64,000 nucleotides of DNA from Deltaproteobacteria bacterium GWC2_55_46 (GTDB lineage: Bacteria > Desulfobacterota > GWC2-55-46). The stretch is taken from the NCBI GenBank assembly GCA_001595385.3, contig LVEI03000001.1, positions 1,641,501-1,705,500 of the forward strand, written 5' to 3'. The position numbers were made by a program, and so were the translations under genes. Below the pieces are notes generated by a model, which saw only the letters and a program-made list of their open reading frames with translations, made no database searches and was not told the origin of the DNA. This document shows, piece after piece, positions 1 through 64,000 of the stretch. Numbering within the stretch: position 1 is the first letter of the stretch; each line of letters opens with the position of its first letter.

Positions 1-60
1 CATGCGCTGAACCTCGCCTTCAAGCTCGGTAATAGCCCTGTGGTATGCCTCGCGGGTCAT
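1..60 (-). CDS. phoU: PhoU phosphate regulator, N-terminal fragment
   Basis: The gene begins with ATG at base 60 on the minus strand and runs off the left edge, so only 20 residues are visible (MTREAYHRAI...). An AAGGAGG ribosome site lies just upstream of the start. The fragment follows pstB by 30 bases in the same direction, the usual place of phoU as last gene of a pst operon, and the few residues suit the first helix of PhoU. PhoU links the Pst transporter to the PhoR kinase and represses the Pho regulon when phosphate is plentiful. The assignment rests mainly on position. Confidence 0.75.
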   Translation of the reverse strand, partial: MTREAYHRAITELEGEVQRM

Positions 61-90
61 CTTCCCTCCTTAATGCCGGGGCTTCAACCC

Positions 91-846
91 CTAGCCGAAA
101 CGTCCTGTGATGTAGTCTTCCGTTAGCTTGTTCGCCGGGGCGGTAAAGATCTTCTCGGTCGTGTCGAACTCGACCACCTCCCCGAGCATGAAGAACCCTG
201 TATATTGAGAGACCCTGGCGGCCTGTTGCATGTTATGGGTGACGATGACGACCGTGTAGTCATGCTTGAGCTCGGTCATCAGGTCCTCTATCTTTGCCGT
301 GGCTACTGGATCGAGCGCTGAGCAGGGCTCGTCCATGAGTATCACATCCGGCTCTACGGCCACGGCCCTCGCGATGCAGAGCCTCTGCTGCTGGCCGCCC
401 GAAAGGGAGAGCGCGGGCTCATGGAGCCTTTCGCTTATCTCGTCCCAGAGGGCAGAGTCCTTCAAGGCCTTCTCGACCCTTCCGGAGACCTCGCTCTTGC
501 TCTTTATGCCTATGAGCTTCAAGCCGAAGGCGATGTTCTCGTATATGGACATTGGAAAGGGCGTGGGCTTCTGGAAGACCATGCCGACCTTGCTCCGAAG
601 CTTTATGAGGTCGAGACCCTTCTCAAGGAGGTTCTTTCCGTCGAGCAGCACCTCGCCCTCGTACCTGTTCCCCGGGTAGAGGTCGTGCATCCTGTTGAGG
701 CACCGTAAGAAGGTCGTCTTGCCGCACCCGGACGGGCCTATGAGGGCGGTTATTTCCTTGTCCTTTACGTAAAGGCTTACGTCCTTGAGGGCGTGCTTTT
801 CGCCGTACCAGAAGTTGAGCTTGTTTATCGTGAACTTGTATTTCAT
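91..846 (-). CDS. pstB: Phosphate ABC transporter ATPase PstB
   Basis: This is the ATP-hydrolysing subunit of the high-affinity phosphate importer, acting on the cytoplasmic face of the PstCA channel. The 251 residues match the family length. Visible motifs are Walker [10 protein letters not shown] (37-45), the Q-loop glutamine at 92 in [10 protein letters not shown], which is characteristic of PstB, the signature LSGGQQQR (148-155) and Walker B VILMDEP (168-174). The start lies one base past the pstA stop, so the two genes are almost certainly co-translated. phoU follows. Confidence 0.97.
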
Positions 847-847
847 G

Positions 848-1690
848 CTAGCCTGCCTTGCCTCTCACTATTATCCTCGAAAATATCGTTACAAGCAACA
901 CCATAGCCGTAATAAGGAGGGCCGCCCCCCATGCCTTCTGGTGCCAGTCGTCGTAAGGCCCCATCGCGTAGTTGAATATGGTGACCGTAAGCGTTGCCGT
1001 TGGCTCTGAAAGGTTGAAGTTCCAGAAGGAGTTGTTGAAAGATGTGAAGAGCAATGGCGCCGTCTCTCCTGAGACCCTTGCCACCGCCAGCATGACCCCG
1101 GTCACTATGCCCCTTATCGCCCCCCTGTAGACGACCTGCACCGTCACTTTCCAGTGGGGCGCGCCAAGGGCAAGGGCGGCCTCCCTGGTGGCGTCAGGCA
1201 CGAGCTTGAGCATCTCTTCCGCCGTGCGTATGACGACAGGGAGCATTATTATCGATAAGGCCACGGCGCCCGCTATGGCCGAGAAGCCGCCCAGGGGTTT
1301 CACGAGAAGGGCGTAGACGAATACGCCGATGACTATGGAAGGGGCGCTTACGAGTATGTCGGAGGTGAACCTCACGACAGAGGCCATCCTGCTCTTGCGG
1401 CCGTACTCTGAAAGGTATGTGCCAGCCAATATGCCTGCCGGAACGCCTATGGCGGTGGCGATAAAGGTGATGAGGACCGTGCCGAAAATGGCGTTCGCGA
1501 GCCCCCCGCCTTCCATGCCAGGGGGAGCCGGAAGCTCGGTAAAGAAGTCCAGGTTTATCGCCTTGAAGCCGAATACGAAGACGTCTTTCAATATCCAGAA
1601 AAGGAAGAATATGCCGAATACGGCTGAAAGGAGCGATACCGTGAGCGCGGCGTAGTTGGCTGTTTTTCTTTTGAGGTAATGTAGGTACAT
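848..1690 (-). CDS. pstA: Phosphate ABC transporter permease PstA
   Basis: PstA is one of the two membrane subunits forming the phosphate channel of the Pst importer. The 280-residue protein has about six hydrophobic segments and the binding-protein-dependent permease signature near 165-190 ([18 protein letters not shown]), which contacts PstB. It begins 4 bases after the pstC stop and ends 1 base before pstB, within one operon. A long first periplasmic stretch ([15 protein letters not shown]) is typical of PstA. Confidence 0.96.
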
Positions 1691-1694
1691 GTTC

Positions 1695-2699
1695 TTAAAA
1701 CTGCCCGCCCTTGTATGAGTATTTGGCGATAAGGAGCTTGGCGATAGCGAGCACCACGAAGGTTATGAGGAAGAGGATGAGCCCCAGCTCCACGAGGCTT
1801 GAAAGATAGAGGTCCTCGACCGCCTCCGTGAACTCGTTCGCGAGTGTTGCCGATATGGACGTGGCAGGCTCTAAAAGCGACATGCGTATCTTCTGGGCGT
1901 TGCCGATGACGAAGGTTACGGCCATCGTCTCTCCAAGGGCCCTGCCGAGCCCGAGGATCACCGCCCCGACTATCCCGGAGCGGGTGTACGGGAGGACGAT
2001 CTTCCGTATGACCTCCCATTTTGTGGCCCCAACGCCGTAGCCCGATTCCTTGAGCATGGGAGGGACCATCTGGAATATGTCCCTCGATACCGAAGATATG
2101 AACGGGATTATCATTATCGCGAGTATGAACCCGGCGGGCAGCATGCCTATACCTAAGGGCGCGCCGGAGAAGAGCGGGAGGCCTCCGAGGTACTCGATGA
2201 GGAACGGCTCGACGCTGTCTGCGAGGAATGGCGCGAAGACGAAAAGCCCCCACATGCCGTAGATGATGCTCGGTATCGACGCGAGCAGCTCGATCGCGGA
2301 CCCTATAGGCACTTTAAGGCGCTTGGGAGCCATTTCGGTCAGGAATATCGCTATGCCGAGGCTTACTGGCACGGCTATGACGATGGCTATGATGGATGAT
2401 ACGAGCGTCCCGTAAATGGAAGGCAGCGCCCCGAACTCAAGGGCAACGGGGTCCCATGTGCTGGAAAAAAGAAAGCCGAAGCCGAAGGCCTTGATCGAAA
2501 GCCACGACTCCTTCAAAAGGACGATAAAGATAAGCGCCATAAGGGCTATGACCGATGCTGCGGAAGACCAGGCCATGCCCTTGAAGACGGCGTCCCCTAT
2601 CCTTGCTGAATTGTATTTTTGAGCGTTCAAATCATCCCCAGGCGCGCGGTTTTGCGCGCTACCCGCCCTTCTTTTTTTTATGGTCTCAGCGTCCGGCAT
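1695..2699 (-). CDS. pstC: Phosphate ABC transporter permease PstC
   Basis: PstC is the second channel subunit of the Pst importer and pairs with PstA. The 334 residues include a charged N-terminal tail (about 35 residues, MPDAETIKKRRAGS...), then about six membrane segments with the permease loop ESGYGVGATKWEVIRKIVLPY and the PstC-type ending LGRALGETMAVTFVIGNA. It is separated from pstS by 72 bases that contain a hairpin with a U-tract, so it is probably transcribed only by read-through from the pstS promoter. Confidence 0.96.
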   Translation of the reverse strand: MPDAETIKKRRAGSAQNRAPGDDLNAQKYNSARIGDAVFKGMAWSSAASVIALMALIFIVLLKESWLSIKAFGFGFLFSSTWDPVALEFGALPSIYGTLVSSIIAIVIAVPVSLGIAIFLTEMAPKRLKVPIGSAIELLASIPSIIYGMWGLFVFAPFLADSVEPFLIEYLGGLPLFSGAPLGIGMLPAGFILAIMIIPFISSVSRDIFQMVPPMLKESGYGVGATKWEVIRKIVLPYTRSGIVGAVILGLGRALGETMAVTFVIGNAQKIRMSLLEPATSISATLANEFTEAVEDLYLSSLVELGLILFLITFVVLAIAKLLIAKYSYKGGQF

Positions 2700-2730
2700 T
2701 GATGTTAATAGAAAACGGGTGCGCCTTCCA

Positions 2731-2762
2731 GAAAAATCAGGAGCCGCCGGAGAGCGGCTCCT
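2731..2762 (-). terminator. Hairpin and U-tract between pstS and pstC (read-through terminator)
   Basis: On the minus strand AGGAGCCGC pairs with GCGGCTCCT (9 bp, 6-nt loop; bases 2739-2762) and is followed by a short T-run (bases 2731-2736). It sits 10 bases after the pstS stop and before pstC, where a partial terminator would let the binding protein be made in excess over the membrane subunits. The shape is seen directly; its efficiency is inferred. Confidence 0.72.
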
Positions 2763-2771
2763 TCTAATTGT

Positions 2772-3809
2772 CTATTTGCCCCAGACCGGCTGTGAGGCGC
2801 ACTTTATCTCTTTTGCCCAGGCGGCCTCCATAAGGTCGCTTACGTTTTTGGGGATAGGCACATAGTCGAGAGATTTTGCCATGGCGCCCCCGTTCCTGTA
2901 GGCCCAGTCGAAGAACTTCAATACCTCTTTGGCCTTACCGCAGTCCTGCGGGTTTTTCTGCACCAGTATGAAGGTGGCGCCTGCGATAGGCCATGAGCTT
3001 TTGCCGGGCTGGTTGGTGAGGACCACCGAGAAGCCGGGCGTGCCCTTCCAGTCGGCGCTTTCCCCGGCGGCCATGAACGTATCTATCGATGGGGAGACAA
3101 AGTTGCCGGATCTGTTGTTAAGCTGGGTGTAGACGAGCTTGTTCTGCAGGGCGTAAGCGTACTCGACATAGCCGATGGTGTTCTTTATCCTCTTTACGTA
3201 GGTGGCAACCCCCTCGTTCCCTTTGCCGCCAACGCCCACCGGCCAGTTTACGGCTGTGCCGAAGCCGACCTTCCCTTTCCAATCGGCGCTTACGCTGTTA
3301 AGATAGTTGGCGAATATCCAGGTCGTGCCGCTTCCGTCAGAGCGGTGCACAACGGTTATCTTCTCCTGAGGGAGCTTTACCCCGGGGTTGAGGGATGCTA
3401 TCTTCTGGTCGTTCCAGCTCGTGACCTTTCCGAGGTATATGTCGGCAAGGACCTCTCCGGTGAGCTTAAGCTCACCGGGCTTTACCCCCGCGAGGTTTAC
3501 AACAGGGACGACCCCGCCTATGGCCATGGGGAACTGCATGAGGTCGGACTGAGCGAGCTCCTTTGGAGCAAGCGGGGCGTCAGAGGCGCCGAAATCAACC
3601 GTCTTTGCCGTTATCTGCTTTATCCCGCCGCCGCTGCCTATAGACTGGTAATTGAGCTTAAGGCCCGTTGTCCTGGCGTACTCATAGGCCCATTTGGAGT
3701 AGAGCGGGTAGGGGAACGTCGCCCCGGCGCCGTTTATAAGCTCTGCCGAGGCTGCGCGAAAGCTTAAGCCAAGAAAGAGGACCGCAAGCAGGATCAGGTA
3801 TTTTTTCAT
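2772..3809 (-). CDS. pstS: Periplasmic phosphate-binding protein PstS
   Basis: PstS captures phosphate in the periplasm and delivers it to PstCA. The 345-residue precursor has a clear signal peptide (KK, hydrophobic core, then a cut after AASA near residue 22). The mature part starts with the family pattern INGAGATFPYPLYSKW, and contains IGSGGGIK and HRSDGSGTTWIF, whose Ser, Arg, Asp and Thr residues bind the phosphate ion. It is the first gene of the operon and is preceded by Pho half-sites at 3853-3881. Confidence 0.98.
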   Translation of the reverse strand: MKKYLILLAVLFLGLSFRAASAELINGAGATFPYPLYSKWAYEYARTTGLKLNYQSIGSGGGIKQITAKTVDFGASDAPLAPKELAQSDLMQFPMAIGGVVPVVNLAGVKPGELKLTGEVLADIYLGKVTSWNDQKIASLNPGVKLPQEKITVVHRSDGSGTTWIFANYLNSVSADWKGKVGFGTAVNWPVGVGGKGNEGVATYVKRIKNTIGYVEYAYALQNKLVYTQLNNRSGNFVSPSIDTFMAAGESADWKGTPGFSVVLTNQPGKSSWPIAGATFILVQKNPQDCGKAKEVLKFFDWAYRNGGAMAKSLDYVPIPKNVSDLMEAAWAKEIKCASQPVWGK

Positions 3810-3852
3810 CTTTTCTATCCTTTGTTTTTTTCTTTTAAATGTAATGGATGAA

Positions 3853-3881
3853 TGTTACAGCCGTGTTACAGGAATGTTAAG
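3853..3881 (-). promoter_or_regulatory. PhoB-type box upstream of pstS (three half-sites)
   Basis: On the minus strand the heptamers CTTAACA, TGTAACA and TGTAACA stand at an exact 11-bp period (plus-strand TGTTACA at 3853 and 3864, TGTTAAG at 3875). Direct 7-bp repeats with 4-bp spacers are the known architecture of the PhoB box. The site is 44-72 bases upstream of the pstS start, so phosphate-starvation control of pst is strongly suggested. Confidence 0.85.
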
Positions 3882-3987
3882 GGTATGAAAAAAGGCGGAA
3901 GGGCTTACATTATGGTGTAAGTATGGCATTTTAAGCTGTTTTTAAATGAACTACCGCTGGCCAGGGTGCGGGTATATTCCCCCGGAG

Positions 3988-4011
3988 CCCCTCCCCCGCT
4001 AACGGGAGGGG
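3988..4011 (-). terminator. GC-rich hairpin downstream of the porin gene
   Basis: CCCCTCCC (3988-3995) pairs perfectly with GGGAGGGG (4004-4011), 24 bases past the porin stop. No T-run follows on the minus strand, so this is either a weak terminator or an RNA 3'-end protecting hairpin. Confidence 0.4.
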
Positions 4012-4034
4012 ACTTCAAACGGCTCTGCAAGGAC

Positions 4035-5207
4035 TTAAAAATATAGCTGCCCCTGCAGCTGTACTACATCCTTGCTGTCGGCATTGGCAAGCTTACCCGT
4101 GGCGTTGGGCTCGTACTCGGTGTGTACCCAGTCTGCCTGTAGTTTCAGGCTGTGCCCCTTGCCGTACCAGTTCACCCCCAGGGTCGTGCTCTTCTCCTTC
4201 TTATCGCTCGCCTCCGAGTCCTGGTCATAGACCTCGTACCTGGCAACAGGCTCTATATTGAGGCCCTCTATAAAGTACCCCGCCTGGGCATACCAGCCCA
4301 ACGGGTTCTTTTTAGCGATAGCAGGGTCGCTCGATTCCATCTTCCAGTTTATATACTCTACGGTGGCGGTCAGGCCTTTATAATGGCCTGAGAGGTCGGC
4401 CTCCCAAAGGGTGCGCTCCTCATCGAAGCCGTTCTCCTGGTATTCGATGGCGCCCTGCCTCGCGAAGCTTGTGCCTAATGTCAGGTGCTGCCCCTTGCCC
4501 AGATAGGAGCCGGTCTTTTTCTTCTCCACCCAGCCGGGTAGCGATAGGTCTGTCCTTACCGCTAACAGAGGCTGGGCCTTGAATACAGTCCTTCCGGTCT
4601 CAATCGTCTCTCCGGTCTGCCATCCGTCCGCAACGGAGGCCTCATAGGCGATAGCGCCGTCAAAAAATCTTCCGAATATAGACGCTTTAGGCTGGAAATA
4701 GGCGTTTGTTGCCCCGAATATGTTCTTGCCCGCGTCGCCTGAGGCGGTAGCCTCTACGAAGAGATGGGTAGAGTCAGAGGTAAGAAAGTCCCTTGAGAAA
4801 GGGAGCTTGAATTTGCCTATGAAGAAGGAATAGGCTTCAGCGGGCTCCCAGGTAAGCCACACGTACTTTACGGATACCTTGTTTGTGTTCCCGGTCTTCT
4901 CCCACTTGTCGCCGTCGAGGGTAAGGTTGTACCTTATCTGCTTCGAGAGGAGGTTGCCCGTCATCTCAAGGCGTATCCTTCTAAGGTAGAGGTCGCTGCT
5001 GCTTTCGTAAGCTGTACCGTCCCTGTCCTCGATTATATCGCCGGCATCGAGCCTGGGCTGGAACCTTATCCTTACCGTAAGATCGCTCTCGCCCTGAGTA
5101 AATGTGACCCCCTTTGTCTCTTCGCCGAAGTAAAAATCTTTCGCGAAGGCCGGGACGGCTGAACCTGCCGAGGTGAGTAAAAAAACGATGAGCAGACTTC
5201 TTTTCAT
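4035..5207 (-). CDS. Phosphate-selective porin O/P family outer-membrane protein
   Basis: Predicted outer-membrane beta-barrel of 390 residues with a signal peptide ending in VPAFA (about residue 22). Features of the OprO/OprP (Porin_O_P) family are the N-terminal strand with RIRFQPRLDAGD, then YLRRIRLEMTG, LTLDGDKW, a plasma-membrane-like run FFIGKFKLPFSRDFLTS, many alternating aromatic strands, and a final Phe (QGQLYF), the usual signal for Bam insertion. It lies just upstream of the pst operon in the same direction, which supports phosphate or another oxyanion as substrate. No Pho half-sites were seen before it; a dyad sits in its promoter instead (5259-5277). Confidence 0.85.
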   Translation of the reverse strand: MKRSLLIVFLLTSAGSAVPAFAKDFYFGEETKGVTFTQGESDLTVRIRFQPRLDAGDIIEDRDGTAYESSSDLYLRRIRLEMTGNLLSKQIRYNLTLDGDKWEKTGNTNKVSVKYVWLTWEPAEAYSFFIGKFKLPFSRDFLTSDSTHLFVEATASGDAGKNIFGATNAYFQPKASIFGRFFDGAIAYEASVADGWQTGETIETGRTVFKAQPLLAVRTDLSLPGWVEKKKTGSYLGKGQHLTLGTSFARQGAIEYQENGFDEERTLWEADLSGHYKGLTATVEYINWKMESSDPAIAKKNPLGWYAQAGYFIEGLNIEPVARYEVYDQDSEASDKKEKSTTLGVNWYGKGHSLKLQADWVHTEYEPNATGKLANADSKDVVQLQGQLYF

Positions 5208-5251
5208 GCAGACCTCTTTTTTTAGAACGGCGCGTTTGCCATTTAAGCCCG

Positions 5252-5281
5252 ATTATGGCATAACTCGGTAAGTTATGTAAA
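5252..5281 (-). promoter_or_regulatory. Sigma-70-like promoter of the porin gene
   Basis: Minus-strand -35 TTTACA (plus 5276-5281) and -10 CATAAT (plus 5252-5257) are separated by 18 bp, about 45 bases before the porin start, which has an AGAGG ribosome site. The fit is moderate. The spacer is almost filled by a perfect dyad, listed separately. Confidence 0.5.
5259..5277. promoter_or_regulatory. Inverted-repeat operator candidate in the porin promoter
   Basis: CATAACT (5259-5265) and AGTTATG (5271-5277) form a perfect 7-bp dyad with a 5-bp centre CGGTA. It lies within the spacer of the porin promoter and 34 bp from the -35 of the divergent hemL promoter. A dimeric regulator bound here would occlude or remodel the porin promoter. 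The regulator is unknown. Confidence 0.5.
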
Positions 5282-5310
5282 TAGAAGCGAAAAACGCGCA
5301 GAAATTGGCG

Positions 5311-5340
5311 TTGACACGGATTTGCCCATTCGGGTAGGAT
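5311..5340 (+). promoter_or_regulatory. Promoter of hemL
   Basis: A perfect -35 TTGACA (5311-5316) is followed after 18 bp by TAGGAT (5335-5340), a 4/6 match to -10. It lies 47 bases before the hemL ATG, and no other gene intervenes. Confidence 0.65.
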
Positions 5341-5386
5341 ATACGGCTAAAGCGACCTCAGAAATTAATGAAAAAAGGAGATAGTG

Positions 5387-6670
5387 ATGGGGACGAAAAG
5401 ATCCGCTCAGATCCTTAAAAAGGCAGTGAGGCTCATCCCGGGAGGAGTCAACAGCCCAGTAAGGGCCTTCAAGGCCGTGGGCGGAGGGCCGGTCTTCATC
5501 TCCAAGGCCAGGGGCTCCCGGATATACGACGTAGACGGGAACGAGTATATAGACTACATAGGCTCCTGGGGCCCCATGATACTCGGCCATGCCCATCCCA
5601 GGGTCTCTGCCGCCATCAAAAAGGCGGTCGACAGGGGGACCAGCTACGGAGCGCCGACAGAGCTTGAGGTCACCCTGGCCGAGCTTACGCTCAAGGCCTT
5701 CCCATCGATGGAGATGGTCAGGTTCGTAAGCTCCGGCACAGAGGCCACGATGAGCGCTCTGAGGCTTGCCAGGGCCTTTACCGGGCGTGACGGGATAATA
5801 AAGTTCGAGGGCTGCTACCACGGTCATTCCGACAGCCTCCTCGTAAAGGCAGGCTCAGGCGCCGCCACGCTCGGAGTGCCTGACAGCCCCGGCGTTGTCG
5901 CCTCTCTCGCCAAGCATACCTATAACGCGACCTACAATGACCTGGCCTCGGTAAGGGCCATATTCGAGAAGGCTCCCAAGGGCATAGCCTGCGTGATAGT
6001 GGAAGGCGTGCCAGGCAACATGGGCGTAGTACTTCCCAAAGAGGGTTTTCTTACCGGCCTCAAGGCGCTCTGCAAAAAGTACGGGGCGCTCCTTATAATG
6101 GACGAGGTCATGAGCGGCTTCAGGCTCTGCTACGGCGGGGCTCAGAAGGTATATAAGATAGACCCCGACATTACCTGCCTCGGGAAGGTCATAGGCGGGG
6201 GGCTCCCGGTAGGCGCCTTCGGGGGAAAGAGGGCCATAATGGAGCGGCTTGCCCCCTCAGGGCCTGTCTACCAGGCCGGCACCCTCTCCGGAAACCCGCT
6301 CGCCATGACCGCCGGTATCGAGACCTTGAAGCTCCTCCAGCGCAAGGGTCTATACGACAAGCTCTACAAGTCAACGGACTTTCTTGTCGAAGGGATAGGG
6401 GAGATAGCGAAAAGGCGGGGCGTGCCGGTGCATACGGCCGTGGCAGGCTCGATGTTCACGGTATTCTTTTCCGGCAAGCCTGTAACAAACTGGCAGGACG
6501 CGAGCAGAGCTGATACCGCGAGGTTCGGTAAATACTTCACCAGGATGCTCAAGGGCGGCATATATCTTCCGCCGTCGCAGTTCGAGGCCGTCTTTGTCGG
6601 GCTCGCCCACACCAGGGCAGACCTTACAAAGACGCTCGAGGTAGCGGACAAGGCCTTCAAGGGACTGTAA
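5387..6670 (+). CDS. hemL: Glutamate-1-semialdehyde 2,1-aminomutase HemL
   Basis: PLP enzyme that turns glutamate-1-semialdehyde into 5-aminolevulinate, the second step of the C5 tetrapyrrole route whose first enzyme (HemA) is at 40.1-41.4 kb. The 427 residues fit the family. Landmarks are PGGVNSPVRAFKAVGG near the start, SSGTEATMSALRLAR, GCYHGHSD, the cofactor aspartate in MDEVMSGFR and the PLP lysine in LGKVIGGGLPVGAFGG. A GTG three bases earlier is in frame, but ATG at 5387 is 6 bases from AGGAG and is preferred. The gene is monocistronic, with a strong hairpin after it. It is separated from the rest of the heme genes by about 30 kb. Confidence 0.96.
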   Translation: MGTKRSAQILKKAVRLIPGGVNSPVRAFKAVGGGPVFISKARGSRIYDVDGNEYIDYIGSWGPMILGHAHPRVSAAIKKAVDRGTSYGAPTELEVTLAELTLKAFPSMEMVRFVSSGTEATMSALRLARAFTGRDGIIKFEGCYHGHSDSLLVKAGSGAATLGVPDSPGVVASLAKHTYNATYNDLASVRAIFEKAPKGIACVIVEGVPGNMGVVLPKEGFLTGLKALCKKYGALLIMDEVMSGFRLCYGGAQKVYKIDPDITCLGKVIGGGLPVGAFGGKRAIMERLAPSGPVYQAGTLSGNPLAMTAGIETLKLLQRKGLYDKLYKSTDFLVEGIGEIAKRRGVPVHTAVAGSMFTVFFSGKPVTNWQDASRADTARFGKYFTRMLKGGIYLPPSQFEAVFVGLAHTRADLTKTLEVADKAFKGL

Positions 6671-6746
6671 AAGGCATGAAATAAGTCCATTTGAGCGGCC
6701 TGCGCTAAATCCAGTGTTTTTTAGCAACCAGCTAAAAAAGAGTTTT

Positions 6747-6788
6747 AAAATGCAGAGCCCCGCCTTTAGAGGCGGGGCTCTGCATTTT
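6747..6788. terminator. Strong rho-independent terminator after hemL
   Basis: A perfect 18-bp stem (6747-6764 with 6771-6788, loop TTTAGA) is flanked by AAAA on one side and TTTT on the other. The GC core GAGCCCCGCC pairs with GGCGGGGCTC. It can work in both directions, but the only gene reading into it is hemL. Confidence 0.92.
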
Positions 6789-6873
6789 CAGCGCCCTTTT
6801 TCCTTGACTCCAAAAGAGGCAGAAGATATTATTTTATTTCCTGCCATAATCAACCGAAAGCCCGGGAAAAAGT

Positions 6874-7458
6874 ATGAAAAATGACGAGATAGTCTCAAGA
6901 TCGTTTACCGAGAGCATCCAGGCGAAGCAAGGGTTCCTTACACCCGAGAACGTCTCGAAGACCGTAATATCCGCGGAGCTTGTTGCCGCCTCCTTCAGGA
7001 AGGGCGGAAAGCTCATCATAGCGGGCAACGGCGGCTCAGCCGCCGACGCGCAGCACCTCGCGGCCGAGTTCATAAACAGGTTCGAGATAGAGAGGCCGCC
7101 TTTGCCGGCCCTGGCCATAACGACAGATTCGTCCGATCTTACGAGCATAGGGAACGACTACTCATTCGACCAGGTCTTCTCAAAGCAGCTCCTCGCCCTC
7201 GGGAAACCCGATGACGTCTTCCTGGCCATAACCACCAGCGGCAACTCGCAGAACATCCTTAAGGCGATCGAGGCCGCCGAGACCATAGGCATGAAGGTAA
7301 TAATACTCACGGGCAAGGGCGGCGGGCTCCTTTCTGGAAAGGGCGACGTATTTGTAAACGTAGACGCCAGGAGGACCGCCAGGATACAGGAGGTGCATAT
7401 CACCTTCGGCCACGTGGTCTGTGAGCTTGTAGACCATATGCTCTTCCAGAAAGTTTAG
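6874..7458 (+). CDS. gmhA: Phosphoheptose isomerase GmhA
   Basis: GmhA converts sedoheptulose-7-phosphate into D-glycero-D-manno-heptose-7-phosphate, the first step of ADP-heptose synthesis for the LPS inner core. The 194 residues form one SIS domain. Visible family segments are IIAGNGGSAADAQHLAAEF, the TTDSSDLTSIGNDYSF loop, AITTSGNSQN and the C-terminal QEVHITFGHVVCELVDH with metal-binding His and Gln. It leads a tightly packed run that continues into argH, 12 bases before the next gene. Its presence supports an organism with heptose-containing LPS. Confidence 0.95.
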   Translation: MKNDEIVSRSFTESIQAKQGFLTPENVSKTVISAELVAASFRKGGKLIIAGNGGSAADAQHLAAEFINRFEIERPPLPALAITTDSSDLTSIGNDYSFDQVFSKQLLALGKPDDVFLAITTSGNSQNILKAIEAAETIGMKVIILTGKGGGLLSGKGDVFVNVDARRTARIQEVHITFGHVVCELVDHMLFQKV

Positions 7459-7470
7459 GATAACCTCAGG

Positions 7471-8415
7471 ATGAAGTTCAAACCTATCTCCTCCAAGGGC
7501 CTCAAGACATACTCTATCAAGGATAGAAAGAGCAAGGTAAGCGTCGGGGATTTTGCCTCCTGCGCGAAAAAGGGCGGGAGTTTCGCAGGCTTCCTCGGAA
7601 GCCTGCCCGGCATACTCGCGGCAAAAGACCTTTTGGAGGTGGCCGCCGCTGTAACAAGCGCCCATGGGAACAAGAAGACGGTCGCCCTCGGCATGGGCGC
7701 GCACGTCATCAAGGTCGGGCTTAGCCCGCTTATAATAGACCTCATGGAGCGCGGGGTCATAAATTCTGTCGCGATGAACGGCGCGTGCGTTGTCCATGAC
7801 TTCGAGACGGCCTTTGCCGGGTGCACCTCCGAGGACGTAGACGCCGAGCTTGGAAGCGGCGCTTTCGGCATGGCCGAGGAGACCGGAAGGCTCATCAATC
7901 AGGCGATAAAGAAGGGCGCTAAAAAGGGGCTCGGGGCGGCGGTAGGCTCGATGATAGCGAAATCCAGCTTCCCTCATAAGGACAAGAGCATACTCGCCGC
8001 CGGCAGCAGGCTCGGCGTGCCCGTAACCGTGCACGTGGCCCTTGGCACGGATATCATACACCTTCACCCGCAGATGGACGGGGGCGCAACAGGCGAGGCC
8101 TCGACGATCGATTTCAGGATATTCTCTTCGGTCGTATCTACCCTTGCCGGAGGCATGTATATAAATATCGGCTCAGCGGTCATAATGCCCGAGGTATTCC
8201 TCAAGGCCTTGACGCTCGTCCGTAACCTCGGCCATGACGTAAAGGGCTTCTCCACGGTGAACATGGACTTTTTCCAGCACTACAGGCCGCTTACGAACGT
8301 GGTGAGAAGGCCGACCATGGGCGGCGGCGGCAAGGGATACAGGCTTACCGGCCATCACGAGATAATGGTGCCGCTACTGTACGGGGCTATAATAGAGGGC
8401 TTGGGGAAGAGATGA
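7471..8415 (+). CDS. Deoxyhypusine-synthase-like conserved protein, function unknown
   Basis: A 314-residue soluble protein whose layout recalls the NAD-binding deoxyhypusine synthase family: a hydrophobic strand-turn [21 protein letters not shown], then [20 protein letters not shown] (compare the GANxxHD segment of bacterial homologues) and [21 protein letters not shown]. It also has [11 protein letters not shown] and [15 protein letters not shown]. eIF5A, the usual substrate, is absent from bacteria, so that reaction cannot be assumed. It starts 12 bases after gmhA and overlaps argH by 4 bases, so it is co-translated with an arginine gene. The family link is by eye and moderate; the role is not known. 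Confidence 0.55.
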
Positions 8416-9800
8416 AGAAGAAGGCCTGGTCAGGAAGATTCAAGGAATCTACGGACAAGCACGTTGAGGAGTTCAACGCCTCCATCGGCTTTGATAAGCG
8501 GCTTTTCAGCCACGATATCCGGGGCTCCATCGCCCACGCCAGCTTGCTTGTGCGGGCGGGGATACTCAAGGAGGCCGAGGCTAAGCGGATAATCGCGGGC
8601 CTCAAAGAGGTTGAAAAGGAGATTGCCGCCGGAAAGTTGAAGCTCACGCCTGAGCTCGAGGATATCCATATGGCGGTGGAGTCGCGCTTGACAGAGAAGA
8701 TCGGCCCGCTTGGCGGAAAGCTCCATACCGGGAGGAGCAGGAACGACCAGGTCGCCGTCGATATAAGGCTTTATCTGAAGGATGAGATATTCGAGGTCCT
8801 GAACCTCGTCCACGGGTTTAAAAGGGCGCTTGTAGAGGTAGCCGGGAAAAATCTCGACGTCATCATGCCGGGCTATACACATCTGCAGAGGGCGCAGCCC
8901 GTGCTCTTCTCCCATCATCTCCTCGCCTACTACGAGATGTTCAAGCGCGACACCGGCAGGCTTCTCGATTGTCTTGAGAGGATGGACGAGATGCCGCTTG
9001 GCGCTGGAGCGCTTGCCGGAAGCCCGTACCCGCTCGACAGGAAGTACGGCGCCAGGCTCCTCGGCTTCGCCCGTGTCACGGAGAATAGCCTCGATTCTGT
9101 AAGCGACAGGGACTTTATAATCGAGTTCCTTTCCGCGGCGTCCATCATCATGACCCATTTTTCCCGCCTCTCGGAGGAGATAATACTCTGGTCCTCGCAG
9201 GAGTTCGGTTTTATCGAACTGTCCGATGCCTTCTCAACGGGCTCATCGATAATGCCCCAGAAGAAGAACCCGGACGTGGCCGAGCTTTCAAGGGGCAAGG
9301 CTGGAAGGGTGTACGGGCATCTCGTATCACTTCTTGCAATGATGAAGTCGCTCCCCCTTGCCTATAACAAGGACATGCAGGAGGACAAGGAGCCGCTCTT
9401 CGATACGGTAGACACCCTGAAGATAGTCCTCAAGGTCTACGGACCGATGCTCGGGAGCATGAAGGTAAATAGCGAGAAGATGCTCGCGGCAACCGGCGCG
9501 GGCTTCTTAAACGCCACCGACGCCGCCGACTACCTTGTAAGGAAGGGCATGCCGTTCAGGGAGGCGCACGAGGTCGCCGGCAGGGCGGTCGGTTACTGCA
9601 TAGGCAGGAATAAGACCCTCGAAGGGCTCGATATCATGGAATGGAAGGCGCTCTCTCCCCTTTTCGGAGATGACATAAAGGCGGCTGTGTCGATAAAGAG
9701 GTCGCTCGGCGCGAGGAAGGTCTACGGCGGCACAGCGCTTGAGACGGTAAAAAAGAGGCTCAAGACGGTAAGGAAGGAAGTGGAAGGGGGGTGCTGCTGA
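8412..9800 (+). CDS. argH: Argininosuccinate lyase ArgH
   Basis: ArgH splits argininosuccinate into arginine and fumarate, the last step of arginine synthesis. The 462 residues show the fumarase/aspartase superfamily signature [12 protein letters not shown] (catalytic loop), [11 protein letters not shown] and [17 protein letters not shown]. The ATG overlaps the previous stop (ATGA) and the TGA shares one base with the following lptM start. No other arg gene is in the window; in related genomes argF and argG lie just upstream of argH, and here their place is taken by gmhA and a deoxyhypusine-synthase-like gene. Confidence 0.97.
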
Positions 9801-9913
9801 TGCGTTACGTTTTACTGCTCGCGCTCATGATCTCGCTTGTGGCAGGTACTGCTTCATGCGGCAAGAAAGGCCCGCCAGAGCCCCCTGACGACACCGCACT
9901 CTTCAGACGGTGA
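9800..9913 (+). CDS. lptM: LptM/YifL-type small lipoprotein
   Basis: A 37-codon ORF starts at the A of the argH stop (TGATG) behind a GGAAGGGGGG ribosome site. It has a hydrophobic signal segment (LLLALMISLVAG), a lipobox-like TASC with Cys at 20, and the typical mature start CGKKGPPEPP. This CGxKGPxxxP pattern is that of the LptM (YifL) family, which in E. coli helps mature the LptDE LPS translocon and whose gene neighbours dapF. Here it sits immediately before lysA-dapF, the same neighbourhood. The short -Thr-Ala-Ser- lipobox is slightly atypical. Confidence 0.85.
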   Translation: MRYVLLLALMISLVAGTASCGKKGPPEPPDDTALFRR

Positions 9914-9996
9914 ACGGGGCGTCTAATTTCTTTGAAGAGCCGTTCTTCTTGTTGTAAAATAATAATCTTATTCAGACGCTTTCGGAGGATAAACGG

Positions 9997-11271
9997 ATGC
10001 ACTTTTTCGACTACAAAGGCAGGAGCTTCTACGCTGAGGGCGTCCCGGTTGAGCGTATAGTAAAAGAGATAGGCACGCCTGTCTATATATACAGCCAGAA
10101 GACGCTAAAGCGCCACTTCAGGGCCTATGACGAGGCCTTCTCTGGCGCGCCGCACCTTATCTGCTATTCTATCAAGGCGAACTCCAATCTCTCGGTGTTG
10201 AAGACCTTCTCCGAGGAAGGCAGCGGCTTCGATATCGTCTCGGGCGGCGAGCTCTTCAGGGCATTGAAGGTTGGCGCCTACCCCGGTAAGATAGTCTTCT
10301 CAGGCGTGGGCAAGAGGGCTGACGAGATAGAGTACGCTCTAAAAAGCGGGATACTCATGTTCAACGTCGAATCCCCCGAGGAGCTTCGCGCGATAGATAA
10401 GATCGCCGGGAGGCTCAGGAAGAAGGCTGGCATAGCGATAAGGGTCAACCCGGACGTAGACCCCAAGACCCATCCGTACATATCGACAGGGCTCAAGAAG
10501 AACAAGTTCGGCATAGAGACAGCCGAGGCCTTCAAGGAATACCTCTACGCCAAAAGGAAGCTTGGAAACGTAAACCCCATCGGCATAGACTGCCACATAG
10601 GTTCTCAGATAACGCAGATCGGGCCATTCGTAGACGCCCTCAAAAAGACCACCGGCCTTCTCAAGATGCTCAGGGCCGAAGGTGTAGAGATAAAGTACCT
10701 GGACATGGGCGGCGGCCTCGGCATCACCTATGATAAAGAGACGCCCCCGCACCCGAGCAGGTACGGCGAAGCGGTACTGAAGGGGACAAAGGGCCTAGGG
10801 CTTACGCTCATATTCGAGCCGGGCAGGTCGATGGTCGGTAACGCCGGTATCCTCGCCACGACCGTCGTCTACACCAAGAAGGGCACAAAGAAGAACTTCA
10901 TAATAGTAGACGCCGCGATGAACGACCTCGCAAGGCCCAGCCTCTACGGGTCGTATCACGCCATAAAGGCGGTAAAGAAGAACGGGAAGAGGGAGATAAC
11001 CGCCGATGTCGTCGGCCCCATCTGCGAATCGGGCGACTTTCTCGCGAAGGACAGGGAGGTGCCTGCCGTGAAGGCTGGCGAGTCCCTTGCCGTCATGAGC
11101 GCCGGGGCATACGGCTTTTCGATGTCTAGCAACTATAACACGCGCCCGAGGGCGGCGGAGGTCATGGTAAGCGGGCGCGAGTTCTTCGTCGTAAGAAAGA
11201 GGGAGGGTTTAAACGACCTCCTTGCCGGCGAAGAGCTTATTGTGAAGAAGAAAGCTGCCAGGAGAAGATAG
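9997..11271 (+). CDS. lysA: Diaminopimelate decarboxylase LysA
   Basis: LysA decarboxylates meso-diaminopimelate to lysine with PLP. The 424 residues show the PLP-lysine segment ICYSIKANSNLSVL, the HIGSQ loop (CHIGSQITQ), the Gly-rich DMGGGLGITY, the phosphate-binding EPGRSMVGNAG and the substrate loop CESGDFLA with its catalytic Cys. A GGAGG site lies 8 bases before the ATG. The 83-base gap before it is AT-rich and could hold a secondary promoter, but none is convincing. dapF follows after 5 bases. Confidence 0.97.
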   Translation: MHFFDYKGRSFYAEGVPVERIVKEIGTPVYIYSQKTLKRHFRAYDEAFSGAPHLICYSIKANSNLSVLKTFSEEGSGFDIVSGGELFRALKVGAYPGKIVFSGVGKRADEIEYALKSGILMFNVESPEELRAIDKIAGRLRKKAGIAIRVNPDVDPKTHPYISTGLKKNKFGIETAEAFKEYLYAKRKLGNVNPIGIDCHIGSQITQIGPFVDALKKTTGLLKMLRAEGVEIKYLDMGGGLGITYDKETPPHPSRYGEAVLKGTKGLGLTLIFEPGRSMVGNAGILATTVVYTKKGTKKNFIIVDAAMNDLARPSLYGSYHAIKAVKKNGKREITADVVGPICESGDFLAKDREVPAVKAGESLAVMSAGAYGFSMSSNYNTRPRAAEVMVSGREFFVVRKREGLNDLLAGEELIVKKKAARRR

Positions 11272-11276
11272 ACCGC

Positions 11277-12098
11277 ATGAAGATCAACTTCACCAAGATG
11301 CACGGCCTCGGCAACGACTTCATAGTCCTTGACGCGCGGAAAAGGGATCTGTCCAATACCGTAAAGGTCGTAAAAAAGCTCTCTGACCGCAGGTTCGGCG
11401 TGGGCTTTGACCAGGCGCTCATCCTCAAGGACTCGAAGAAGGCCGACTTCAGGATGGATATCTACAACAACGACGGCGGCAGGGTAGAGATGTGCGGCAA
11501 CGGCATACGCTGCCTCGCGCAGTATATCTGGACCAACAGGCTTTCAAGGAAGCCCCGTTTGGACATTGAAACGCTCGCCGGGATCATAAGGCCCGAGAAG
11601 GTCGGCGCGCTCGTAAGGGTCGACATGGGAGAGCCGGTGCTCGAAGGCAAGCTCATACCGACTATCGTCGAGGGCGAGATAGTGGACAGGAGGCTTGCCA
11701 TAAACGACAGGACCTTTGAGATAACCTGTGTCTCCATGGGCAACCCGCACTGCGTCATCTACGTCGACGACGTAGACGGCTTTCCGGTCGAGAAGTACGG
11801 CTCTCAGATAGAGGTCAACAAGTTCTTCCCGAAAAAGACGAACGTAGAGTTCATAGAGGTCCTCGGGAGGACGAAGATAAAGATGAGAGTCTGGGAGCGC
11901 GGCGCGGGAGAGACCCTTGCCTGCGGCACCGGCGCTTCGGCGGCAGCCGTCGCGTCCATCATAAAGGGCTATACCGGCAACAAGGTAACGGTGCTCTTGC
12001 GGGGCGGCAGGCTCGTTATTGAGTGGTCGAAGAAAAATAACCACGTCTACATGACAGGTCCGGCTGAAGAGGTATTCACCGGTCAGGCGGAGGTCTAA
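11277..12098 (+). CDS. dapF: Diaminopimelate epimerase DapF
   Basis: DapF interconverts LL- and meso-diaminopimelate, supplying both peptidoglycan and LysA. The 273-residue protein has the two pseudo-symmetric halves with their catalytic cysteines in MCGNGIRCLAQY and ACGTGASAAAVA, plus the N-terminal MHGLGNDFIVLD. It lies between lysA and dapA with gaps of 5 and 3 bases. Confidence 0.97.
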   Translation: MKINFTKMHGLGNDFIVLDARKRDLSNTVKVVKKLSDRRFGVGFDQALILKDSKKADFRMDIYNNDGGRVEMCGNGIRCLAQYIWTNRLSRKPRLDIETLAGIIRPEKVGALVRVDMGEPVLEGKLIPTIVEGEIVDRRLAINDRTFEITCVSMGNPHCVIYVDDVDGFPVEKYGSQIEVNKFFPKKTNVEFIEVLGRTKIKMRVWERGAGETLACGTGASAAAVASIIKGYTGNKVTVLLRGGRLVIEWSKKNNHVYMTGPAEEVFTGQAEV

Positions 12099-12101
12099 AA
12101 G

Positions 12102-12995
12102 ATGGATCTCAAGTTTACAGGTTCTATAACGGCCCTGGTCACGCCATTCAGGGACGGGGTCATAGATGAGGCGGCCTTTGGAAGGCTCATAGAGTTCCAG
12201 ATAGCCAACGGCACCGACGGCCTGGTCCCGTGCGGCACCACGGGCGAGTCCGCGACACTTTCCTACGAGGAGCACTACAGGGTAGTGGAGCTCACAATAG
12301 AGATAGCCGCGAAAAGGGTCCCGGTAATAGCGGGGACGGGTTCGAACTCCACAGCCGAGACGATAGTCCTCACGAAGCACGCTCAAAAGGCCGGGGCGGA
12401 TGCCGCACTCCTCATAACCCCGTACTATAACAAGCCTACCCAGCAGGGACTCTTTGAGCATTACAAGAAGGTTGCCGAAGAGGTCTCGATACCGCTTATA
12501 TTGTACAACGTCCCGGGGCGCACGAGCGTGAACATGCTTCCTGAGACGGTGGCCAGGCTCTCTCTTCTAAAGAACATAGTCGGCATAAAAGAGGCTACCG
12601 GAGACTTGAAGCAGGTGAGCGACACTATCGAGATGTCCAGGAAGGGCTTCATCGTCCTCTCAGGCGACGATTTCACCACACTGCCTCTGCTTACTATAGG
12701 CGGCCACGGGGTCATCTCTGTCACCTCGAACGTTGCGCCCGGCATGATCTCTGATATGATTAAGGCGTTCGCCGGGGGGGACCTCGAGAAGGCGCGGGAG
12801 CTGCATTACAGGCTCCAGCCGCTCCACAGGGCGATGTTCATCGAGACCAACCCGATACCCGTCAAGACCGCCCTCGCGATGATGGGCATGGTCAAGGATG
12901 AGTTCAGGCTTCCGCTTGCCGGGATGAATGACGCGAACAGGCAAAAACTCGCAACCGTTATGGGCGCGTTCGGGCTCATGCCGAAAGGGGCTTAA
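12102..12995 (+). CDS. dapA: 4-hydroxy-tetrahydrodipicolinate synthase DapA
   Basis: DapA condenses pyruvate with aspartate semialdehyde, the committed step to lysine. The 297-residue TIM-barrel protein shows GTTGESATLSYEEH, the catalytic tyrosine in LILYNVPGRTSVNM and the Schiff-base lysine in VGIKEATGDLKQ. It is 3 bases from both dapF and dapB. Confidence 0.98.
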   Translation: MDLKFTGSITALVTPFRDGVIDEAAFGRLIEFQIANGTDGLVPCGTTGESATLSYEEHYRVVELTIEIAAKRVPVIAGTGSNSTAETIVLTKHAQKAGADAALLITPYYNKPTQQGLFEHYKKVAEEVSIPLILYNVPGRTSVNMLPETVARLSLLKNIVGIKEATGDLKQVSDTIEMSRKGFIVLSGDDFTTLPLLTIGGHGVISVTSNVAPGMISDMIKAFAGGDLEKARELHYRLQPLHRAMFIETNPIPVKTALAMMGMVKDEFRLPLAGMNDANRQKLATVMGAFGLMPKGA

Positions 12996-12998
12996 CAG

Positions 12999-13802
12999 AT
13001 GATAAAGGTCGCGGTAACCGGCGCCGCAGGCAGGATGGGCAGGGCGATAATAAACTCGATAGACCAGAACCCCAGGACAGAGCTTGCCGGGGCGCTCGAG
13101 AGGGAGGATTCCCCTTTTACCGGCAAGGACGCCGGTGAGATCATCGGCATAGGCAAGATGGGCGTCAGGATAATGGAGGACTCTGAAAAGGCCTTCAAAA
13201 AGGCCGACGTAATAATAGATTTCAGCACCCCTGAAGCGACCATGAAGATACTCGAAGAGGCCGTAAGGTCGGGCAAGGCCATGGTCATAGGCACAACCGG
13301 TTTTTCGCTCCACCAGAGGGATGAGATAAAGGAGCTTGCCAGGGGCGCGAGGGTCGTTATGGCGCCCAACATGTCTATCGGGGTAAACCTCCTTTTAAAG
13401 CTCGTGCACGAGGCAGCGACTGTCGTGGGAAGGGAATATGACATGGAGATAATCGAGGCGCACCACAGGCTTAAAAAGGACGCGCCTTCGGGCACGGCCC
13501 TGAAGATAGCAGAGGTGGCCGCTAACGCAGTCGGGCGGGACCTCGAAAAGGTCGGCGTATACGAAAGAAAGGGCATAATCGGCGAGAGGAGGCCTGAGGA
13601 GATAGGCATACAGACTATCCGCGCCGGGGATATAGTCGGGGACCACACGATAATCTTCGCAGGCCCCGGAGAGAGGGTGGAGATAACCCACAAGGCCTCC
13701 TCAAGGGATACCTTCGCGGCCGGGGCTGTGAAGGCCGCCGTATGGGTAATGGACAAGCCCAACGGCCTTTACGATATGCAGGACGTGCTCGGCCTTAAAT
13801 GA
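12999..13802 (+). CDS. dapB: 4-hydroxy-tetrahydrodipicolinate reductase DapB
   Basis: DapB reduces the DapA product to tetrahydrodipicolinate. The 267 residues begin with the NAD(P) fold VTGAAGRMGRAI, contain the IDFSTPEAT loop, GTTGFS, and the catalytic motif EAHHRLKKDAPSGTA. It is the last gene of the lysine run. No classical terminator follows; the next 130 bases are a repeat element whose inverted ends could fold. Confidence 0.98.
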   Translation: MIKVAVTGAAGRMGRAIINSIDQNPRTELAGALEREDSPFTGKDAGEIIGIGKMGVRIMEDSEKAFKKADVIIDFSTPEATMKILEEAVRSGKAMVIGTTGFSLHQRDEIKELARGARVVMAPNMSIGVNLLLKLVHEAATVVGREYDMEIIEAHHRLKKDAPSGTALKIAEVAANAVGRDLEKVGVYERKGIIGERRPEEIGIQTIRAGDIVGDHTIIFAGPGERVEITHKASSRDTFAAGAVKAAVWVMDKPNGLYDMQDVLGLK

Positions 13803-13806
13803 CCGG

Positions 13807-13938
13807 CAGACTGCTGAAAAAGTCCATCTGCTTCGTTGGCTTCAGAAGCTCGTAGTAGCGGCGTACATGAAGAGTGCGCCTCCTGCCTCGCCCCCCGATT
13901 TAATGGTGCCTCGCATCTGGAGCTTTTTGAGCAGTCTG
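13807..13938. repeat. MITE-like intergenic element with inverted ends
   Basis: The left end CAGACTGCTGAAAAAGTCC (13807-13825) and right end GGAGCTTTTTGAGCAGTCTG (13919-13938) are imperfect inverted copies, enclosing about 90 bases without an ORF (part reads TCGTAGTAGCGGCGTACA). Short palindromic elements with such CTGCTGAAAAAGTCC ends are, from memory, common between genes in Geobacter-like genomes. It lies between dapB and the DsbC-like gene and may serve as the end signal of the dap run. Confidence 0.7.
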
Positions 13939-13984
13939 AATAAATTCGAGTTTTTCAGCGATCTGTCAAAACAAAGGAGTTTAA

Positions 13985-14749
13985 ATGAAAAAGAATATAA
14001 CGCTCATCCTCTTCGCGCTCTTCCTTGCGTTCAACGGTGGAAGCGCCCTTGCCTTCCAGGGGGCCACGACCGGCAAGTGCGCTGACTGCCACAACCTTTC
14101 TAAAGAGGAGGCGGCCAAGCTCCTCAAGGCCGACGTCTACAAGGCCCAGATAAAGGACGTGCGCTTAAGCCCTGTGAAGGGGCTCTGGGAGGTCGAGGTA
14201 ACGCAGGTAGACAAGACCTTCATCATCTATGTCGACTTCGCCAAGCAGCACCTTGTCGAGGGCAGGTTTACGGAGCTGGCGCAGCTCGGAGAGAGCAAGC
14301 CCTTCAAGAAGGTCGATCTCAAAAAGATACCTCTCGATAACGCTATAATCGTCGGGAATCCGAAGGCGGAGAAGAAGGTCATCGTATTCGACGACCCTGA
14401 CTGCCCTTATTGCTCCAAGCTCCATGAGGAGATAAAGAAGATAGTGGCAAAGAGGAGCGACATCGCCTTCTATATAAAGATGTATCCGCTGGCGATACAC
14501 CCGAACGCCTACGAGAAGAGCAAGTCTATAGTCTGCCAGAAATCCGCCAAGCTCCTCGACGACGCCTTCGCAGGCAAAAAGCTCCCCAAGGCTGAGTGCG
14601 ATACCCAGGAGATAGACAACAACATCAAGCTGGCTGAAGAGCTCGGGATAAGCGGCACACCGGGGCTCATAATGCCGGACGGAAGACTGTTCCCTGGATA
14701 CGCCTCTGCCGAGGTGCTTTTAGGAGTCATAGACAACCCGCAGCCCTGA
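13985..14749 (+). CDS. DsbC-like thiol-disulfide isomerase with an N-terminal CxxCH
   Basis: Exported protein of 254 residues with a signal peptide ending near ALA (22-24). After it comes a CxxCH at 32-36 (CADCH), then a DsbC-type N-terminal domain (about 50-110) and a thioredoxin fold with CPYC at 140-143 and the cis-Pro loop GISGTPGLIM. The CPYC pair should shuffle disulfides in periplasmic proteins, helpful where many c-type cytochromes are folded. The CxxCH might bind a single heme c or simply be a second redox pair; a lone motif cannot decide this. An AAAGGAG site lies 5 bases before ATG. The gene stands alone. Confidence 0.85.
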   Translation: MKKNITLILFALFLAFNGGSALAFQGATTGKCADCHNLSKEEAAKLLKADVYKAQIKDVRLSPVKGLWEVEVTQVDKTFIIYVDFAKQHLVEGRFTELAQLGESKPFKKVDLKKIPLDNAIIVGNPKAEKKVIVFDDPDCPYCSKLHEEIKKIVAKRSDIAFYIKMYPLAIHPNAYEKSKSIVCQKSAKLLDDAFAGKKLPKAECDTQEIDNNIKLAEELGISGTPGLIMPDGRLFPGYASAEVLLGVIDNPQP

Positions 14750-14756
14750 GCTTCCA

Positions 14757-14784
14757 GGGGTCCGGGCTTAAACCCCCGGGCCCT
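14757..14784 (+). terminator. Hairpin downstream of the DsbC-like gene
   Basis: GGGTCCGGG (14758-14766) pairs with CCCGGGCCC (14775-14783) with one G-T wobble, 8 bases after the stop. The following bases are A-rich rather than T-rich, so termination would be weak. Confidence 0.35.
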
Positions 14785-14929
14785 AAAGAAAGCTAAAGTC
14801 CTGCCATCCATCTTCCGAAGAAGATAATATCCCCATAGATTTTCAACAATTGACTTGACTTTTGTGCCAGTAAAAGGATATCTATCAGAAAAGATATTGG
14901 CACATTGCAGGTATGCGAAAGAGAATGGA

Positions 14930-15004
<75 letters not shown>

Positions 15005-15017
15005 GTTAAAGTACTAA

Positions 15018-15046
15018 ATGGTAAGTCAATGGGCGTGATTTGTCAA
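15018..15046 (-). promoter_or_regulatory. Promoter of tRNA-Thr
   Basis: On the minus strand TTGACA (plus 15041-15046) and TACCAT (plus 15018-15023) are 17 bp apart, with the -10 about 14 bases before the mature tRNA 5' end. The spacing and the perfect -35 make this convincing. Confidence 0.7.
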
Positions 15047-15130
15047 GGTCTTTGAGTGCCCAGGGCTCTTTACCGCCGCGTCTTTCCTAAGGAAAAACAA
15101 CAAATGTGCCTGAATATCCTCACAAGAGAG

Positions 15131-16555
15131 ATGGCGAACTGCAATAAGGTACTTATCATAGAAGATAGCCTTACCAACAAGGCCATCCTTGAGGATATCC
15201 TCTCCCATAACGGTTTTGAGACCAGGTCCGCTTCCGACGGCAAAGAAGGGCTTAAGCTTCTCGGCGAATGGGCCCCGAACGTCATCCTCCTCGACATCGT
15301 CATGCCAGGGATGGACGGCTTCAGCGTGTGCAAGGAGATAAGGCGGATGGATATCCATCCGAGGCCCTCCATCGTGATGGTCTCGGTAAAGGCAGATAAG
15401 GAATCTATTGTCAATTCGCTTGCTTGTGGCGCGGACGACTTCATAACAAAACCGATCAACGAGGCGGAGCTCATCGCGCGCGTGCGGGCTCAGCAGAGGA
15501 TCTGCGATTTCAACCGCGAACTGGAGGAGGATAAAAGGAACTTGGAGACTATCCTTGATATTACGGGCACGATGTCCGCGTCCCTCGACCCCTCTGAAGT
15601 CCTGAGCACCATAGTCACCAAAGTGGCCGATGTGACCCAGGCCGTAAGGTGCTCGATAGTGCTGATAGCGACCGAGGAGAACGAGGGCTACGTCCTCGCC
15701 TCTCATGAAGACCCAATGATTAGAGAGCTCAAGATAGACCTGTCCAGATACCCTGAGATAAAGCAGGTCATAGCCACAAAGACCCCGCTCGCCATTGAAG
15801 ATATCGTCAACAGCCCCATAATGCACCCCGTAAAGGATTCCGTAAAAGAATTCGCCGGGATGAGCATGCTCATCGTGCCGATAGTCTTCAACGACGAGGT
15901 CCTGGGCACGCTCTTCCTCCGGACGAGGAAGAAGGTGCACGGGTTCGCTCAGAAGGAGATAGACTTCTGCAGGATAGTCGCGAACGCCTCATTCCACGCG
16001 CTCCGGAACGCGCGCCTTTTCGAGAAGGTCGTAAAGGAGAAGGACTACTTAAAAGAGATGGCGGTGAGGGACCACCTCACCAACCTCTATAACCACAACT
16101 TCTTCTACTCAAGGCTCGATGAGGAGTTCGAGAGGGCCGTGAGGTACGAAACGCCTCTCTCCCTCATAATGCTCGACATAGATAACTTCAAGCAGATAAA
16201 CGACACCTACGGCCACAGGGTGGGCGACATGGTCTTGAAGGAGATATCGGCCCTCATAAAAAAGGGCGTGAGGAAGACGGACATAGTCGCCCGCTACGGC
16301 GGAGAGGAGTTTTCGGTCATACTCCCCCATACTCTTTTGAAGGGCGCCGTAGATGAGGCCGAAAGGCTCCGCGAGATGATAGACAACCACGCCTACGCTG
16401 GGCTGGTGAACCACAGGGTGACGGTGAGCGTCGGGGTCGCCTCATATCCGCAGAAGGGGGCCATGAACTCCGGCGACCTTGTAAACTATGCTGACGACGC
16501 CCTCTACAAGGCCAAGTGGAGCGGAAAGAACTGCGTTAAGGTGGCTGAGGCGTAA
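15131..16555 (+). CDS. Response regulator: REC-GAF-GGDEF diguanylate cyclase
   Basis: A 474-residue signalling protein. The REC domain (about 5-120) has the acidic pair ED, phospho-accepting D55 (LLDIVMPGMDG) and K107 (TKPIN). A GAF domain follows (about 145-305), then a GGDEF domain with GGEEF active site (RYGGEEFSVILPH), an inhibitory I-site RKTD five residues before it, and DHLTNLYNHNFF. All residues for making c-di-GMP are present. The start is uncertain: ATG at 15131 places REC at the very N-terminus; ATG at 15104 (AAGGA 10 bases upstream) is an alternative. No histidine kinase is adjacent. Confidence 0.93.
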   Translation: MANCNKVLIIEDSLTNKAILEDILSHNGFETRSASDGKEGLKLLGEWAPNVILLDIVMPGMDGFSVCKEIRRMDIHPRPSIVMVSVKADKESIVNSLACGADDFITKPINEAELIARVRAQQRICDFNRELEEDKRNLETILDITGTMSASLDPSEVLSTIVTKVADVTQAVRCSIVLIATEENEGYVLASHEDPMIRELKIDLSRYPEIKQVIATKTPLAIEDIVNSPIMHPVKDSVKEFAGMSMLIVPIVFNDEVLGTLFLRTRKKVHGFAQKEIDFCRIVANASFHALRNARLFEKVVKEKDYLKEMAVRDHLTNLYNHNFFYSRLDEEFERAVRYETPLSLIMLDIDNFKQINDTYGHRVGDMVLKEISALIKKGVRKTDIVARYGGEEFSVILPHTLLKGAVDEAERLREMIDNHAYAGLVNHRVTVSVGVASYPQKGAMNSGDLVNYADDALYKAKWSGKNCVKVAEA

Positions 16556-16577
16556 GCCTCGTAATACTCCAAAAAAC

Positions 16578-16606
16578 AAAAAGGCGGGCATTTTGCCCGC
16601 CTTTTT
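16578..16606. terminator. Bidirectional terminator between the GGDEF gene and thiC
   Basis: A 13-bp stem AAAAAGGCGGGCA / TGCCCGCCTTTTT with a TTT loop lies between the convergent GGDEF gene (stop 16555) and thiC (stop 16645). A/T tails on both sides allow it to end both transcripts. Confidence 0.92.
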
Positions 16607-16644
16607 TATCTTCTTTTTGCGTAATAACTGCCCAGTGCGAAATA

Positions 16645-17913
16645 TTATTTCTGTATCTTTATCGCGCAGAGCTGGCCGCACATGGTGCAGACCGATTCAT
16701 CCTCCGGCGGGCTCGCCTCCCTTATAGCCCTTGTCCTCCTGGGGTCTATCGCAAGCCTTATCTGCCCTTCCCAGTCAAGGGCCTTCCTTGCCTTGGAGAG
16801 GGCTATATCGGCCTCCATCGCCCCCTTCGCCTTCTTCGCTATGTCACCGGCGTGCGCGGCTATCCGGCAGGCGACGACACCTTCCCTTACGTCATCCACA
16901 TCGGGGAGCCTCAGGTGCTCGCTTGGGGTCACGTAGCAGAGGAAGTCTGCCCCGGCCCCGGCTGCTATGGCCCCGCCGATGGCAGAGGTGATATGGTCAT
17001 AGCCTGGCGCTATGTCGGTTACAAGGGGGCCAAGGACATAGAATGGCGCGCCGTTGCAGAGCCTCTTCTGGAGTATGATATTCGCCTCTATCTGGTCTAA
17101 GGGCACATGTCCCGGCCCCTCTATCATGACCTGCACGCCCTCGTCGAAGGCCTTTTTAGCGAGCTCGCCCAGGGTTATAAGCTCATGTACCTGCCCCCTG
17201 TCGGTCGCGTCGGCGATGCAGCCGGGCCTCAATCCGTCGCCGAGGCTCAGGACCATGTCGTACCTTTTGGCTATCTTGATAAGCCTGTCGTACTGTTCGT
17301 AGAGCGGGTTCTCCTTCTTGTTGAACTTCATCCACTCGGCGGTGAGGGCGCCTCCGCGGCTCACTATTCCCATGATGCGCCCCTCTTTTTTCACCTTCTC
17401 CACGGAGCTTCTTGTAACGCCGCAGTGGACCGTTACGAAGTCTACTCCGTCTTCCGCGTGCGCCTCGATAGAAGCGAACATCTCCTCTGAGTCGATCTCC
17501 ACAAAGGATTTGCCCTTTTTCCTCGCGTCATAAGCGGCCTGGTAAATGGGGACCGTGCCGATGGGGACAGTGGACTCGGCCATGACCGAGCGCCTTATGG
17601 CAGAGACGTCGCCTCCGGTGGAGAGGTCCATGACGGCGTCGGCGCCGGCCTCTATCGCGGCCCTGAGTTTCGTAAGCTCTTCATTGACGTCAACCTTGTC
17701 CTGGGAGGAGCCGATGTTGGCGTTGACCTTGGTGCGCAGGCCCCTGCCAACGGCAAGCCCCTTTATCGAGCGGTGGAGCTTGTTCCTGGTTATTATGATT
17801 ACGCCCTCTTCTATGCCCTTTCGTATGTACTCCGCTTCAACGCCCTCGGAGAGCGCGGCGTTTTTCATCTCTTCCGTAACGATGCCCCTGCGGGCGGCCT
17901 CAAGCTGTGTCAT
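16645..17913 (-). CDS. thiC: Phosphomethylpyrimidine synthase ThiC
   Basis: Radical SAM-type enzyme that rearranges aminoimidazole ribotide into hydroxymethylpyrimidine phosphate, the pyrimidine half of thiamine. 422 residues, the short form without the extra N-terminal domain of E. coli ThiC. The core has NANIGSSQDKVDVNEEL, MDLSTGGD, GPGHVPLDQI and EHLRLPDVDDVREG. The C-terminal cluster site here is CTMCGQLC (CX2CX3C). ATG at 17913 overlaps the thiE stop by 4 bases; an in-frame start further upstream lies inside thiE and is not needed. Last gene of the TPP-riboswitch operon. Confidence 0.97.
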   Translation of the reverse strand: MTQLEAARRGIVTEEMKNAALSEGVEAEYIRKGIEEGVIIITRNKLHRSIKGLAVGRGLRTKVNANIGSSQDKVDVNEELTKLRAAIEAGADAVMDLSTGGDVSAIRRSVMAESTVPIGTVPIYQAAYDARKKGKSFVEIDSEEMFASIEAHAEDGVDFVTVHCGVTRSSVEKVKKEGRIMGIVSRGGALTAEWMKFNKKENPLYEQYDRLIKIAKRYDMVLSLGDGLRPGCIADATDRGQVHELITLGELAKKAFDEGVQVMIEGPGHVPLDQIEANIILQKRLCNGAPFYVLGPLVTDIAPGYDHITSAIGGAIAAGAGADFLCYVTPSEHLRLPDVDDVREGVVACRIAAHAGDIAKKAKGAMEADIALSKARKALDWEGQIRLAIDPRRTRAIREASPPEDESVCTMCGQLCAIKIQK

Positions 17914-18566
17914 CTTATCTCCTTGTCTATTGCCTGCATTCCCGTTAGTAGTTCCCTTGCCGCGCCTTCCGCGTCCACGCAAGACAAAAGCGCTCTGATA
18001 AGCGCGGCGTAAGCCCCTGTGGAGGCGGCCTCCCCGATATTTTCTATGTTTATCCCTCCGAGCGCGTATACCGGTATCGAGAGCGCGCGGACGGCCTTTT
18101 CAAGCTCTTCTACCCCAAGCGGCTCTCCGTACATGGCCTTTGACGGGGTGTGGTAGACAGGGCCGAAGGTCACGAAGTCGGCCCCCTGAGACTCAGCCAG
18201 CCTTGCCTCTTTTACGGAGTGGGTCGAGACCCCTATTATGCCCTCTTTGCCCAAAAGCTCCCTGGCGGATGAGGCCGGATAGCTTATTGAGGTAAGGTGT
18301 ACCCCGTCGGCCCCGCAAAGCATCGCTATATCGGCCCGGTCGTTTATAAGGAGCCTCGCGCCCCAGGCGCGGGTCAGCTCACGAAGTTCGTTGGCGAGCC
18401 CAAGGAGTTCTCTGGCTGAGAGATCCTTTTCCCTGAGCTGCACGAGCTTGACTCCTCCACGCAGGGCCGCTTCAACGGTAGAAAGAAATGCCCCGGAGGC
18501 GCAGGCCGACCTGTCTGTTATGAGGTAGAGCTTTGGCAGTTCCAAGTCAAATTCTCTGCTGAACAA
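17910..18566 (-). CDS. thiE: Thiamine-phosphate synthase ThiE
   Basis: ThiE joins the pyrimidine and thiazole halves into thiamine phosphate. The 218-residue TIM barrel shows VKLVQLREKDLSARELL, the pyrophosphate-binding LLINDRADIAMLCGADGVHL, FGPVYHTPSK and YALGGINIENI. It follows lgt by 19 bases and overlaps thiC by 4. The C-terminal tail after residue 200 is unrelated to the active site. Confidence 0.96.
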   Translation of the reverse strand: MFSREFDLELPKLYLITDRSACASGAFLSTVEAALRGGVKLVQLREKDLSARELLGLANELRELTRAWGARLLINDRADIAMLCGADGVHLTSISYPASSARELLGKEGIIGVSTHSVKEARLAESQGADFVTFGPVYHTPSKAMYGEPLGVEELEKAVRALSIPVYALGGINIENIGEAASTGAYAALIRALLSCVDAEGAARELLTGMQAIDKEIR

Positions 18567-18585
18567 ATCAGTATTTCAACGACTG

Positions 18586-19353
18586 CTAAGCCTTCCATAG
18601 CCTCCGTGAGACTATGACGATGACGCTTACAGCCGCTATCGAAACGCTTACGGCCTGTGCGGCCTTCATCGAGTCCATCATGAGGCTGTCGGCCCTGAAG
18701 CCCTCGACGACGAAACGTCCGATGGAGTACAGCGTAAGGTATACGGCAAAGATGAAGCCGCTCTTATGCTCCCTTTTTTTAAGGTAGAACCACAGGAAAG
18801 AAAATATCCCCAGGTTTATGAGCATCTCGTAGAGCATGACCGGGTGGAGCGGTATGCCAGGGAACTCAGAGCCGGCTATCGATCCCGGCGGAAAGACTAT
18901 GCCCCACGGAAGGTCTGTCGGCCTGCCGTGGGCGTCGCCGTTCATGAAGTTGCCGAACCTGCCGAAGGCCTGGCCGAGTATTATTGAGGGGGCTACCGCG
19001 TCAGCCATCCGCCAGAAGGCTATCGACTTTCTGCGGAGGAACAGCCATGCCGCCGAGATGCCGCCCAGGAGCCCGCCGTGTATGGCAAGTCCGCCATGCC
19101 AGACCGCCGGTATCTCAAAGGGGTTCGCGCCGTAATAGTCCCAGTTGAAGGCGACGTAGTAGGCCCTTGCGCCGATGATGCCGCCGACCACGGTCCAGAT
19201 GATGAAGTTCATCACGTCGTCCTGAGTGAGGGCGATCTTTTTCCTCTTGACCTCTTTCGTGATGAGCACGCTCGCCACGAGTATGGCGACGACGTACATG
19301 AGGCCGTAGAACCTTACCGCAACCGGTCCGAATTGAAATAGTACAGGGTGCAT
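18586..19353 (-). CDS. lgt: Prolipoprotein diacylglyceryl transferase Lgt
   Basis: Inner-membrane enzyme that attaches diacylglycerol to the lipobox cysteine of prolipoproteins, the first step of lipoprotein maturation. The 255 residues give about seven membrane segments and contain the Lgt signature around GQAFGRFGNFMNGDAHGRPT plus the early HGGLAIHGGLLGG. Its gene is inserted between thiG (6 bases) and thiE (19 bases), so it is transcribed from the thiamine riboswitch operon unless a hidden internal promoter exists; none was recognised. Confidence 0.96.
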   Translation of the reverse strand: MHPVLFQFGPVAVRFYGLMYVVAILVASVLITKEVKRKKIALTQDDVMNFIIWTVVGGIIGARAYYVAFNWDYYGANPFEIPAVWHGGLAIHGGLLGGISAAWLFLRRKSIAFWRMADAVAPSIILGQAFGRFGNFMNGDAHGRPTDLPWGIVFPPGSIAGSEFPGIPLHPVMLYEMLINLGIFSFLWFYLKKREHKSGFIFAVYLTLYSIGRFVVEGFRADSLMMDSMKAAQAVSVSIAAVSVIVIVSRRLWKA

Positions 19354-19359
19354 AGCTGC

Positions 19360-20127
19360 CTACTGTATTACGCCGGCAAGAGGGCTGGACGCCGCGGCGT
19401 AGAGCTTTTTCGGTATCCTGCCGGACAAAAATGCCAGACGGCCCGCCTCTACCGCGAGGTTCATCGCCCTCGCCATCGAGACAGGGTCATCGGCCCCGGC
19501 GATGCCGGTATTCATGAGGAGCCCGTCGCAGCCGAGCTCCATCGCTATCGCCGCGTCGGAGGCGGTCCCGACACCGGCGTCAACGATCACCGGGATCTTT
19601 ATCATCTCGCGTATGATCTGGATATTGTAAGGGTTCCTGATCCCAAGGCCAGAGCCTATGGGAGCGGCAAGGGGCATCACGGCAGCGCACCCGGCCTCTT
19701 CAAGTTTTTTAGCCATGATGGGGTCGTCGTTGGTGTATGGCAGCACAGTAAAGCCTTCCTTCACAAGGACCCTGGCGGCCTCAAGAAGGGCCTCGTTATC
19801 CGGGAAAAGGGTCCTCTGGTCGCCTATGACCTCCAGCTTCACGAAATCGGTTGCAAGCGCCTCCCTCGCCAGCCGTGCCGTCCTTATCGCCTCTTCAGCC
19901 GTGTAGCAGGCGGCGGTGTTTGGCAGGAGCGTATACTTTTTCGGGTCTATGTGGTCAAGGAGCGATTCACTCCCGCGGTCGAGGTTGACTCTTCTGACGG
20001 CGACCGTTACCACCTCGGCGCCAGAGGCCTCAAGGGCCTTTACCATTATCTCGTTGGAAGGGTACTTGCCTGTGCCTACCATCAGGCGCGACCTGAACTT
20101 GTATTTCCCTATCTTAAGCACGTCCAT
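19360..20127 (-). CDS. thiG: Thiazole synthase ThiG
   Basis: ThiG builds the thiazole phosphate ring from 1-deoxyxylulose-5-phosphate, ThiS-thiocarboxylate and dehydroglycine. The 255 residues show [14 protein letters not shown], the Schiff-base lysine in [12 protein letters not shown] and the phosphate-binding stretches [16 protein letters not shown] and [17 protein letters not shown]. It follows thiS after 40 bases. Confidence 0.97.
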
Positions 20128-20167
20128 GCTCTTCTCCTTTTGCTAATTCGACGGGTCCGGGTCCTCT

Positions 20168-20368
20168 TTATCCCCCGCCGACCATCCTGACTATTTCCAA
20201 AGTGTCGCCTTCTTTAAGGACCGTAGAGCCCAGAAGCCTCCTGGGCACTATCTCCCTGTTGAGGTCAACGGCTATGCCCTCTCTTTTTATGGAGAGGGAT
20301 TCAAGAAGGGCTTCTACAGTGCTCCCTTCCTGGGCCTCTCTGTCTTCTCCGTTGATCTTTATCTTCAT
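20168..20368 (-). CDS. thiS: Sulfur carrier protein ThiS
   Basis: A 66-residue beta-grasp protein ([12 protein letters not shown]...) ending in VRMVGGG. The C-terminal Gly-Gly is what becomes the thiocarboxylate sulfur donor for ThiG. It starts 1 base after the thiH-like stop. No thiF (the adenylating partner) is seen in the operon, so an unlinked ThiF or MoeB-type enzyme must serve. Confidence 0.95.
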
Positions 20369-20369
20369 C

Positions 20370-21719
20370 TTAAAAGTAGAGGTCCCTTTTGCCTTCCTCT
20401 ATCGCCTTGAGCTTCCCGGCAAGCGCTTTTTTAAGGCCCGGATCAGTTACGTCCTTCAGCCCTTCCTCTATCGCCCGCTCTACCGCATCTCTTCCGCCGT
20501 TCTGGCAGAAGTCCAGCAGGTACTCCTTCAAGGTGAGTAGCGCGTTCGCCTGGCAGAACTTTCCCATCGCTCCGGCAAGGGTCGTATCCAGGAAGCTCTC
20601 CCCGGTCCTGCCGACCCTGTAGCATGTCGTGCACAGGCTCGGGAGCAGCCCCTCGTCGACGATGGAATCTATGACCTCGGCAAGGCTCCTGTGGTCGTTT
20701 GTGGAGAACTGCTCAAGGGTCTTGTCCCCGGCATACCCGCCGGGGTTTGTCTTCGAAGCGGCGCTCAGCTGGGTGGCCCCTGTATGTATGAGCTCGCCCC
20801 TGAAGCCGGCCTCTTCCCTGGTGGAGGCGACTATCCCGGCAGTAGGCACGCTCAGGCGGAATACCGCCACGACCTTCTTCAGCTCATCGTCAGAGACCTT
20901 GTGGGGCACCTCGGCCAACCCCGACTCCGCCGGCCTCAGGCGCGGGATAGAGATAGTATGGGCATGTGCGCCGAACCTTTCAAAAAGGTGCAGCGAGTGG
21001 GCTATTGACGCGAGAGCGTCGAACCTATAGTCATAGAGGCCGAGAAGGGGCCCGATGCCCACGTCGTCAAAGCCGGCCTCCATGGCCCTGTCCATCACGT
21101 CGAGCCTGAAGTCATAGTCCTTTTTCCTGCCGGAAGGGTGCATGAGCGCGTAGGTAGGCCTGTGATAGGTCTCCTGGAAGGACTGGTAGACCCCGGTCCC
21201 GGCCCGCTTAAGCTCCCTGAGAGAGTCTGTATCCATGGGAGGGGCGTTCACATGGACTATCCTTATCCCGGTCCCCTCGTATATAGCCCTTACGCATGAA
21301 ACGATATAATCAAGGCCCCACCTCCGGTCCTCTCCGGTTACAAGCAGGACGCGCTTGAAGCCCATGGCCTCGAGAGACCTTGCCTCCGCCACCACCTCAT
21401 CGACGGTAAGGGCCTTTCTCGCCAACCCCTTGTTCTGGCTCCTGAAGCCGCAGTACTTGCAGCCGTTGGTGCAATAGTTCGAGAGGTAAAGGGGCGCGAA
21501 AAGGACTATGCGCCTGCCGAAGACACGCTCCTTGACCTCTCCGGCCCTTTGAAGCATGAGCTTCGTAAGCTCCGCGTCCCTGGTAGCCAGGAGCACCGCG
21601 GCCTCTTCAAGGGTTAGCCCCTTTGCCCTGGACGCTATCTCAAGGACCCGGAGGGTATCGGCCTTATCCGGCTCGCCTATGGCCGAGAGGCTTTCTATAT
21701 TTTCATGGTCTATTGACAT
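20370..21719 (-). CDS. Radical SAM tyrosine lyase: ThiH position, HydG-type architecture
   Basis: First gene of the thiamine operon, 449 residues. The radical SAM cluster site is C83-C87-C90 (CX3CX2C), followed by a TIM barrel. Unlike E. coli ThiH it also has C363, C366 and C389, a CX2CX22C spacing that is the auxiliary-cluster signature of HydG, the maturase that makes CO and cyanide from tyrosine for [FeFe]-hydrogenase. Surrounding residues ([27 protein letters not shown]) are also HydG-like. Context (TPP riboswitch, thiS, thiG) argues that it makes dehydroglycine for thiazole. No hydrogenase, hydE or hydF is present here. Radical SAM tyrosine lyase is safe; which product it makes in the cell is open. 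Confidence 0.88.
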
Positions 21720-21791
21720 AATGGGTTGTTTATTCCTGTAAGCAGGCTGAAGCCTGAATGTGGATTAAGTTTTGCGGCTACCTGTTAAAAT

Positions 21792-21816
21792 AAAAAAAGC
21801 CGCCAGAGGCGGCTTT
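21792..21816 (-). terminator. Riboswitch terminator hairpin
   Basis: AAAGCCGCC (21796-21804) pairs perfectly with GGCGGCTTT (21808-21816); on the minus strand it is followed by a T-run (plus A-run 21792-21798). Another dyad, CAGGCGC / GCGCCTG (21817-21833), touches it and may be part of the switching region. This points to transcription termination as the output. Confidence 0.85.
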
Positions 21817-21847
21817 CAGGCGCGATGCGCCTGTGATCTTGTTGTCA

Positions 21848-21940
21848 GCCGCTTCCCTACGCTGGTATTAACCAGATCAGGTCGTTAGGGTCTTCCCTCA
21901 AGCGGGAACTCTCAGCCCTGTCCGGACTCCCCTAGCGTAA
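21848..21940 (-). ncRNA. TPP (THI-element) riboswitch
   Basis: The minus strand carries the conserved core: GGGGAGTCC near the start, the CTGAGA pyrimidine-sensing box (plus 21910-21915), GACCCT, then ACCTGATCTGG followed by TTAATACCAGCGTAGGGAAG. This is the thiamine pyrophosphate aptamer. It lies between a good promoter and a terminator hairpin, 130 bases before the thiH-like start, so high TPP should stop transcription of the whole operon including lgt. Confidence 0.97.
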
Positions 21941-21949
21941 TTTCAGATA

Positions 21950-21978
21950 AGAATAGCAGTCAAATCCCCGCCTGTCAA
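21950..21978 (-). promoter_or_regulatory. Promoter of the thiamine operon
   Basis: Minus-strand TTGACA (plus 21973-21978) and TATTCT (plus 21950-21955) are exactly 17 bp apart, and the expected start of transcription is a few bases before the first riboswitch helix. Confidence 0.85.
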
Positions 21979-22031
21979 ATCGCTTTGGCCAGCGTGGGCA
22001 AAAAAAGGAGCTGGGCGGGTTTAAGGCGTTG

Positions 22032-22625
22032 TTAAAGGAGCTTGCTGGCCGAGATGATGGTCTCCGCAATCTCGCGCATCTTCTTGTTTTCTTTCTGCGA
22101 ATGGGTCTGGAGGAGCTTGAAGGCGTCGTCTTCCGAGATATTGCACCTTTTCATGAGGATGCCCTTGGCGCGCTCGACCATCTTCCTGGTCTCGATGGCG
22201 TCCTTGAGGTCGCTGACCTCGACCTTAAGGCTTTTGAACTCATTGTACCTTGCCATGGCGAGCTTTATGGCTGGCTCAAGCTGCTTTTTTGTGACCGGCT
22301 TGACGAGGTAGGCGAAGACTCCGGACTCTATGGCCTTGCTGGCCATCTCATCAGACGAAAGGCCTGTTATGAGGATGATAGGCATGGGGCCCTTCGAGGA
22401 GATCGCCTTGGCAGCGTCTATGCCGTCCATCTCAGGCATCTTGACGTCCATTATGACAAGGTTCGGTTTTAACTCTTCGACCAGCTCCACCGCAGCCAGC
22501 CCGTTCGATACGGCCTCGACCTGATAGCCAAGGAGCTCAAGCTGGTTTTTAAGGAAGAGTCTCGTTTTTGAGTTGTCCTCAGCTATAAGGACTTTTTTTG
22601 CCTTCGCGGGAGACGGAGTGGTCAT
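22032..22625 (-). CDS. REC-ANTAR response regulator (RNA-binding antiterminator)
   Basis: A 197-residue two-domain regulator. REC has the acidic cluster AEDN, phospho-acceptor D60 (VIMDVKMPEMDG), T87 and K109 (VKPVT). The C-terminal ANTAR part (about 138-192) reads AIETRKMVERAKGILMKRCNISEDDAFKLLQ. ANTAR proteins bind paired short hairpins in nascent mRNA and prevent termination, often in nitrogen assimilation genes. No partner kinase or obvious target hairpin pair is next to it. It has its own 100-base upstream gap before the next gene. Confidence 0.93.
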   Translation of the reverse strand: MTTPSPAKAKKVLIAEDNSKTRLFLKNQLELLGYQVEAVSNGLAAVELVEELKPNLVIMDVKMPEMDGIDAAKAISSKGPMPIILITGLSSDEMASKAIESGVFAYLVKPVTKKQLEPAIKLAMARYNEFKSLKVEVSDLKDAIETRKMVERAKGILMKRCNISEDDAFKLLQTHSQKENKKMREIAETIISASKLL

Positions 22626-22733
22626 GGCCTGGTAGCCCTCTTGGGAGTTTCCGATTAGGATAACTTAGATACGGCCTTGAGTCAATATTTTATTTTAGTT
22701 TGAGGGGTTACGCTGATACGGGAGCGCGCCGTA

Positions 22734-24068
22734 TCAGACCCCTTCAGGGCCGGGATTGCGTTGCAGGCGCGAAAAAAGCCTGTTTACAGCCGAGTCGACA
22801 ACGAGGACGAAGATAAAGAAGTAGCCGAGCGAGGCCAGGTAGACCCTGTGCTCATAGATAGCGTCCGCGATGGGTATGAAACTCGACGTGGGCGAAAGTA
22901 TTATGAAGAACCATAATATGAAGAAGGCCGCCACCCGTGCCTTCGAATCCGGGTCCTTCCTCGACCTTAAAAGGAGATATGCGGCGGCGCCTGTTATGAC
23001 AAGCAATATGGCGAGAGAGAGGGCAGGCGGCGGCATGGGAAAGTTGAGCGCCGTACCCGGGGCCGCTTCCGGCGCCTTGAAGAGCCCGCTGGCCCAGGGG
23101 AAGTCGTAATCGAGGTTCTGGTTGGCCGGCACCGCGAGGAGGGCCAGGTAGTATACGATGACGTTGAACTGGGTATAAAGGTACTCCTCTGGGCTTATCC
23201 TGGAGACATTAAAGCCAGCGGTGTAGTCGTGCCTCGTCTTTCCCGCCGGTGCTCCGGCGCCATCTTCGAGACCGGAGAGGTCTTTCACGATAGGGGCGGC
23301 GTAGATCGATTCAGCGGCGCTCTCCTCGCTTAAGTCGTTGAACCCGCCAAGCGGCACGACCGTCATGTAGGTAAAGTACGCGAACAGGAGAGCGAGAAGG
23401 GCGTATACAGGCCATTTTCTGAGCATCTCGCCGAGACTACCCCTTGCGATGAACAGATAGTCGTAAAGGACGATGACCGCCGGGAGGGTGTATGTTATCT
23501 CCTTGGAGTAGAAGGCGAGGAGATAGGAGAGGGCGACACCCGTGTATAGGGCGCCACGTTTGATCGCGCCGGAAGCCCTGGAAGCTCCGATGAAAAGCAG
23601 GAGCGCGAGCAGATAGAACATGCCGGACAGAGACTCCATCCGCTGCACTATATAGGTGACCGCCTGTGTCTGTATCGGATGTACGGCGAAAAGCAGCGCG
23701 GAGAATGCGGCCAGCCGCCTGGAGGAGCCCTCCTGGACCTTGACCAGCCTTAAGGTCGCAAGCACGAGGAGGTAGGCAAGCGAGGCGTTTATTATGTGAA
23801 CCGCCAGGTTCACCGCGTGGTAGCCCCGTACGTCGAGGCCGCCTATGGCGTAGTTGACCGCAAAGGTGAGTAAGGTGAAGCCCCTGATATTGTTGACTAT
23901 TTCGCGGATATTCCCGAGGTCCCGCAGGAGGTGGTTGTCCCGTATGATGGGGCCGTCGTCGTACTGGAAAGCCGCTGTAAAGGTATTTGAGTAGACAGCC
24001 ACGGTAACAAGGGCCATGAAAATGACGAAGAGCGGGCTGAACCAGCGGCTTAAGAAGAGCCTATCCAT
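22734..24068 (-). CDS. GT-C membrane glycosyltransferase (PMT/TMTC-like)
   Basis: An integral membrane protein of 444 residues with about ten hydrophobic segments. The first periplasmic loop has YDDGPIIRDN (near 37-46), the acidic pair typical of GT-C enzymes that use lipid-linked sugars; later segments (AVHPIQTQAVTYIVQRMESLSG, YSKEITYTLPAV) match the PMT/TMTC-like family that in many bacteria carries C-terminal TPRs. Here the TPRs are lacking. It overlaps the DUF2304 gene by 8 bases and is the last of a three-gene cassette whose GT2 member probably makes its donor. Acceptor unknown. Confidence 0.8.
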   Translation of the reverse strand: MDRLFLSRWFSPLFVIFMALVTVAVYSNTFTAAFQYDDGPIIRDNHLLRDLGNIREIVNNIRGFTLLTFAVNYAIGGLDVRGYHAVNLAVHIINASLAYLLVLATLRLVKVQEGSSRRLAAFSALLFAVHPIQTQAVTYIVQRMESLSGMFYLLALLLFIGASRASGAIKRGALYTGVALSYLLAFYSKEITYTLPAVIVLYDYLFIARGSLGEMLRKWPVYALLALLFAYFTYMTVVPLGGFNDLSEESAAESIYAAPIVKDLSGLEDGAGAPAGKTRHDYTAGFNVSRISPEEYLYTQFNVIVYYLALLAVPANQNLDYDFPWASGLFKAPEAAPGTALNFPMPPPALSLAILLVITGAAAYLLLRSRKDPDSKARVAAFFILWFFIILSPTSSFIPIADAIYEHRVYLASLGYFFIFVLVVDSAVNRLFSRLQRNPGPEGV

Positions 24069-24453
24069 CGGAAGGGCCCTTGCCGTCCCCTTTTCTGGTG
24101 CCAGACGGGTCTATGCCCGCCTCCTTGAGCGCGTTCTTAAGGAGCGTTATCTCCTGTGCCAGCGTCTTGTTCTTCTCGTGGAATATCGAGATGACCACGG
24201 AGAAGTGGAGGTTTATGAGGAGCACGAAGAGGAAGGCGACAAGGAAGAGGAGGGAAGGGGGATAGGCTATGCCGATGAAGCCCGCAAAGCTGTCGAGCAG
24301 CTCCTTTTTGAGCGACAGGCCCGTTATGATGACAGCGGCTACCAGCCAGAGTACAGAGTACTTCTCCTTGAGAAGCCCCCTCCTGATGAAGTCGATCACG
24401 AAGGCGAAGAGCAGTAAAGAGCCGGCTATCGAGAATACCTGGATAAGATACAT
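24061..24453 (-). CDS. DUF2304-type small membrane protein
   Basis: A 130-residue protein with three hydrophobic segments (about 5-22, 33-45, 66-90) and a cytoplasmic coiled tail rich in K/E (HEKNKTLAQEITLLKNALKE). The pattern FIRRGLLKEKYSVLWLVAAV matches the DUF2304 family, frequently found beside GT2 polyprenyl-phosphate sugar synthases, as here (17 bases after it). A helper or flippase-like role in lipid-linked sugar transfer is inferred only from neighbours. Confidence 0.8.
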   Translation of the reverse strand: MYLIQVFSIAGSLLLFAFVIDFIRRGLLKEKYSVLWLVAAVIITGLSLKKELLDSFAGFIGIAYPPSLLFLVAFLFVLLINLHFSVVISIFHEKNKTLAQEITLLKNALKEAGIDPSGTRKGDGKGPSDG

Positions 24454-24470
24454 CAGTCCTCTTTTGGTGC

Positions 24471-25172
24471 TCAGGTCCTCTTGATGAGGTCTACCAGGAT
24501 GGCAAGGAAGACCTTGAACATATAATAGACCGATTTCACCGGCGTTATGGAAGAGCGCCCCCCGGACCTCTCCGACATCTTTACAGGGACTTCCATTATA
24601 CTAAAACCGTTTTTGTGAAGCAATACGAGAGCTTCCACTTCCGGGTAGTCGTCCGGGTAGTGTCGGCTAAAAAACCTTATGCAGTTCTGCCCCGCTGCCC
24701 TGAAGCCGGAGGTCGTGTCGGTAAGGCGCGACCTTACTATCGACGAGACTACCCTTGAGAAAAAAGCCATCCCGACCCCCCTGGCGATAGAAGGCCTGTA
24801 GTCTCCCTCCCCGAGAAAACGCGAGCCGACTACAAGGTCTGCCTTGCCCTCAGCAACCGGCCTTACGATATCGCGTATCTGCTCGGCAGGGTGCTGGCCG
24901 TCACCGTCAATCTGCACCGCTATTTTATATCCGCGTTGAAGGGCGTACTTGTATCCGGTCTGCATGGTGGCGCCTATGCCAAGGTTGTATATATGGTTTA
25001 ACACAGGCACCCCAAGCATTTCGGCTATGGCGGCTGTCCGGTCTGTGGACCCGTCGTTTATGACGACTATATCGGCCTGAGGGACGTGCTTCATTACAGA
25101 GGAGATGACGCTGCCAATGGCAGCCGCCTCATTGAAGGCCGGGATTATGACCAGCAGCTCGTGGGGTTTCAT
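24471..25172 (-). CDS. Family 2 glycosyltransferase (polyprenyl-phosphate hexose synthase-like)
   Basis: A 233-residue GT-A fold enzyme of the DPM1-like group: VIIPAFNEAAAIGSVI, the nucleotide-binding DIVVINDGSTD, GIGATMQTGYKYALQRGY, the metal-binding DGDGQHPAEQI and GSRFLGEGDY. It lacks C-terminal membrane segments. It should load a sugar on a polyprenyl phosphate at the inner membrane for the PMT-like enzyme two genes on. First gene of the cassette. Confidence 0.88.
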   Translation of the reverse strand: MKPHELLVIIPAFNEAAAIGSVISSVMKHVPQADIVVINDGSTDRTAAIAEMLGVPVLNHIYNLGIGATMQTGYKYALQRGYKIAVQIDGDGQHPAEQIRDIVRPVAEGKADLVVGSRFLGEGDYRPSIARGVGMAFFSRVVSSIVRSRLTDTTSGFRAAGQNCIRFFSRHYPDDYPEVEALVLLHKNGFSIMEVPVKMSERSGGRSSITPVKSVYYMFKVFLAILVDLIKRT

Positions 25173-25292
25173 CTCATGGACAAGGGCCGAACCGGGCCTC
25201 GGTATCTTTTTGAAAAGGGATACCGGAAGGTTAAATAAATTACTGCATCAGTGTAGGGCGCTCGAAAACTGTTCGAGTCCCGTCAATAAATA

Positions 25293-25379
25293 TGGTGCCG
25301 AAGGGGGGACTCGAACCCCCACAGGCTTTCACCCACAAGAACCTGAATCTTGCGCGTCTGCCAATTCCGCCACTTCGGC
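25293..25379 (-). tRNA. tRNA-Leu (anticodon CAG)
   Basis: The minus strand folds with acceptor GCCGAAG / CTTCGGC, anticodon stem CAAGA/TCTTG around loop TTCAGGT (CAG, reading CTG), a long variable arm typical of Leu, T-arm GGGGGTTCGAGTCCCCC, discriminator A and CCA. Length is 87. Nothing else is recognisable in the surrounding gap (25173-25541) except a short CTCGAA/TTCGAG hairpin at about 25261. Confidence 0.96.
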
Positions 25380-25541
25380 TTTTAAGATGCCCTCTTTAAG
25401 CCCCGGCAGGCTATTTAAGCCTTGAAATAAGGGCTGATTCAGGCTATCATCCACATTAAAAACAGGGGAGTGCGAATTACTCGCCCTCTCGACAATTTGA
25501 AATATTCCCACAGTAAAAAACTTTAGTCAAGGGAGTTTTTG

Positions 25542-26186
25542 ATGAAGTTCTTTATCGATACCGCGAATCTCGACGAGATACGTACCGCCGACGAATGGGG
25601 GCTCATAGACGGCGTTACCACGAACCCCTCTCTTGTGGCAAAGGAAAAATGCGACTTCAAGGGGCGAATAAAGGAGATATGCTCGATAATAGACGGCCCT
25701 GTGAGCGCGGAGGCGGTAAGCCTTGACGCCTCCGGCATGATCTCGGAGGCGAGGGAGCTTTCAAAGATAGACAAGAACGTGGTCGTAAAGCTTCCGATGA
25801 CACTTGACGGGCTCAAGGCGGTGAAGGCCGTGAGCAAGGAAGGGATAAAGACGAACGTCACACTTGTATTCTCACCGGTGCAGGCCCTTATGGCCGCCAA
25901 GGCCGGCGCTACATACGTGAGCCCCTTCATCGGAAGGCTCGACGACATCTCCCAAGTCGGTATGGAGATAATAGCGCAGATACTGGAGATATACGATAAC
26001 TACGGCTTCACCACCGAGATAATAGCCGCAAGCATCCGGCACCCTGTGCACGTGCTCGACAGCGCGAGGATCGGCGCCCATGTCGCCACCATACCTTTCA
26101 AGGTCCTCGAACAGCTCGCGAAGCACCCGCTCACGGATATAGGCATTGAAAGGTTCCTCAAGGACTGGGAGAAGGTCCCGAAGTGA
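25542..26186 (+). CDS. tal: Transaldolase / fructose-6-phosphate aldolase family
   Basis: A 214-residue small (type 3B/FSA-like) transaldolase of the pentose phosphate pathway, moving dihydroxyacetone units between sugar phosphates. It begins [14 protein letters not shown], has [12 protein letters not shown], the Schiff-base lysine in [28 protein letters not shown] and PFIGRLDD. An in-frame TTG precedes the ATG, but AAGGGAG is 6 bases from ATG 25542. Sequence does not separate transaldolase from F6P aldolase activity. A strong terminator follows. Confidence 0.94.
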
Positions 26187-26194
26187 CCTTCTGC

Positions 26195-26228
26195 CCCTCC
26201 CGGGGCGTGACACCCCGGGAGGGATTTT
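26195..26228 (+). terminator. Rho-independent terminator after tal
   Basis: CCCTCCCGGGG (26195-26205) pairs perfectly with CCCCGGGAGGG (26213-26223), followed by ATTTT, 9 bases past the tal stop. Confidence 0.88.
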
Positions 26229-26462
26229 GACCCAAAGACCCGGCGCGGCCCCCCCAGGGGCAGAGCGCCACATAGGGGAGTTTTATAACGAGACCATACG
26301 CCTCCAGCCAGATCCCCCGCATGGCCCCCAAGCGGGGCCCCTCCGTTCTTTTTCTCCAGCGAAATACGCCCTGTACCCTTAAGGGATATACTTACAGAGT
26401 GGCTATAAAGCCTCTGCCCCGGTGGCAGGGACTTATTTTAAAATATTTTAAGAGGTGAAGGT

Positions 26463-26750
26463 TTGATAACGCACGTCGTTTTATTCAAGCTCAAGGAGAG
26501 CTCCCCTGACGCTATCGCGAGGACGGTAAAGATGCTCAAAGGACTTGTGGGAAAGGTGCCCCGGATAAGGGGGCTGGAGGTGGGGACCGACGTGCTCAAG
26601 TCCCAGCGCTCTTACGATATTTCCCTTACGGTCAAGTTCGATTCGTTAAACGACCTTGAGGCCTACCAGACTCACCCGGAGCACGTCCTGGTTGCCCAGC
26701 ATATAGCCTCCGTGAGGGAAGCGGTGGCGGTAGTCGATTATGAGTCCTGA
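26463..26750 (+). CDS. Dabb-family (stress-responsive alpha/beta-barrel) protein
   Basis: A 95-residue dimeric ferredoxin-like protein. The pattern ITHVVLFKLKE at the start, GLEVGTD in the middle and LEAYQTHPEHVLVAQHI near the end define the Dabb family, of no settled function. The start codon is TTG, directed by GAGGTGAAGG just upstream. The stop lies 11 bases inside the rnr start, so the two are translationally linked. Confidence 0.9.
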   Translation: MITHVVLFKLKESSPDAIARTVKMLKGLVGKVPRIRGLEVGTDVLKSQRSYDISLTVKFDSLNDLEAYQTHPEHVLVAQHIASVREAVAVVDYES

Positions 26751-28911
26751 CAGGCCTGTCCGGGAAGAAGAGCTTAAAAAAAAGGTGCTCGCCTTCATGG
26801 AAGGGGAGGCCCCTGGCCCCCTGACCTTCAGGGAGCTCGTCCATGCCTTCGGTGTCGCGCGTGACGGGAGGGATTCTTTCAGGCGCGCTGTAAAGGCGAT
26901 GGTCGCCGATGGGCTCCTCATAAAGACCAGGGGCGGCAAGTACGGCCTGCCCGCGAAGATGAACCTCGTGAACGGAGAGCTGGTCTGCCACCCTGACGGC
27001 TACGGCTTCGTCGTGCCTGAGGGCCGCAAAGGCAGGGAAGGCGACATCTTCATCAGCAACCGCAGGCTTGCCGGAGCGATGCACGGCGACACCGTTGTCG
27101 CCAGGGTAGACGGTATTAAATCCGGCGGCAGGCGTGAGGGCTCGATAATAAGGATAGTCGCGAGAGCGCGGAAAACCATTGTCGGCAGGTTCGAATTGGG
27201 CAGGGGCTTCGGGGTGGTGATACCCTCTGACCAGAGGTTGATAAACGAGTTCATAATACCGCCGAAAGAGGCCAAAGGCGTAGAGGCTGGAAAGATAGTA
27301 TCGGTGGAGATAACCAGCTGGCCCGCCAGGAACATGGCTGGCACCGGAAGGGTACTGGAAGTGCTCGGCGACCCTGACGACCCGGACGTCGAGGCTGACG
27401 TGATACTCCGTAAATACGGCCTGCCGAACAGGTTCCCGGCCGATGTCATGGCTGAGGTAGGCCCTGTCCCCGCGGTGGTAACCGAGGAAGAGCTCGGCGG
27501 CAGGCTTGACCTGAGGGAACGGACGACCTTCACCATAGACGGCGAGACCGCCAAGGACTTTGACGATGCCGTTTCCATCGAGAAGACCCCCAGGGGGTAC
27601 AGGCTCTGGGTGTCGATAGCCGACGTGGGCTACTATGTGAAGGAAGGCTCGGCGATAGACCGGGAGGCGTACGCGAGGGGCACGAGCGTCTACTTCCCTG
27701 ACAGGGCCATCCCCATGCTCCCCGAGGCGCTCTCCAACGGGATATGTAGCCTTAACCCAAAGGTCGACAGGCTCACCATGACCGCGGAGATAGAGTTTGA
27801 CTCCGCCGGCAATCCAGTAAAGAAAAGGTTCTACGAGAGCGTCATCCGGAGTGTCGAGAGGATGACCTATACGAACGTCAAAAAGCTCATAATGGACGAG
27901 GACCCGGTACTTGCCGGGAGGTACGCACGGATACTCCCTGACCTCAAGCTCATGGCGGAGCTTGCTGGAAAGCTCATGAAGAGGAGGTCGGAGGAGGGCT
28001 CTATCGACTTCGACCTGCCTGAGCCGCAGATAATAATAGATATCGAGGGCAGGGTCGAGGACATCGTAAGGTCAGAGAGGAATATAGCGCACAGGCTCAT
28101 CGAGGAGTTCATGCTCTCGGCCAACAGGGCCGTTGCTGAAGAGTTCTCAAGCCGCGCCCTGCCGTTCATATACAGGATACATGATGAGCCCTCGGAGGAT
28201 TCCATCGCGGACTTCAAGGACTTCGCGGGGAGCTTCGGGCTGCGCTTCGAGTACGACGGCCCGAAGTCCTTCCAGTCGGTGTTAAAGAAGGCCGAGGGCA
28301 GGCCAGAGGAGAAGCTCATAAACCACGTGCTCCTGCGTTCGATGAGGCAGGCGGTCTACTCTGAAGAAAACGTTGGGCACTTCGGGTTGGCCTTCGAGGA
28401 CTATACGCATTTCACCTCGCCCATCAGAAGATACCCCGACCTGGTAGTGCACAGGCTCTTGAAGCTCCTTTTGAAAAAGAGGTATTCACCTGAGGTCCGC
28501 GACACGATGGAAGCGGCCCTGCCGGAGGTGGCCTCCCATACCTCTGCCCGCGAAAGGAAGGCGATGGAGGCGGAAAGGGAGATAGCCGACCTCAAGAAGT
28601 GCCAGTTCATGAAGGACAAGGTCGGAGAGGTCTACGAAGGGTTAATCTCAGGCGTTACGAGCTTCGGATTTTTCGTGGAGCTTAAGGACTACTTTGTCGA
28701 AGGGCTTGTGCACGTCTCCATGCTCTCGGACGATTACTATATATTCGATGAGAAGCGCCATACCCTTACGGGGGAGAGGACGAGAAAGGTCTACAGGCTC
28801 GCCGACGAGGTCAGGGTAAAGGTAAACGGCGTGGACCTGGAAAGACGCAGGGTAGATCTCGCCCTCGATGTCAAAGAGCCGGCGAAGGCGAGGAAAAAGG
28901 GGCGCAGATGA
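26740..28911 (+). CDS. rnr: Ribonuclease R
   Basis: A processive 3'-5' exoribonuclease (723 residues) that can digest structured RNA. Domains in order: N-terminal winged helix (1-70), two cold-shock OB folds (about 75-215), the RNB catalytic domain with the acidic site DFDDAVSIEK, the IADVGYYV strand and FTSPIRRYPDLVVHRLL, and a C-terminal S1 domain (GEVYEGLISGVTSFGFFVEL), ending in a short basic tail. It overlaps ubiB by 4 bases. Confidence 0.97.
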   Translation: MSPDRPVREEELKKKVLAFMEGEAPGPLTFRELVHAFGVARDGRDSFRRAVKAMVADGLLIKTRGGKYGLPAKMNLVNGELVCHPDGYGFVVPEGRKGREGDIFISNRRLAGAMHGDTVVARVDGIKSGGRREGSIIRIVARARKTIVGRFELGRGFGVVIPSDQRLINEFIIPPKEAKGVEAGKIVSVEITSWPARNMAGTGRVLEVLGDPDDPDVEADVILRKYGLPNRFPADVMAEVGPVPAVVTEEELGGRLDLRERTTFTIDGETAKDFDDAVSIEKTPRGYRLWVSIADVGYYVKEGSAIDREAYARGTSVYFPDRAIPMLPEALSNGICSLNPKVDRLTMTAEIEFDSAGNPVKKRFYESVIRSVERMTYTNVKKLIMDEDPVLAGRYARILPDLKLMAELAGKLMKRRSEEGSIDFDLPEPQIIIDIEGRVEDIVRSERNIAHRLIEEFMLSANRAVAEEFSSRALPFIYRIHDEPSEDSIADFKDFAGSFGLRFEYDGPKSFQSVLKKAEGRPEEKLINHVLLRSMRQAVYSEENVGHFGLAFEDYTHFTSPIRRYPDLVVHRLLKLLLKKRYSPEVRDTMEAALPEVASHTSARERKAMEAEREIADLKKCQFMKDKVGEVYEGLISGVTSFGFFVELKDYFVEGLVHVSMLSDDYYIFDEKRHTLTGERTRKVYRLADEVRVKVNGVDLERRRVDLALDVKEPAKARKKGRR

Positions 28912-30593
28912 ACCCGTTAAGGTTCCATACGGCCTATAAGAGCGCAGGGAGGCTCAAAGAGATCGCCGCGGTGCTGGTGCGCCACGGCTTTTTCCCTCTG
29001 ATGGAAAGGCTCCATCTGACAAGGCTCTTATCCTTTTCCCTGAAGCTTGCAGGCCGGAGGATCACGAAGGAGAGGGAGGAGCTTACCCAGCCTGTGAGGA
29101 CGAGGCTCGCGATGGAAGCGCTCGGGCCGACCTTCATCAAGTTCGGCCAGATACTCTCGACCAGGCCCGACGTCGTGCCTCACGAGTATATAATAGAGTT
29201 CCTCAAGCTCCAGGACTCGGTAGCCCCGTTCCCCTTCAGCGAGGCCAGGAAGGTCATAGAGGCGGAGTTCGCCTGCCCGGCATCTGACATCTTCTCTTCC
29301 ATAGAAGAGACGCCCATAGCCGCCGCCTCGATAGCGCAGGTGCACAGGGCCGTCACAACCGGCGGGGAAGAGGTCGTCATAAAGGTCCAGAGGCCCGGCA
29401 TAGAGGCGACCATCGATACCGACATAGCCATCCTGAGATACCTTGCCAGGCTGGTCTTCAAGCATATGCCGGAGAGCAGGCTCTACGACCCGGAGGGGAT
29501 GGTAGAGGAGTTCTCGCGCGTCATAAAAAAGGAGATGGACTTTACCCTTGAAGCGAGCTACACCGAGAAGTTCAGGGAGAACTTCTCAAGCGACAGCAGG
29601 GTCAAGGTGCCAAAGGTCTACTGGGAGCGCACGGGCAGGAACGTCCTTACGATGGAGCGCGTCCACGGGATAAAGGTAGACAACACGGGCAGGCTCAGGG
29701 AAGAGGGGATAGACACCGCCGCGATAGCCCACCTTGTGGCGGATATCTTCTTCAAGCAGGTATTCGAGTTCGGCCTCTTCCACGGAGACCTCCACTCCGG
29801 CAATGTCTTCGTGGTCTCTGAGGCGCAGATAGCGCTGGTCGATTTCGGCATCGTCGGCAGGATAGATGACGCCATGAAGCATGACCTCGCGGATATCCTC
29901 ATAACCTTCGTGCAACAGGACTTCGAGGGGATGATAAAGGTCTACCAGAGGATGGGAATACTTCCCGAGAAGATAGACAGGGCCGCCTTTGAAAGCGAGT
30001 ACCATGACATAATCATCCACTACTTCGGCAGGCCGTTGAAATACGTCAAGATAGGCGAGCTCCTTCTCGATTACATAAGGCTCGCCGCCCGGCATAATAT
30101 AAGGCTTCCGAGGGAGCTTCTCCTTTTTGATAAATGCCTCATCGAGCTCGAAGGGCTCGCAAGGGTCCTCTACCCGGAGGTCAATATCCTTGATGAGAGC
30201 GAGCCTTACGCAAGGAAGCTTTACGTGCAGAGGCTCAAGCCAGGGGCTTTGATGGGGCGCGCCCTTTCGGCCGCGGAGGACTATAAGGACCTCGTGATGG
30301 ATTTCCCTTCCCAGGCCGACCGCATAATGAAGAAGGTGCTCGACGACAGGCTCCGGATCGAGTTCCTGCACAGGGGGCTCGAGGACTTCATGGGCGAGAT
30401 GGACAGGTCGTCGAACAGGCTCACCTTCGCCGTCATCATCGCGGCCTTGATAATAGGCTCATCCATGGTAATAGCGGCTGAGGCGGCCCCAAGGATATTC
30501 GGCCTTCCCGTGCTTGGCCTCCTGGGCTTCATAATAGCCTCGGTCCTCGGCTTCTGGCTCGTGGTGCAGATATTGAGGTCTGGGAAGTTTTGA
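28908..30593 (+). CDS. ubiB: UbiB/AarF (ABC1) kinase-like protein
   Basis: A 561-residue atypical kinase-fold ATPase needed for ubiquinone or related isoprenoid lipid metabolism. Visible are the KxGQ motif in FIKFGQILSTRPDVVP, the Ala-rich nucleotide loop AAASIAQVH, VIKVQRPGI, HGDLHSGNVF, VDFGIVGR, and two C-terminal membrane segments (about 505-525 and 535-555). No ubiquinone genes are near and the partner quinone is not known. It overlaps rnr by 4 bases; ribF follows after 30. Confidence 0.93.
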   Translation: MNPLRFHTAYKSAGRLKEIAAVLVRHGFFPLMERLHLTRLLSFSLKLAGRRITKEREELTQPVRTRLAMEALGPTFIKFGQILSTRPDVVPHEYIIEFLKLQDSVAPFPFSEARKVIEAEFACPASDIFSSIEETPIAAASIAQVHRAVTTGGEEVVIKVQRPGIEATIDTDIAILRYLARLVFKHMPESRLYDPEGMVEEFSRVIKKEMDFTLEASYTEKFRENFSSDSRVKVPKVYWERTGRNVLTMERVHGIKVDNTGRLREEGIDTAAIAHLVADIFFKQVFEFGLFHGDLHSGNVFVVSEAQIALVDFGIVGRIDDAMKHDLADILITFVQQDFEGMIKVYQRMGILPEKIDRAAFESEYHDIIIHYFGRPLKYVKIGELLLDYIRLAARHNIRLPRELLLFDKCLIELEGLARVLYPEVNILDESEPYARKLYVQRLKPGALMGRALSAAEDYKDLVMDFPSQADRIMKKVLDDRLRIEFLHRGLEDFMGEMDRSSNRLTFAVIIAALIIGSSMVIAAEAAPRIFGLPVLGLLGFIIASVLGFWLVVQILRSGKF

Positions 30594-30623
30594 GGGGACG
30601 ACCCTTTTAATCTTTGCGTCTGG

Positions 30624-31559
30624 ATGGGTATGCGTATCTTTCGTGACCCGGGCAAACTCGGGAAGATCAAGAAGAAGACCGTCGTTACCCTTGGCAACTT
30701 CGACGGCGTGCACCTTGGGCACAGGAAGATAATCGGCAAGGTGAGGGAGAGGGCCGGGAGGCTCGGTTGCCTCTCTGCCGTATATACCTTCGAGCCGCAC
30801 CCCCTCAAGGTAGTCGCGCCTCTTAGAAGCCCGCCCCTTATAATAGATACCGCGAAAAAGGCGGAGCTGGTGGGGGCGCTCGGCATCGATTATATGGTCA
30901 TCGCCAGGTTCACGAAGGAGTTTGCCTCAAAGCACCCCAGGGAATTTGTCGAGGAGGAGATAAAGCCGCTCGGCGCGGTAGAGGTCTGGGTCGGCCATGA
31001 CTTCTCCTTCGGCAGGGGCAAGGCCGGGACCGTCGACTATTTAAAGAAGCTCGGAAGCGAGCTGGGCTTCAGCGTCCACGTCATATCCGCCTACATGCTG
31101 GGCGGCGAGGTCGTCAGCTCTTCCCGCATACGCCGTCTTGTAAGCGAGGGCAAGGTCGGAGAAGCGGCAAGGCTCCTCGGCTGCCCGTTTTCGATAAAAG
31201 GCAGGGTGGTGAGGGGAAAGGCGATAGGAAAGGAGATAGGCTTTCCTACGGCGAACCTTTTTGTGGAAAGCGAGCTCGTTCCAGCTGGCGGGGTCTACGC
31301 CGCCTTCGCCACCGTTGGCGGCAGGAGGCTCAAGGCGGTCCTCAACATAGGCACGGCCCCTACATTCGGCGGCAAGAAGAGGTGTGTAGAGGTACACATA
31401 CTCGGGTTCAGGGACGATATATATGGTAAAAAGGTCGAGGTGGAGTTCATAAGAAGGCTCAGGGGCGAGCGCGCCTTCGCGTCAAGGGAGGCCCTCGTTC
31501 GACAGATAAGGAAAGACGCCGCCAGGGGCGAAAGAATACTTTCAAGGACCGTTAAATGA
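30624..31559 (+). CDS. ribF: Bifunctional riboflavin kinase / FAD synthetase RibF
   Basis: RibF phosphorylates riboflavin to FMN and adenylylates it to FAD. Of 311 residues, the N-terminal half is the nucleotidyltransferase (TLGNFDGVHLGHRKII; GHDFSFGRGKAGT; SSSRIRRLVSEGK) and the C-terminal part is the kinase (GKAIGKEIGFPTANL; GVYAAFATVGG; VEVHILGF). ATGA overlaps the aroE start. Confidence 0.97.
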   Translation: MGMRIFRDPGKLGKIKKKTVVTLGNFDGVHLGHRKIIGKVRERAGRLGCLSAVYTFEPHPLKVVAPLRSPPLIIDTAKKAELVGALGIDYMVIARFTKEFASKHPREFVEEEIKPLGAVEVWVGHDFSFGRGKAGTVDYLKKLGSELGFSVHVISAYMLGGEVVSSSRIRRLVSEGKVGEAARLLGCPFSIKGRVVRGKAIGKEIGFPTANLFVESELVPAGGVYAAFATVGGRRLKAVLNIGTAPTFGGKKRCVEVHILGFRDDIYGKKVEVEFIRRLRGERAFASREALVRQIRKDAARGERILSRTVK

Positions 31560-32428
31560 GGATAAATGGAAAGACACTTGTAGCGGGCATCTTCGGGGAC
31601 CCGATAACGCATACGCTCTCCCCGGCCATGCACAACGCCGCCTTCAAGGCCGTGGGCCTTAACGCGGTCTTTGTCCCCTTCCATGTGAAGGCAGGGCAGG
31701 ACAAAGAGCTCAAGGCAGCGGTAGAGGGGATAAGGGCCATGAACCTCCTTGGGGTGAACATAACCATCCCCCACAAGGAGAAGGTCATGAAGTACCTTGA
31801 TGAGATAGACCCCTTCGCGATGGACCTTGGCGCGGTCAACACGGTCGTGAACAGGGGCGGCAGGCTCGTCGGTTATAATACGGACGGGGCCGGGTATCTC
31901 CTTAGCCTTAGAGACGAGACAGGCTTCAGGCCTGCCAGAAAAAAGATTATCATAATAGGCGCCGGCGGGGCGGCAAGGAGCATATTATATTCGATGCTGG
32001 GCATGAAGCCGTCGACTGTTGTGCTCGTCAACAGGACCGTAAAGAGGGCGGACTCTCTGGCTAAGGCCTTCGCCCAAAAGTTCTCTCTCACCGATATAAA
32101 GGCTGTCGTACTTCAAAGGGCGGCGCTCATCGAGCACTTCGCCTACGCAGACCTCGTCGTCAATACGACCTCCATGGGGATGATGGGCAAGGGCGCTCTC
32201 GATCTGCCCCTGGAGGCCCTTCCGCCAAAGGCGATTGTATCGGATATTGTATACAGGCCCCTTCGGACAGACCTTTTGAAAGGGGCGGAGAGAAGGGGCC
32301 TTAAGACCCACGAGGGGCTCGGCATGCTCGTCCGCCAGGGGGCGATAGGCTTTGAGTTGTGGACCGGGAAAAAGGCCCCGGTGGCCGTTATGGAGGAGGC
32401 CGCGAAGAAGGCGCTCAGGCAAAGATGA
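31556..32428 (+). CDS. aroE: Shikimate dehydrogenase AroE
   Basis: AroE reduces 3-dehydroshikimate with NADPH in aromatic amino acid synthesis. 290 residues show GDPITHTLSPAMHNAAF, the catalytic lysine in NVTIPHKEKVM, NTDGAGYL, the Rossmann GAGGAARSI, and NTTSMGMMG. It overlaps its neighbours by 4 bases on both sides. Confidence 0.97.
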   Translation: MRINGKTLVAGIFGDPITHTLSPAMHNAAFKAVGLNAVFVPFHVKAGQDKELKAAVEGIRAMNLLGVNITIPHKEKVMKYLDEIDPFAMDLGAVNTVVNRGGRLVGYNTDGAGYLLSLRDETGFRPARKKIIIIGAGGAARSILYSMLGMKPSTVVLVNRTVKRADSLAKAFAQKFSLTDIKAVVLQRAALIEHFAYADLVVNTTSMGMMGKGALDLPLEALPPKAIVSDIVYRPLRTDLLKGAERRGLKTHEGLGMLVRQGAIGFELWTGKKAPVAVMEEAAKKALRQR

Positions 32429-33135
32429 AGACGGTATTCATAGCCGACGGGCATTTGAAGGGTTCGCTCGACCCCAACCAGAAAAGTCTTGTAAGGTTCC
32501 TCGATTCCCTCAGGGCCGACACCCTCGTGGTGCTCGGCGACCTCTTCGATTTCTGGACAGGCTCCAATAGCGTTGCCGCGAAAGAATACAGGCCGGTCCT
32601 CGAAGCGTTCATGCGCCTCAAGCGGCGGGGGGTCAAGATAATATACTGCGAGGGCAACCACGACTTCTCGATGGGCCCGTTCTTCAAAAACGACCTGGCG
32701 GCATCTATTCTGCCTGAGATCTCCGAGATCGATATCGACGGGAAGAGGTTCCTCCTGGGCCATGGGGATACAGTTGCGATGACTAAAGGGTACAGGCTGT
32801 GGAGGTGGTACCTTAGAAGCCCGTTTTTTAAAGTAACGGCAGCCTTGGCGACCCCCAGGGGGGTCTGGACCATAGCGACTAAACTTTCAAAGAAGAGCAG
32901 GCGAAGGGGCGCTCCGTACCCGGCAAAGAACCATATCGAGGAAAGGCTCAGGGACTTCGCCAGAGATAAGCTTTCAGAAGGGCTCGACGCGGTGCTCTTC
33001 GGCCACTCCCATGCGGCCGGGGTGCACAGGGAGGCAAAGGGCGTTTACGCGAACCCCGGGAGCTGGGCGGCAGATCACACCTGTCTCGTCTATGAGGACG
33101 GAAGCTTTAGCGTAATCGAATGGAAGGAAGGGTAG
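32425..33135 (+). CDS. LpxH-like metallophosphoesterase
   Basis: A 236-residue calcineurin-like phosphoesterase of the UDP-2,3-diacylglucosamine hydrolase group, the lipid A step that releases UMP. Metal motifs in order: FIADGHLKG (D-x-H), LGDLFDFW, EGNHDF, LGHGD and FGHSHAA. The first motif has Gly-His where classic LpxH has Leu-His, so assignment to LpxH itself, rather than to a sister subfamily such as LpxH2, is tentative. ATG 32425 overlaps the aroE stop; an in-frame start 66 bases upstream lies within aroE and is not supported. Confidence 0.8.
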   Translation: MKTVFIADGHLKGSLDPNQKSLVRFLDSLRADTLVVLGDLFDFWTGSNSVAAKEYRPVLEAFMRLKRRGVKIIYCEGNHDFSMGPFFKNDLAASILPEISEIDIDGKRFLLGHGDTVAMTKGYRLWRWYLRSPFFKVTAALATPRGVWTIATKLSKKSRRRGAPYPAKNHIEERLRDFARDKLSEGLDAVLFGHSHAAGVHREAKGVYANPGSWAADHTCLVYEDGSFSVIEWKEG

Positions 33136-33138
33136 GAT

Positions 33139-33360
33139 ATGGAGATACCCTGTCATCTGCTTACGGATAGCGCCCTGGAAGGGCTCATAGAGGAGTACGT
33201 TACAAGGGAAGGGACCGACTACGGCCAGAGCGCCCATACGCTTGAGGCAAAGGCAAAACAGGTGCGGCGGCAGCTTGAGGCGGGCCTTGCAGTGATAGTC
33301 TATGACGAGACTGAGATGACCTGCAATATCGTGCCCGGGGAGAGCCTGAAGAATAAATAG
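33139..33360 (+). CDS. YheU-family (UPF0270) protein
   Basis: A 73-residue protein starting MEIPCHLLTDSALEGLIEEYV with REGTDYG, then ATLEAKAKQV-type helix and AVIVYDETEMTCNIVP. This matches E. coli YheU closely in layout ([27 protein letters not shown]-like). Function unknown. It is 3 bases after the phosphoesterase and converges on the RDD gene. Confidence 0.88.
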   Translation: MEIPCHLLTDSALEGLIEEYVTREGTDYGQSAHTLEAKAKQVRRQLEAGLAVIVYDETEMTCNIVPGESLKNK

Positions 33361-33371
33361 ACTGCCAGCTG

Positions 33372-33836
33372 CTACTCGCGCCCTATTACAACCGTCTCAG
33401 CCAGCCTGTCGCCGAACCTCGCCCCCCGCTCATCCGTGTAGATAAGGAGCATCTCAAAGCCTATGACCGCCAGGGTCGCCGCGAGGAAGAGGACTTTCCC
33501 GAGGTATGGTATCCAGCTTACGATATACCAGACTATTATGAGGATGGCAAACGGGGAGTTCCTGATGATAGACCTCTTGAAGTCGCACGGCTCTCTGGTA
33601 TCCATGGCCACGGCCCTGATGCCTACGATCCTTTTCCCGATGCTCTGCCCGCCCATGAGGCCGTCGGAGATGAGTATGTAGGTTATCCCGGCCAAAGGAC
33701 CGATGATGGCAGGGAAGACAAAGAACGCGCCCATGACGAGGAAGTCGATGAACTTGGCCAGAAAGCGCTCGAGGACGTCAGCCTTTGGGAAGGGCTCTGC
33801 GTTGGCCCCTATGTTGTTGGTATATTCCTCAGCCAT
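33372..33836 (-). CDS. RDD-family membrane protein
   Basis: A 154-residue protein with about three membrane segments. RDD hallmarks are VLERFLAKFIDFLVMG (Arg and Asp in the first helix) and GGQSIGKRIVGIRAV, and the end RFGDRLAETVVI carries another conserved Asp. Role unknown; some RDD proteins help ion export. The start at 33836 (MAEEYTNN...) is chosen because the upstream in-frame extension crosses a repeat and has no plausible protein character. Confidence 0.85.
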   Translation of the reverse strand: MAEEYTNNIGANAEPFPKADVLERFLAKFIDFLVMGAFFVFPAIIGPLAGITYILISDGLMGGQSIGKRIVGIRAVAMDTREPCDFKRSIIRNSPFAILIIVWYIVSWIPYLGKVLFLAATLAVIGFEMLLIYTDERGARFGDRLAETVVIGRE

Positions 33837-33854
33837 GCGTGTCGCCTTTATGCT

Positions 33855-33921
33855 GTCATTGCGAGCGGAGCTAAACAATCTCCAAGTGCCTGATGGCTTC
33901 GGCTCACACACTCGCAATGAC
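33855..33921. repeat. Palindromic GTCATTGCGAG element
   Basis: GTCATTGCGAG (33855-33865) and CTCGCAATGAC (33911-33921) are perfect inverted ends of a 67-bp element that also holds AACAATCTCC. Elements with GTCATTGCGAG...CTCGCAATGAC ends occur between genes in many anaerobes and are thought to be non-autonomous mobile repeats. The interior here is degenerate. Confidence 0.75.
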
Positions 33922-33964
33922 GAATCAACAAAACCAGAGATTCCCTGATCTTTAGAGGACGCCT

Positions 33965-34147
33965 TTAGCCATCCTCCGGCTCGTCGCGCGTGAAGAGCAG
34001 GAAGGCCATGGAGGGGCGTTTTGAGGCGTCCCTCATGGTGAAATGGATGTTCTCGATCCGCCATCCCTCTGGTGTAGCCGAGTTTAGCGTCTTTTCGATA
34101 GTCTCGTCCGTTACGGTAGAGAGCTCTATTACCTTGTACTTAAGCAT
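33965..34147 (-). CDS. Small DUF4177-like protein
   Basis: A 60-residue ORF, MLKYKVIELSTVTDETIEKTLN..., then GWRIENIHFTM and SMAFLLFTR. The strand-helix-strand layout with an early KYKVIEL and a GW pair recalls the DUF4177 family of small unknown proteins. The ribosome site is weak (GGAAAA about 12 bases off). Codon use matches neighbours, so it is probably a real gene. Confidence 0.6.
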   Translation of the reverse strand: MLKYKVIELSTVTDETIEKTLNSATPEGWRIENIHFTMRDASKRPSMAFLLFTRDEPEDG

Positions 34148-34248
34148 ATTATAGCCGATTTTCCTCTGCTTCGCCCCGTCGAGGCCCGCGATGGAGGGCT
34201 CTTTTAAGCCAGACCGCTTTATAGATTAAAACGCGCCATCTTTCAACC

Positions 34249-34282
34249 CAAAAAAAAGCGGGACGGAATCTTCCGCCCCGCT
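34249..34282 (-). terminator. Terminator of the tetrapyrrole cluster
   Basis: Minus strand: AGCGGG-G-CGGAA pairs with TTCCG-T-CCCGCT (34257-34282; one G-T pair) and is followed by eight Ts (plus A-run 34249-34257). It lies 19 bases after the ahbD-like stop. Confidence 0.93.
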
Positions 34283-34301
34283 GTAAGGACAATCGTTATT
34301 T

Positions 34302-35519
34302 TTACCTGTGGACCTTTACCTGTCCCGCCTCAGTCGCCTTTTTCTCGTCCCTCGCCTTTTTAGCGGCATCGGTCGGCTGATAGGTGCAGAACGGCTCTTC
34401 GTCCATGTAGTCGCCGGTGAAGGCGAAGGCCCTTGCCCTGCACCCGCCGCAGACCTTCCTGAACTCGCAGTAGCCGCATCTGCCGTTATAGTCGTCCCAG
34501 CTTCTCATCTGCTGGAAGACCTTGGAGGTGTCCCATATGGTGTGGAAGGGCTCTTTCCTTATGTCCCCGCACTCCACGTCAAGGAAGCCGCATATCTGCA
34601 CCTTCCCTGTGTTAGAGACGAAGGCGAAGGACTGCCCGCCCATGCACCCCTTGCTCATGGCGTCGAGGCCGTGGGTCTCAGGGGTGACGGTTATCCCCTT
34701 TTCGCGCTCCTTCTGCCTGAATATCCTGTAGTAGTGGGGGGCGCAGGTCGGCTTGAACTGAAGCGGCACCTTGTCCCTCATCTCGTGGAACCACGAGAGC
34801 GATTTTTCGTACTCCTCAGGCGTTATCTCCTGGTCCTTCAAGGCCGCGCCCCTTCCGGTCGGCACAAGGAGGAACGGATGGTGGGCCACAGCGCCGAGCG
34901 ATATCACAAGCTCGAGTATCCTGGGAAGTTCGTGGAGGTTATGCTTTGTTATGGTGGTGTTGACCTGGAACGGGAGGCCGACCTTCTTTACGCTTTCGAT
35001 AGCGGTCATGACGCTGGCGAAGGCGCCCTGGACGCGCCTGAAGTTGTCGTGGCTTTCCGCGGTGGCCCCGTCTATCGAGAAGCTCACGCGCTGTATGCCT
35101 GAATCTATCATCTTCCTGACGGTCTCCTCTGTTACGAGGAAGCCGCAGGGCGCCATGACCATCCTGAGCCCCAATTTGGTGCCGTGCTTCGCGATATCCC
35201 AGATATCGTCACGGAGCATCGGCTCGCCGCCGGTCATTATCATTATCGGGTTTGAGAAGGAGGCCACGTCTTCAAGGAGGTTGAAGCACTCCTCGGTCGT
35301 GAGCTCGTTGGGGTATGGGCCGAACCTGGCCGCCGCCCTGCAGTGTATGCAGTCGAGGTTGCAGGACCTTGTAAGCTCCCACGCGATGAGCTTGGGGAGC
35401 CACTTCCTCCCGCCGCTCTTGTCTACCCCTCCCGGTCCGCCGGGGTGTCCATGTCCGTGACCGTGCCCCTTCATCCCGGGGACCTCGTGTGGATGGCCTT
35501 TTGGCATGCTGCCGTGCAT
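34302..35519 (-). CDS. ahbD: Radical SAM heme synthase of the Ahb pathway (AhbD-like)
   Basis: A 405-residue radical SAM/SPASM protein at the end of a tetrapyrrole operon. After a His/Gly-rich tail (2-30, HGHGHGHPGGPGG) come the cluster site TRSCNLDCIHC (CX3CX2C), the TGGEPML strand and SFSIDGATAESH. The C-terminal auxiliary cluster region is CGYCEFRKVCGGCRARA...EPFC. In the siroheme route AhbD decarboxylates Fe-coproporphyrin III to heme b, and AhbC, a close relative, removes acetate side chains from didecarboxysiroheme. I favour AhbD by motif flavour (ELTRSCNLDCIHCRA) but cannot exclude AhbC. ahbA/B are not in the window. Confidence 0.8.
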   Translation of the reverse strand: MHGSMPKGHPHEVPGMKGHGHGHGHPGGPGGVDKSGGRKWLPKLIAWELTRSCNLDCIHCRAAARFGPYPNELTTEECFNLLEDVASFSNPIMIMTGGEPMLRDDIWDIAKHGTKLGLRMVMAPCGFLVTEETVRKMIDSGIQRVSFSIDGATAESHDNFRRVQGAFASVMTAIESVKKVGLPFQVNTTITKHNLHELPRILELVISLGAVAHHPFLLVPTGRGAALKDQEITPEEYEKSLSWFHEMRDKVPLQFKPTCAPHYYRIFRQKEREKGITVTPETHGLDAMSKGCMGGQSFAFVSNTGKVQICGFLDVECGDIRKEPFHTIWDTSKVFQQMRSWDDYNGRCGYCEFRKVCGGCRARAFAFTGDYMDEEPFCTYQPTDAAKKARDEKKATEAGQVKVHR

Positions 35520-35548
35520 AAAGAGTCTCCTTTGTAGACTTCTTTGTC

Positions 35549-36523
35549 TTACTTCTGAAGAAGCTTTGCCGCGTCCTTCGCGAAGTAGGTGAGTATCATG
35601 TCGGCCCCGGCTCTCTTTATCGACGTGAGCGACTCCATCATGGCCCTGTCGCCATCGAGCCAGCCGCGCTCTGCCGCCGCCTTTATCATCGAGTACTCGC
35701 CGCTTACGTTATAGGCGGCAACCGGGTACCCGAACTCGTCCTTTATCCTTCTTATGATGTCGAGGTAGGGAAGCGCCGGCTTTACCATCACTATGTCCGC
35801 CCCTTCCTCTATGTCGAGCGCTGTTTCGCGCAAGGCTTCGTCCGAGTTGCCGGGGTCCATCTGGTAGCTGCGCCTGTCCCCGAACTTGGGCGTTGATTCC
35901 GCCGCGTCCCTGAAAGGGCCGTAAAAGGCGCTCGCGTACTTTGCCGAGTAGGCCATGACCGGGGTGTTGGAGAAGCCGTTCTCGTCGAGGGCGTCCCTTA
36001 TGGCGCCTACCCTGCCGTCCATCATGTCAGAAGGGGCGACCATGTCCGCGCCCGCTTGCGCGTGGGATATGGCCTCCTTGCAGAGGAGATCGAGGGTGGC
36101 GTCGTTATCTACGTCTTTATTCCGTATGATACCACAATGGCCGTGCGAAGTGTACTCGCACATGCATACGTCGGTTATGACTGAGAGTTCCGGGGCGGCG
36201 GACTTTATGGCCTTTATAGCCTCCTGGACCGGGCCGTGCTGGTTGAAGGCGCTGGTGCCTTCCTCGTCCTTGTGCTCAGGGATGCCGAAGAGTATCACAG
36301 ACGGGATGCCGAGGGCCTTTATCCCCTTCGCCTCTTTTTTGAGGTTATCTACCGATATCTGGTAGTGGCCGGGCATGGACTTTATCTCTTTTTTGACCCC
36401 CTTGCCGTATGTCACGAAAAGCGGGAATATGAAGTCATCGGGGCTGAGGGTGGTCTGCCTGACCATCCTCCTTAAGGTCTCGGTCTTCCTTAATCTTCTC
36501 GGACGGTAGATGGGGAAGTTCAT
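35549..36523 (-). CDS. hemB: Porphobilinogen synthase HemB
   Basis: HemB condenses two 5-aminolevulinates to porphobilinogen. The 324 residues contain [18 protein letters not shown], the Zn-type site [14 protein letters not shown] with three cysteines, the catalytic lysine in [19 protein letters not shown] and [13 protein letters not shown] zinc-dependent form is implied. ATGA overlaps the cobA-hemD stop. Confidence 0.97.
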
Positions 36524-38073
36524 TTTGGGTTCCTCTCAACGGGATTTTTGCCCTTTTTTGAAGAGAAATAATCGGCCATGGCCTTTGTAAGGGCAGGTAT
36601 CGTGTAGTCTTTCGGCATGATGTCAACGCCTATGCCGTATTTTTTAGCCGTATCGGCGGTTATGGGGCCAATGCAGGCGACCTTGCAGCCCTTGATGAGC
36701 GCTGGCAGCTCCTTTTTGTTGAACATGGCAACGAAGTTCGTAACAGTCGATGAAGAGGTGAAGGTCACGATGTCGACCCCGCCCGAAAGGAGGAGTTTTT
36801 TTAATTCCCCCGCCTCTTTCGCGGGCTTTACCGTCTTATACGATGGCACCACGTCTATCCTGCCGCCGAGCCTTTTTATCTCTTCCGGGAGTATCTCCCT
36901 CGCCTTCATCGCCCTCGCAAGGAGGAACCTCTTCCCTTTTATGCTCCTTTTGCCAAGCGATTCAAGGAGCCCCTCTGCCTTAAATTCCTTTGGGGTAAGG
37001 TCTACCCTTATGCCGAGCCGTTCAACCGCTCTGGCGGTCATGGGGCCAATGGCGCAGATCTTGACACCCTTAAGCTCCCGTATGTCATAGCCGAGCTTGT
37101 AGAGCCTTTCGAAGAAGTATTTTACCCCGTTTACGCTCGTGAATATGGCCCAGTCATAAGATGATAGCTTTTTGACGGCGCTATCCAACGGCTTCCAGCT
37201 GGGCGGGGGTGTGGTCTTTATCGTGGGGAAGGCTATGGGCTCTGCGCCCTCTTTCTCCAGTATCGAGGTGAAATCCCCGGCCTGCTCAAGGGCCCTGGTA
37301 ACGAGCACTCGTTTGCCGAAAAGCGGCTTGCTCTCGAACCAGTCGAGCTTCTTTTTAAGGCCGACGACGTCGCCCACGACGGTCACGACCGGGGGCTTAA
37401 GCCCCCTTGCCCTGGCAAGGCTTACGATGTTATCGAGCCTTCCGGCCAAAGAGACCTGCTTTGTCATGGTCCCCCAACGTATGAGCGCCACAGGGGTCGA
37501 AGGCGCCCAGCCGTTCTCAAGGAGCTTCCCGGTAATAAGCGGCAGGCTCTTCCAGCCCATGAGGAATACGAGGGTCCCCCTCCTGGTGGAGAGCCTGTCC
37601 CAGGCTATGTTCGTCCTCTCTTTAAGGGGGCTTTCCTGCCCCGTTATGAAGGTAACCGATGAGGCCAGATCCCTGTGGGTAAGCGGTATCCCCGCGTATG
37701 CCGGTGCCGCGATGGCTGAAGTGACGCCAGGGACTATCTCAAACTCTATGCCCTGGAGAGCGAGCTCCTCTGCCTCTTCGCCGCCCCTTCCGAAGATAAA
37801 GGGGTCTCCGCCCTTGAGCCTTACGACGGTTGCGCCCTTTTTGGCCTTTTTTATGATGAGCTTGTTTATATCTTCCTGCTCAAGGGTCTTCAAGCCGCCC
37901 TTTTTGCCGACGTAGATGGTCTCGGCCCCGGCCTTTCCGTACTCAAGGAGGCGCGAGTTCGCGAGAAAGTCGTATATGACGCAGTCTGCTTCCTTCAAGG
38001 CCTCAAGCCCTTTGATTGTAAGGAGCCCGGGGTCACCGGGGCCCGCCCCTACGAGATATACCTTGCCAGTCAT
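36520..38073 (-). CDS. CobA-HemD fusion: uroporphyrinogen-III methyltransferase / synthase
   Basis: A 517-residue two-domain enzyme. Residues 1-245 are the SAM-dependent [60 protein letters not shown]. Residues from about 255 are uroporphyrinogen-III synthase ([41 protein letters not shown]). It cyclises hydroxymethylbilane and then methylates twice to precorrin-2, directing carbon to siroheme, cobalamin and Ahb-type heme. ATG 38073 has only a weak AGGA. The 160-base AT-rich gap before it contains TATAAT (minus; plus 38165-38170), so a separate promoter is likely, consistent with the terminator after hemC. Confidence 0.95.
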
Positions 38074-38235
38074 ATGAAGAGATCCTAACCCTCGTGGTTT
38101 ATTTATACCAACGCCCCATTAAGGGAATTTCATTTTTTGGATTAAAAATTTTTAAAGAAAAACCATTATATCAAGGCAGGGCCCTTAATAAAACCGGAAA
38201 AACAAGGGTGAAAGGGCTTTGTGCCGCCGTCAAGG

Positions 38236-39000
38236 TTATTTTTTTGGCTTTGTCCGGGGCGGGCAGGCCGCTGGTTCTTCAGAGCCTGTCGCAAGGTCGT
38301 GGGTGAAGCACCTCGGGGGCAACTCCTGCATCCTGCAGTTGTCGAGCACAGTCCTTATCGTCACTTTCTTCGCGTTCACCGAGACAAGCTCGTAGCCTAT
38401 GGGGCTTTCCGAGTCCTTGAGCGAGACAACGCTTCCCTCTTCACCGTTAAACCAGGCCACGCCGTAGTCGCAGTCAAGGTGGTAATCGCCTATGAACGAT
38501 AGGGCGTCAAGCCAGGAGATATTATCAAGAGAGACCGATGCCTTGTCCCAGGGCAGGGCGGGGTCCAGCGCCAGCGCTATCGACGCTTCGGTGTCTGGCG
38601 CGGAGGCCCATGCCTCTACCGGCATTATGATGTAGTCCTCCTCCGGGCTCCAGAGCATGTTCTTGAAGATATCTTTTATCCTGGCCGGCCTGCCGGCCTT
38701 CTCCCATCCATATACGTCCGTGTAGGTCGAGCTTACGAGGGGCTCTATCTCCCCGTTCGGGATAAAGTCCACCCTGTACAGGATATTGTTTACGTTATCG
38801 ACGTCTTCGAGCATCTCTTCTTTCGCGTACCTTGTGTGCGCCATCTCGGTGAATACGACTATATAGACGCCCTTCGGGGAGGTGAACTTCTCCTGTCTGA
38901 AGATGTCTGCCTGAGCCCCCGGCGAGGCGAATATGAAGATGAGTAGAACGAGAAACGGCAGGAGAGTTGATTTTAGAAAGGTAAGTTTAGTAGCCATCAT
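38236..39000 (-). CDS. Exported protein of unknown function
   Basis: A 254-residue protein with a strong signal peptide (MATKLTFLKSTLLPFLVLLIFIF... cut near AQA, residue 30). The mature part has no family that I recognise; it contains VYIVVFTEMAHTRYAKEE, YTDVYGWEKAGRP, an LDCDYGVAWFNGEEG strand pair, and cysteines at DNCRMQELPPRC and near the Lys-rich end. It is set inside the heme cluster, but a strong terminator separates it from hemC and an AT-rich gap from cobA-hemD, so it need not be a heme gene. An in-frame extension upstream crosses the terminator and is rejected. Confidence 0.7.
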   Translation of the reverse strand: MMATKLTFLKSTLLPFLVLLIFIFASPGAQADIFRQEKFTSPKGVYIVVFTEMAHTRYAKEEMLEDVDNVNNILYRVDFIPNGEIEPLVSSTYTDVYGWEKAGRPARIKDIFKNMLWSPEEDYIIMPVEAWASAPDTEASIALALDPALPWDKASVSLDNISWLDALSFIGDYHLDCDYGVAWFNGEEGSVVSLKDSESPIGYELVSVNAKKVTIRTVLDNCRMQELPPRCFTHDLATGSEEPAACPPRTKPKK

Positions 39001-39010
39001 CTTTGGAATG

Positions 39011-39047
39011 AAAAAAAGGGCCCATGCCAGCGGCTGTGGGCCCTTTT
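39011..39047 (-). terminator. Terminator after hemC
   Basis: On the minus strand AAAAGGGCCCA (plus 39037-39047) pairs perfectly with TGGGCCCTTTT (plus 39014-39024) and continues into a T-run (plus A-run 39011-39017). It ends the cysG-ccsA-hemA-hemC transcript 12 bases after the hemC stop. Confidence 0.92.
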
Positions 39048-39058
39048 CAGTTACTTTT

Positions 39059-40003
39059 TCAGGCCGACCCTGGGGGCTTGACCTCGTAGAGGTCTTTAAG
39101 GATATCGTATGCCCCCATCTGAAGGAGCTTTTCCGCCAGCTCAACTCCGAGCTTCTCGCAATCGTCCCTGCGCCCTGAGATGGCGCTTTTAAGTATCGTC
39201 TTGCCGTCGGTGCTGGCCACAAGCCCCGTTATTCTGATGGTGTCTCCCGCAAGCTCTCCGTGGGCCGCGATGGGCACCTGGCAGCCGCCCTCAAGCCTTT
39301 TGAGGAGCGCCCTTTCTCCCCTTACGCAGTATGAGGTCTCAGGGTGGTCGAAGAAGGCGACAAGGCCGTTTATGTAATCGTCATCCGTCTTCGTCTCTAT
39401 GCCGAGCGCGCCCTGGCCAATGGCCGGGAGGCTCAGGTCCACAGGCAGCAGCTCTGTGATCTTATCTGCCCAGCCGAGCCTTTTTACCCCCGCGCCCGCC
39501 AGTATTATGGCGTCGAAGTCACCGTTGTCGAGTTTTTTCATGCGAGTGTCGAGGTTGCCTCGAAGCTGCAGTATCTCGAAGTCGGGGCGTAAGCTCAGTA
39601 TCTGGGCCTGCCTCCTTAAGCTCGACGTGCCTATCCTGGCGCCCTTTGGAAGGTCGAGGAGCCTCACTTTATTTTTGCTGAATACGGCGTCTCGCGGGTC
39701 CTCCCTCTCTGTTATACAGCGCAGATGCAGCCCGTCGGGGAAAAAGGTGGGCACGTCCTTCATGGAATGGACCGCGAGGTGGGCCCTGCCGTCAAGGAGC
39801 GCCTCTTCTATCTCTTTTACAAAGAGCCCCTTGCCGCCGACCTTGGCGAGCGGCACGTCGAGGATCTTGTCCCCTGTCGTCTTTATCTTGTTGAGTGTTA
39901 CCTCGAGCTCAGGGTGTCTTTTTTCTATCTCGCTCTTTACCCAGTTCGCCTGCCAGAGCGCGAGCTGGCTGCCCCTGGTGCCTATGATTATCGTCTTCTT
40001 CAA
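39059..40003 (-). CDS. hemC: Hydroxymethylbilane synthase HemC
   Basis: HemC polymerises four porphobilinogens on its dipyrromethane cofactor. The 314 residues show GTRGSQLALWQANWV, HSMKDVPTFFPDGL, GTSSLRRQAQIL, and the cofactor-bearing cysteine in LEGGCQVPIAAHGEL. It follows hemA by 69 bases. Confidence 0.97.
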   Translation of the reverse strand: MKKTIIIGTRGSQLALWQANWVKSEIEKRHPELEVTLNKIKTTGDKILDVPLAKVGGKGLFVKEIEEALLDGRAHLAVHSMKDVPTFFPDGLHLRCITEREDPRDAVFSKNKVRLLDLPKGARIGTSSLRRQAQILSLRPDFEILQLRGNLDTRMKKLDNGDFDAIILAGAGVKRLGWADKITELLPVDLSLPAIGQGALGIETKTDDDYINGLVAFFDHPETSYCVRGERALLKRLEGGCQVPIAAHGELAGDTIRITGLVASTDGKTILKSAISGRRDDCEKLGVELAEKLLQMGAYDILKDLYEVKPPGSA

Positions 40004-40072
40004 AATAAGTCCCCTTATCTTTTGCTCAGAGCGCCATAACTTCGCATGCCTGCGTTGTTCCGACGTTCTGTT

Positions 40073-41380
40073 TTAGTCGTCGTTGCTCTGGGCCGCCTTT
40101 TTTACGGCCTCTTCGTCGATGGTCAGGTCGAAGAGCTTCCTGATGGTGTCTATATAGAGGTCTCCCTCTATCTTGTTCGCCTCGCGCTTGAGGTGCGTTA
40201 CCGGGTGGTGGAGGATCTTGTTGACTATGGCGGAGGTCATGGCCTCAAGGACCTTAAGCTCCTTTTCGCCCAGGCTCGGGATAGTCGAGACCGCCTTGGC
40301 GAGCTCGGCCTTTCTAACCGAGTCGAATGACTTTCTGAGGGCTATTATGGTGGGCACAACGTCAAGCGATTTTATCCACCTGTAGAATAGTTCTATCTCC
40401 TCGGCTATTATCCCTTCCGCCTGCAGGGCTTCCTTTTGCCTCTCATGCAGGTTCGCCACGACCACGCCCTGCAGGTCGTCGACGTCGTAGACGTAGCAGT
40501 TGTCTATTGTGTTGACCTCCGGGTCCACGTTCCTTGGCACCGAGATGTCGATGAAGAACATGGGCCTGTTCTTCCTCTCGCGCATCACGTCGTGGATCTG
40601 CTCCGGCTTTATTATGAAGTTTGGCGAGGCGGTCGAGGCGATGACGATATCGACGTTCTTGAGGTAGTGGGGGAACTCCCTGAACATGATGGCGGTGCCG
40701 CAGAAGCATTTCACGAGATCTACGGCCTTCTCATAGGTCCTGTTCGCCACCAGTATCTCCCTGACCCCGTTGCTCTGAAGGTGCCTGGCGGCAAGCTCCG
40801 CCATCTCTCCGGCGCCTACGAGCATGCAGGTCTTTCCGGCAAGTTCGCCGAATATCTTTCTGGCGAGCTCTACCGCGGCGAAGCTTATGGATACCGCCGA
40901 TTCGCCTATCTTCGTCTCTGTCCGCACCCTCTTGGCGACCTGGAAGGCCTTGTGGTAGAGCTTGTTGACTATGATCCCGGCGGTGTTGTGCTGGACCGCG
41001 TAGCCGTATGAGTCCTTCACCTGGCCGAGTATCTGCGGCTCTCCCATGACCATCGAGTCGAGCCCGGCGGCCACCCTGAAAAGGTGCTTCACCGCCTCCT
41101 CTCCCTGGTGGACGTAGAGGTGCTCATCGAGCTTCTCAAGGGGTATTGAGTGGTAGTCCGAGAGGAACCGCTTTATCTGCCAGGTCCCCTTCTCTATCTC
41201 GCTCGTGATGGCGAGCACCTCGACCCTGTTGCAGGTCGAAAGTATGACGCCTTCGGCCAGGCCGTAGTGGTTCGTGAGCCTGGCGAGAGGCTCGCCAATG
41301 GTCTGGGAGGGGAATGAGAGCTTCTCCCTTATCTCGATGGGCGAGGTCTTATGGTTGAGTCCGACTATTACGAGGTTCAT
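40073..41380 (-). CDS. hemA: Glutamyl-tRNA reductase HemA
   Basis: HemA reduces glutamyl-tRNA(Glu) to glutamate-1-semialdehyde, the first and usually rate-controlling step of tetrapyrrole synthesis. The 435 residues start MNLVIVGLNHKTSPIEIREKLSF, have the catalytic cysteine in LSTCNRVEVLA, the NADPH fold MLVGAGEMAELAARHL and a long C-terminal dimerisation helix. Its product feeds HemL (5.4-6.7 kb). Confidence 0.97.
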   Translation of the reverse strand: MNLVIVGLNHKTSPIEIREKLSFPSQTIGEPLARLTNHYGLAEGVILSTCNRVEVLAITSEIEKGTWQIKRFLSDYHSIPLEKLDEHLYVHQGEEAVKHLFRVAAGLDSMVMGEPQILGQVKDSYGYAVQHNTAGIIVNKLYHKAFQVAKRVRTETKIGESAVSISFAAVELARKIFGELAGKTCMLVGAGEMAELAARHLQSNGVREILVANRTYEKAVDLVKCFCGTAIMFREFPHYLKNVDIVIASTASPNFIIKPEQIHDVMRERKNRPMFFIDISVPRNVDPEVNTIDNCYVYDVDDLQGVVVANLHERQKEALQAEGIIAEEIELFYRWIKSLDVVPTIIALRKSFDSVRKAELAKAVSTIPSLGEKELKVLEAMTSAIVNKILHHPVTHLKREANKIEGDLYIDTIRKLFDLTIDEEAVKKAAQSNDD

Positions 41381-41407
41381 CCCGAATCCGCCTGAGTAGC
41401 TTTTAAC

Positions 41408-42226
41408 TTAGCGAGCGAGCCCGTGCGCTCCGCCTGACAGAATATTTATGATGAAGTAAGAGCCTATGAGGCTCACAAAGGCCACCCCGGAGAGTATGGC
41501 GGCCTTCCGGCCCCTCCATCCGGCGGTAAGCCTGCCGTGGAGGAGCGCCGCGTAAAGGAACCAGGTTATGAGCGACCAGACCTGCCTGTGCTTCCATTCC
41601 CAGTAGCTCCCTATGGCGTACTCTGACCATATGGCGCCGGTGATGATGGCCGCCGTAAGGAGCGGGAAGCCGTACTGGAGGCACTTGTAGTTAAGCTCGT
41701 CGATGGTGTCGAGCGAGGGGAGGACGAAGAAAATGCCGCGGAGCTTCCTGGTCTTGAGGTACCTGTCCTGGATGATGTACATTATCCCCAGGAGGAAGGC
41801 CAGGGCGAAGAACGCGTTGCCGAGGAAAGCGAGGACCACGTGGACCGGGAGCCAGTAGCTTTCAAGGACCGGCGCGAGCGGCACTAACTGCTTTGGCAGG
41901 AACGAGGCCGTTATAAGGAGAAGCAGGGCGAAAGGGCTTACGAAGGCGCCCAGCACCCGTTGCCTGTATTTAATGGCCAGTATGAGAAAGAGCGTGACCG
42001 TGATCCATGAGAAGAAGATCAGAGAGTCGTGGAAGCTGGTGGCGGGGGTGCGGCCTGAGGCGGCCCAGCGGGTTATTATAGTGGCGGTGTGAAATACGTA
42101 TCCGGTTACAAGGACCCATTGGGCTACAGAGAGGAGCCTCTCTTTTCTGGCAAAAAGGTATGCTGAATAAAGGACCGTAGTCACCAGGTATACCGCCGCT
42201 GTTATATGAAAAAATATTTCGCTCAC
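41408..42226 (-). CDS. ccsA: CcsA/HemX-type cytochrome c assembly protein
   Basis: An eight-helix membrane protein of 272 residues. It has the external-His segment RWAASGRTPATSFHDSLIFF, LPVHVVLAFLGNAFFALAF with another heme-ligand His, and a WWD-like stretch GSYWEWKHRQVWSLITWF. CcsA (ResC) moves heme to the outer face for system II c-type cytochrome maturation; HemX, a close relative, sits beside hemA and tunes HemA level. Position beside hemA suits either. Confidence 0.88.
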   Translation of the reverse strand: MSEIFFHITAAVYLVTTVLYSAYLFARKERLLSVAQWVLVTGYVFHTATIITRWAASGRTPATSFHDSLIFFSWITVTLFLILAIKYRQRVLGAFVSPFALLLLITASFLPKQLVPLAPVLESYWLPVHVVLAFLGNAFFALAFLLGIMYIIQDRYLKTRKLRGIFFVLPSLDTIDELNYKCLQYGFPLLTAAIITGAIWSEYAIGSYWEWKHRQVWSLITWFLYAALLHGRLTAGWRGRKAAILSGVAFVSLIGSYFIINILSGGAHGLAR

Positions 42227-42250
42227 CTTGCCTGAACGACCACGGACACC

Positions 42251-42934
42251 TTAAGGGCGCCCGCTCTCCTTTTTTATATTTATCCCAAGCCTGGACAGGG
42301 TGTACGCTTCTCCAAGCCTGGCCTTAAGGACCGAATTTATCTCTCTGGAGCGCCCCTCCTTAATGAGCCCTGGCAGGGGAGATCTCACCAAATCCTTGAT
42401 AATACTTTCTTTTTTATCACGACTGAGGCCGGTTTTCAACAGCTTCTTCCGGGCCGCCCCCAGTATCTCAAGAAAAACCTCGTACTCGGCGCCTATGCAC
42501 TCCTCAAGCGCCTCCCTGAGCATCCTGGCAAGATAGGGGCTTTTGCCAGAGGTGGAGATGGCTATTACGAGCGCCCCCCTGTCCACTACCGATGGGACTA
42601 TGAAGCTGCAGCGCTCAGGGTCGTCGACAACGTTCACGAGTACGCCCGCAGCTTCAGAGTCCCGGTAGATGGACCAGTTCGCCTCTTTGGAACCGGTGGC
42701 GGCTATTATCAGGAAATGCCCCGTCACATCTCCCTGCCTGTAGGCCCGCTTTTCAAGCGTTATCGTCCCCTCGTCCGAAAGGCCGGCAAGCGCCTTTGTC
42801 ACCCTTGTGGCGACCACATCAACCCTTGCGCCCGCGGCCAGGAGGCTCAATGCCTTTCTCTGGGCCACGGAACCGCCGCCTACCACCAGGCAGGCCCTGT
42901 CCTTGAGATCGAGGAAAACCGGATAATAACGCAT
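42251..42934 (-). CDS. Precorrin-2 dehydrogenase / sirohydrochlorin ferrochelatase (CysG-N, Met8-like)
   Basis: A 227-residue protein with the NAD fold ACLVVGGGSVAQRKALSLLAAGA, FLIIAATGSKEANWSIYRD, VNVVDDPERCSFIVPSVVDRG and ISTSGKSPYLAR. It oxidises precorrin-2 to sirohydrochlorin and may insert iron, giving siroheme, the entry to the Ahb heme route. The methyltransferase half of CysG is on the separate CobA-HemD protein. MRYYPVFLDL at 42934 is taken as start; the upstream in-frame ATG at 42997 lies inside a hairpin. Confidence 0.92.
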   Translation of the reverse strand: MRYYPVFLDLKDRACLVVGGGSVAQRKALSLLAAGARVDVVATRVTKALAGLSDEGTITLEKRAYRQGDVTGHFLIIAATGSKEANWSIYRDSEAAGVLVNVVDDPERCSFIVPSVVDRGALVIAISTSGKSPYLARMLREALEECIGAEYEVFLEILGAARKKLLKTGLSRDKKESIIKDLVRSPLPGLIKEGRSREINSVLKARLGEAYTLSRLGINIKKESGRP

Positions 42935-42978
42935 ACCTTTAGCGAGGGGAAGCAAAGCGACCGCCGTCAGCCGCTTAC

Positions 42979-43011
42979 GGGGGATTCTCTGTCCCATTCG
43001 GGGAATCCCCC
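42979..43011 (-). promoter_or_regulatory. Leader hairpin upstream of the siroheme gene
   Basis: GGGGGATTC (42979-42987) and GAATCCCCC (43003-43011) form a perfect 9-bp stem with a 15-nt loop, in the leader between the likely promoter (43022-43050) and the start at 42934. Its role (stability or control) is unknown. Confidence 0.45.
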
Positions 43012-43021
43012 CTTCCCGTCT

Positions 43022-43050
43022 GTATTATCTATCGGCAAGATTAAAAACAA
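43022..43050 (-). promoter_or_regulatory. Possible promoter of the cysG-ccsA-hemA-hemC operon
   Basis: Minus-strand TTGTTT (plus 43045-43050) and TAATAC (plus 43022-43027) are 17 bp apart, in an AT-rich patch between the methyltransferase stop and the siroheme gene. The match is moderate. Confidence 0.45.
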
Positions 43051-43109
43051 GTAAAAGGAATCTTTAAAAAATCGTAATCTGGGCTAAGCCCCGGAAGCGT
43101 AATAGCGGC

Positions 43110-44567
43110 TTACTCCAGCTCTCCCAAAAACCACTTCTCGTTGCCGTGTATGTCCGCGAAGACCAGCATGACGCCGCCCTTTACCTTCTCGATGGGAAAG
43201 CGGAGCTCAAAGCCGTTTTTCTCCAACTCTGCCGCGGTGTGGAAGGCGTCGAAGCGAAAGACCTCGCCGTCGAAATCGAAGTCCAGGGCTACGGATGACA
43301 GGGCCTCTTTCCCTTCCGGCCCAGTATGATGCGCGCTTGAGAACCGTTCGATCCTGACCACGCATTCGCCCGCCGTCTCATCTATTGAGTAAGCGCATTT
43401 GACCTGAGGGGCGTGGTCGTCTCCTTCGCACTCGCATCCTTCCCTGGCGAGCACGTCAAAGGGCGCTGCTGCCTTCCCATATCTTTTCCCGGGGTCGTCT
43501 ATATCCCTGGAATCCTTTATCGTAAGGAGCCTTTTTTCTATCGTATGAATGGCGAGTTCGCCTGAATCGACCCCCACCCATCTCCTGCCGAGCTTTTCGG
43601 CTGTGGCGGAAGCGGTGCCTGCCCCTGCAAAGCAGTCGAGCACGATATCGCCTTTGTTCGAGGCGGCCTTCACGACGCGCGCGAGGAGCGCCTCCGGCTT
43701 CTGCGTGGGGTAGCCGGTCTTTTCAGCCTCCGAGAGGTGCATGGCGTCCGGTATGTCGTCCCATACATCTCCGACGAGCTTGTCTTCAATGACCCAGTCG
43801 CCGTCCTCGCGGAGGAAGTACTTTATCCTTATATTGCCGGTCCTGGTCCTGTAGATCCGGTTCTCTTTTGAGAGCGCCTTTATGCTCTCATCGGTATAGT
43901 CTCCCCTCGGCGAGGTCTTGAACCAGCGGCCGTCTTCGTCTCTTTTGAAGCCGCTCCCCTTTTTGGGGACCCTTTTCCCGATGGTCAGCTGGTTGAAGAC
44001 GTGACGCGCCCCCTTGCCGTACCACAGGAGTATGTCGTGGTTCCGGGAGAACTGCCCTGCCACCGCCTTCGCCCCCCTGCCTCCGTAGCTCCAGATGATA
44101 TCGTTAAGGAAGTTCTTTTCACCAAAGACCTCGTCGAGCACGATCTTTATATAGTGGGCCTTTTTCCAGTCGAGGTGGACGAAGATGGAGCCGTCCTCCG
44201 TAAGGAGTTCGCGGAGCACGATGAGCCTCTTCCGGAGGGACTCGACGAACTCGGCGCCGGTTATCTTGTCTTTATACGCCCGCTGGTTATGCCTGCCCCT
44301 GAACTCAAGGTTGGTGGAAAAGGGCGGGTCGATGTATACGAGCCTCGCGCCGGTAGAACCGTCAGCGCACTTGAGCGCCCCTTTTTTTTTCATCTCCAGC
44401 AAGGAAAGGAGCGCCCCGAGGTTGTCTCCTGATATAAGGAGGTTCCTCCAGCCGTTCCCGCCCCTTGAGGATTTCATCTTCCAGAGCGGGGCGCCGCCGG
44501 AGGACAAGACCTCTCCAGCGGCTGTCTTGTCCTTATAGATAAGCTCGTAGTCGCTTTGCGCCCCCAA
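43110..44567 (-). CDS. Orphan site-specific DNA methyltransferase (beta class)
   Basis: A 485-residue methyltransferase. The catalytic DPPF (80-83, VYIDPPFSTNLEFRGRH) precedes the SAM-binding FAGAGT motif (near 310, VLDCFAGAGTASATAE), the order of beta-class N6-adenine (or N4-cytosine) enzymes such as type III Mod. GYPTQKPEALLARVV is the typical lead-in to motif I. The last ~120 residues form an unfamiliar acidic domain with CECEGDDHAPQVKC. No restriction gene or specificity subunit is next to it, so it may be a solitary epigenetic enzyme or a remnant. Its target site is unknown. Confidence 0.88.
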   Translation of the reverse strand: MGAQSDYELIYKDKTAAGEVLSSGGAPLWKMKSSRGGNGWRNLLISGDNLGALLSLLEMKKKGALKCADGSTGARLVYIDPPFSTNLEFRGRHNQRAYKDKITGAEFVESLRKRLIVLRELLTEDGSIFVHLDWKKAHYIKIVLDEVFGEKNFLNDIIWSYGGRGAKAVAGQFSRNHDILLWYGKGARHVFNQLTIGKRVPKKGSGFKRDEDGRWFKTSPRGDYTDESIKALSKENRIYRTRTGNIRIKYFLREDGDWVIEDKLVGDVWDDIPDAMHLSEAEKTGYPTQKPEALLARVVKAASNKGDIVLDCFAGAGTASATAEKLGRRWVGVDSGELAIHTIEKRLLTIKDSRDIDDPGKRYGKAAAPFDVLAREGCECEGDDHAPQVKCAYSIDETAGECVVRIERFSSAHHTGPEGKEALSSVALDFDFDGEVFRFDAFHTAAELEKNGFELRFPIEKVKGGVMLVFADIHGNEKWFLGELE

Positions 44568-44652
44568 AAGACCCTCCAGGGTTTTAATAGTCGGAGGGAT
44601 TATACCAGAATCATCAAAGGCTACCTCTAAAAATCGTTCATGCGATTTCCAC

Positions 44653-44681
44653 TTGATTATGCCACGCTGAAATCGGATTAT
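44653..44681 (+). promoter_or_regulatory. Possible promoter of the ferredoxin gene
   Basis: TTGATT (44653-44658) and GATTAT (44676-44681) are 17 bp apart, 36 bases before the gene, in the divergent gap with the methyltransferase. Confidence 0.45.
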
Positions 44682-44716
44682 ATTTATCTGACATTTTTAA
44701 GACTGGGGGGATATCC

Positions 44717-45046
44717 GTGAAATCATACAGGCTGCATACGTTCGTCTGCCAGGGCAAGCAGTGCTCAGCGAAGGGCTCTGAGGCGATACATGAAAGTTTA
44801 AAGGAGAAGATCAGGGACCGCGGCCTTAAAGGAGAGGTAAAGTCGTCGAGGTCGGGCTGTCTTGGCGTATGCAGGGAGACCGGTGTGGCGGGCGAGTACT
44901 CCCCGGTCATCGTCGTCTACCCCGAGGGCACATGGTACAGGAACGTGACCATAGAGGATGTGGACGAGATAATCGAAAAGCACCTTAAAGGGGGGCAGCC
45001 CGTTGAAAGGCTGCTCCATTTCAGGCTTGATACCAAAACAGTTTGA
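44717..45046 (+). CDS. Thioredoxin-like 2Fe-2S ferredoxin
   Basis: A 109-residue ferredoxin of the NuoE / Shethna type. The cluster cysteines are C11, C16 (FVCQGKQC), C48 and C52 (SGCLGVC); the following VAGEYSPVIVVYPEGTWYRNVT is typical of this fold. It should act as a one-electron carrier in the cytosol. The start is GTG with GGGGGATAT upstream. Partners are not evident from its neighbours. Confidence 0.9.
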   Translation: MKSYRLHTFVCQGKQCSAKGSEAIHESLKEKIRDRGLKGEVKSSRSGCLGVCRETGVAGEYSPVIVVYPEGTWYRNVTIEDVDEIIEKHLKGGQPVERLLHFRLDTKTV

Positions 45047-45109
45047 CCGGCCTTGCGCGCCCGGTTAAAATAAAGGGTGCCTCTAAAAATACTTCAAAGG
45101 CAGGTCTTC

Positions 45110-46744
45110 ATGATGAGATTACTCGCAAGGTTTTCAACCCTTCTGGCGTTTGTATTTATTGTCATAGGCTCAGCCCATGCTGAAGGGGCCAAGGCGGCAA
45201 AGTCGCTTGCCGTCCTCCCCTGGAACGTGAACTCGGCCGAGAATATGGACTTCGTAAGGAACGCGATGTCAGACATGCTCGCTTCCCGGCTCGGCGGCTC
45301 AGTAGAGCTTATCAGGCCCGACCTGGTAAGAGGCGCGGTAGCCGAGAAGTCCGGGGGGAAGGCTGTGCTTAACGACAGCTCGGCCCTTGAGGCCGGGGCA
45401 AGGCTCAAGGCGGACTATGTCCTGTTCGGGAGCGTCACCGTCTTTGGCAAGGCCGTGAGCATGGACGCGAAGCTCGTCAACGTGGCAACGGGAGAAGCGA
45501 CCCCGTTCGCCTCTCAGTCAACAGGGCTTGAGTCTATAATCGGACTTACGGACAGGCTCTCTTCCGACGTCCTTGCCGCGCTCGATCCTTCCAAAGCGCC
45601 TGCGCAGAAGGCAGAGCCGGTAAAGGCGCTCTCATCCGCCGGCCTGCCGTCACCGCCAAAGGAAGAGGGCGCCGGGGAAGAGTTCATCGTGAAGGCGAAG
45701 ACCGAGCGGCAGAGGCCTGTTGCCTGGAAGAGCGGCCAGATGGATGGCGTGTTCGTGGCCATGACAGCCGCGGACCTTGACAGGGACGGAAAAAAGGAGC
45801 TCTTCTTGATATCAGGGGGCAAGATAGTCGTCGGCGCCTATATGCCCGATGGCTTCAAGGTCATTCACGAGATAGAGGACAGGACAGGGTCGAATATAGC
45901 CATATCATCAATAGACGCTGACGATGACGGGACTCCAGAGGTATATGTTTCGAGGATATCGGGGAACAAGGCGGAAAGCGCCATGCTCGAGTACAGGGAC
46001 GGCTCTTACAAGATAACCGCGAGGGATATCGAGTGGCTTCTTCGCACGGTCCAGGTAGACGCGGCAGCGCCTGTGCTCGTGGGGCAGAGGTTCAGACAGA
46101 TAGACGGCTTCTACGGCGGCCTGGCGGTATTAAGGAAAGAGGGGGAGAAGCTCGTTGAAAAGGGTCCTTTAAATATCGAGCTTCCGGCAAAGGTCGACCT
46201 CTTCAGGTTTGAGGCCTTTACGCTTACCGGTTCAGGCGCGGTAGACCTTGTTACAGTTGACGACAGGGAGTATCTGAAGGTCTATGCAGGCAAAGATGGC
46301 GGCAAGGGTTGGGCTCCCTCTTACAGGAGCGCCGATTTTTACGCGGGCACCCTCAATTATATAGCGCTCAAGGCTGAAACCCCCGGGTCGCCAGACCCAG
46401 AGCCTATCCCGGTAGAGGGCAGGTTCTTTCATCTTGATATGGATAAGGACGGCTTGAGGGAGCTGGTCATAAAGAAGAACACGCCCGGCGGCCTTGGCAG
46501 GAGCGCTGCGCGCCCGATCACCTTTAAGACAGGTGAGATAATAAGCCTTTCCTGGGACAAGGACGGCGGGACCGTATCCGAGAACTGGCGGACAAAGCCG
46601 GTGGAAGGGTATATCGCGGATTTCATGGTCGAAGACCTTGACGGCGACGGCAACCAGGAGGTGACGATGCTGGTGGTCACAGGGACCGGGAAGCTCTTCG
46701 GGACATTAAAAAGTTATATACTTTCACATCGGATTTCGCTATAA
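45110..46744 (+). CDS. Exported TolB-like / FG-GAP repeat protein
   Basis: A 544-residue secreted or periplasmic protein with a signal peptide (cut near AHA, residue 25). Residues ~30-160 resemble the TolB/CsgG-like nucleotide-free domain found in many lipoproteins (SLAVLPWNVNSAENMDFVRNA, YVLFGSVTVFGKAVSMDAKLV). From ~210 there are propeller-like repeats with calcium-type loops: ADLDRDGKKELFL, SIDADDDGTPEVYV, LDMDKDGLRELVI, EDLDGDGNQEVTML. No lipobox is present. It may bind polymers or act at the outer membrane; function not known. ATG 45110 or 45113 is the start (AAAGGCAGG upstream). Confidence 0.75.
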   Translation: MMRLLARFSTLLAFVFIVIGSAHAEGAKAAKSLAVLPWNVNSAENMDFVRNAMSDMLASRLGGSVELIRPDLVRGAVAEKSGGKAVLNDSSALEAGARLKADYVLFGSVTVFGKAVSMDAKLVNVATGEATPFASQSTGLESIIGLTDRLSSDVLAALDPSKAPAQKAEPVKALSSAGLPSPPKEEGAGEEFIVKAKTERQRPVAWKSGQMDGVFVAMTAADLDRDGKKELFLISGGKIVVGAYMPDGFKVIHEIEDRTGSNIAISSIDADDDGTPEVYVSRISGNKAESAMLEYRDGSYKITARDIEWLLRTVQVDAAAPVLVGQRFRQIDGFYGGLAVLRKEGEKLVEKGPLNIELPAKVDLFRFEAFTLTGSGAVDLVTVDDREYLKVYAGKDGGKGWAPSYRSADFYAGTLNYIALKAETPGSPDPEPIPVEGRFFHLDMDKDGLRELVIKKNTPGGLGRSAARPITFKTGEIISLSWDKDGGTVSENWRTKPVEGYIADFMVEDLDGDGNQEVTMLVVTGTGKLFGTLKSYILSHRISL

Positions 46745-46785
46745 TTCTCGGCCTTGGATTTAAATTCGTCCATGCCTTTCAGCAA

Positions 46786-46861
46786 GGCGGTGTAGCTCAG
46801 TTGGCAGAGCAGGGGTCTCATAAGCCCCGCGTCCGTGGTTCGACTCCACGCACCGCCACCA
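46786..46861 (+). tRNA. tRNA-Met (anticodon CAT), elongator type
   Basis: Cloverleaf with acceptor GGCGGTG / CACCGCC, D-arm GCTCAGTTGGCAGAGC, anticodon stem GGGGT/GCCCC with loop CTCATAA, T-arm CGTGGTTCGACTCCACG, discriminator A and CCA; 76 nt. The paired first base argues against initiator tRNA. A lysidine-modified Ile tRNA has the same anticodon and cannot be fully excluded. Confidence 0.94.
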
Positions 46862-46987
46862 AATAAAAACCCTTCAAAACACCCCGATTCTCAAGGTCTT
46901 TTTAAATATTTAACGCTTACCTGGATGGATTTTTTCAACATCCTGTTAGAGGAGCAATCTTTTCTACTCTCAAGGATGTGAGCGCGG

Positions 46988-48118
46988 CTATCGGTTTGAT
47001 ATCGAAGAGGCTGGGGCTATGGCAGGTTTTCTGCCGAGTTTTTTGATTATGAGCTTCCTTACCGGCTTCTCGAACAAAATCCAGACAAGAGAGCACCAGG
47101 CAACAAGTGCAATGAAGTATGCAGGGTAAAGAAAGCGCTCGGGGATGAACCAGAGCCGATGGCCGTAAACCATGTAGGCGTATATCAGCGGGCTATGGAA
47201 TATATAGATGGTGTAGCTGATCTCGCCTAAGAAAACAAAAGGGCGTAATTTGAGGCCCCTGGAGATATAACCGGACTGCAAGGCAGTTACGAAAATTAGT
47301 CCGGCAAAAAGAAGGCTGGCCCCGCTTCTCCTTATATAGATGTAAGTCCCTGAGCCGAGCTCAGGGCCAATGATGCCGGATGTCATGACAAGATTGGCGA
47401 AAAAGGCGATGGCAATTACAAAGGCGATCTCAAGGACCGTGACCGTTATAGCGGACCATCGGATCTTATGCCTGTATTCCTTCCACAGAAAGCAGGTCCA
47501 TATGCCAAGACAGAATTCGAATAAACGGGTCAATGGAAGCGCATATATAAGGCCGATGTTGGTCAACTGGTAAGAAGAAGCATCTTTGTTGTGAGGAAGG
47601 TCCATATAATTCGATATCAAAACCATCAGCAGGGCCAGGCCGGCTGCAAGTATTATTTTTGTCCTTCCGGTAGAGATAAAGTTTTTTATCAGAAAAGGGA
47701 AAAAGAGATAAAACGCAAACTCTGTCGAGATGGACCAGGATGGCACATTGAAGGAATAATAAATATCTTTAAATGGAAACCATGAGTGCAGGAGGAAAAG
47801 ATTTAGCGTGAATATATATGGACTGGGTGTTAGCGAAAAAAGGCCAAAAGCCAGCAAAAACAACAGGGCGAGCGCATGGACAGGCCAGATACGGGCTACA
47901 CGCCTGATCAGGAAATTCCTGATGGCAGGGCCTTCAAGCGTTGGATAAACATAGGCGAGAATGAAACCTGAAAGTACGAAAAAAAATGAAACCGCCTCAG
48001 TCAGGGCGAAGGTGGTAAGGAAGTCTTCAGGCACTCCGAGGGTGCCCCTGGCGTGGACAAAGATCACGAAAAAGGCCGCAAAAAACCTCAGGGATGTTAA
48101 GGAATCAATTCGATCCAT
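46988..48118 (-). CDS. Acyltransferase 3 family membrane protein
   Basis: A 376-residue protein with about ten membrane helices, starting MDRIDSLTSLRFFAAFFVIFVHARG, which carries the conserved Arg and His of acyltransferase-3 enzymes. These O-acylate surface sugars. SFFFVLSGFILAYVYP and VPSWSISTEFAFYLFFPFLI are further family marks. Its DNA is clearly richer in A/T and in homopolymer runs than neighbouring genes, and it begins 126 bases downstream of tRNA-Met on the opposite strand, both signs of horizontal arrival. Its likely partner is the polysaccharide made by the cluster at 53-64 kb. Confidence 0.9.
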   Translation of the reverse strand: MDRIDSLTSLRFFAAFFVIFVHARGTLGVPEDFLTTFALTEAVSFFFVLSGFILAYVYPTLEGPAIRNFLIRRVARIWPVHALALLFLLAFGLFSLTPSPYIFTLNLFLLHSWFPFKDIYYSFNVPSWSISTEFAFYLFFPFLIKNFISTGRTKIILAAGLALLMVLISNYMDLPHNKDASSYQLTNIGLIYALPLTRLFEFCLGIWTCFLWKEYRHKIRWSAITVTVLEIAFVIAIAFFANLVMTSGIIGPELGSGTYIYIRRSGASLLFAGLIFVTALQSGYISRGLKLRPFVFLGEISYTIYIFHSPLIYAYMVYGHRLWFIPERFLYPAYFIALVAWCSLVWILFEKPVRKLIIKKLGRKPAIAPASSISNR

Positions 48119-48165
48119 AGATGAACTTGGTCGCCAGTTGCTTCCCCGCAGATGGCTTGGGCCAA

Positions 48166-48477
48166 GCGAGTGAACTGTAATAGGTTGTATATTCGAAGAT
48201 TTTCCGCGGTCTTCCGCCGGAAGATTTAATGTCTCACAATGGGATTTAAAATCCCTCGTCTTACAGGCGAAGACTTCCAGTGCGTCGCTGAAAGCGCGAT
48301 ATCAAATGTGGAAGCGATGGATATTCCTGGTCCCCTTCTTTCCTAAAGAGGGGTCAGGGGAGATTATCTTGAAGTCATTATAATCCCCCTTAGTCCCCAT
48401 TTGGAAAAGGGGGAGATTTCAGTCGGGTTTTCAGCCGACTGTTTTTCGAACCTGCCGCCTTCCAGGCGGTAGTGGTT
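48166..48477. repeat. Composite hairpin-rich repeat, copy A
   Basis: Holds several palindromes in a row: a Tcg-AAGATTTTCCGCGG / CCGCCGGAAGATT patch, GGGATTTAAAATCCC, CGTCTTACAGGCGAAGAC, AAGGGGGAGATTTCAG, CAGTCGG-CCGACTG and GCCGCCTTCCAGGCGGTA. Blocks 48225-48286 and 48405-48477 match copy B (52934-52995 and 53083-53155) at 58/62 and 70/73 bases. No ORF. The GCCGCCT...AGGCGG and GCGG...CCGC hairpins look like REP/BIME units. Confidence 0.85.
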
Positions 48478-48810
48478 TAATTATGACGAAAGCTCAGGAA
48501 AATGGCAACGAAAAAGATAATCGGAGGAATATTGTAAAGAAACCGCTGTTATGACAGGCTCCCAGGATGGCCCCTCATCCCGACTCTCTCCCCGGATGGA
48601 GTAACCCCGCAAGCCCTGGGGCTTGGTAGATTTATAGACCTTTTTGTGTGAGATTCACGAGATTTTAATGAAGGCGCTCTGCGAGCCGGGGGGTTATAAC
48701 CGGCCTTGTTGTGTTTGACCCTGCCGCGCCTAACATGTTGAATTATCGTGGTTTTTTTCAAAAGAGGTTCGGGCGGGAGATTTTTTTGCCAAAAGCCACT
48801 CACTTTCCTA
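48478..48810. other. Non-coding stretch, nothing firm recognised
   Basis: About 330 bases between repeat A and the cytochrome promoter. It has a short hairpin CAAGCCC/GGGCTTG (48610-48625), a GCCGG/CCGGC hairpin near 48680 and A/T-rich patches with T-runs. No ORF with credible codon use or ribosome site on either strand, no tRNA and no known RNA motif was seen. Confidence 0.6.
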
Positions 48811-48840
48811 TTGACAAAAGGATGTATTTTGGATTAGTAT
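48811..48840 (+). promoter_or_regulatory. Promoter of the tetraheme cytochrome
   Basis: TTGACA (48811-48816) and TAGTAT (48835-48840) are 18 bp apart. The transcript would start near 48847, giving a leader of about 345 bases before the ATG at 49191. Confidence 0.7.
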
Positions 48841-48881
48841 TGCGTTAAAGGATATTTAATAAATATCGTATACCTGAAAAA

Positions 48882-49110
48882 GGTTTTGAACTGATGGCGG
48901 TTCAAGGCCGGATCCTTAAAAGATTCAAACTGTAAACGCACGTCGTTGTTTTTCCGGACCTGAGCTGATGGCGGCTTGGGCAGGCCCACCGGGCCTGGTC
49001 GTTCCGGAAGCGCGGATAGGAGATCCGCAAGCAACTCCGCTGCAAGTGGGTTTGAGCTGATGGCGGTTCAGATTACACGCGGCAACTGAAGACCTCCTGG
49101 CTGGTCTTCA
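48882..49110 (+). ncRNA. Structured 5' leader with three TGATGGCG-loop hairpins (candidate new RNA element)
   Basis: Three hairpins carry the identical loop TGATGGCG: stem TTGAAC/GTTCAA (48886-48905), stem CCTGAGC/GCTTGGG (48959-48980) and stem TTGAGC/GTTCAG (49052-49071). The stems differ in sequence but keep pairing, with G-T wobbles. The middle one forms a gap-free three-way junction: P1 TTCCGGA (48952-48958) with TCCGGAA (49003-49009), then the TGATGGCG arm, then CAGGCCC-ACC-GGGCCTG (48981-48997). Further hairpins are GCGGAT-AGGAG-ATCCGC (49012-49028) and TGAAGACC-TCCTGGCT-GGTCTTCA (49087-49110); the CTCCT at 49094-49098, at the edge of this last hairpin's stem and loop, could pair with the AGGAG ribosome site at 49180. 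No known riboswitch class was matched. Confidence 0.65.
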
Positions 49111-49190
49111 GAGAATTCAAGATCCAACGTCAAGCCAGGTGTGAAACTGAACTGAACCTAAACCTACTTGTGAACTTAAAGGAGTTAAAC

Positions 49191-50132
49191 ATGAAAAGGC
49201 TTGCGTTAGCTTCTCTCATCGCTCTTTCAGCTGGCTTCGTAGCAGTTGGTACCTCATTCGCCGCTGATGATGCCGGCACAATCGCAGGCGGCGCCTTCGA
49301 TGCTGGCGATGCCGCCAGCGGTATCGGCCAGTCAAGGCATAACCTCGGTTCCCTCGGTAACAAGGCGAACACCTCCTTCTTCACCTCCACCGGGACATCC
49401 GAGATCTGCGTATTCTGTCACACGCCTCACCACACCAGCACCACAGGCGCGGGCCCGCTCTGGAACAGGGGCGCTTCCCAGACCTCCTTCACCGCCTATA
49501 GCACCACCATCGCAGGCACCCCCGTCGCCGCGCCTGGCGCGGGTTCGCTCGCTTGCCTCAGCTGCCACGACGGTACCACCACCTTTGACAACATCGCCAA
49601 CAAGCCTGGCAAGGGTCTCGGTGGCTCGTCTATCGGCGCTTCCGGTGACCAGAACTGGTACTTCTTCAAGGACAACAGCGCCCTTCAGACCAACACCGCC
49701 TCTGACGATGAGATCGGCAACTCTTCGACCTCCAGGCTTAACGTGGGCGGCACCAACAGCTCCGGGATCTCCAACGACCATCCGGTTGGTGTGACCTACT
49801 CCGGCGGCACGAAGGCCTCTCTCAGGCAGACTTCGCTTACCATCTCTAACATCAGCGTAAGCGCTGACCTCGCCTCGAGCGCCGGTACCTTCGATGACGG
49901 CAACCTTGCCCAGAACCGTTGGGCTGTGAACGGATTCATCTCCTCGACAGCGTCCATCGCTGACCTCCTCAGGGGCGGCCTCGTAGAGTGCACCACCTGC
50001 CATGACCCCCACTTCAGGAACAGGTCCTGGACTGAGGCCGAGACGGTTGATGCCTACACCGATGGTATGTTCCTCAGAAGGGTCGGCGGTAACGCCGGTT
50101 CCGGCGTCTGCAGAACCTGCCACGAGAAGTAA
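49191..50132 (+). CDS. Secreted tetraheme c-type cytochrome
   Basis: A 313-residue protein with a signal peptide (cut near SFA-AD, residue 25) and four CxxCH sites: 73-77 (CVFCH), 122-126 (CLSCH), 267-271 (CTTCH) and 307-311 (CRTCH). The stretch CVFCHTPHHTS after heme 1, CLSCHDGT, the distal-ligand-like SNDHPVGVTY (196-203) and CTTCHDPHF are typical of exported multiheme cytochromes of metal-reducing and related anaerobes. The 140 residues between hemes 2 and 3 are Ser/Thr/Gly-rich. Electron transfer at the periplasm or outside the cell is inferred. AAAGGAG lies 6 bases before ATG 49191; an in-frame GTG at 49170 precedes that site and is rejected. A strong terminator follows. Confidence 0.93.
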   Translation: MKRLALASLIALSAGFVAVGTSFAADDAGTIAGGAFDAGDAASGIGQSRHNLGSLGNKANTSFFTSTGTSEICVFCHTPHHTSTTGAGPLWNRGASQTSFTAYSTTIAGTPVAAPGAGSLACLSCHDGTTTFDNIANKPGKGLGGSSIGASGDQNWYFFKDNSALQTNTASDDEIGNSSTSRLNVGGTNSSGISNDHPVGVTYSGGTKASLRQTSLTISNISVSADLASSAGTFDDGNLAQNRWAVNGFISSTASIADLLRGGLVECTTCHDPHFRNRSWTEAETVDAYTDGMFLRRVGGNAGSGVCRTCHEK

Positions 50133-50152
50133 GCTTTTTACCTGCACCACAG

Positions 50153-50184
50153 AAGGGCGGGCCCTCGGGCCCGCCCTTTTTTTT
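50153..50184 (+). terminator. Strong terminator after the cytochrome
   Basis: AAGGGCGGGCC (50153-50163) pairs with GGCCCGCCCTT (50168-50178) around CTCG, followed by a run of eight Ts, 20 bases after the stop. Confidence 0.95.
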
Positions 50185-50415
50185 CTCAATAGCCGCGACA
50201 GTAACCGCACCGTGCTGGTCTCAAGGCGCTCGCCGTAAAATCTGACCGACCCGGACGTTCCAGCGGCCAACGCTCGTGGGGCTGTGAAAAACACTTTTTG
50301 GTGAGCCCCAGGGGTGGGGCGAGACAAGAATCGAACAGTTGGTTATATATATTTGTCTTTGGCTCCTCAGGACGACAACTTTGGAGACTTTTTCAGAAAC
50401 TGTCAGGGAGCAGAA

Positions 50416-52425
50416 GTGATATTTCATCCAGACATAAGCGCCTTGATCGAAGATAATCTCCCGACGATTTTCCTCATATACGGCTTCAGCTTCTTCTATG
50501 TAGCGCTCGCGATCCTCTTTAGCATGAAGACCTTGAGGTCTATAGGGCTCTTCGGCGCCTTCGTCTTTCTCTTCCTCTTCTCCGTCATCCATGGCTCGGT
50601 AGAGTGGCTTGACACATACAGGCAGTTCAGCATTCAGCTATACGGAGCTGACGTGAGCGAGCGCGTGCTCTATCTCAGGTCATATATGCTCTCCTCGTCA
50701 TTCGTCTTCATGCTGCTTTTCGGCATGACGCTATTTTCAAAAGTCGCCGGCTCTATAAGGCTTGCCAGGCTCTCAACGGTCATCGGGATAACGCTGGTGG
50801 TATTTTTCGCCGTACTCTTTAAATTATCGGCGGATGACAGCCTGGATAAGATCGAGGCGTTCAGCAGGGTATTGCTGGGCTTCCCTTCGGCGGCCTTCGC
50901 TGGAGCCGCCTTTTACATGCTCTCAAGGAAGGACTATGACACCTTCCTTCCTGAGCACCATTCCTGGTACTTCAGGTACAGCTGCTATATCATTGTGCTA
51001 TACGGAGTATTTTCGGGCCTCGTTGTCCCCAAGACCCAATTCCTGTTCGCGGACATCATTAACCAGAGGAGCTTTTTCGAGTACACCGGCTTGCCGGTTC
51101 AGGTCCTGAGGGCCTTTTGCGCGGTGGCCATATCGTATTTCATGATAAGGGCCATGGCCTTGAAGATATCCCAGCGGCTCATGGGCATCCTGGGGACGTT
51201 CTTTCTCCTCTTCTTTATCTTCGGCATGACCGGCTATATAAACCTGAAGCTGGTGATAAACAGCTATGAGACGATTACAAAATTAAAGGCCGAAGAGAGC
51301 CAGTTCTCCGACCTCGCGGCCTCCTTCGACAGGATATACGCGCTGCAGGGGGTGAAGGGCGACAGGGAGGCCAGGATACTCCTTGATGAGCAGCTAAGCG
51401 TATTCGGAACCGCGCTTGAGAAAACAAGGGCCCTGAGGCACACGGACCCGAGGGAGAACGCCCTCATTGAGGACCTGGCAAGGTTCTATGATGAGGCTAT
51501 TGCCGCCCGTTCTGATTTCAGGATAAGCAGGGCCGGGATGGAGAAGTTCAAATCAGCTATTGGCGAAGTAAGGCTGCTGCATTCTTCTGAGATCGGCGAA
51601 CAGTCGGCGCTGGTGGCGAAAATAATAGAGAATTCATTGTATCTGCGTTTCATGGTCCTCGCGGTATCCGTTGGGGCGTTCCTCTTTATCTGGTATTCGA
51701 TACACAGGACCATAATACAGCCCATCAGGAACCTGAGGGCCGGCGCCACCCAGCTCGCCGGAGGAAACCTGCAATACAGGATATCGATAAAAACGGCTGA
51801 CGACCTGCAGGAGCTGGCCGACGACTTCAACGTGATGAGAGAAAAGCTCCTTGAGCGTACCGAAAAGCTTGCCACCACGGCAAGGGAGATGGAAGAGCTA
51901 TCGACGCACGACGGGCTCACGGGACTCTATAATTACAGGTACTTCCATAACCGCCTGAAAGAGGAGATGCAGAAATCGGCAAGGGCGGGCGCGCCGCTTT
52001 CGGTGATGCTGATGGACCTCGATAACTTCAAATTATATAATGACAGGCACGGGCATCCAGCGGGGGACCTCCTCCTTAAGACCGCTGCGGAGATCTTCAG
52101 GCAGACGCTACGCGGCACCGACCTTATCTGCAGGTATGGAGGCGAGGAGTTCGTGGCCATATTGCCCAATACCGGCAAGGAGGGGGCGATTGTGGCGGCA
52201 GAGAACGTCAGGGCCAATATGGAAGGGCACGACTTCCCGCACAGGGAGACACAGCCCCTTGGCGCCGTGACTATCACCATAGGAGTGGCGCAGTACCCTG
52301 AGGACGCAACAAGCGCAGACGAGCTTGTCAAATGTGCCGATGACCTGATGTACAAGGCTAAAAAAGAGGGCAAGAACAAGGTCTACGCAGTGACGTGCAG
52401 CGCTGTTAAAGCCCAGATTGTTTGA
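50416..52425 (+). CDS. Membrane diguanylate cyclase (7TM-like sensor, HAMP, GGDEF)
   Basis: A 669-residue protein: about eight N-terminal membrane helices (about 12-280), a periplasmic four-helix-type sensor (about 285-410) closed by another helix, a HAMP domain (about 430-485, RTIIQPIRNLRAGATQLAGG) and a GGDEF domain with the intact GGEEF site (CRYGGEEFVAILPN) and an I-site RGTD five residues before it. It should make c-di-GMP in response to a periplasmic or membrane signal. GTG at 50416 with GGGAG 5 bases upstream is preferred; an in-frame ATG at 50314 would add 34 residues of poor character. It lies between the cytochrome and the polysaccharide cluster. Confidence 0.9.
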   Translation: MIFHPDISALIEDNLPTIFLIYGFSFFYVALAILFSMKTLRSIGLFGAFVFLFLFSVIHGSVEWLDTYRQFSIQLYGADVSERVLYLRSYMLSSSFVFMLLFGMTLFSKVAGSIRLARLSTVIGITLVVFFAVLFKLSADDSLDKIEAFSRVLLGFPSAAFAGAAFYMLSRKDYDTFLPEHHSWYFRYSCYIIVLYGVFSGLVVPKTQFLFADIINQRSFFEYTGLPVQVLRAFCAVAISYFMIRAMALKISQRLMGILGTFFLLFFIFGMTGYINLKLVINSYETITKLKAEESQFSDLAASFDRIYALQGVKGDREARILLDEQLSVFGTALEKTRALRHTDPRENALIEDLARFYDEAIAARSDFRISRAGMEKFKSAIGEVRLLHSSEIGEQSALVAKIIENSLYLRFMVLAVSVGAFLFIWYSIHRTIIQPIRNLRAGATQLAGGNLQYRISIKTADDLQELADDFNVMREKLLERTEKLATTAREMEELSTHDGLTGLYNYRYFHNRLKEEMQKSARAGAPLSVMLMDLDNFKLYNDRHGHPAGDLLLKTAAEIFRQTLRGTDLICRYGGEEFVAILPNTGKEGAIVAAENVRANMEGHDFPHRETQPLGAVTITIGVAQYPEDATSADELVKCADDLMYKAKKEGKNKVYAVTCSAVKAQIV

Positions 52426-52718
52426 GCCTGCTAAAGCAATCCATGGACGGATTGCCGGCTCGATGGCGTTAAGAAAAACCCACTTGACGGATTTTTTAAA
52501 ACAGGCTACAATATCCGTGTAATATATCTCACCTCGACAAACATCCCGTTCTTCAGCGTAAAATCCCGTGAATTTGTTCCAGGCAATTGATTAAAGCTTT
52601 TTAGCAATTTTGAATTTTTTTGATGAGCCGGGCCTTGCCTGTGCCAGTTCACAGGAAATTTAAAATTTTGAACATGGTCGGCGAGCGCAATCCCTGCAAG
52701 TATTAACTGCGGGGTCTG
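52426..52718. other. Non-coding stretch after the cyclase gene
   Basis: About 290 bases without an ORF. A GCAATCC/GGATTGC hairpin (52436-52455) follows the cyclase stop by 10 bases, without a T-run. The rest is AT-rich and contains the promoter listed at 52484-52512. Confidence 0.6.
52484..52512 (+). promoter_or_regulatory. Strong sigma-70-like promoter with no close gene
   Basis: TTGACG (52484-52489) and TACAAT (52507-52512) are exactly 17 bp apart. The next start codon on this strand is 53303, so the transcript would carry a leader of nearly 800 bases through repeat B, or would be a separate small RNA. Confidence 0.65.
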
Positions 52719-53155
52719 GCGAGCGAAGTGTAATGGTTGTTTTTTTCATTACATGTCGAAGATTCCCCGTAGCTTCCAGCGGGGAGCTTCAACTTATCAC
52801 TCAGATAGCGATACCCGGTAAGGAGGTAATGAGGTAAGAAAAACAAGTGTCATCTCTTATTAAAGGACCTGTCAAGACAACCCATCCTGAAAAACCACAT
52901 CCCGACCCAAAATAAACCGGCTTAAGGCAAGTCTTTAATGTCTCACAATGGGACCTGAAATCCCTCGCCTTACAGGCGAAGACTTCCAGTGCGTCTAATG
53001 AGATTTTCAAGCTTACGTCCCATGCCAGGCTGAAAGCGCGATATCAAATGGAAGCGATTAATCTCCCTCTATCCCCCTTTAGAAAAGGGGGAGATTTCAG
53101 TCGGGCTTTCAGCCGACTATTTTTCGAACCTGCCGCTTTCCAGGCGGTAGTGGTT
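52719..53155. repeat. Composite hairpin-rich repeat, copy B
   Basis: Second copy, in the same orientation as copy A (48166-48477). It starts with the same GCGAG.GAA.TGTAAT.GGTTGT pattern and a hairpin GATTCCCCGTAGCTTCC / AGCGGGGAGCTTC like REP units associated with IS200-type TnpA proteins. About 120 unrelated bases follow (52800-52930), then the blocks shared with copy A. The final unit reads GCCGCTTTCCAGGCGGTA. No transposase gene is nearby. Confidence 0.85.
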
Positions 53156-53302
53156 CAGTCGATACAGCCAGGCAAGAGCATGGAACGGCTATTTTAAACG
53201 CGGTTTGCGCCGCTCAGGCGAAAAACTCATGCCCTGCTTGTGGCGCTTTCATTTTTCACCAAGGGAAAGCTTAATCTGACTATTTGCGATAACGGAGGAC
53301 TC

Positions 53303-54391
53303 ATGAAGGTACTGGTAACTGGCGGCTGCGGTTTCCTCGGCTCTCACGTATGCGAGTTCTACGCCCAAAAGGGCGCTCAAGTCATATCTTACGACAATAT
53401 GACAAAGCACGAGCTTGCGAGGACCGGCTTTGCCGCGGACGAGGCAAGGGACTATAACCGGCAGTATCTCAGGTCGCTGGGTGTAAAGATGGTAAGGGCA
53501 GACGTTAGAGACCTTGAAGAGCTGCTTGACCACAGCCAGGGCTGCGGCTATATCGTCCATACGGCGGCCCAGCCGGCCATGACCATAAGCTCTGAAGAGC
53601 CTCTGCTGGACATCACGACCAATGTCATGGGCACCTTTAACGTCCTGGAGGCGGCGCGGAGGCTGAAGGTCCCCGCGGCATGCTGCGCGACGGTCCACGT
53701 CTACGGCAACAGGATAAACAACACGCTGAAAGAGGGGGTAAAGAGATATCTCAGGGAGCCGGAGAGCATAGACGAGGAGCTAAAGACCCTTGAAGGGACT
53801 CTAACGCCGCTTCACGCCTCAAAGGCCGCCGGTGACAGCTATGTAAGGGCATACGCGGACACATACGGGCTTAAGGCCGCGAGCTTCAGGCTTACCGGCA
53901 TCTACGGCACCCGGCAGTTCGGGGGAGAGGACCACGGATGGGTCGCCAACTTCTCCATCAGGAGCGTGCTGGGCCGGGCGATATCGATCTTCGGGACCGG
54001 CAAGCAGGTGAGGGACATCGTCTACGCCACAGATGTCTGCGAGGCCTTCGACGCCTTCTACAAGAGGCGAAAGCCCGGCGTCTACAACATAGGAGGCGGG
54101 GCGAAGACGGCGATATCTCTTTTGGAGTGCGTCGACCTGATCTCAGAGATAAACGGCTTCAGGCCGGAGGTGGAATTCCACGCGGAAAGGCACGGCGACC
54201 TTAAGTACTTCGTCTGCGACACCGGCAAAGCCGAACGAGAGCTTGGCTGGTCGCCGAAGGTGCTGCCGGAAGAGGGCGTTCAAAGGCTCATCGACTGGAT
54301 AAGGAGCGAAGCGCATATCTTCAATAAGGAAAAGGAGAGCGCTCATGAAGGCGATAGTTCTTGCGGCAGGCAGAGGCCGGCGTCTCGGTGA
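53303..54391 (+). CDS. Extended SDR sugar epimerase/dehydratase-like protein
   Basis: A 362-residue NAD-dependent sugar-nucleotide enzyme. VLVTGGCGFLGSHVCEFY is the NAD fold, then IVHTAAQPAMTISSEEP, NVMGTFNVLEAAR and ATVHVYGNR. At the usual YxxxK site the protein reads TPLHASKAAGD: the Lys is there, but the Tyr position (K minus 4) holds Leu. This could mean an altered mechanism, or a Tyr supplied from elsewhere. Similar layout is found in CDP-paratose/tyvelose and UDP-glucose 4-epimerases. GGAGG is 7 bases before ATG 53303. The 3' end overlaps the next gene by 47 bases. First gene of the polysaccharide cluster. Confidence 0.85.
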   Translation: MKVLVTGGCGFLGSHVCEFYAQKGAQVISYDNMTKHELARTGFAADEARDYNRQYLRSLGVKMVRADVRDLEELLDHSQGCGYIVHTAAQPAMTISSEEPLLDITTNVMGTFNVLEAARRLKVPAACCATVHVYGNRINNTLKEGVKRYLREPESIDEELKTLEGTLTPLHASKAAGDSYVRAYADTYGLKAASFRLTGIYGTRQFGGEDHGWVANFSIRSVLGRAISIFGTGKQVRDIVYATDVCEAFDAFYKRRKPGVYNIGGGAKTAISLLECVDLISEINGFRPEVEFHAERHGDLKYFVCDTGKAERELGWSPKVLPEEGVQRLIDWIRSEAHIFNKEKESAHEGDSSCGRQRPASR

Positions 54392-55082
54392 CATGCTGGG
54401 GAACAGGAACAAGTGCATGATACCCGTGAACCGGAGGCCTGTCATCGAGTACAGTTTTGGAAGTGTAGCCAACACGGAAGTGAAAGAGATGATAGTGGTG
54501 GTCGGCTTCCGCGCGGAAGAGATAATCAACACCTATGGGAACAATTACAAGGGCGTGCGGATAAAATACGTGGTCCAGCAGGAGCAGAAGGGCCTTGTTC
54601 ACGCGCTCGAATGCTCGGCGGCGATGCTCGACGGTGACGACTTCATACTCCTGCTTGGCGACGAGGTGCTTGTAAACCCCAGGCACCAGAAGCTTATCTC
54701 GGAGTTCAGGGGAGATAGCGCCATAGCCCTCTGCGGCGTTTTGAAGGTAGAGGACAGGAGCTTTATAAAGAGGACCTACAGCATACTGCACGATGAGAAG
54801 AATAAGGTATACAGGCTCATCGAGAAGCCGAGGAACCCGCTTAACGACCTGATGGGCACCGGCGATTGCGTATTCAGGAACGAGATACTCTCGTATATAG
54901 AATTTACCCCGGCGCACCACGAGCGCAAGGAGAAGGAGCTCCCGGACCTTATCCAGTGCGCCATAGATGACGGCAAGCTCGTGAGGTCTTTTACTATCTG
55001 CGACAGGTACACGAACATAAACACGCCTGAAGACGTCACGCTGGCGGAGAGTTTTTTCAATGAAAGTGGCTGTTATATCTGA
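54345..55082 (+). CDS. Sugar-phosphate nucleotidyltransferase
   Basis: A 245-residue GT-A-like nucleotidyltransferase that should charge a sugar-1-phosphate with an NTP. It opens with AIVLAAGRGRRLGDMLGNRNKCMIPV, the phosphate-binding loop with the catalytic Arg and Lys, has LLLGDEVLV for metal binding and ends INTPEDVTLAESFF. The substrate cannot be told. It overlaps the epimerase by 47 bases and the GT4 by 23, so the three are translationally coupled. Confidence 0.9.
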   Translation: MKAIVLAAGRGRRLGDMLGNRNKCMIPVNRRPVIEYSFGSVANTEVKEMIVVVGFRAEEIINTYGNNYKGVRIKYVVQQEQKGLVHALECSAAMLDGDDFILLLGDEVLVNPRHQKLISEFRGDSAIALCGVLKVEDRSFIKRTYSILHDEKNKVYRLIEKPRNPLNDLMGTGDCVFRNEILSYIEFTPAHHERKEKELPDLIQCAIDDGKLVRSFTICDRYTNINTPEDVTLAESFFNESGCYI

Positions 55083-56334
55083 TTCCCTGCCCGGCTATCA
55101 CCGTTTGTGGAGCGGCGCAGAGATAATCGCCGAGACACTGGCGGAGATGCTTGACGGCAACGGCTGCATGGCCTTCTGCGTGACGGCCCCGTTTGATAAA
55201 AAACCCGCGAAAGGCGGGATAGAGGTCCTTGAAGTGAAGACACCGCTCAAAAGGTTCGGTGCGATCTCAAGGAACTTCCCCGTTGATATAGGCGCGATAC
55301 GGGGCGTCTACAGGGTGTTAAAGATGAAGAGGCCGGACATAGTGCATATAAACGCGAAGTACCTATTCCTCCCGGCTGTCGTAGCCTCCTGGCGGCTTGG
55401 CATCCCGGTAGTATTCACGGTGCCAGACTACTTTATCTTCTGCCCCACGACCTTCATAAGAAGGCCCGACGGAAGAAGCTGCGAGAGCTACCATGGCAAG
55501 GACTGCCACAACTGCCTCACGCTCCTCGGCGAAGGGTTTCTTAAAAAGATGGTAAGCGCGGTTCCCGCCGTTTTTACGCGAAGCCTGCTGGCGTTGAGGG
55601 CAAAGGGCTTCGACTATATTCTCAGGAAGCTCCCGGCTTACGTGGTCCTCTCCGAATCTTCAAAGGAGAGGCTCGTCCGTTATGGCATCCCTGAAGAGAA
55701 GGTAAGGCTCATCTACCACTACCGCCTTGCGGCCCCGGAGGAGACGAAAGAGGAGATAACCAACCCTTCAGCCGTTTTCGTCGGCTGGCTCACCGAGGAA
55801 AACGGGGTCGATGTGCTCGTGAGGGCCTTCATAAAGGCTCAAAAAGAGCTGCCGGAGGCGAGGCTCTATCTCATCGGCACGGGCAAGGAGGGATTCATAA
55901 AAGGACTAAAGCGCGAGGTAGCTGAGGCGGGCATCAATGGGAAGGTCGTCTTCCTGGGCAAGAAGGAAAATAGCGAAGCGCTTTCAATAATATCGAAATG
56001 CGATGTGACCGTAGCGCCCCACCAGTGGCCAAAGGAGTTCGGCCCGGTGATATTGATAGAGGCCCTTGCCATGGGCAAGCCCGTCATAGCGAGCCGCATA
56101 GGGGCGACCGATGAATTCGTATCGGACGGAGAAAACGGCTTTCTCGTGGACGATTACAGGAGCCCGGCGGCCTTTGCGGAAAAGCTCGCGCTGCTATTGT
56201 CTGACAGAAGGCTGGCAAGGGAGATGGGCGGCAGGCACAAAGGCAGGACAGGGTTCGTAAGGGACGACTCATCGTCGAGGAAGATGAAAGAGCTATACCG
56301 TTCGCTGCTGGCCAGGCATGAAAAGGCTGGTTAG
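55060..56334 (+). CDS. Family 4 glycosyltransferase
   Basis: A 424-residue GT-B enzyme. The N-terminal part has SGAEIIAETLAEML and a Cys-containing insert (FCPTTFIRRPDGRSCESYHGKDCHNC, written here in pieces as C-x-S-Y near 140-150), which is common in a subset of GT4 enzymes. The donor-binding half has VFVGWLTEENGVDVLVRAF and the EX7E motif in EFGPVILIEALAMGKPVI. It adds a sugar to a lipid-linked or protein acceptor; neither substrate is known. It overlaps the next gene by 17 bases. Confidence 0.88.
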   Translation: MKVAVISDSLPGYHRLWSGAEIIAETLAEMLDGNGCMAFCVTAPFDKKPAKGGIEVLEVKTPLKRFGAISRNFPVDIGAIRGVYRVLKMKRPDIVHINAKYLFLPAVVASWRLGIPVVFTVPDYFIFCPTTFIRRPDGRSCESYHGKDCHNCLTLLGEGFLKKMVSAVPAVFTRSLLALRAKGFDYILRKLPAYVVLSESSKERLVRYGIPEEKVRLIYHYRLAAPEETKEEITNPSAVFVGWLTEENGVDVLVRAFIKAQKELPEARLYLIGTGKEGFIKGLKREVAEAGINGKVVFLGKKENSEALSIISKCDVTVAPHQWPKEFGPVILIEALAMGKPVIASRIGATDEFVSDGENGFLVDDYRSPAAFAEKLALLLSDRRLAREMGGRHKGRTGFVRDDSSSRKMKELYRSLLARHEKAG

Positions 56335-57448
56335 CGTACAGAGAAAAGGTGAACGGACCTACAGGGAGCTTATGCTCTCGATCGTCAACGGGCTTGGGCT
56401 CAAGGTTTATTTTCGGCAGGCACGCAAGGTACTCATAAAGCCGAACCTTGTGACCTCAAAGAGCTCTGCGGAAGGCGTTACCGTAGACCTCGAACTGATA
56501 AAGAGCCTGGTCGAGCTCTTAAATGAAGAGTCGAAGGCGGAGATAGTGGTGGGCGAGGCGGCCCTCGTCAACACAGAGGATGTCTTTAAAGACCTTGGCG
56601 TTTACGGGCTTGAGGCCGCTGGGTGCAGGGTCGAAAACCTCGAAAAAGGCGAATGGGTCGAGGTCAGGCCGCCATACTCCCTTCTCTTCGAGAAGCTGCT
56701 AGTGCCGAGGAGAGCCTTTGAAAGCGACCTCATAATCGACATGAGCAAGATGAAGACGCACGAGCTCACGGGGGTCAGTTTAGGGCTCAAGAACTTCTTC
56801 GGCCTTCTTTCGCAAGGCGGCAGGAGATACGCGCACATGAACGGCGTCAACAAGGGGATAGTAGATATCTATTCGTACTTCGAAAAGGAGAAAAAGGTGA
56901 TATCGATAATTGACGGACTGATCGCGCTTTCGGGAAGATCAGGCCCCATTATCGGAAAACCGATAGAGATGGACTGTGTCGTAGCCAGCACGAATGCCGT
57001 ACTCGCGGATGCCGCGGCGGCCCGCATAATGGGCGCCGACCCCGCCGCTATCGGGCACATAAGGCTCGCCTCAGAGGTCATGGGTATCGATCTAAGCGAG
57101 GCAGCCTCCGATTACGGCGCTCCAGAGGCCGATTTCGACCTGCCGCTTTTGCCGGATGAAAGGCCGTTCAGGATAAATCTATGGGTGCATCATAAATTCC
57201 ACAAATATCCGGTGCAGAAAGACTCAAGCCTGTGTACCTCGTGCACCCGGTGCGAGAGCATCTGCCCGAAGGGGATCGTCACAATAGAAAATGGCAACTT
57301 TGATTATAAAAGAGACGAATGCGTGCATTGCCTCTGCTGCGTGGAGGCATGCAACACTGGAGCTATAACCTCAAGGATGAAGAACGAGTACCTGTTCAGG
57401 GCGCTCAAAAGGGGCTGGAAGACGATAAAGGCGTACAAGGACCAATAG
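56318..57448 (+). CDS. DUF362 protein with a two-cluster ferredoxin domain
   Basis: A 376-residue protein. Residues ~1-285 are DUF362 (VLIKPNLVTSKSSAEGVT, IVVGEAALV, DMSKMKTHELTGVSLGLKNFFGLL, where Lys and Asn residues are conserved). The C-terminal part holds two [4Fe-4S] sites, CTSCTRCESICPKG and CVHCLCCVEACNTG. DUF362 proteins are of unsettled function. Placed between a GT4 and three radical SAM genes, it is a natural candidate to supply electrons to them; this is inferred from position only. Confidence 0.88.
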   Translation: MKRLVSVQRKGERTYRELMLSIVNGLGLKVYFRQARKVLIKPNLVTSKSSAEGVTVDLELIKSLVELLNEESKAEIVVGEAALVNTEDVFKDLGVYGLEAAGCRVENLEKGEWVEVRPPYSLLFEKLLVPRRAFESDLIIDMSKMKTHELTGVSLGLKNFFGLLSQGGRRYAHMNGVNKGIVDIYSYFEKEKKVISIIDGLIALSGRSGPIIGKPIEMDCVVASTNAVLADAAAARIMGADPAAIGHIRLASEVMGIDLSEAASDYGAPEADFDLPLLPDERPFRINLWVHHKFHKYPVQKDSSLCTSCTRCESICPKGIVTIENGNFDYKRDECVHCLCCVEACNTGAITSRMKNEYLFRALKRGWKTIKAYKDQ

Positions 57449-57470
57449 ATTCCGCAATGGGGAGAGATCG

Positions 57471-58706
57471 ATGAAATACGACGTAAACACCGTGAACAAG
57501 ATGATCATGGGGACAGGCTATCTCTACAAGAACAAGCTCATCCGGGTCATCAATAACCACAAGCACGTCCTGCAGCTTCTGCGTCTGGGAAAGTTCAGAA
57601 GGGCCTTGAATTTGCTGAATACGATATATTTTGTCCCCGGCGGCGAAGGATCGATGTCGCTTGCGTACAAGCTGGGCTTGAGTAAGCTCATCACCCGGTT
57701 CCCTCAGCTTGCCCCGGTCCCCCGGTATATAGAGATAGAGGTAACTACCGTATGCGACAAGAAGTGCGTTTTCTGCGAGCACACGCATTGGGAAAAAGGC
57801 AGCCAGGAGATATCTCACCTCAAGTTCGACCAGTTCAGGGATATGACCGGCCAGCTGCCGAACGTCAGGTGGGTAAACCTTACTGGCGAGGGTTCCGCCT
57901 TTCTCAACAGGGACTACTTCAAAATGCTCAGGCACCTTCGCGAGAAGTACGACACATCCTTATACCTCGTCGACCATCTGAGCGACCTTGGCAAAGAAGA
58001 GCTCGACGAGCTCATCGACCTCGTTGACGGCATATATATCTCGATAGACGGGGCTACAAAGCAGACCTACGAGAAGATAAAGGTCGGCTGCTCGTTCGAC
58101 AAGGTCATCGACAACCTCAAATACATAATAAAGAGGAAGAGGGAGCTTGGGCGCTACAAGCCCGACCTCAATATCAGGTACGTGATAATAAAGGACAACC
58201 TGCATGAGGTGCCGGCGTTCATAGACCTCATAAACTCGATAGCCACAAGGGACGACATCGATGTAGGCATGATCAACTTCACGGGGCTGCTTTACTTCGA
58301 TGGCGTAAAGGAATGGTATGTCGACCAGTTCCCCGAGGAGATAGTGGAAGAGGTCAGGAAGAGGGTCAACGACGGGGTCTTCTTCAGGTTTGAGCATTGT
58401 ATAGACGACTTCAACCCGCCGCCCGACAAATGCTACTACTGGATGGAGCCATACATAATGATGGGCGGCTACGTCATGCCGTGCTGCTCGGTCATGATGA
58501 GCGACCAGCGCAAATTTCTCCGGGAGAACGCCTTCGGGAACGTATTCGAGCAGGACTTCAAGAGCATCTGGAACTCGAAGAGGTACAAGGCCTTCAGGAA
58601 GACGATCACCGACCCTAAAGCGCCGGTCCCGGTCCTTTGCGCCGGGTGCAGGGGGTTCAATACGAAAGAGCGCGTGAAAAAATACGGGATAGCGGAAGGC
58701 ATCTGA
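57471..58706 (+). CDS. Radical SAM / SPASM-like protein (first of three)
   Basis: A 411-residue enzyme. About 85 N-terminal residues (helical, basic) precede EIEVTTVCDKKCVFCEHTHW, with the CX3CX2C site. TGEGSAFLNRDYFKML and YISIDGATKQTYEKI are barrel motifs. The C-terminal part has CYYWMEPYIMMGGYVMPCCS and PVLCAGCRGFN, cysteines that may hold an auxiliary cluster (SPASM/twitch). Substrate unknown; no precursor peptide gene was found next to it, and context suggests a sugar or lipid-linked substrate. GGGGAGAG precedes ATG. Confidence 0.88.
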   Translation: MKYDVNTVNKMIMGTGYLYKNKLIRVINNHKHVLQLLRLGKFRRALNLLNTIYFVPGGEGSMSLAYKLGLSKLITRFPQLAPVPRYIEIEVTTVCDKKCVFCEHTHWEKGSQEISHLKFDQFRDMTGQLPNVRWVNLTGEGSAFLNRDYFKMLRHLREKYDTSLYLVDHLSDLGKEELDELIDLVDGIYISIDGATKQTYEKIKVGCSFDKVIDNLKYIIKRKRELGRYKPDLNIRYVIIKDNLHEVPAFIDLINSIATRDDIDVGMINFTGLLYFDGVKEWYVDQFPEEIVEEVRKRVNDGVFFRFEHCIDDFNPPPDKCYYWMEPYIMMGGYVMPCCSVMMSDQRKFLRENAFGNVFEQDFKSIWNSKRYKAFRKTITDPKAPVPVLCAGCRGFNTKERVKKYGIAEGI

Positions 58707-60125
58707 GTGATAAGGAGGAATCTCGCATATACTTCCGCGGGGGAGGCGGCATCCAAGGCGATAATCTTCGTGCTCTTCGTATATCTCGCAAAAAAGCTTG
58801 GCCCGCTCGATTACGGTTATTTTAGCCTCGCTGTGACCTTTTATCTCATGGGACGGACTATCTCGCTCAATTCACTCGACATGCACGGCATACGCCTTAT
58901 TTCAAGCCTCAGGGACGACGCCGGTATAAGGAGCGTTTTGAGCGACATCAATATGCTCCGGGCGCTCTTCTCTATCGTCGTCTGCGTTACGCTGACGGCA
59001 GCGATATTCTTCCTCTACGAGGAGAGAGCGGTGCGCTGGATAACTATCGGTTTTACTCTCTGCCTTATCCCGGCTACTTTTATAAGCGAATGGTTCTTTA
59101 ACGGGCGGCAGCTCATGTTCTACTCCGCGCTCTCACAGGTGGGCAGCTGGACGTCTTTCATGGCCCTGGTCCTGCTGGCCCCGAGGCTGTCCGAGACATA
59201 TTCATACTACCTGCCCGCGGCCTTTTTCGCATCGCTCGCCCTTATGGCCGTGGCGATGCACATCGTGATGAGGAAACTCGTCGGGGGCTTCACGTACCGG
59301 TTCAGCCTGAAGGAGGCAAGTTCGATATTCATGGAGACAGGGTATATAAACCTCGTCAACATCTTCGGCTACCTTATAAACTCGGCTGGCATTCTTGTAT
59401 TGAGCTTCTCGAACTCCCCTGACCTTGGCTATTACGCGGTCGCTCTCCAGATCTGCACCATGCTGATACTCGGCGGCAGCGTTATATACCGGGTCACGCT
59501 GCCGCACCTCAATACCGTATGGCGCGAATCAGAGAGCGAATTCAACGGCAAGGTCGGTTTCGTGACCAGGCTCCTTGGCTTTGCGGCAATCGTCGCGGTC
59601 TTCTATCTCCTGGCCTACAGCGAACCCTTTATCCGGGCCTTCTGGGGGGCTGAGTATCTCAGGGTGGCCCCGGTAGTCAAGGTCCTGAGCGTCATCATCT
59701 TTTTCGGGTATTACATGATGGGCTTTGCGCAGGGGCTTTTTATCCTCGGCAAGGACAGGCTCCTGATGAAGATATATCTATTCCAGCTCGCGCTTACTCT
59801 TGCGCTGACCGCTGGCATGTTCAGGTACTTCGGCCTCATGGGTGTAGCCGCCGCGCTGTCCATCTCCTACTTCGTCGGCTTCATAGTCTTTATGGCGAGC
59901 TTCCACAGGTCCGGCAATTATGAATGGCGGCACGCGCTCAAGGTGATGGTATCAGGAGGTCTTTTGATAACCTTCCTTTATTGGGCCTTTGACGGGAATA
60001 TCCCGTTTGCGTTCATCCTTATCTTCCCTGCCGTCTACTTCGCGGCTTGCGTCCTTCTAAAGGTAATGAGCCTGGCTGACCTCAAGATGATATTCCCGGG
60101 GCGGCCGCTAACGCTCGGCAAATAA
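58707..60125 (+). CDS. Wzx-like polysaccharide flippase (MATE/MVF superfamily)
   Basis: A 472-residue protein with about 12-14 membrane helices; it opens SAGEAASKAIIFVLFVYLAKKLGPLDYGYFSLAV, the usual first helix pair of polysaccharide exporters. It should flip a lipid-linked oligosaccharide to the periplasm. The start is GTG, directly after the previous stop (TGA-GTG). No polymerase (Wzy) or chain-length protein is visible before the window ends. Confidence 0.88.
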   Translation: MIRRNLAYTSAGEAASKAIIFVLFVYLAKKLGPLDYGYFSLAVTFYLMGRTISLNSLDMHGIRLISSLRDDAGIRSVLSDINMLRALFSIVVCVTLTAAIFFLYEERAVRWITIGFTLCLIPATFISEWFFNGRQLMFYSALSQVGSWTSFMALVLLAPRLSETYSYYLPAAFFASLALMAVAMHIVMRKLVGGFTYRFSLKEASSIFMETGYINLVNIFGYLINSAGILVLSFSNSPDLGYYAVALQICTMLILGGSVIYRVTLPHLNTVWRESESEFNGKVGFVTRLLGFAAIVAVFYLLAYSEPFIRAFWGAEYLRVAPVVKVLSVIIFFGYYMMGFAQGLFILGKDRLLMKIYLFQLALTLALTAGMFRYFGLMGVAAALSISYFVGFIVFMASFHRSGNYEWRHALKVMVSGGLLITFLYWAFDGNIPFAFILIFPAVYFAACVLLKVMSLADLKMIFPGRPLTLGK

Positions 60126-60140
60126 TAGCAGGCAGGTGCG

Positions 60141-61307
60141 ATGAGAAGATTGAAAAGAAAGGTGTTGAACGCGGAAAGGGCGCTCTTCCAGAAGGTGAAG
60201 AAGAGCGTCCTCGGCCTCCATTACGCCCTCGGCATCACCAGGGCGCTTCCGCCTGTGTCGTGCCAGATAGAGATAACGACCGTATGCAACTACAACTGCG
60301 TCATGTGTAACAGGAACTTCGTGGACAAGGGGCGGAAAAACAGGATGATGAGCGTCGAAGAGTTCAGGCAAGTCCTCTCCCACCTGCCGCGGAGCATCAG
60401 GCACATCTTTTTCATGGGGCAGATGGGGGACGCCTTTTGCCACCCCGGGTTCTACGAGATGCTCGACCATGCCTCTGACAGGGGCTACCAGATATCGATT
60501 GCCACAAACGGCGAGCGATTGACGAGGGAACGGACGGAGAGGCTGGCGAAATACAACCTGTGGCGGCTCCACGTCTCCCTCGATTCGATTGACGAGGAGA
60601 CCTATTCTACCATCCGCGGTGGCAGCATCGCGAAGATCATCGAGAACCTGAGATTCTTTAAAGACAGGAACCCGAACACATCCCTCTTTCTCGCGATGGT
60701 CCTCATGAAGGACAACGTGGGCGGCATGGACAGGTTCCTCGATACGGCGAAGGGATTGAAGGCCGACCTCATCATCCTCCAGATGATGATCCCCTTCAGC
60801 AGCGAGATATGGGCGGAGCAGAGCCTTTATAACGACGCCGGTGCCTTACGGAGCATGGCAAAGGTGGTGAAGCGGCATAGAGAGGGGTCCGGGCTTAGCT
60901 TCGGCAGGGGCGGCGGGTCGGATAACTGGAGCTTCCAGCCCTCAAACGGGCTATGCGAGAGCGCCTTTTCCATCCCCCAGATAATGGTCAACGGAGATGT
61001 GGTCCCATGCTGCATGGTCTCGAACGCAGAAGAGGAGTTTACCGCCGGCGTGCCTTTCAGGATCAACCCCGGCAACTATGTTGTCGGCAACGTGATAACC
61101 CACCCTCTGATGGCGGTCTGGAACAACAGGAAGATAAAACAGATCAGGAAAGAGATAATCAAGGCGCATAGATTCTACAGACGCGTTGATGGCGGCTGCC
61201 CGGTCAAAGGGATAGAAGGCTTCGCGGAGATAAAAAGAGGGGTCCCCGGGCAGAGCGGTTTCGATTACTGCAAGGTATGCGCCCTAAGATGGCAGGTTGG
61301 AGGATGA
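60141..61307 (+). CDS. Radical SAM / SPASM-like protein (second of three)
   Basis: A 388-residue enzyme with a ~40-residue basic N-terminus. The radical SAM site is EITTVCNYNCVMCNRNF (CX3CX2C), followed by FMGQMGDAFCHPGF, ISIATNGERLT and HVSLDSIDEETYSTIRGG. C-terminal cysteines lie in GLCESAFSIPQIMVNGDVVPCC, GGCPVKG and DYCKVCALRW, a SPASM-like set. It differs enough from the first (57471) to act on another substrate or step. Stop is 1 base before the third. Confidence 0.88.
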   Translation: MRRLKRKVLNAERALFQKVKKSVLGLHYALGITRALPPVSCQIEITTVCNYNCVMCNRNFVDKGRKNRMMSVEEFRQVLSHLPRSIRHIFFMGQMGDAFCHPGFYEMLDHASDRGYQISIATNGERLTRERTERLAKYNLWRLHVSLDSIDEETYSTIRGGSIAKIIENLRFFKDRNPNTSLFLAMVLMKDNVGGMDRFLDTAKGLKADLIILQMMIPFSSEIWAEQSLYNDAGALRSMAKVVKRHREGSGLSFGRGGGSDNWSFQPSNGLCESAFSIPQIMVNGDVVPCCMVSNAEEEFTAGVPFRINPGNYVVGNVITHPLMAVWNNRKIKQIRKEIIKAHRFYRRVDGGCPVKGIEGFAEIKRGVPGQSGFDYCKVCALRWQVGG

Positions 61308-61308
61308 T

Positions 61309-62793
61309 TTGAAGGTCCTATTCATCTATCCGGACGACGGTTTCACGGGAAGGAACAGGTTTCACAGGGGTGTTGCCCAGCTCTCGGCCTGTCTCAAGGC
61401 GAACGGCTTTGACGTAGGACTGCTGCACATATCTGACGAGTCGATCGCTCCTCAGGTTTTCCTCGACAGGGTGAGGGCGCATAAGCCGGATATGCTGGCC
61501 TATTCGTCGATCACTACCCAGTATCCGGCTGTAAGGAGGTTTGCGGGGCTTACAAGGGGGCTCAAGATACACACCATCTACGGCGGCATACACCCGACGA
61601 TAGCCCCTGATGAGTCTATCGAAACACCTGGCATAGACGCCATCTGCAAGGGCGAGGGCGACGAGGCGATAGTCGAGTACGCCAGGGCCTTTGAAAGCGG
61701 CGGAGATATAACATCCGTTCATAACTTCTGGGTCAGGCAGGGGGAGAAGGTCTACAGGAACCAGGTCCACCCGCTTGTGACAGACCTCGACAAGCTGCCG
61801 TTCCCGGACTTCGAGCTTTTCAGGTATGACAAGCTCGATGAGTACGTCTATCTGAAATCGGCCTTCGTCATGTGCTCGAGAGGGTGCCTCTTCAACTGCA
61901 GCTACTGCTGCAACCACCAGCTAAGGGAGCTCTACCCCAACAAAAAGAAGTACCTGAGGTTCAGAGGCGTTGAGAACGTCATAAGGGAGATAGAGAGCCT
62001 GAGGGAGAAATATCCGAACATCTCAAAGATAAGGTTCGGGGACGACACGCTCGCCCAGGACAAGGATTGGTTCAGGGAGCTTGTGAGGGAGTACAAGAAA
62101 AGGGTGGCGCTTCCCTTTTCGACCAACGACAGGGTAAACAATATCAACGAGGAGACGGTCGCCCTTTATAAAGAGGCCGGTTGTTTCTGCGTTGATATGG
62201 GCATAGAGAGCGGGAACGACTACATACGGAACAGTCTTTTTGACAGGCACGTATCGAAGGAGAAGATGATAAAGGCCTTTCACCTGCTCGAGAAAAACGG
62301 GATACAGACAGGCTCGTTCAATATAATCGGCGCGCCCGGCGAGACCGTCTCGACAGTACTCGAAACGGTAAAGCTCAACGCGATATGCAGGCCGACGACC
62401 AGCGTGAACTCATATCTGTTCCCCTTCCCAGGTTCGAAGATACTCTCGATATGCGATGAACGGGGGCTCGAGATCACAGGGCTCAAGAAGAGCCAGGTAG
62501 AGCGTCCGACCATAAGGCTCAAGACCGCCACCGAAGAAGAGTTGGTCTTCGGCTTCAATTACTTCAGGACCCTTACGAGGCTCTATAAGTCCCTCTACAG
62601 GTTGGGTTGGGCCGGGGGAAGGCTTGCCTCTGTTGCGGATACGGCCATCTGCTCACCATACTTCCCATACCGGTTCTTTAACCTCATATATCTCAACAAG
62701 GCCGCGGTCTACTCTGAAAGATACCCAAGGCTTGTGGGCTTCGCAAAGAAGATATACCGGCGATACAAGCTCCTTTTCAATAAGGCGAAGTAG
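61309..62793 (+). CDS. B12-binding-type radical SAM protein (third of three)
   Basis: A 494-residue protein starting at TTG 61309 (MKVLFIYPDDG), 5 bases after GGAGG. Residues 1-150 resemble the cobalamin-binding fold of class B radical SAM enzymes (LSACLKANGFDVGLLHI, DMLAYSSITTQYPAV, YGGIHPTIAPDE), but the His of a DxHxxG site was not seen. The cluster site is MCSRGCLFNCSYCCNH (CX3CX2C). FGDDTLAQDKDWF, CVDMGIESGNDYIRNSL and SFNIIGAPGETVSTVLETV follow. Such enzymes methylate or rearrange lipids, sugars and cofactors. Substrate unknown. Confidence 0.87.
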   Translation: MKVLFIYPDDGFTGRNRFHRGVAQLSACLKANGFDVGLLHISDESIAPQVFLDRVRAHKPDMLAYSSITTQYPAVRRFAGLTRGLKIHTIYGGIHPTIAPDESIETPGIDAICKGEGDEAIVEYARAFESGGDITSVHNFWVRQGEKVYRNQVHPLVTDLDKLPFPDFELFRYDKLDEYVYLKSAFVMCSRGCLFNCSYCCNHQLRELYPNKKKYLRFRGVENVIREIESLREKYPNISKIRFGDDTLAQDKDWFRELVREYKKRVALPFSTNDRVNNINEETVALYKEAGCFCVDMGIESGNDYIRNSLFDRHVSKEKMIKAFHLLEKNGIQTGSFNIIGAPGETVSTVLETVKLNAICRPTTSVNSYLFPFPGSKILSICDERGLEITGLKKSQVERPTIRLKTATEEELVFGFNYFRTLTRLYKSLYRLGWAGGRLASVADTAICSPYFPYRFFNLIYLNKAAVYSERYPRLVGFAKKIYRRYKLLFNKAK

Positions 62794-62794
62794 C

Positions 62795-63832
62795 ATGAAA
62801 GTGGCTGATATGATGGCAGGACGCTGGACCCCGATAGATGAGCCGGTAGTGAGGAGTGGGGCTCCCGAAGGATGGGACGGCCTCTCGGCCATAACCCCCG
62901 GCATCTTCGCTGGCGGAGCCGGGAAAAAGTTCGGCATGTTCTATGTGGGCCTCTCTGCCCGCTCGGATACCTGGGGGATAGGCTATGCCGGGTCGGACGA
63001 TCTTCTCTCATGGGAGAAGCCTGGGGCAGACCCGCTCATAAGCTCTGAGGACGAGGAGAGTTGCGTTAGCTATGATTCCCCATGCCTTGTAAGAAAGGAT
63101 GGCAGGTTCCACCTCTTCTGCGAGGAGAAGAAGAAGAGCAAGAGCGCCGGGGCAAAGATAAAACACCTCCTGCCGCTGAAGCTTCGCATGGGCATCGGAA
63201 GGCTCCGGAGGTCTCTAAAGGGGAAAGAGGCGAGGGCGCTCTCTGTCCAGCACGCTGACAAGAGGTACTTCGTGAGCTTTTCGACGGACCGGCTCCTTGA
63301 ATGGGATACAGGCGCGAAGCGTATCGCATTTGATAAGGGCGAGGCAGGCTCATTCGACGCCGAAGGACTTTTTTCGCCTCAGGTACATGAGCTGGAAGGG
63401 CGGTACTATATGTTCTACGGAGGCTCTGACGGGTCCGCTACATCAACCGGGCTCGCCGTATCTGACGACCTGGTGAGTTGGGAAAGGCGCCCTTCACCTG
63501 TGCTCAAGACAGGCGGAAAGGGAGAGTGGGATGAGAAGAACGCGCTCATAGTAAGCGTACTAAAGGTGGATGACGGATACTGCGGCTTCTACGAGGGCGA
63601 GGACGCGAATAACACTTACAGTATAGGGCTTGCCGTATCCTCAGACCTCAAGGGATGGGAGAAGTTTGAAGGGAACCCGATAATCAAAAACGGCGGGAAA
63701 GGCTCGTTCAGTGAAAAGATGGCCTGCTCGCCTCACATATTCGCGGCTGAGGGGAAGGTGCTCCTCTTTTACACAGGCCACGACCGCTATATGCGAGGAT
63801 CATGCGGGGCAGCGATATTCGAGAAAAGTTAA
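62795..63832 (+). CDS. Five-bladed propeller protein, GH43/GH32-like
   Basis: A 345-residue protein without a signal peptide. Repeated WE/SWE motifs (SDDLLSWEKPG, VSDDLVSWERRPSPV, SSDLKGWEKFEGNPI) with GLAVS and GIGYAG strands are the repeat pattern of five-bladed beta-propeller glycosidases (GH43, GH32/68, GH130). The acidic residues needed for catalysis could not be placed with certainty. A role in trimming or transferring sugars of the cluster product is possible. ATG 62795 follows the previous stop by one base; a longer in-frame ORF upstream overlaps that gene and is rejected. Confidence 0.7.
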   Translation: MKVADMMAGRWTPIDEPVVRSGAPEGWDGLSAITPGIFAGGAGKKFGMFYVGLSARSDTWGIGYAGSDDLLSWEKPGADPLISSEDEESCVSYDSPCLVRKDGRFHLFCEEKKKSKSAGAKIKHLLPLKLRMGIGRLRRSLKGKEARALSVQHADKRYFVSFSTDRLLEWDTGAKRIAFDKGEAGSFDAEGLFSPQVHELEGRYYMFYGGSDGSATSTGLAVSDDLVSWERRPSPVLKTGGKGEWDEKNALIVSVLKVDDGYCGFYEGEDANNTYSIGLAVSSDLKGWEKFEGNPIIKNGGKGSFSEKMACSPHIFAAEGKVLLFYTGHDRYMRGSCGAAIFEKS

Positions 63833-63898
63833 ACAGGGAGACCGGGCCTGATTATTTGCAGAATGGACTTTTAAATCGATGGCCCAAAAAGGACGGGT

Positions 63899-64000
63899 AT
63901 GAACAGGATATTCAAAAAAATCAGGAACCATTTCGGCTTTGACGCCCCAGCGGACATAGATTTGAGGCACCTGGTCTATCCAAAAAGGTTCTATAACGTC
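63899..64000 (+). CDS. Start of an unidentified ORF, cut by the window edge
   Basis: ATG at 63899, with AAAAAGGA upstream, opens a frame of 34 codons reaching the edge (MNRIFKKIRNHFGFD...). The basic start resembles those of other cluster genes. Too short to identify; it probably belongs to the polysaccharide cluster. Confidence 0.6.
   Translation, partial: MNRIFKKIRNHFGFDAPADIDLRHLVYPKRFYNV

Follow-up and report, generated by a model that had tools for sequence, protein, structure and literature searches.

ANTAR-domain proteins are known to read a compact RNA target consisting of two small hexaloop hairpins, in which the loop bases A1 and G4 are conserved and the second of which overlaps a terminator; the eut consensus AGCAANGRRGCUY, which divides into stem and loop as AGC-AANGRR-GCU, is of this form (PMC3369931). 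In the structure of EutV bound to RNA, G4 makes the sole base-specific contact and A1 makes none, and Met172 of the protein has been proposed as a loop plug that sets the size of the loop (PMC8934654). Most descriptions of antitermination by ANTAR proteins concern nitrogen metabolism (PMC3369931); those of actinobacteria act in nutrient transport and metabolism (PMC8164766). By their description, the mycobacterial and actinobacterial targets have diverged beyond general models and some act on translation, in which they resemble the leaders described here, although they belong to another phylum (PMC8164766). Multiheme cytochromes are controlled in Geobacter by terminator-bearing leaders that contain GEMM-Ib (cGAMP) riboswitches, sometimes in tandem (PMC6456294). 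A search of the open-access literature for work joining the ANTAR domain with c-type cytochromes returned only the NtrYX system of a denitrifier.

The window analysed here, a stretch of 64,000 nt from the genome of Deltaproteobacteria bacterium GWC2_55_46, contains a gene for a secreted cytochrome with four CXXCH sites (49191-50132, + strand; Paired_CXXCH_1 and Cytochrome_C7) whose start is signal-peptide-like. A consensus scan places a sigma-70-like promoter, TTGACA-18-TAGTAT, at 48811-48840 (+), and homologous leaders carry TTGAC-17-TATAAT in the same place; the start of the leader is therefore expected near 48848, and a ribosome-binding site, AAAGGAG, is seen at 49178-49184 (+). The initial annotation had described three hairpins with one identical 8-nt loop in this leader, and the loop TGATGGCG is indeed present at 48892-48899, 48966-48973 and 49058-49065. 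The stems, given there as GAAC/GTTC, GAGC/GCTT and GAGC/GTTC, do differ from one another and do pair, but they are longer than described, with uninterrupted runs of 10, 7 and 9 contiguous pairs for hairpins 1, 2 and 3. Hairpin 1 (GGTTTTGAAC-TGATGGCG-GTTCAAGGCC, 48882-48909, +) was found by stem scan and has a pair probability of about 0.99, while hairpin 2 (CCTGAGC-TGATGGCG-GCTTGGG, 48959-48980, +) and the predicted switch hairpin, hairpin 3 (GGTTTGAGC-TGATGGCG-GTTCAGATT, 49049-49074, +), are each supported by stem scan, covariation and partition function. The 8-nt loop can be closed further by an invariant U.G pair and a G-C pair, such that AUGG is left. Hairpin 2 lies within a predicted three-way junction (48952-49009, +) formed by the closing stem TTCCGGA/TCCGGAA, the hairpin itself and an arm CAGGCCC/GGGCCTG; this junction had been called gap-free, which is correct for two of its joints, but the third has 5 unpaired nucleotides (48998-49002). 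Folding and a terminator scan also give a strong hairpin, CTGAAGACC/GGTCTTCAG, at 49086-49111 (+), which is without a U tract, and no U-tract terminator or terminator-like site was found in the leader.

When the 64-kb window was shuffled 100 times with its dinucleotides preserved, hairpins of this class with 6 or more pairs averaged 0.14 per shuffle, and three of them within 250 nt were observed in 0 of the 100; the folding energy of the leader lies 5.7 sd below that of its own shuffles (z -5.7). The 16-mer hairpin pattern has no further occurrence in the genome beyond the leader, and a search of 59 relatives for the exact pattern returned the three sites of the window, one stray site and nothing else. 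Because the exact pattern is nearly absent from relatives, homologous leaders were located via the protein instead. Of the 30 genomes of the taxonomic family, 27 encode a relative of this protein, and commonly more than one paralogue. A search of plasmids gave no match, and viral contigs gave four distant cytochrome relatives and nothing more, which were left unused.

The leaders upstream of these cytochrome relatives share a plan in which a promoter (TTGAC...TATAAT) is followed by hairpin 1 (H1), a short linker, hairpin 2 (H2) and a terminator, the whole extending about 100-125 nt after the promoter in the typical form. There, H1 presents a loop C-ANGNN-G over an invariant U.G pair, H2 has the form GGC-nAnGnn-GCC (for example GGCGATG(G)ATGCC), and the intrinsic terminator reads GATGCC...GGCATTTTTTT with a U-tract. 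The 3' arm of H2 is also the 5' arm of the terminator, and since the strand GATGCC is common to both, the two folds are mutually exclusive. An alignment of 27 typical cytochrome leaders supports both pairings: the terminator fold has 83.7% of cells paired and 73 double-changed cells, where shuffles give 30.6 and slid controls 8 to 17, and the alternative fold (H1 + H2) has 84.9% of cells paired. The U.G pair under the H1 loop is found in 27/27 leaders, as are A2 and, counted from the outer loop pair, G4 in both H1 and H2, and loop position 1 is C in H1 and G in H2, each in 26/27. The linker, measured from the H1 core, spans 9-17 nt. Three leaders of genus paralogues (L032, L018 and L019) have at least three such hairpins in a row together with at least one extra GATGCCTTG...CAAGGCATTTTTTT-type terminator further upstream.

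The hairpins of the window represent a second loop form, C-U-G-A-N-G-R-C-G-G, which is also present in the leaders of two congeners (G003 and G001) and in single copies in G026, G028 and G012, the last as the variant CTAATGACGG. Across nine hairpins of this subtype, both bases have changed in 6 of 10 pairs, 93.8% of cells are paired versus 80.7% in shuffles, and 13 cells are double-changed versus 4.1. The three-way junction recurs in the same two congeners with its stems rebuilt, and this observation, together with the covariation of the subtype, indicates that the RNA structure is what is conserved. The earlier proposal of a conserved RNA rather than a DNA repeat is thereby supported, as the stems covary both within the leader and in the leaders of related genomes, and the hairpins do recur in homologous cytochrome leaders elsewhere. 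In the G003 leader (L006), whose protein is 65% identical, two subtype hairpins are accompanied by two with GATGACA and AATGAT loops. The window leader gives no match to the covariance model of typical leaders; what ties it to the wider set is the form of its loops, the way it pairs and the gene that follows. It is best read as a derived member that has three hairpins and is without a U-tract terminator, in which hairpin 3 is predicted to compete with a long-range helix. A further hairpin of the window subtype, AAGCGGC-TGACGGCG-GTCGCTT, lies at about 42955-42976 (-), downstream of a DNA methyltransferase-like gene, and may be due to chance.

How would a leader of this derived form act on its gene? 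The partition function gives hairpin 3 a probability of 0.99 in transcripts that end at 49115 or 49140, versus 0 in the full leader, where the 5' strand of the long-range helix (49043-49053, +) competes with the hairpin by pairing with a 3' strand (49160-49170, +) located about 8 nt before the ribosome-binding site. In this modelled fold, an ANTAR protein bound to hairpin 3 would block its opening by the helix 49043-49053/49160-49170, and such a hold is predicted to act on translation or late elongation. The long-range helix was sought in the leader of the G003 orthologue and was not found there.

A covariance model built from the typical leaders has matches in 38 of the 63 genomes of the class and in 8 of 297 genomes sampled across the phylum, seven of these 8 being of the same class and one a weak match elsewhere; the set is best read as confined almost to one class. 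Of the 74 hits within the taxonomic family, 50 lie directly upstream of the window's cytochrome family, and most of the named records that carry the leader motif are MAGs of uncultured groundwater Deltaproteobacteria. The element also precedes one orthologous PocR-GAF-GGDEF protein at 14 class loci, including one in the window's own genome (G000:C1:1779081; gene at L164:417-1979, about 1779216-1780778 of G000:C1), so that a c-di-GMP-type enzyme may share a regulon with the cytochromes. In the 14 PocR-GGDEF leaders the linker spans 6-14 nt, and some of the second loops are eut-like (AANGRN) with A1, A2 and G4, namely GGC-AATGAT-GCC, GGC-AAAGGT-GCC, GGT-AAAGGAT-GCC and GGT-AAGGGAT-GCC. A1 is seen in some PocR-GGDEF leaders only; overall, position 1 is C, G, U or A.

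From these comparisons, we consider it likely that the leader is one of a group of cis-acting RNAs read by ANTAR-domain proteins through antitermination, with the window leader as a derived form. The confidence placed in this reading comes from the RNA architecture and the gene linkage, which are separate lines of evidence. As in the eut, nasF and amiE leaders (PMC3369931, PMC8934654), two small hairpins follow the promoter, and H2 of the typical leaders, but not of the window leader, shares a strand with the intrinsic terminator as P2 does. The loop core A2-N-G4-R resembles the eut AANGRR, the linker of 6-17 nt compares with 5-12 nt in E. faecalis eut, and ANTAR proteins are encoded in the genome, some of them adjoining the target gene. 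In contrast to the described targets, the first loop base is mostly C or G and forms a cross-loop pair, an invariant U.G lies beneath the H1 loop, the genes controlled are those of multiheme cytochromes and the PocR-GAF-GGDEF protein rather than nitrogen genes, and in the window copy there are three or more hairpins but no U-tract terminator. That position 1 is not always A counts against the ANTAR reading, as do the failure of the window leader to match the model, its want of a U-tract terminator and the divergence of stand-alone ANTARs from EutV at RNA-contact positions; moreover, the pairing across its loop means that H1 is not an open hexaloop. Because A1 was looked for and is absent from most members, the RNA is not filed as a canonical ANTAR target, and by analogy it is best read as working like one, with altered loops that keep A2 and G4 rather than A1 and G4. 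What is new is therefore the variant and its target regulon of multiheme cytochromes, not a wholly new kind of RNA. The initial annotation had recognised no known leader family, which holds for Rfam, where nothing was found in the cytochrome leader at gathering score, no match was obtained for the leader in Rfam 15 (GEMM-I riboswitches included) at E up to 10, and the leaders of 13 related loci gave nothing at E up to 1; it had, however, missed the ANTAR target RNA as a close analogue.

In a typical leader with no active protein, the terminator would form by default and transcription would stop. An ANTAR protein gripping hairpins 1 and 2 via their nAnG loops would keep GATGCC occupied and so prevent the terminator, and the cytochrome gene would then be transcribed, a direction of control suggested by the folds and by the precedent of EutV. 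The bacterium thus probably controls its electron-transfer cytochromes by an RNA-level on/off switch.

Which proteins would read these hairpins? The taxonomic family has 14 stand-alone ANTAR genes, which encode no receiver domain, and 13 of them are located no more than 1 kb from this cytochrome family, compared with 0 of 56 REC-size ANTAR genes; these counts come from related genomes and do not represent independent events. ANTAR proteins are encoded in 63/63 genomes of the class and in 0/14 control genomes; since every class genome has one, the co-occurrence of RNA and ANTAR is uninformative, and some ANTAR-bearing genomes are without the RNA. The stand-alone proteins, of about 90-140 aa (L102:148-522; L104:549-977 and 2714-3025; L105; L106), diverge from EutV at several RNA-contact positions. 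Several of them carry N-terminal Cys pairs (e.g. CLSC) that might form a site for redox chemistry or metal binding. Most genomes also encode one or two REC-ANTAR proteins, and the one in the window, a candidate hairpin reader unlinked to the cytochrome there, is of type A (HSQKENKK; 22032-22625, -; Response_reg and ANTAR; PDB relatives 1s8n and EutV 6wsh/6ww6). At the positions of EutV Tyr164, Arg168 and Met172, as counted by hand on the alignment, it has Phe, Gln and Gln, and type B REC-ANTARs are EutV-like at these positions. None of the near-complete genomes in which type B is the only detected ANTAR (G030, G036, G048 and G055) has the RNA, and it is present in G012 and G040, which have type A only; against this, G011 lacks the RNA despite having type A, and in G061 (90% complete) the RNA is present and only type B was found. 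The identity of the REC-ANTAR that reads the RNA is only hinted at by this pattern.

A more specific proposal, to which we give a little less than even credence, is that these leaders embody a second ANTAR code, in which an AnGR core set on a cross-loop pair would be read by ANTARs not of the EutV type (HSQ-type or stand-alone), the stand-alone ones beside the cytochromes perhaps responding to a redox or electron-acceptor signal. The outcome would be a lineage-specific, post-initiation regulon of multiheme cytochromes, of which the window member would work by a fold switch near the ribosome-binding site in place of a terminator. We hypothesize that the tightening of loops by a cross-loop pair might accompany loss of the Met172 plug, although SQ-type ANTAR sequences may be widespread. 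An ANTAR-type regulon of multiheme cytochromes, if true, would connect electron transfer in uncultured groundwater bacteria with control at the level of RNA, in parallel to the cGAMP riboswitches of Geobacter but with a protein as the reader. The altered loops, together with ANTARs that differ at RNA-contact positions, would also offer a natural test of how ANTAR proteins choose their RNA.

The initial annotation had left open whether a small molecule, a protein or an sRNA recognises the loop, and the evidence favours a protein over the other two. A different protein, CsrA-like or an unknown RNA-binding one, or a small RNA pairing via the loop, is a rather unlikely reader, even though identical loops repeated in one leader would suit any multivalent RNA-binding protein. 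CsrA needs GGA, and GGA is not constant in the H1 loops; antisense pairing would not permit the free variation seen at the N positions of the loop (2, 4 and 5). CsrA and an antisense sRNA were set aside because of this variation in loop positions, and any reader of this kind would leave the ANTAR link unexplained. Less probable again is a small-molecule riboswitch in which the two hairpins and the junction would serve as the aptamer for a ligand such as a cyclic dinucleotide. A terminator that would serve as an expression platform, the covarying structure and a GGDEF target gene would all fit such a switch, as would the Geobacter precedent of cGAMP riboswitches before cytochromes (PMC6456294). 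However, the leaders differ from Geobacter GEMM-Ib in having no Rfam riboswitch match, another fold, and conserved bases only in two small hairpin loops and the pairs that close them, less than a typical aptamer would need; in addition, the linker varies in length and sequence and ANTAR genes are linked to the cytochromes. That the hairpins are instead a DNA-level repeat, either an operator or a mobile element, is very improbable and largely refuted by covariation, for although two copies are 84% identical over a 31-nt direct repeat, both arms of the stems have changed and G.U pairs occur in them, the invariant U.G pair is one that a DNA palindrome would not keep, and all copies follow the promoter on a single strand.

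Elsewhere in the window, a HAMP-GGDEF (diguanylate-cyclase-type) gene at 50314-52425 (+) follows the cytochrome and its terminator (50151-50180), and a TPP riboswitch (RF00059, 71.9 bits) is located at 21837-21943 (-), just downstream of the REC-ANTAR gene and on the same strand.
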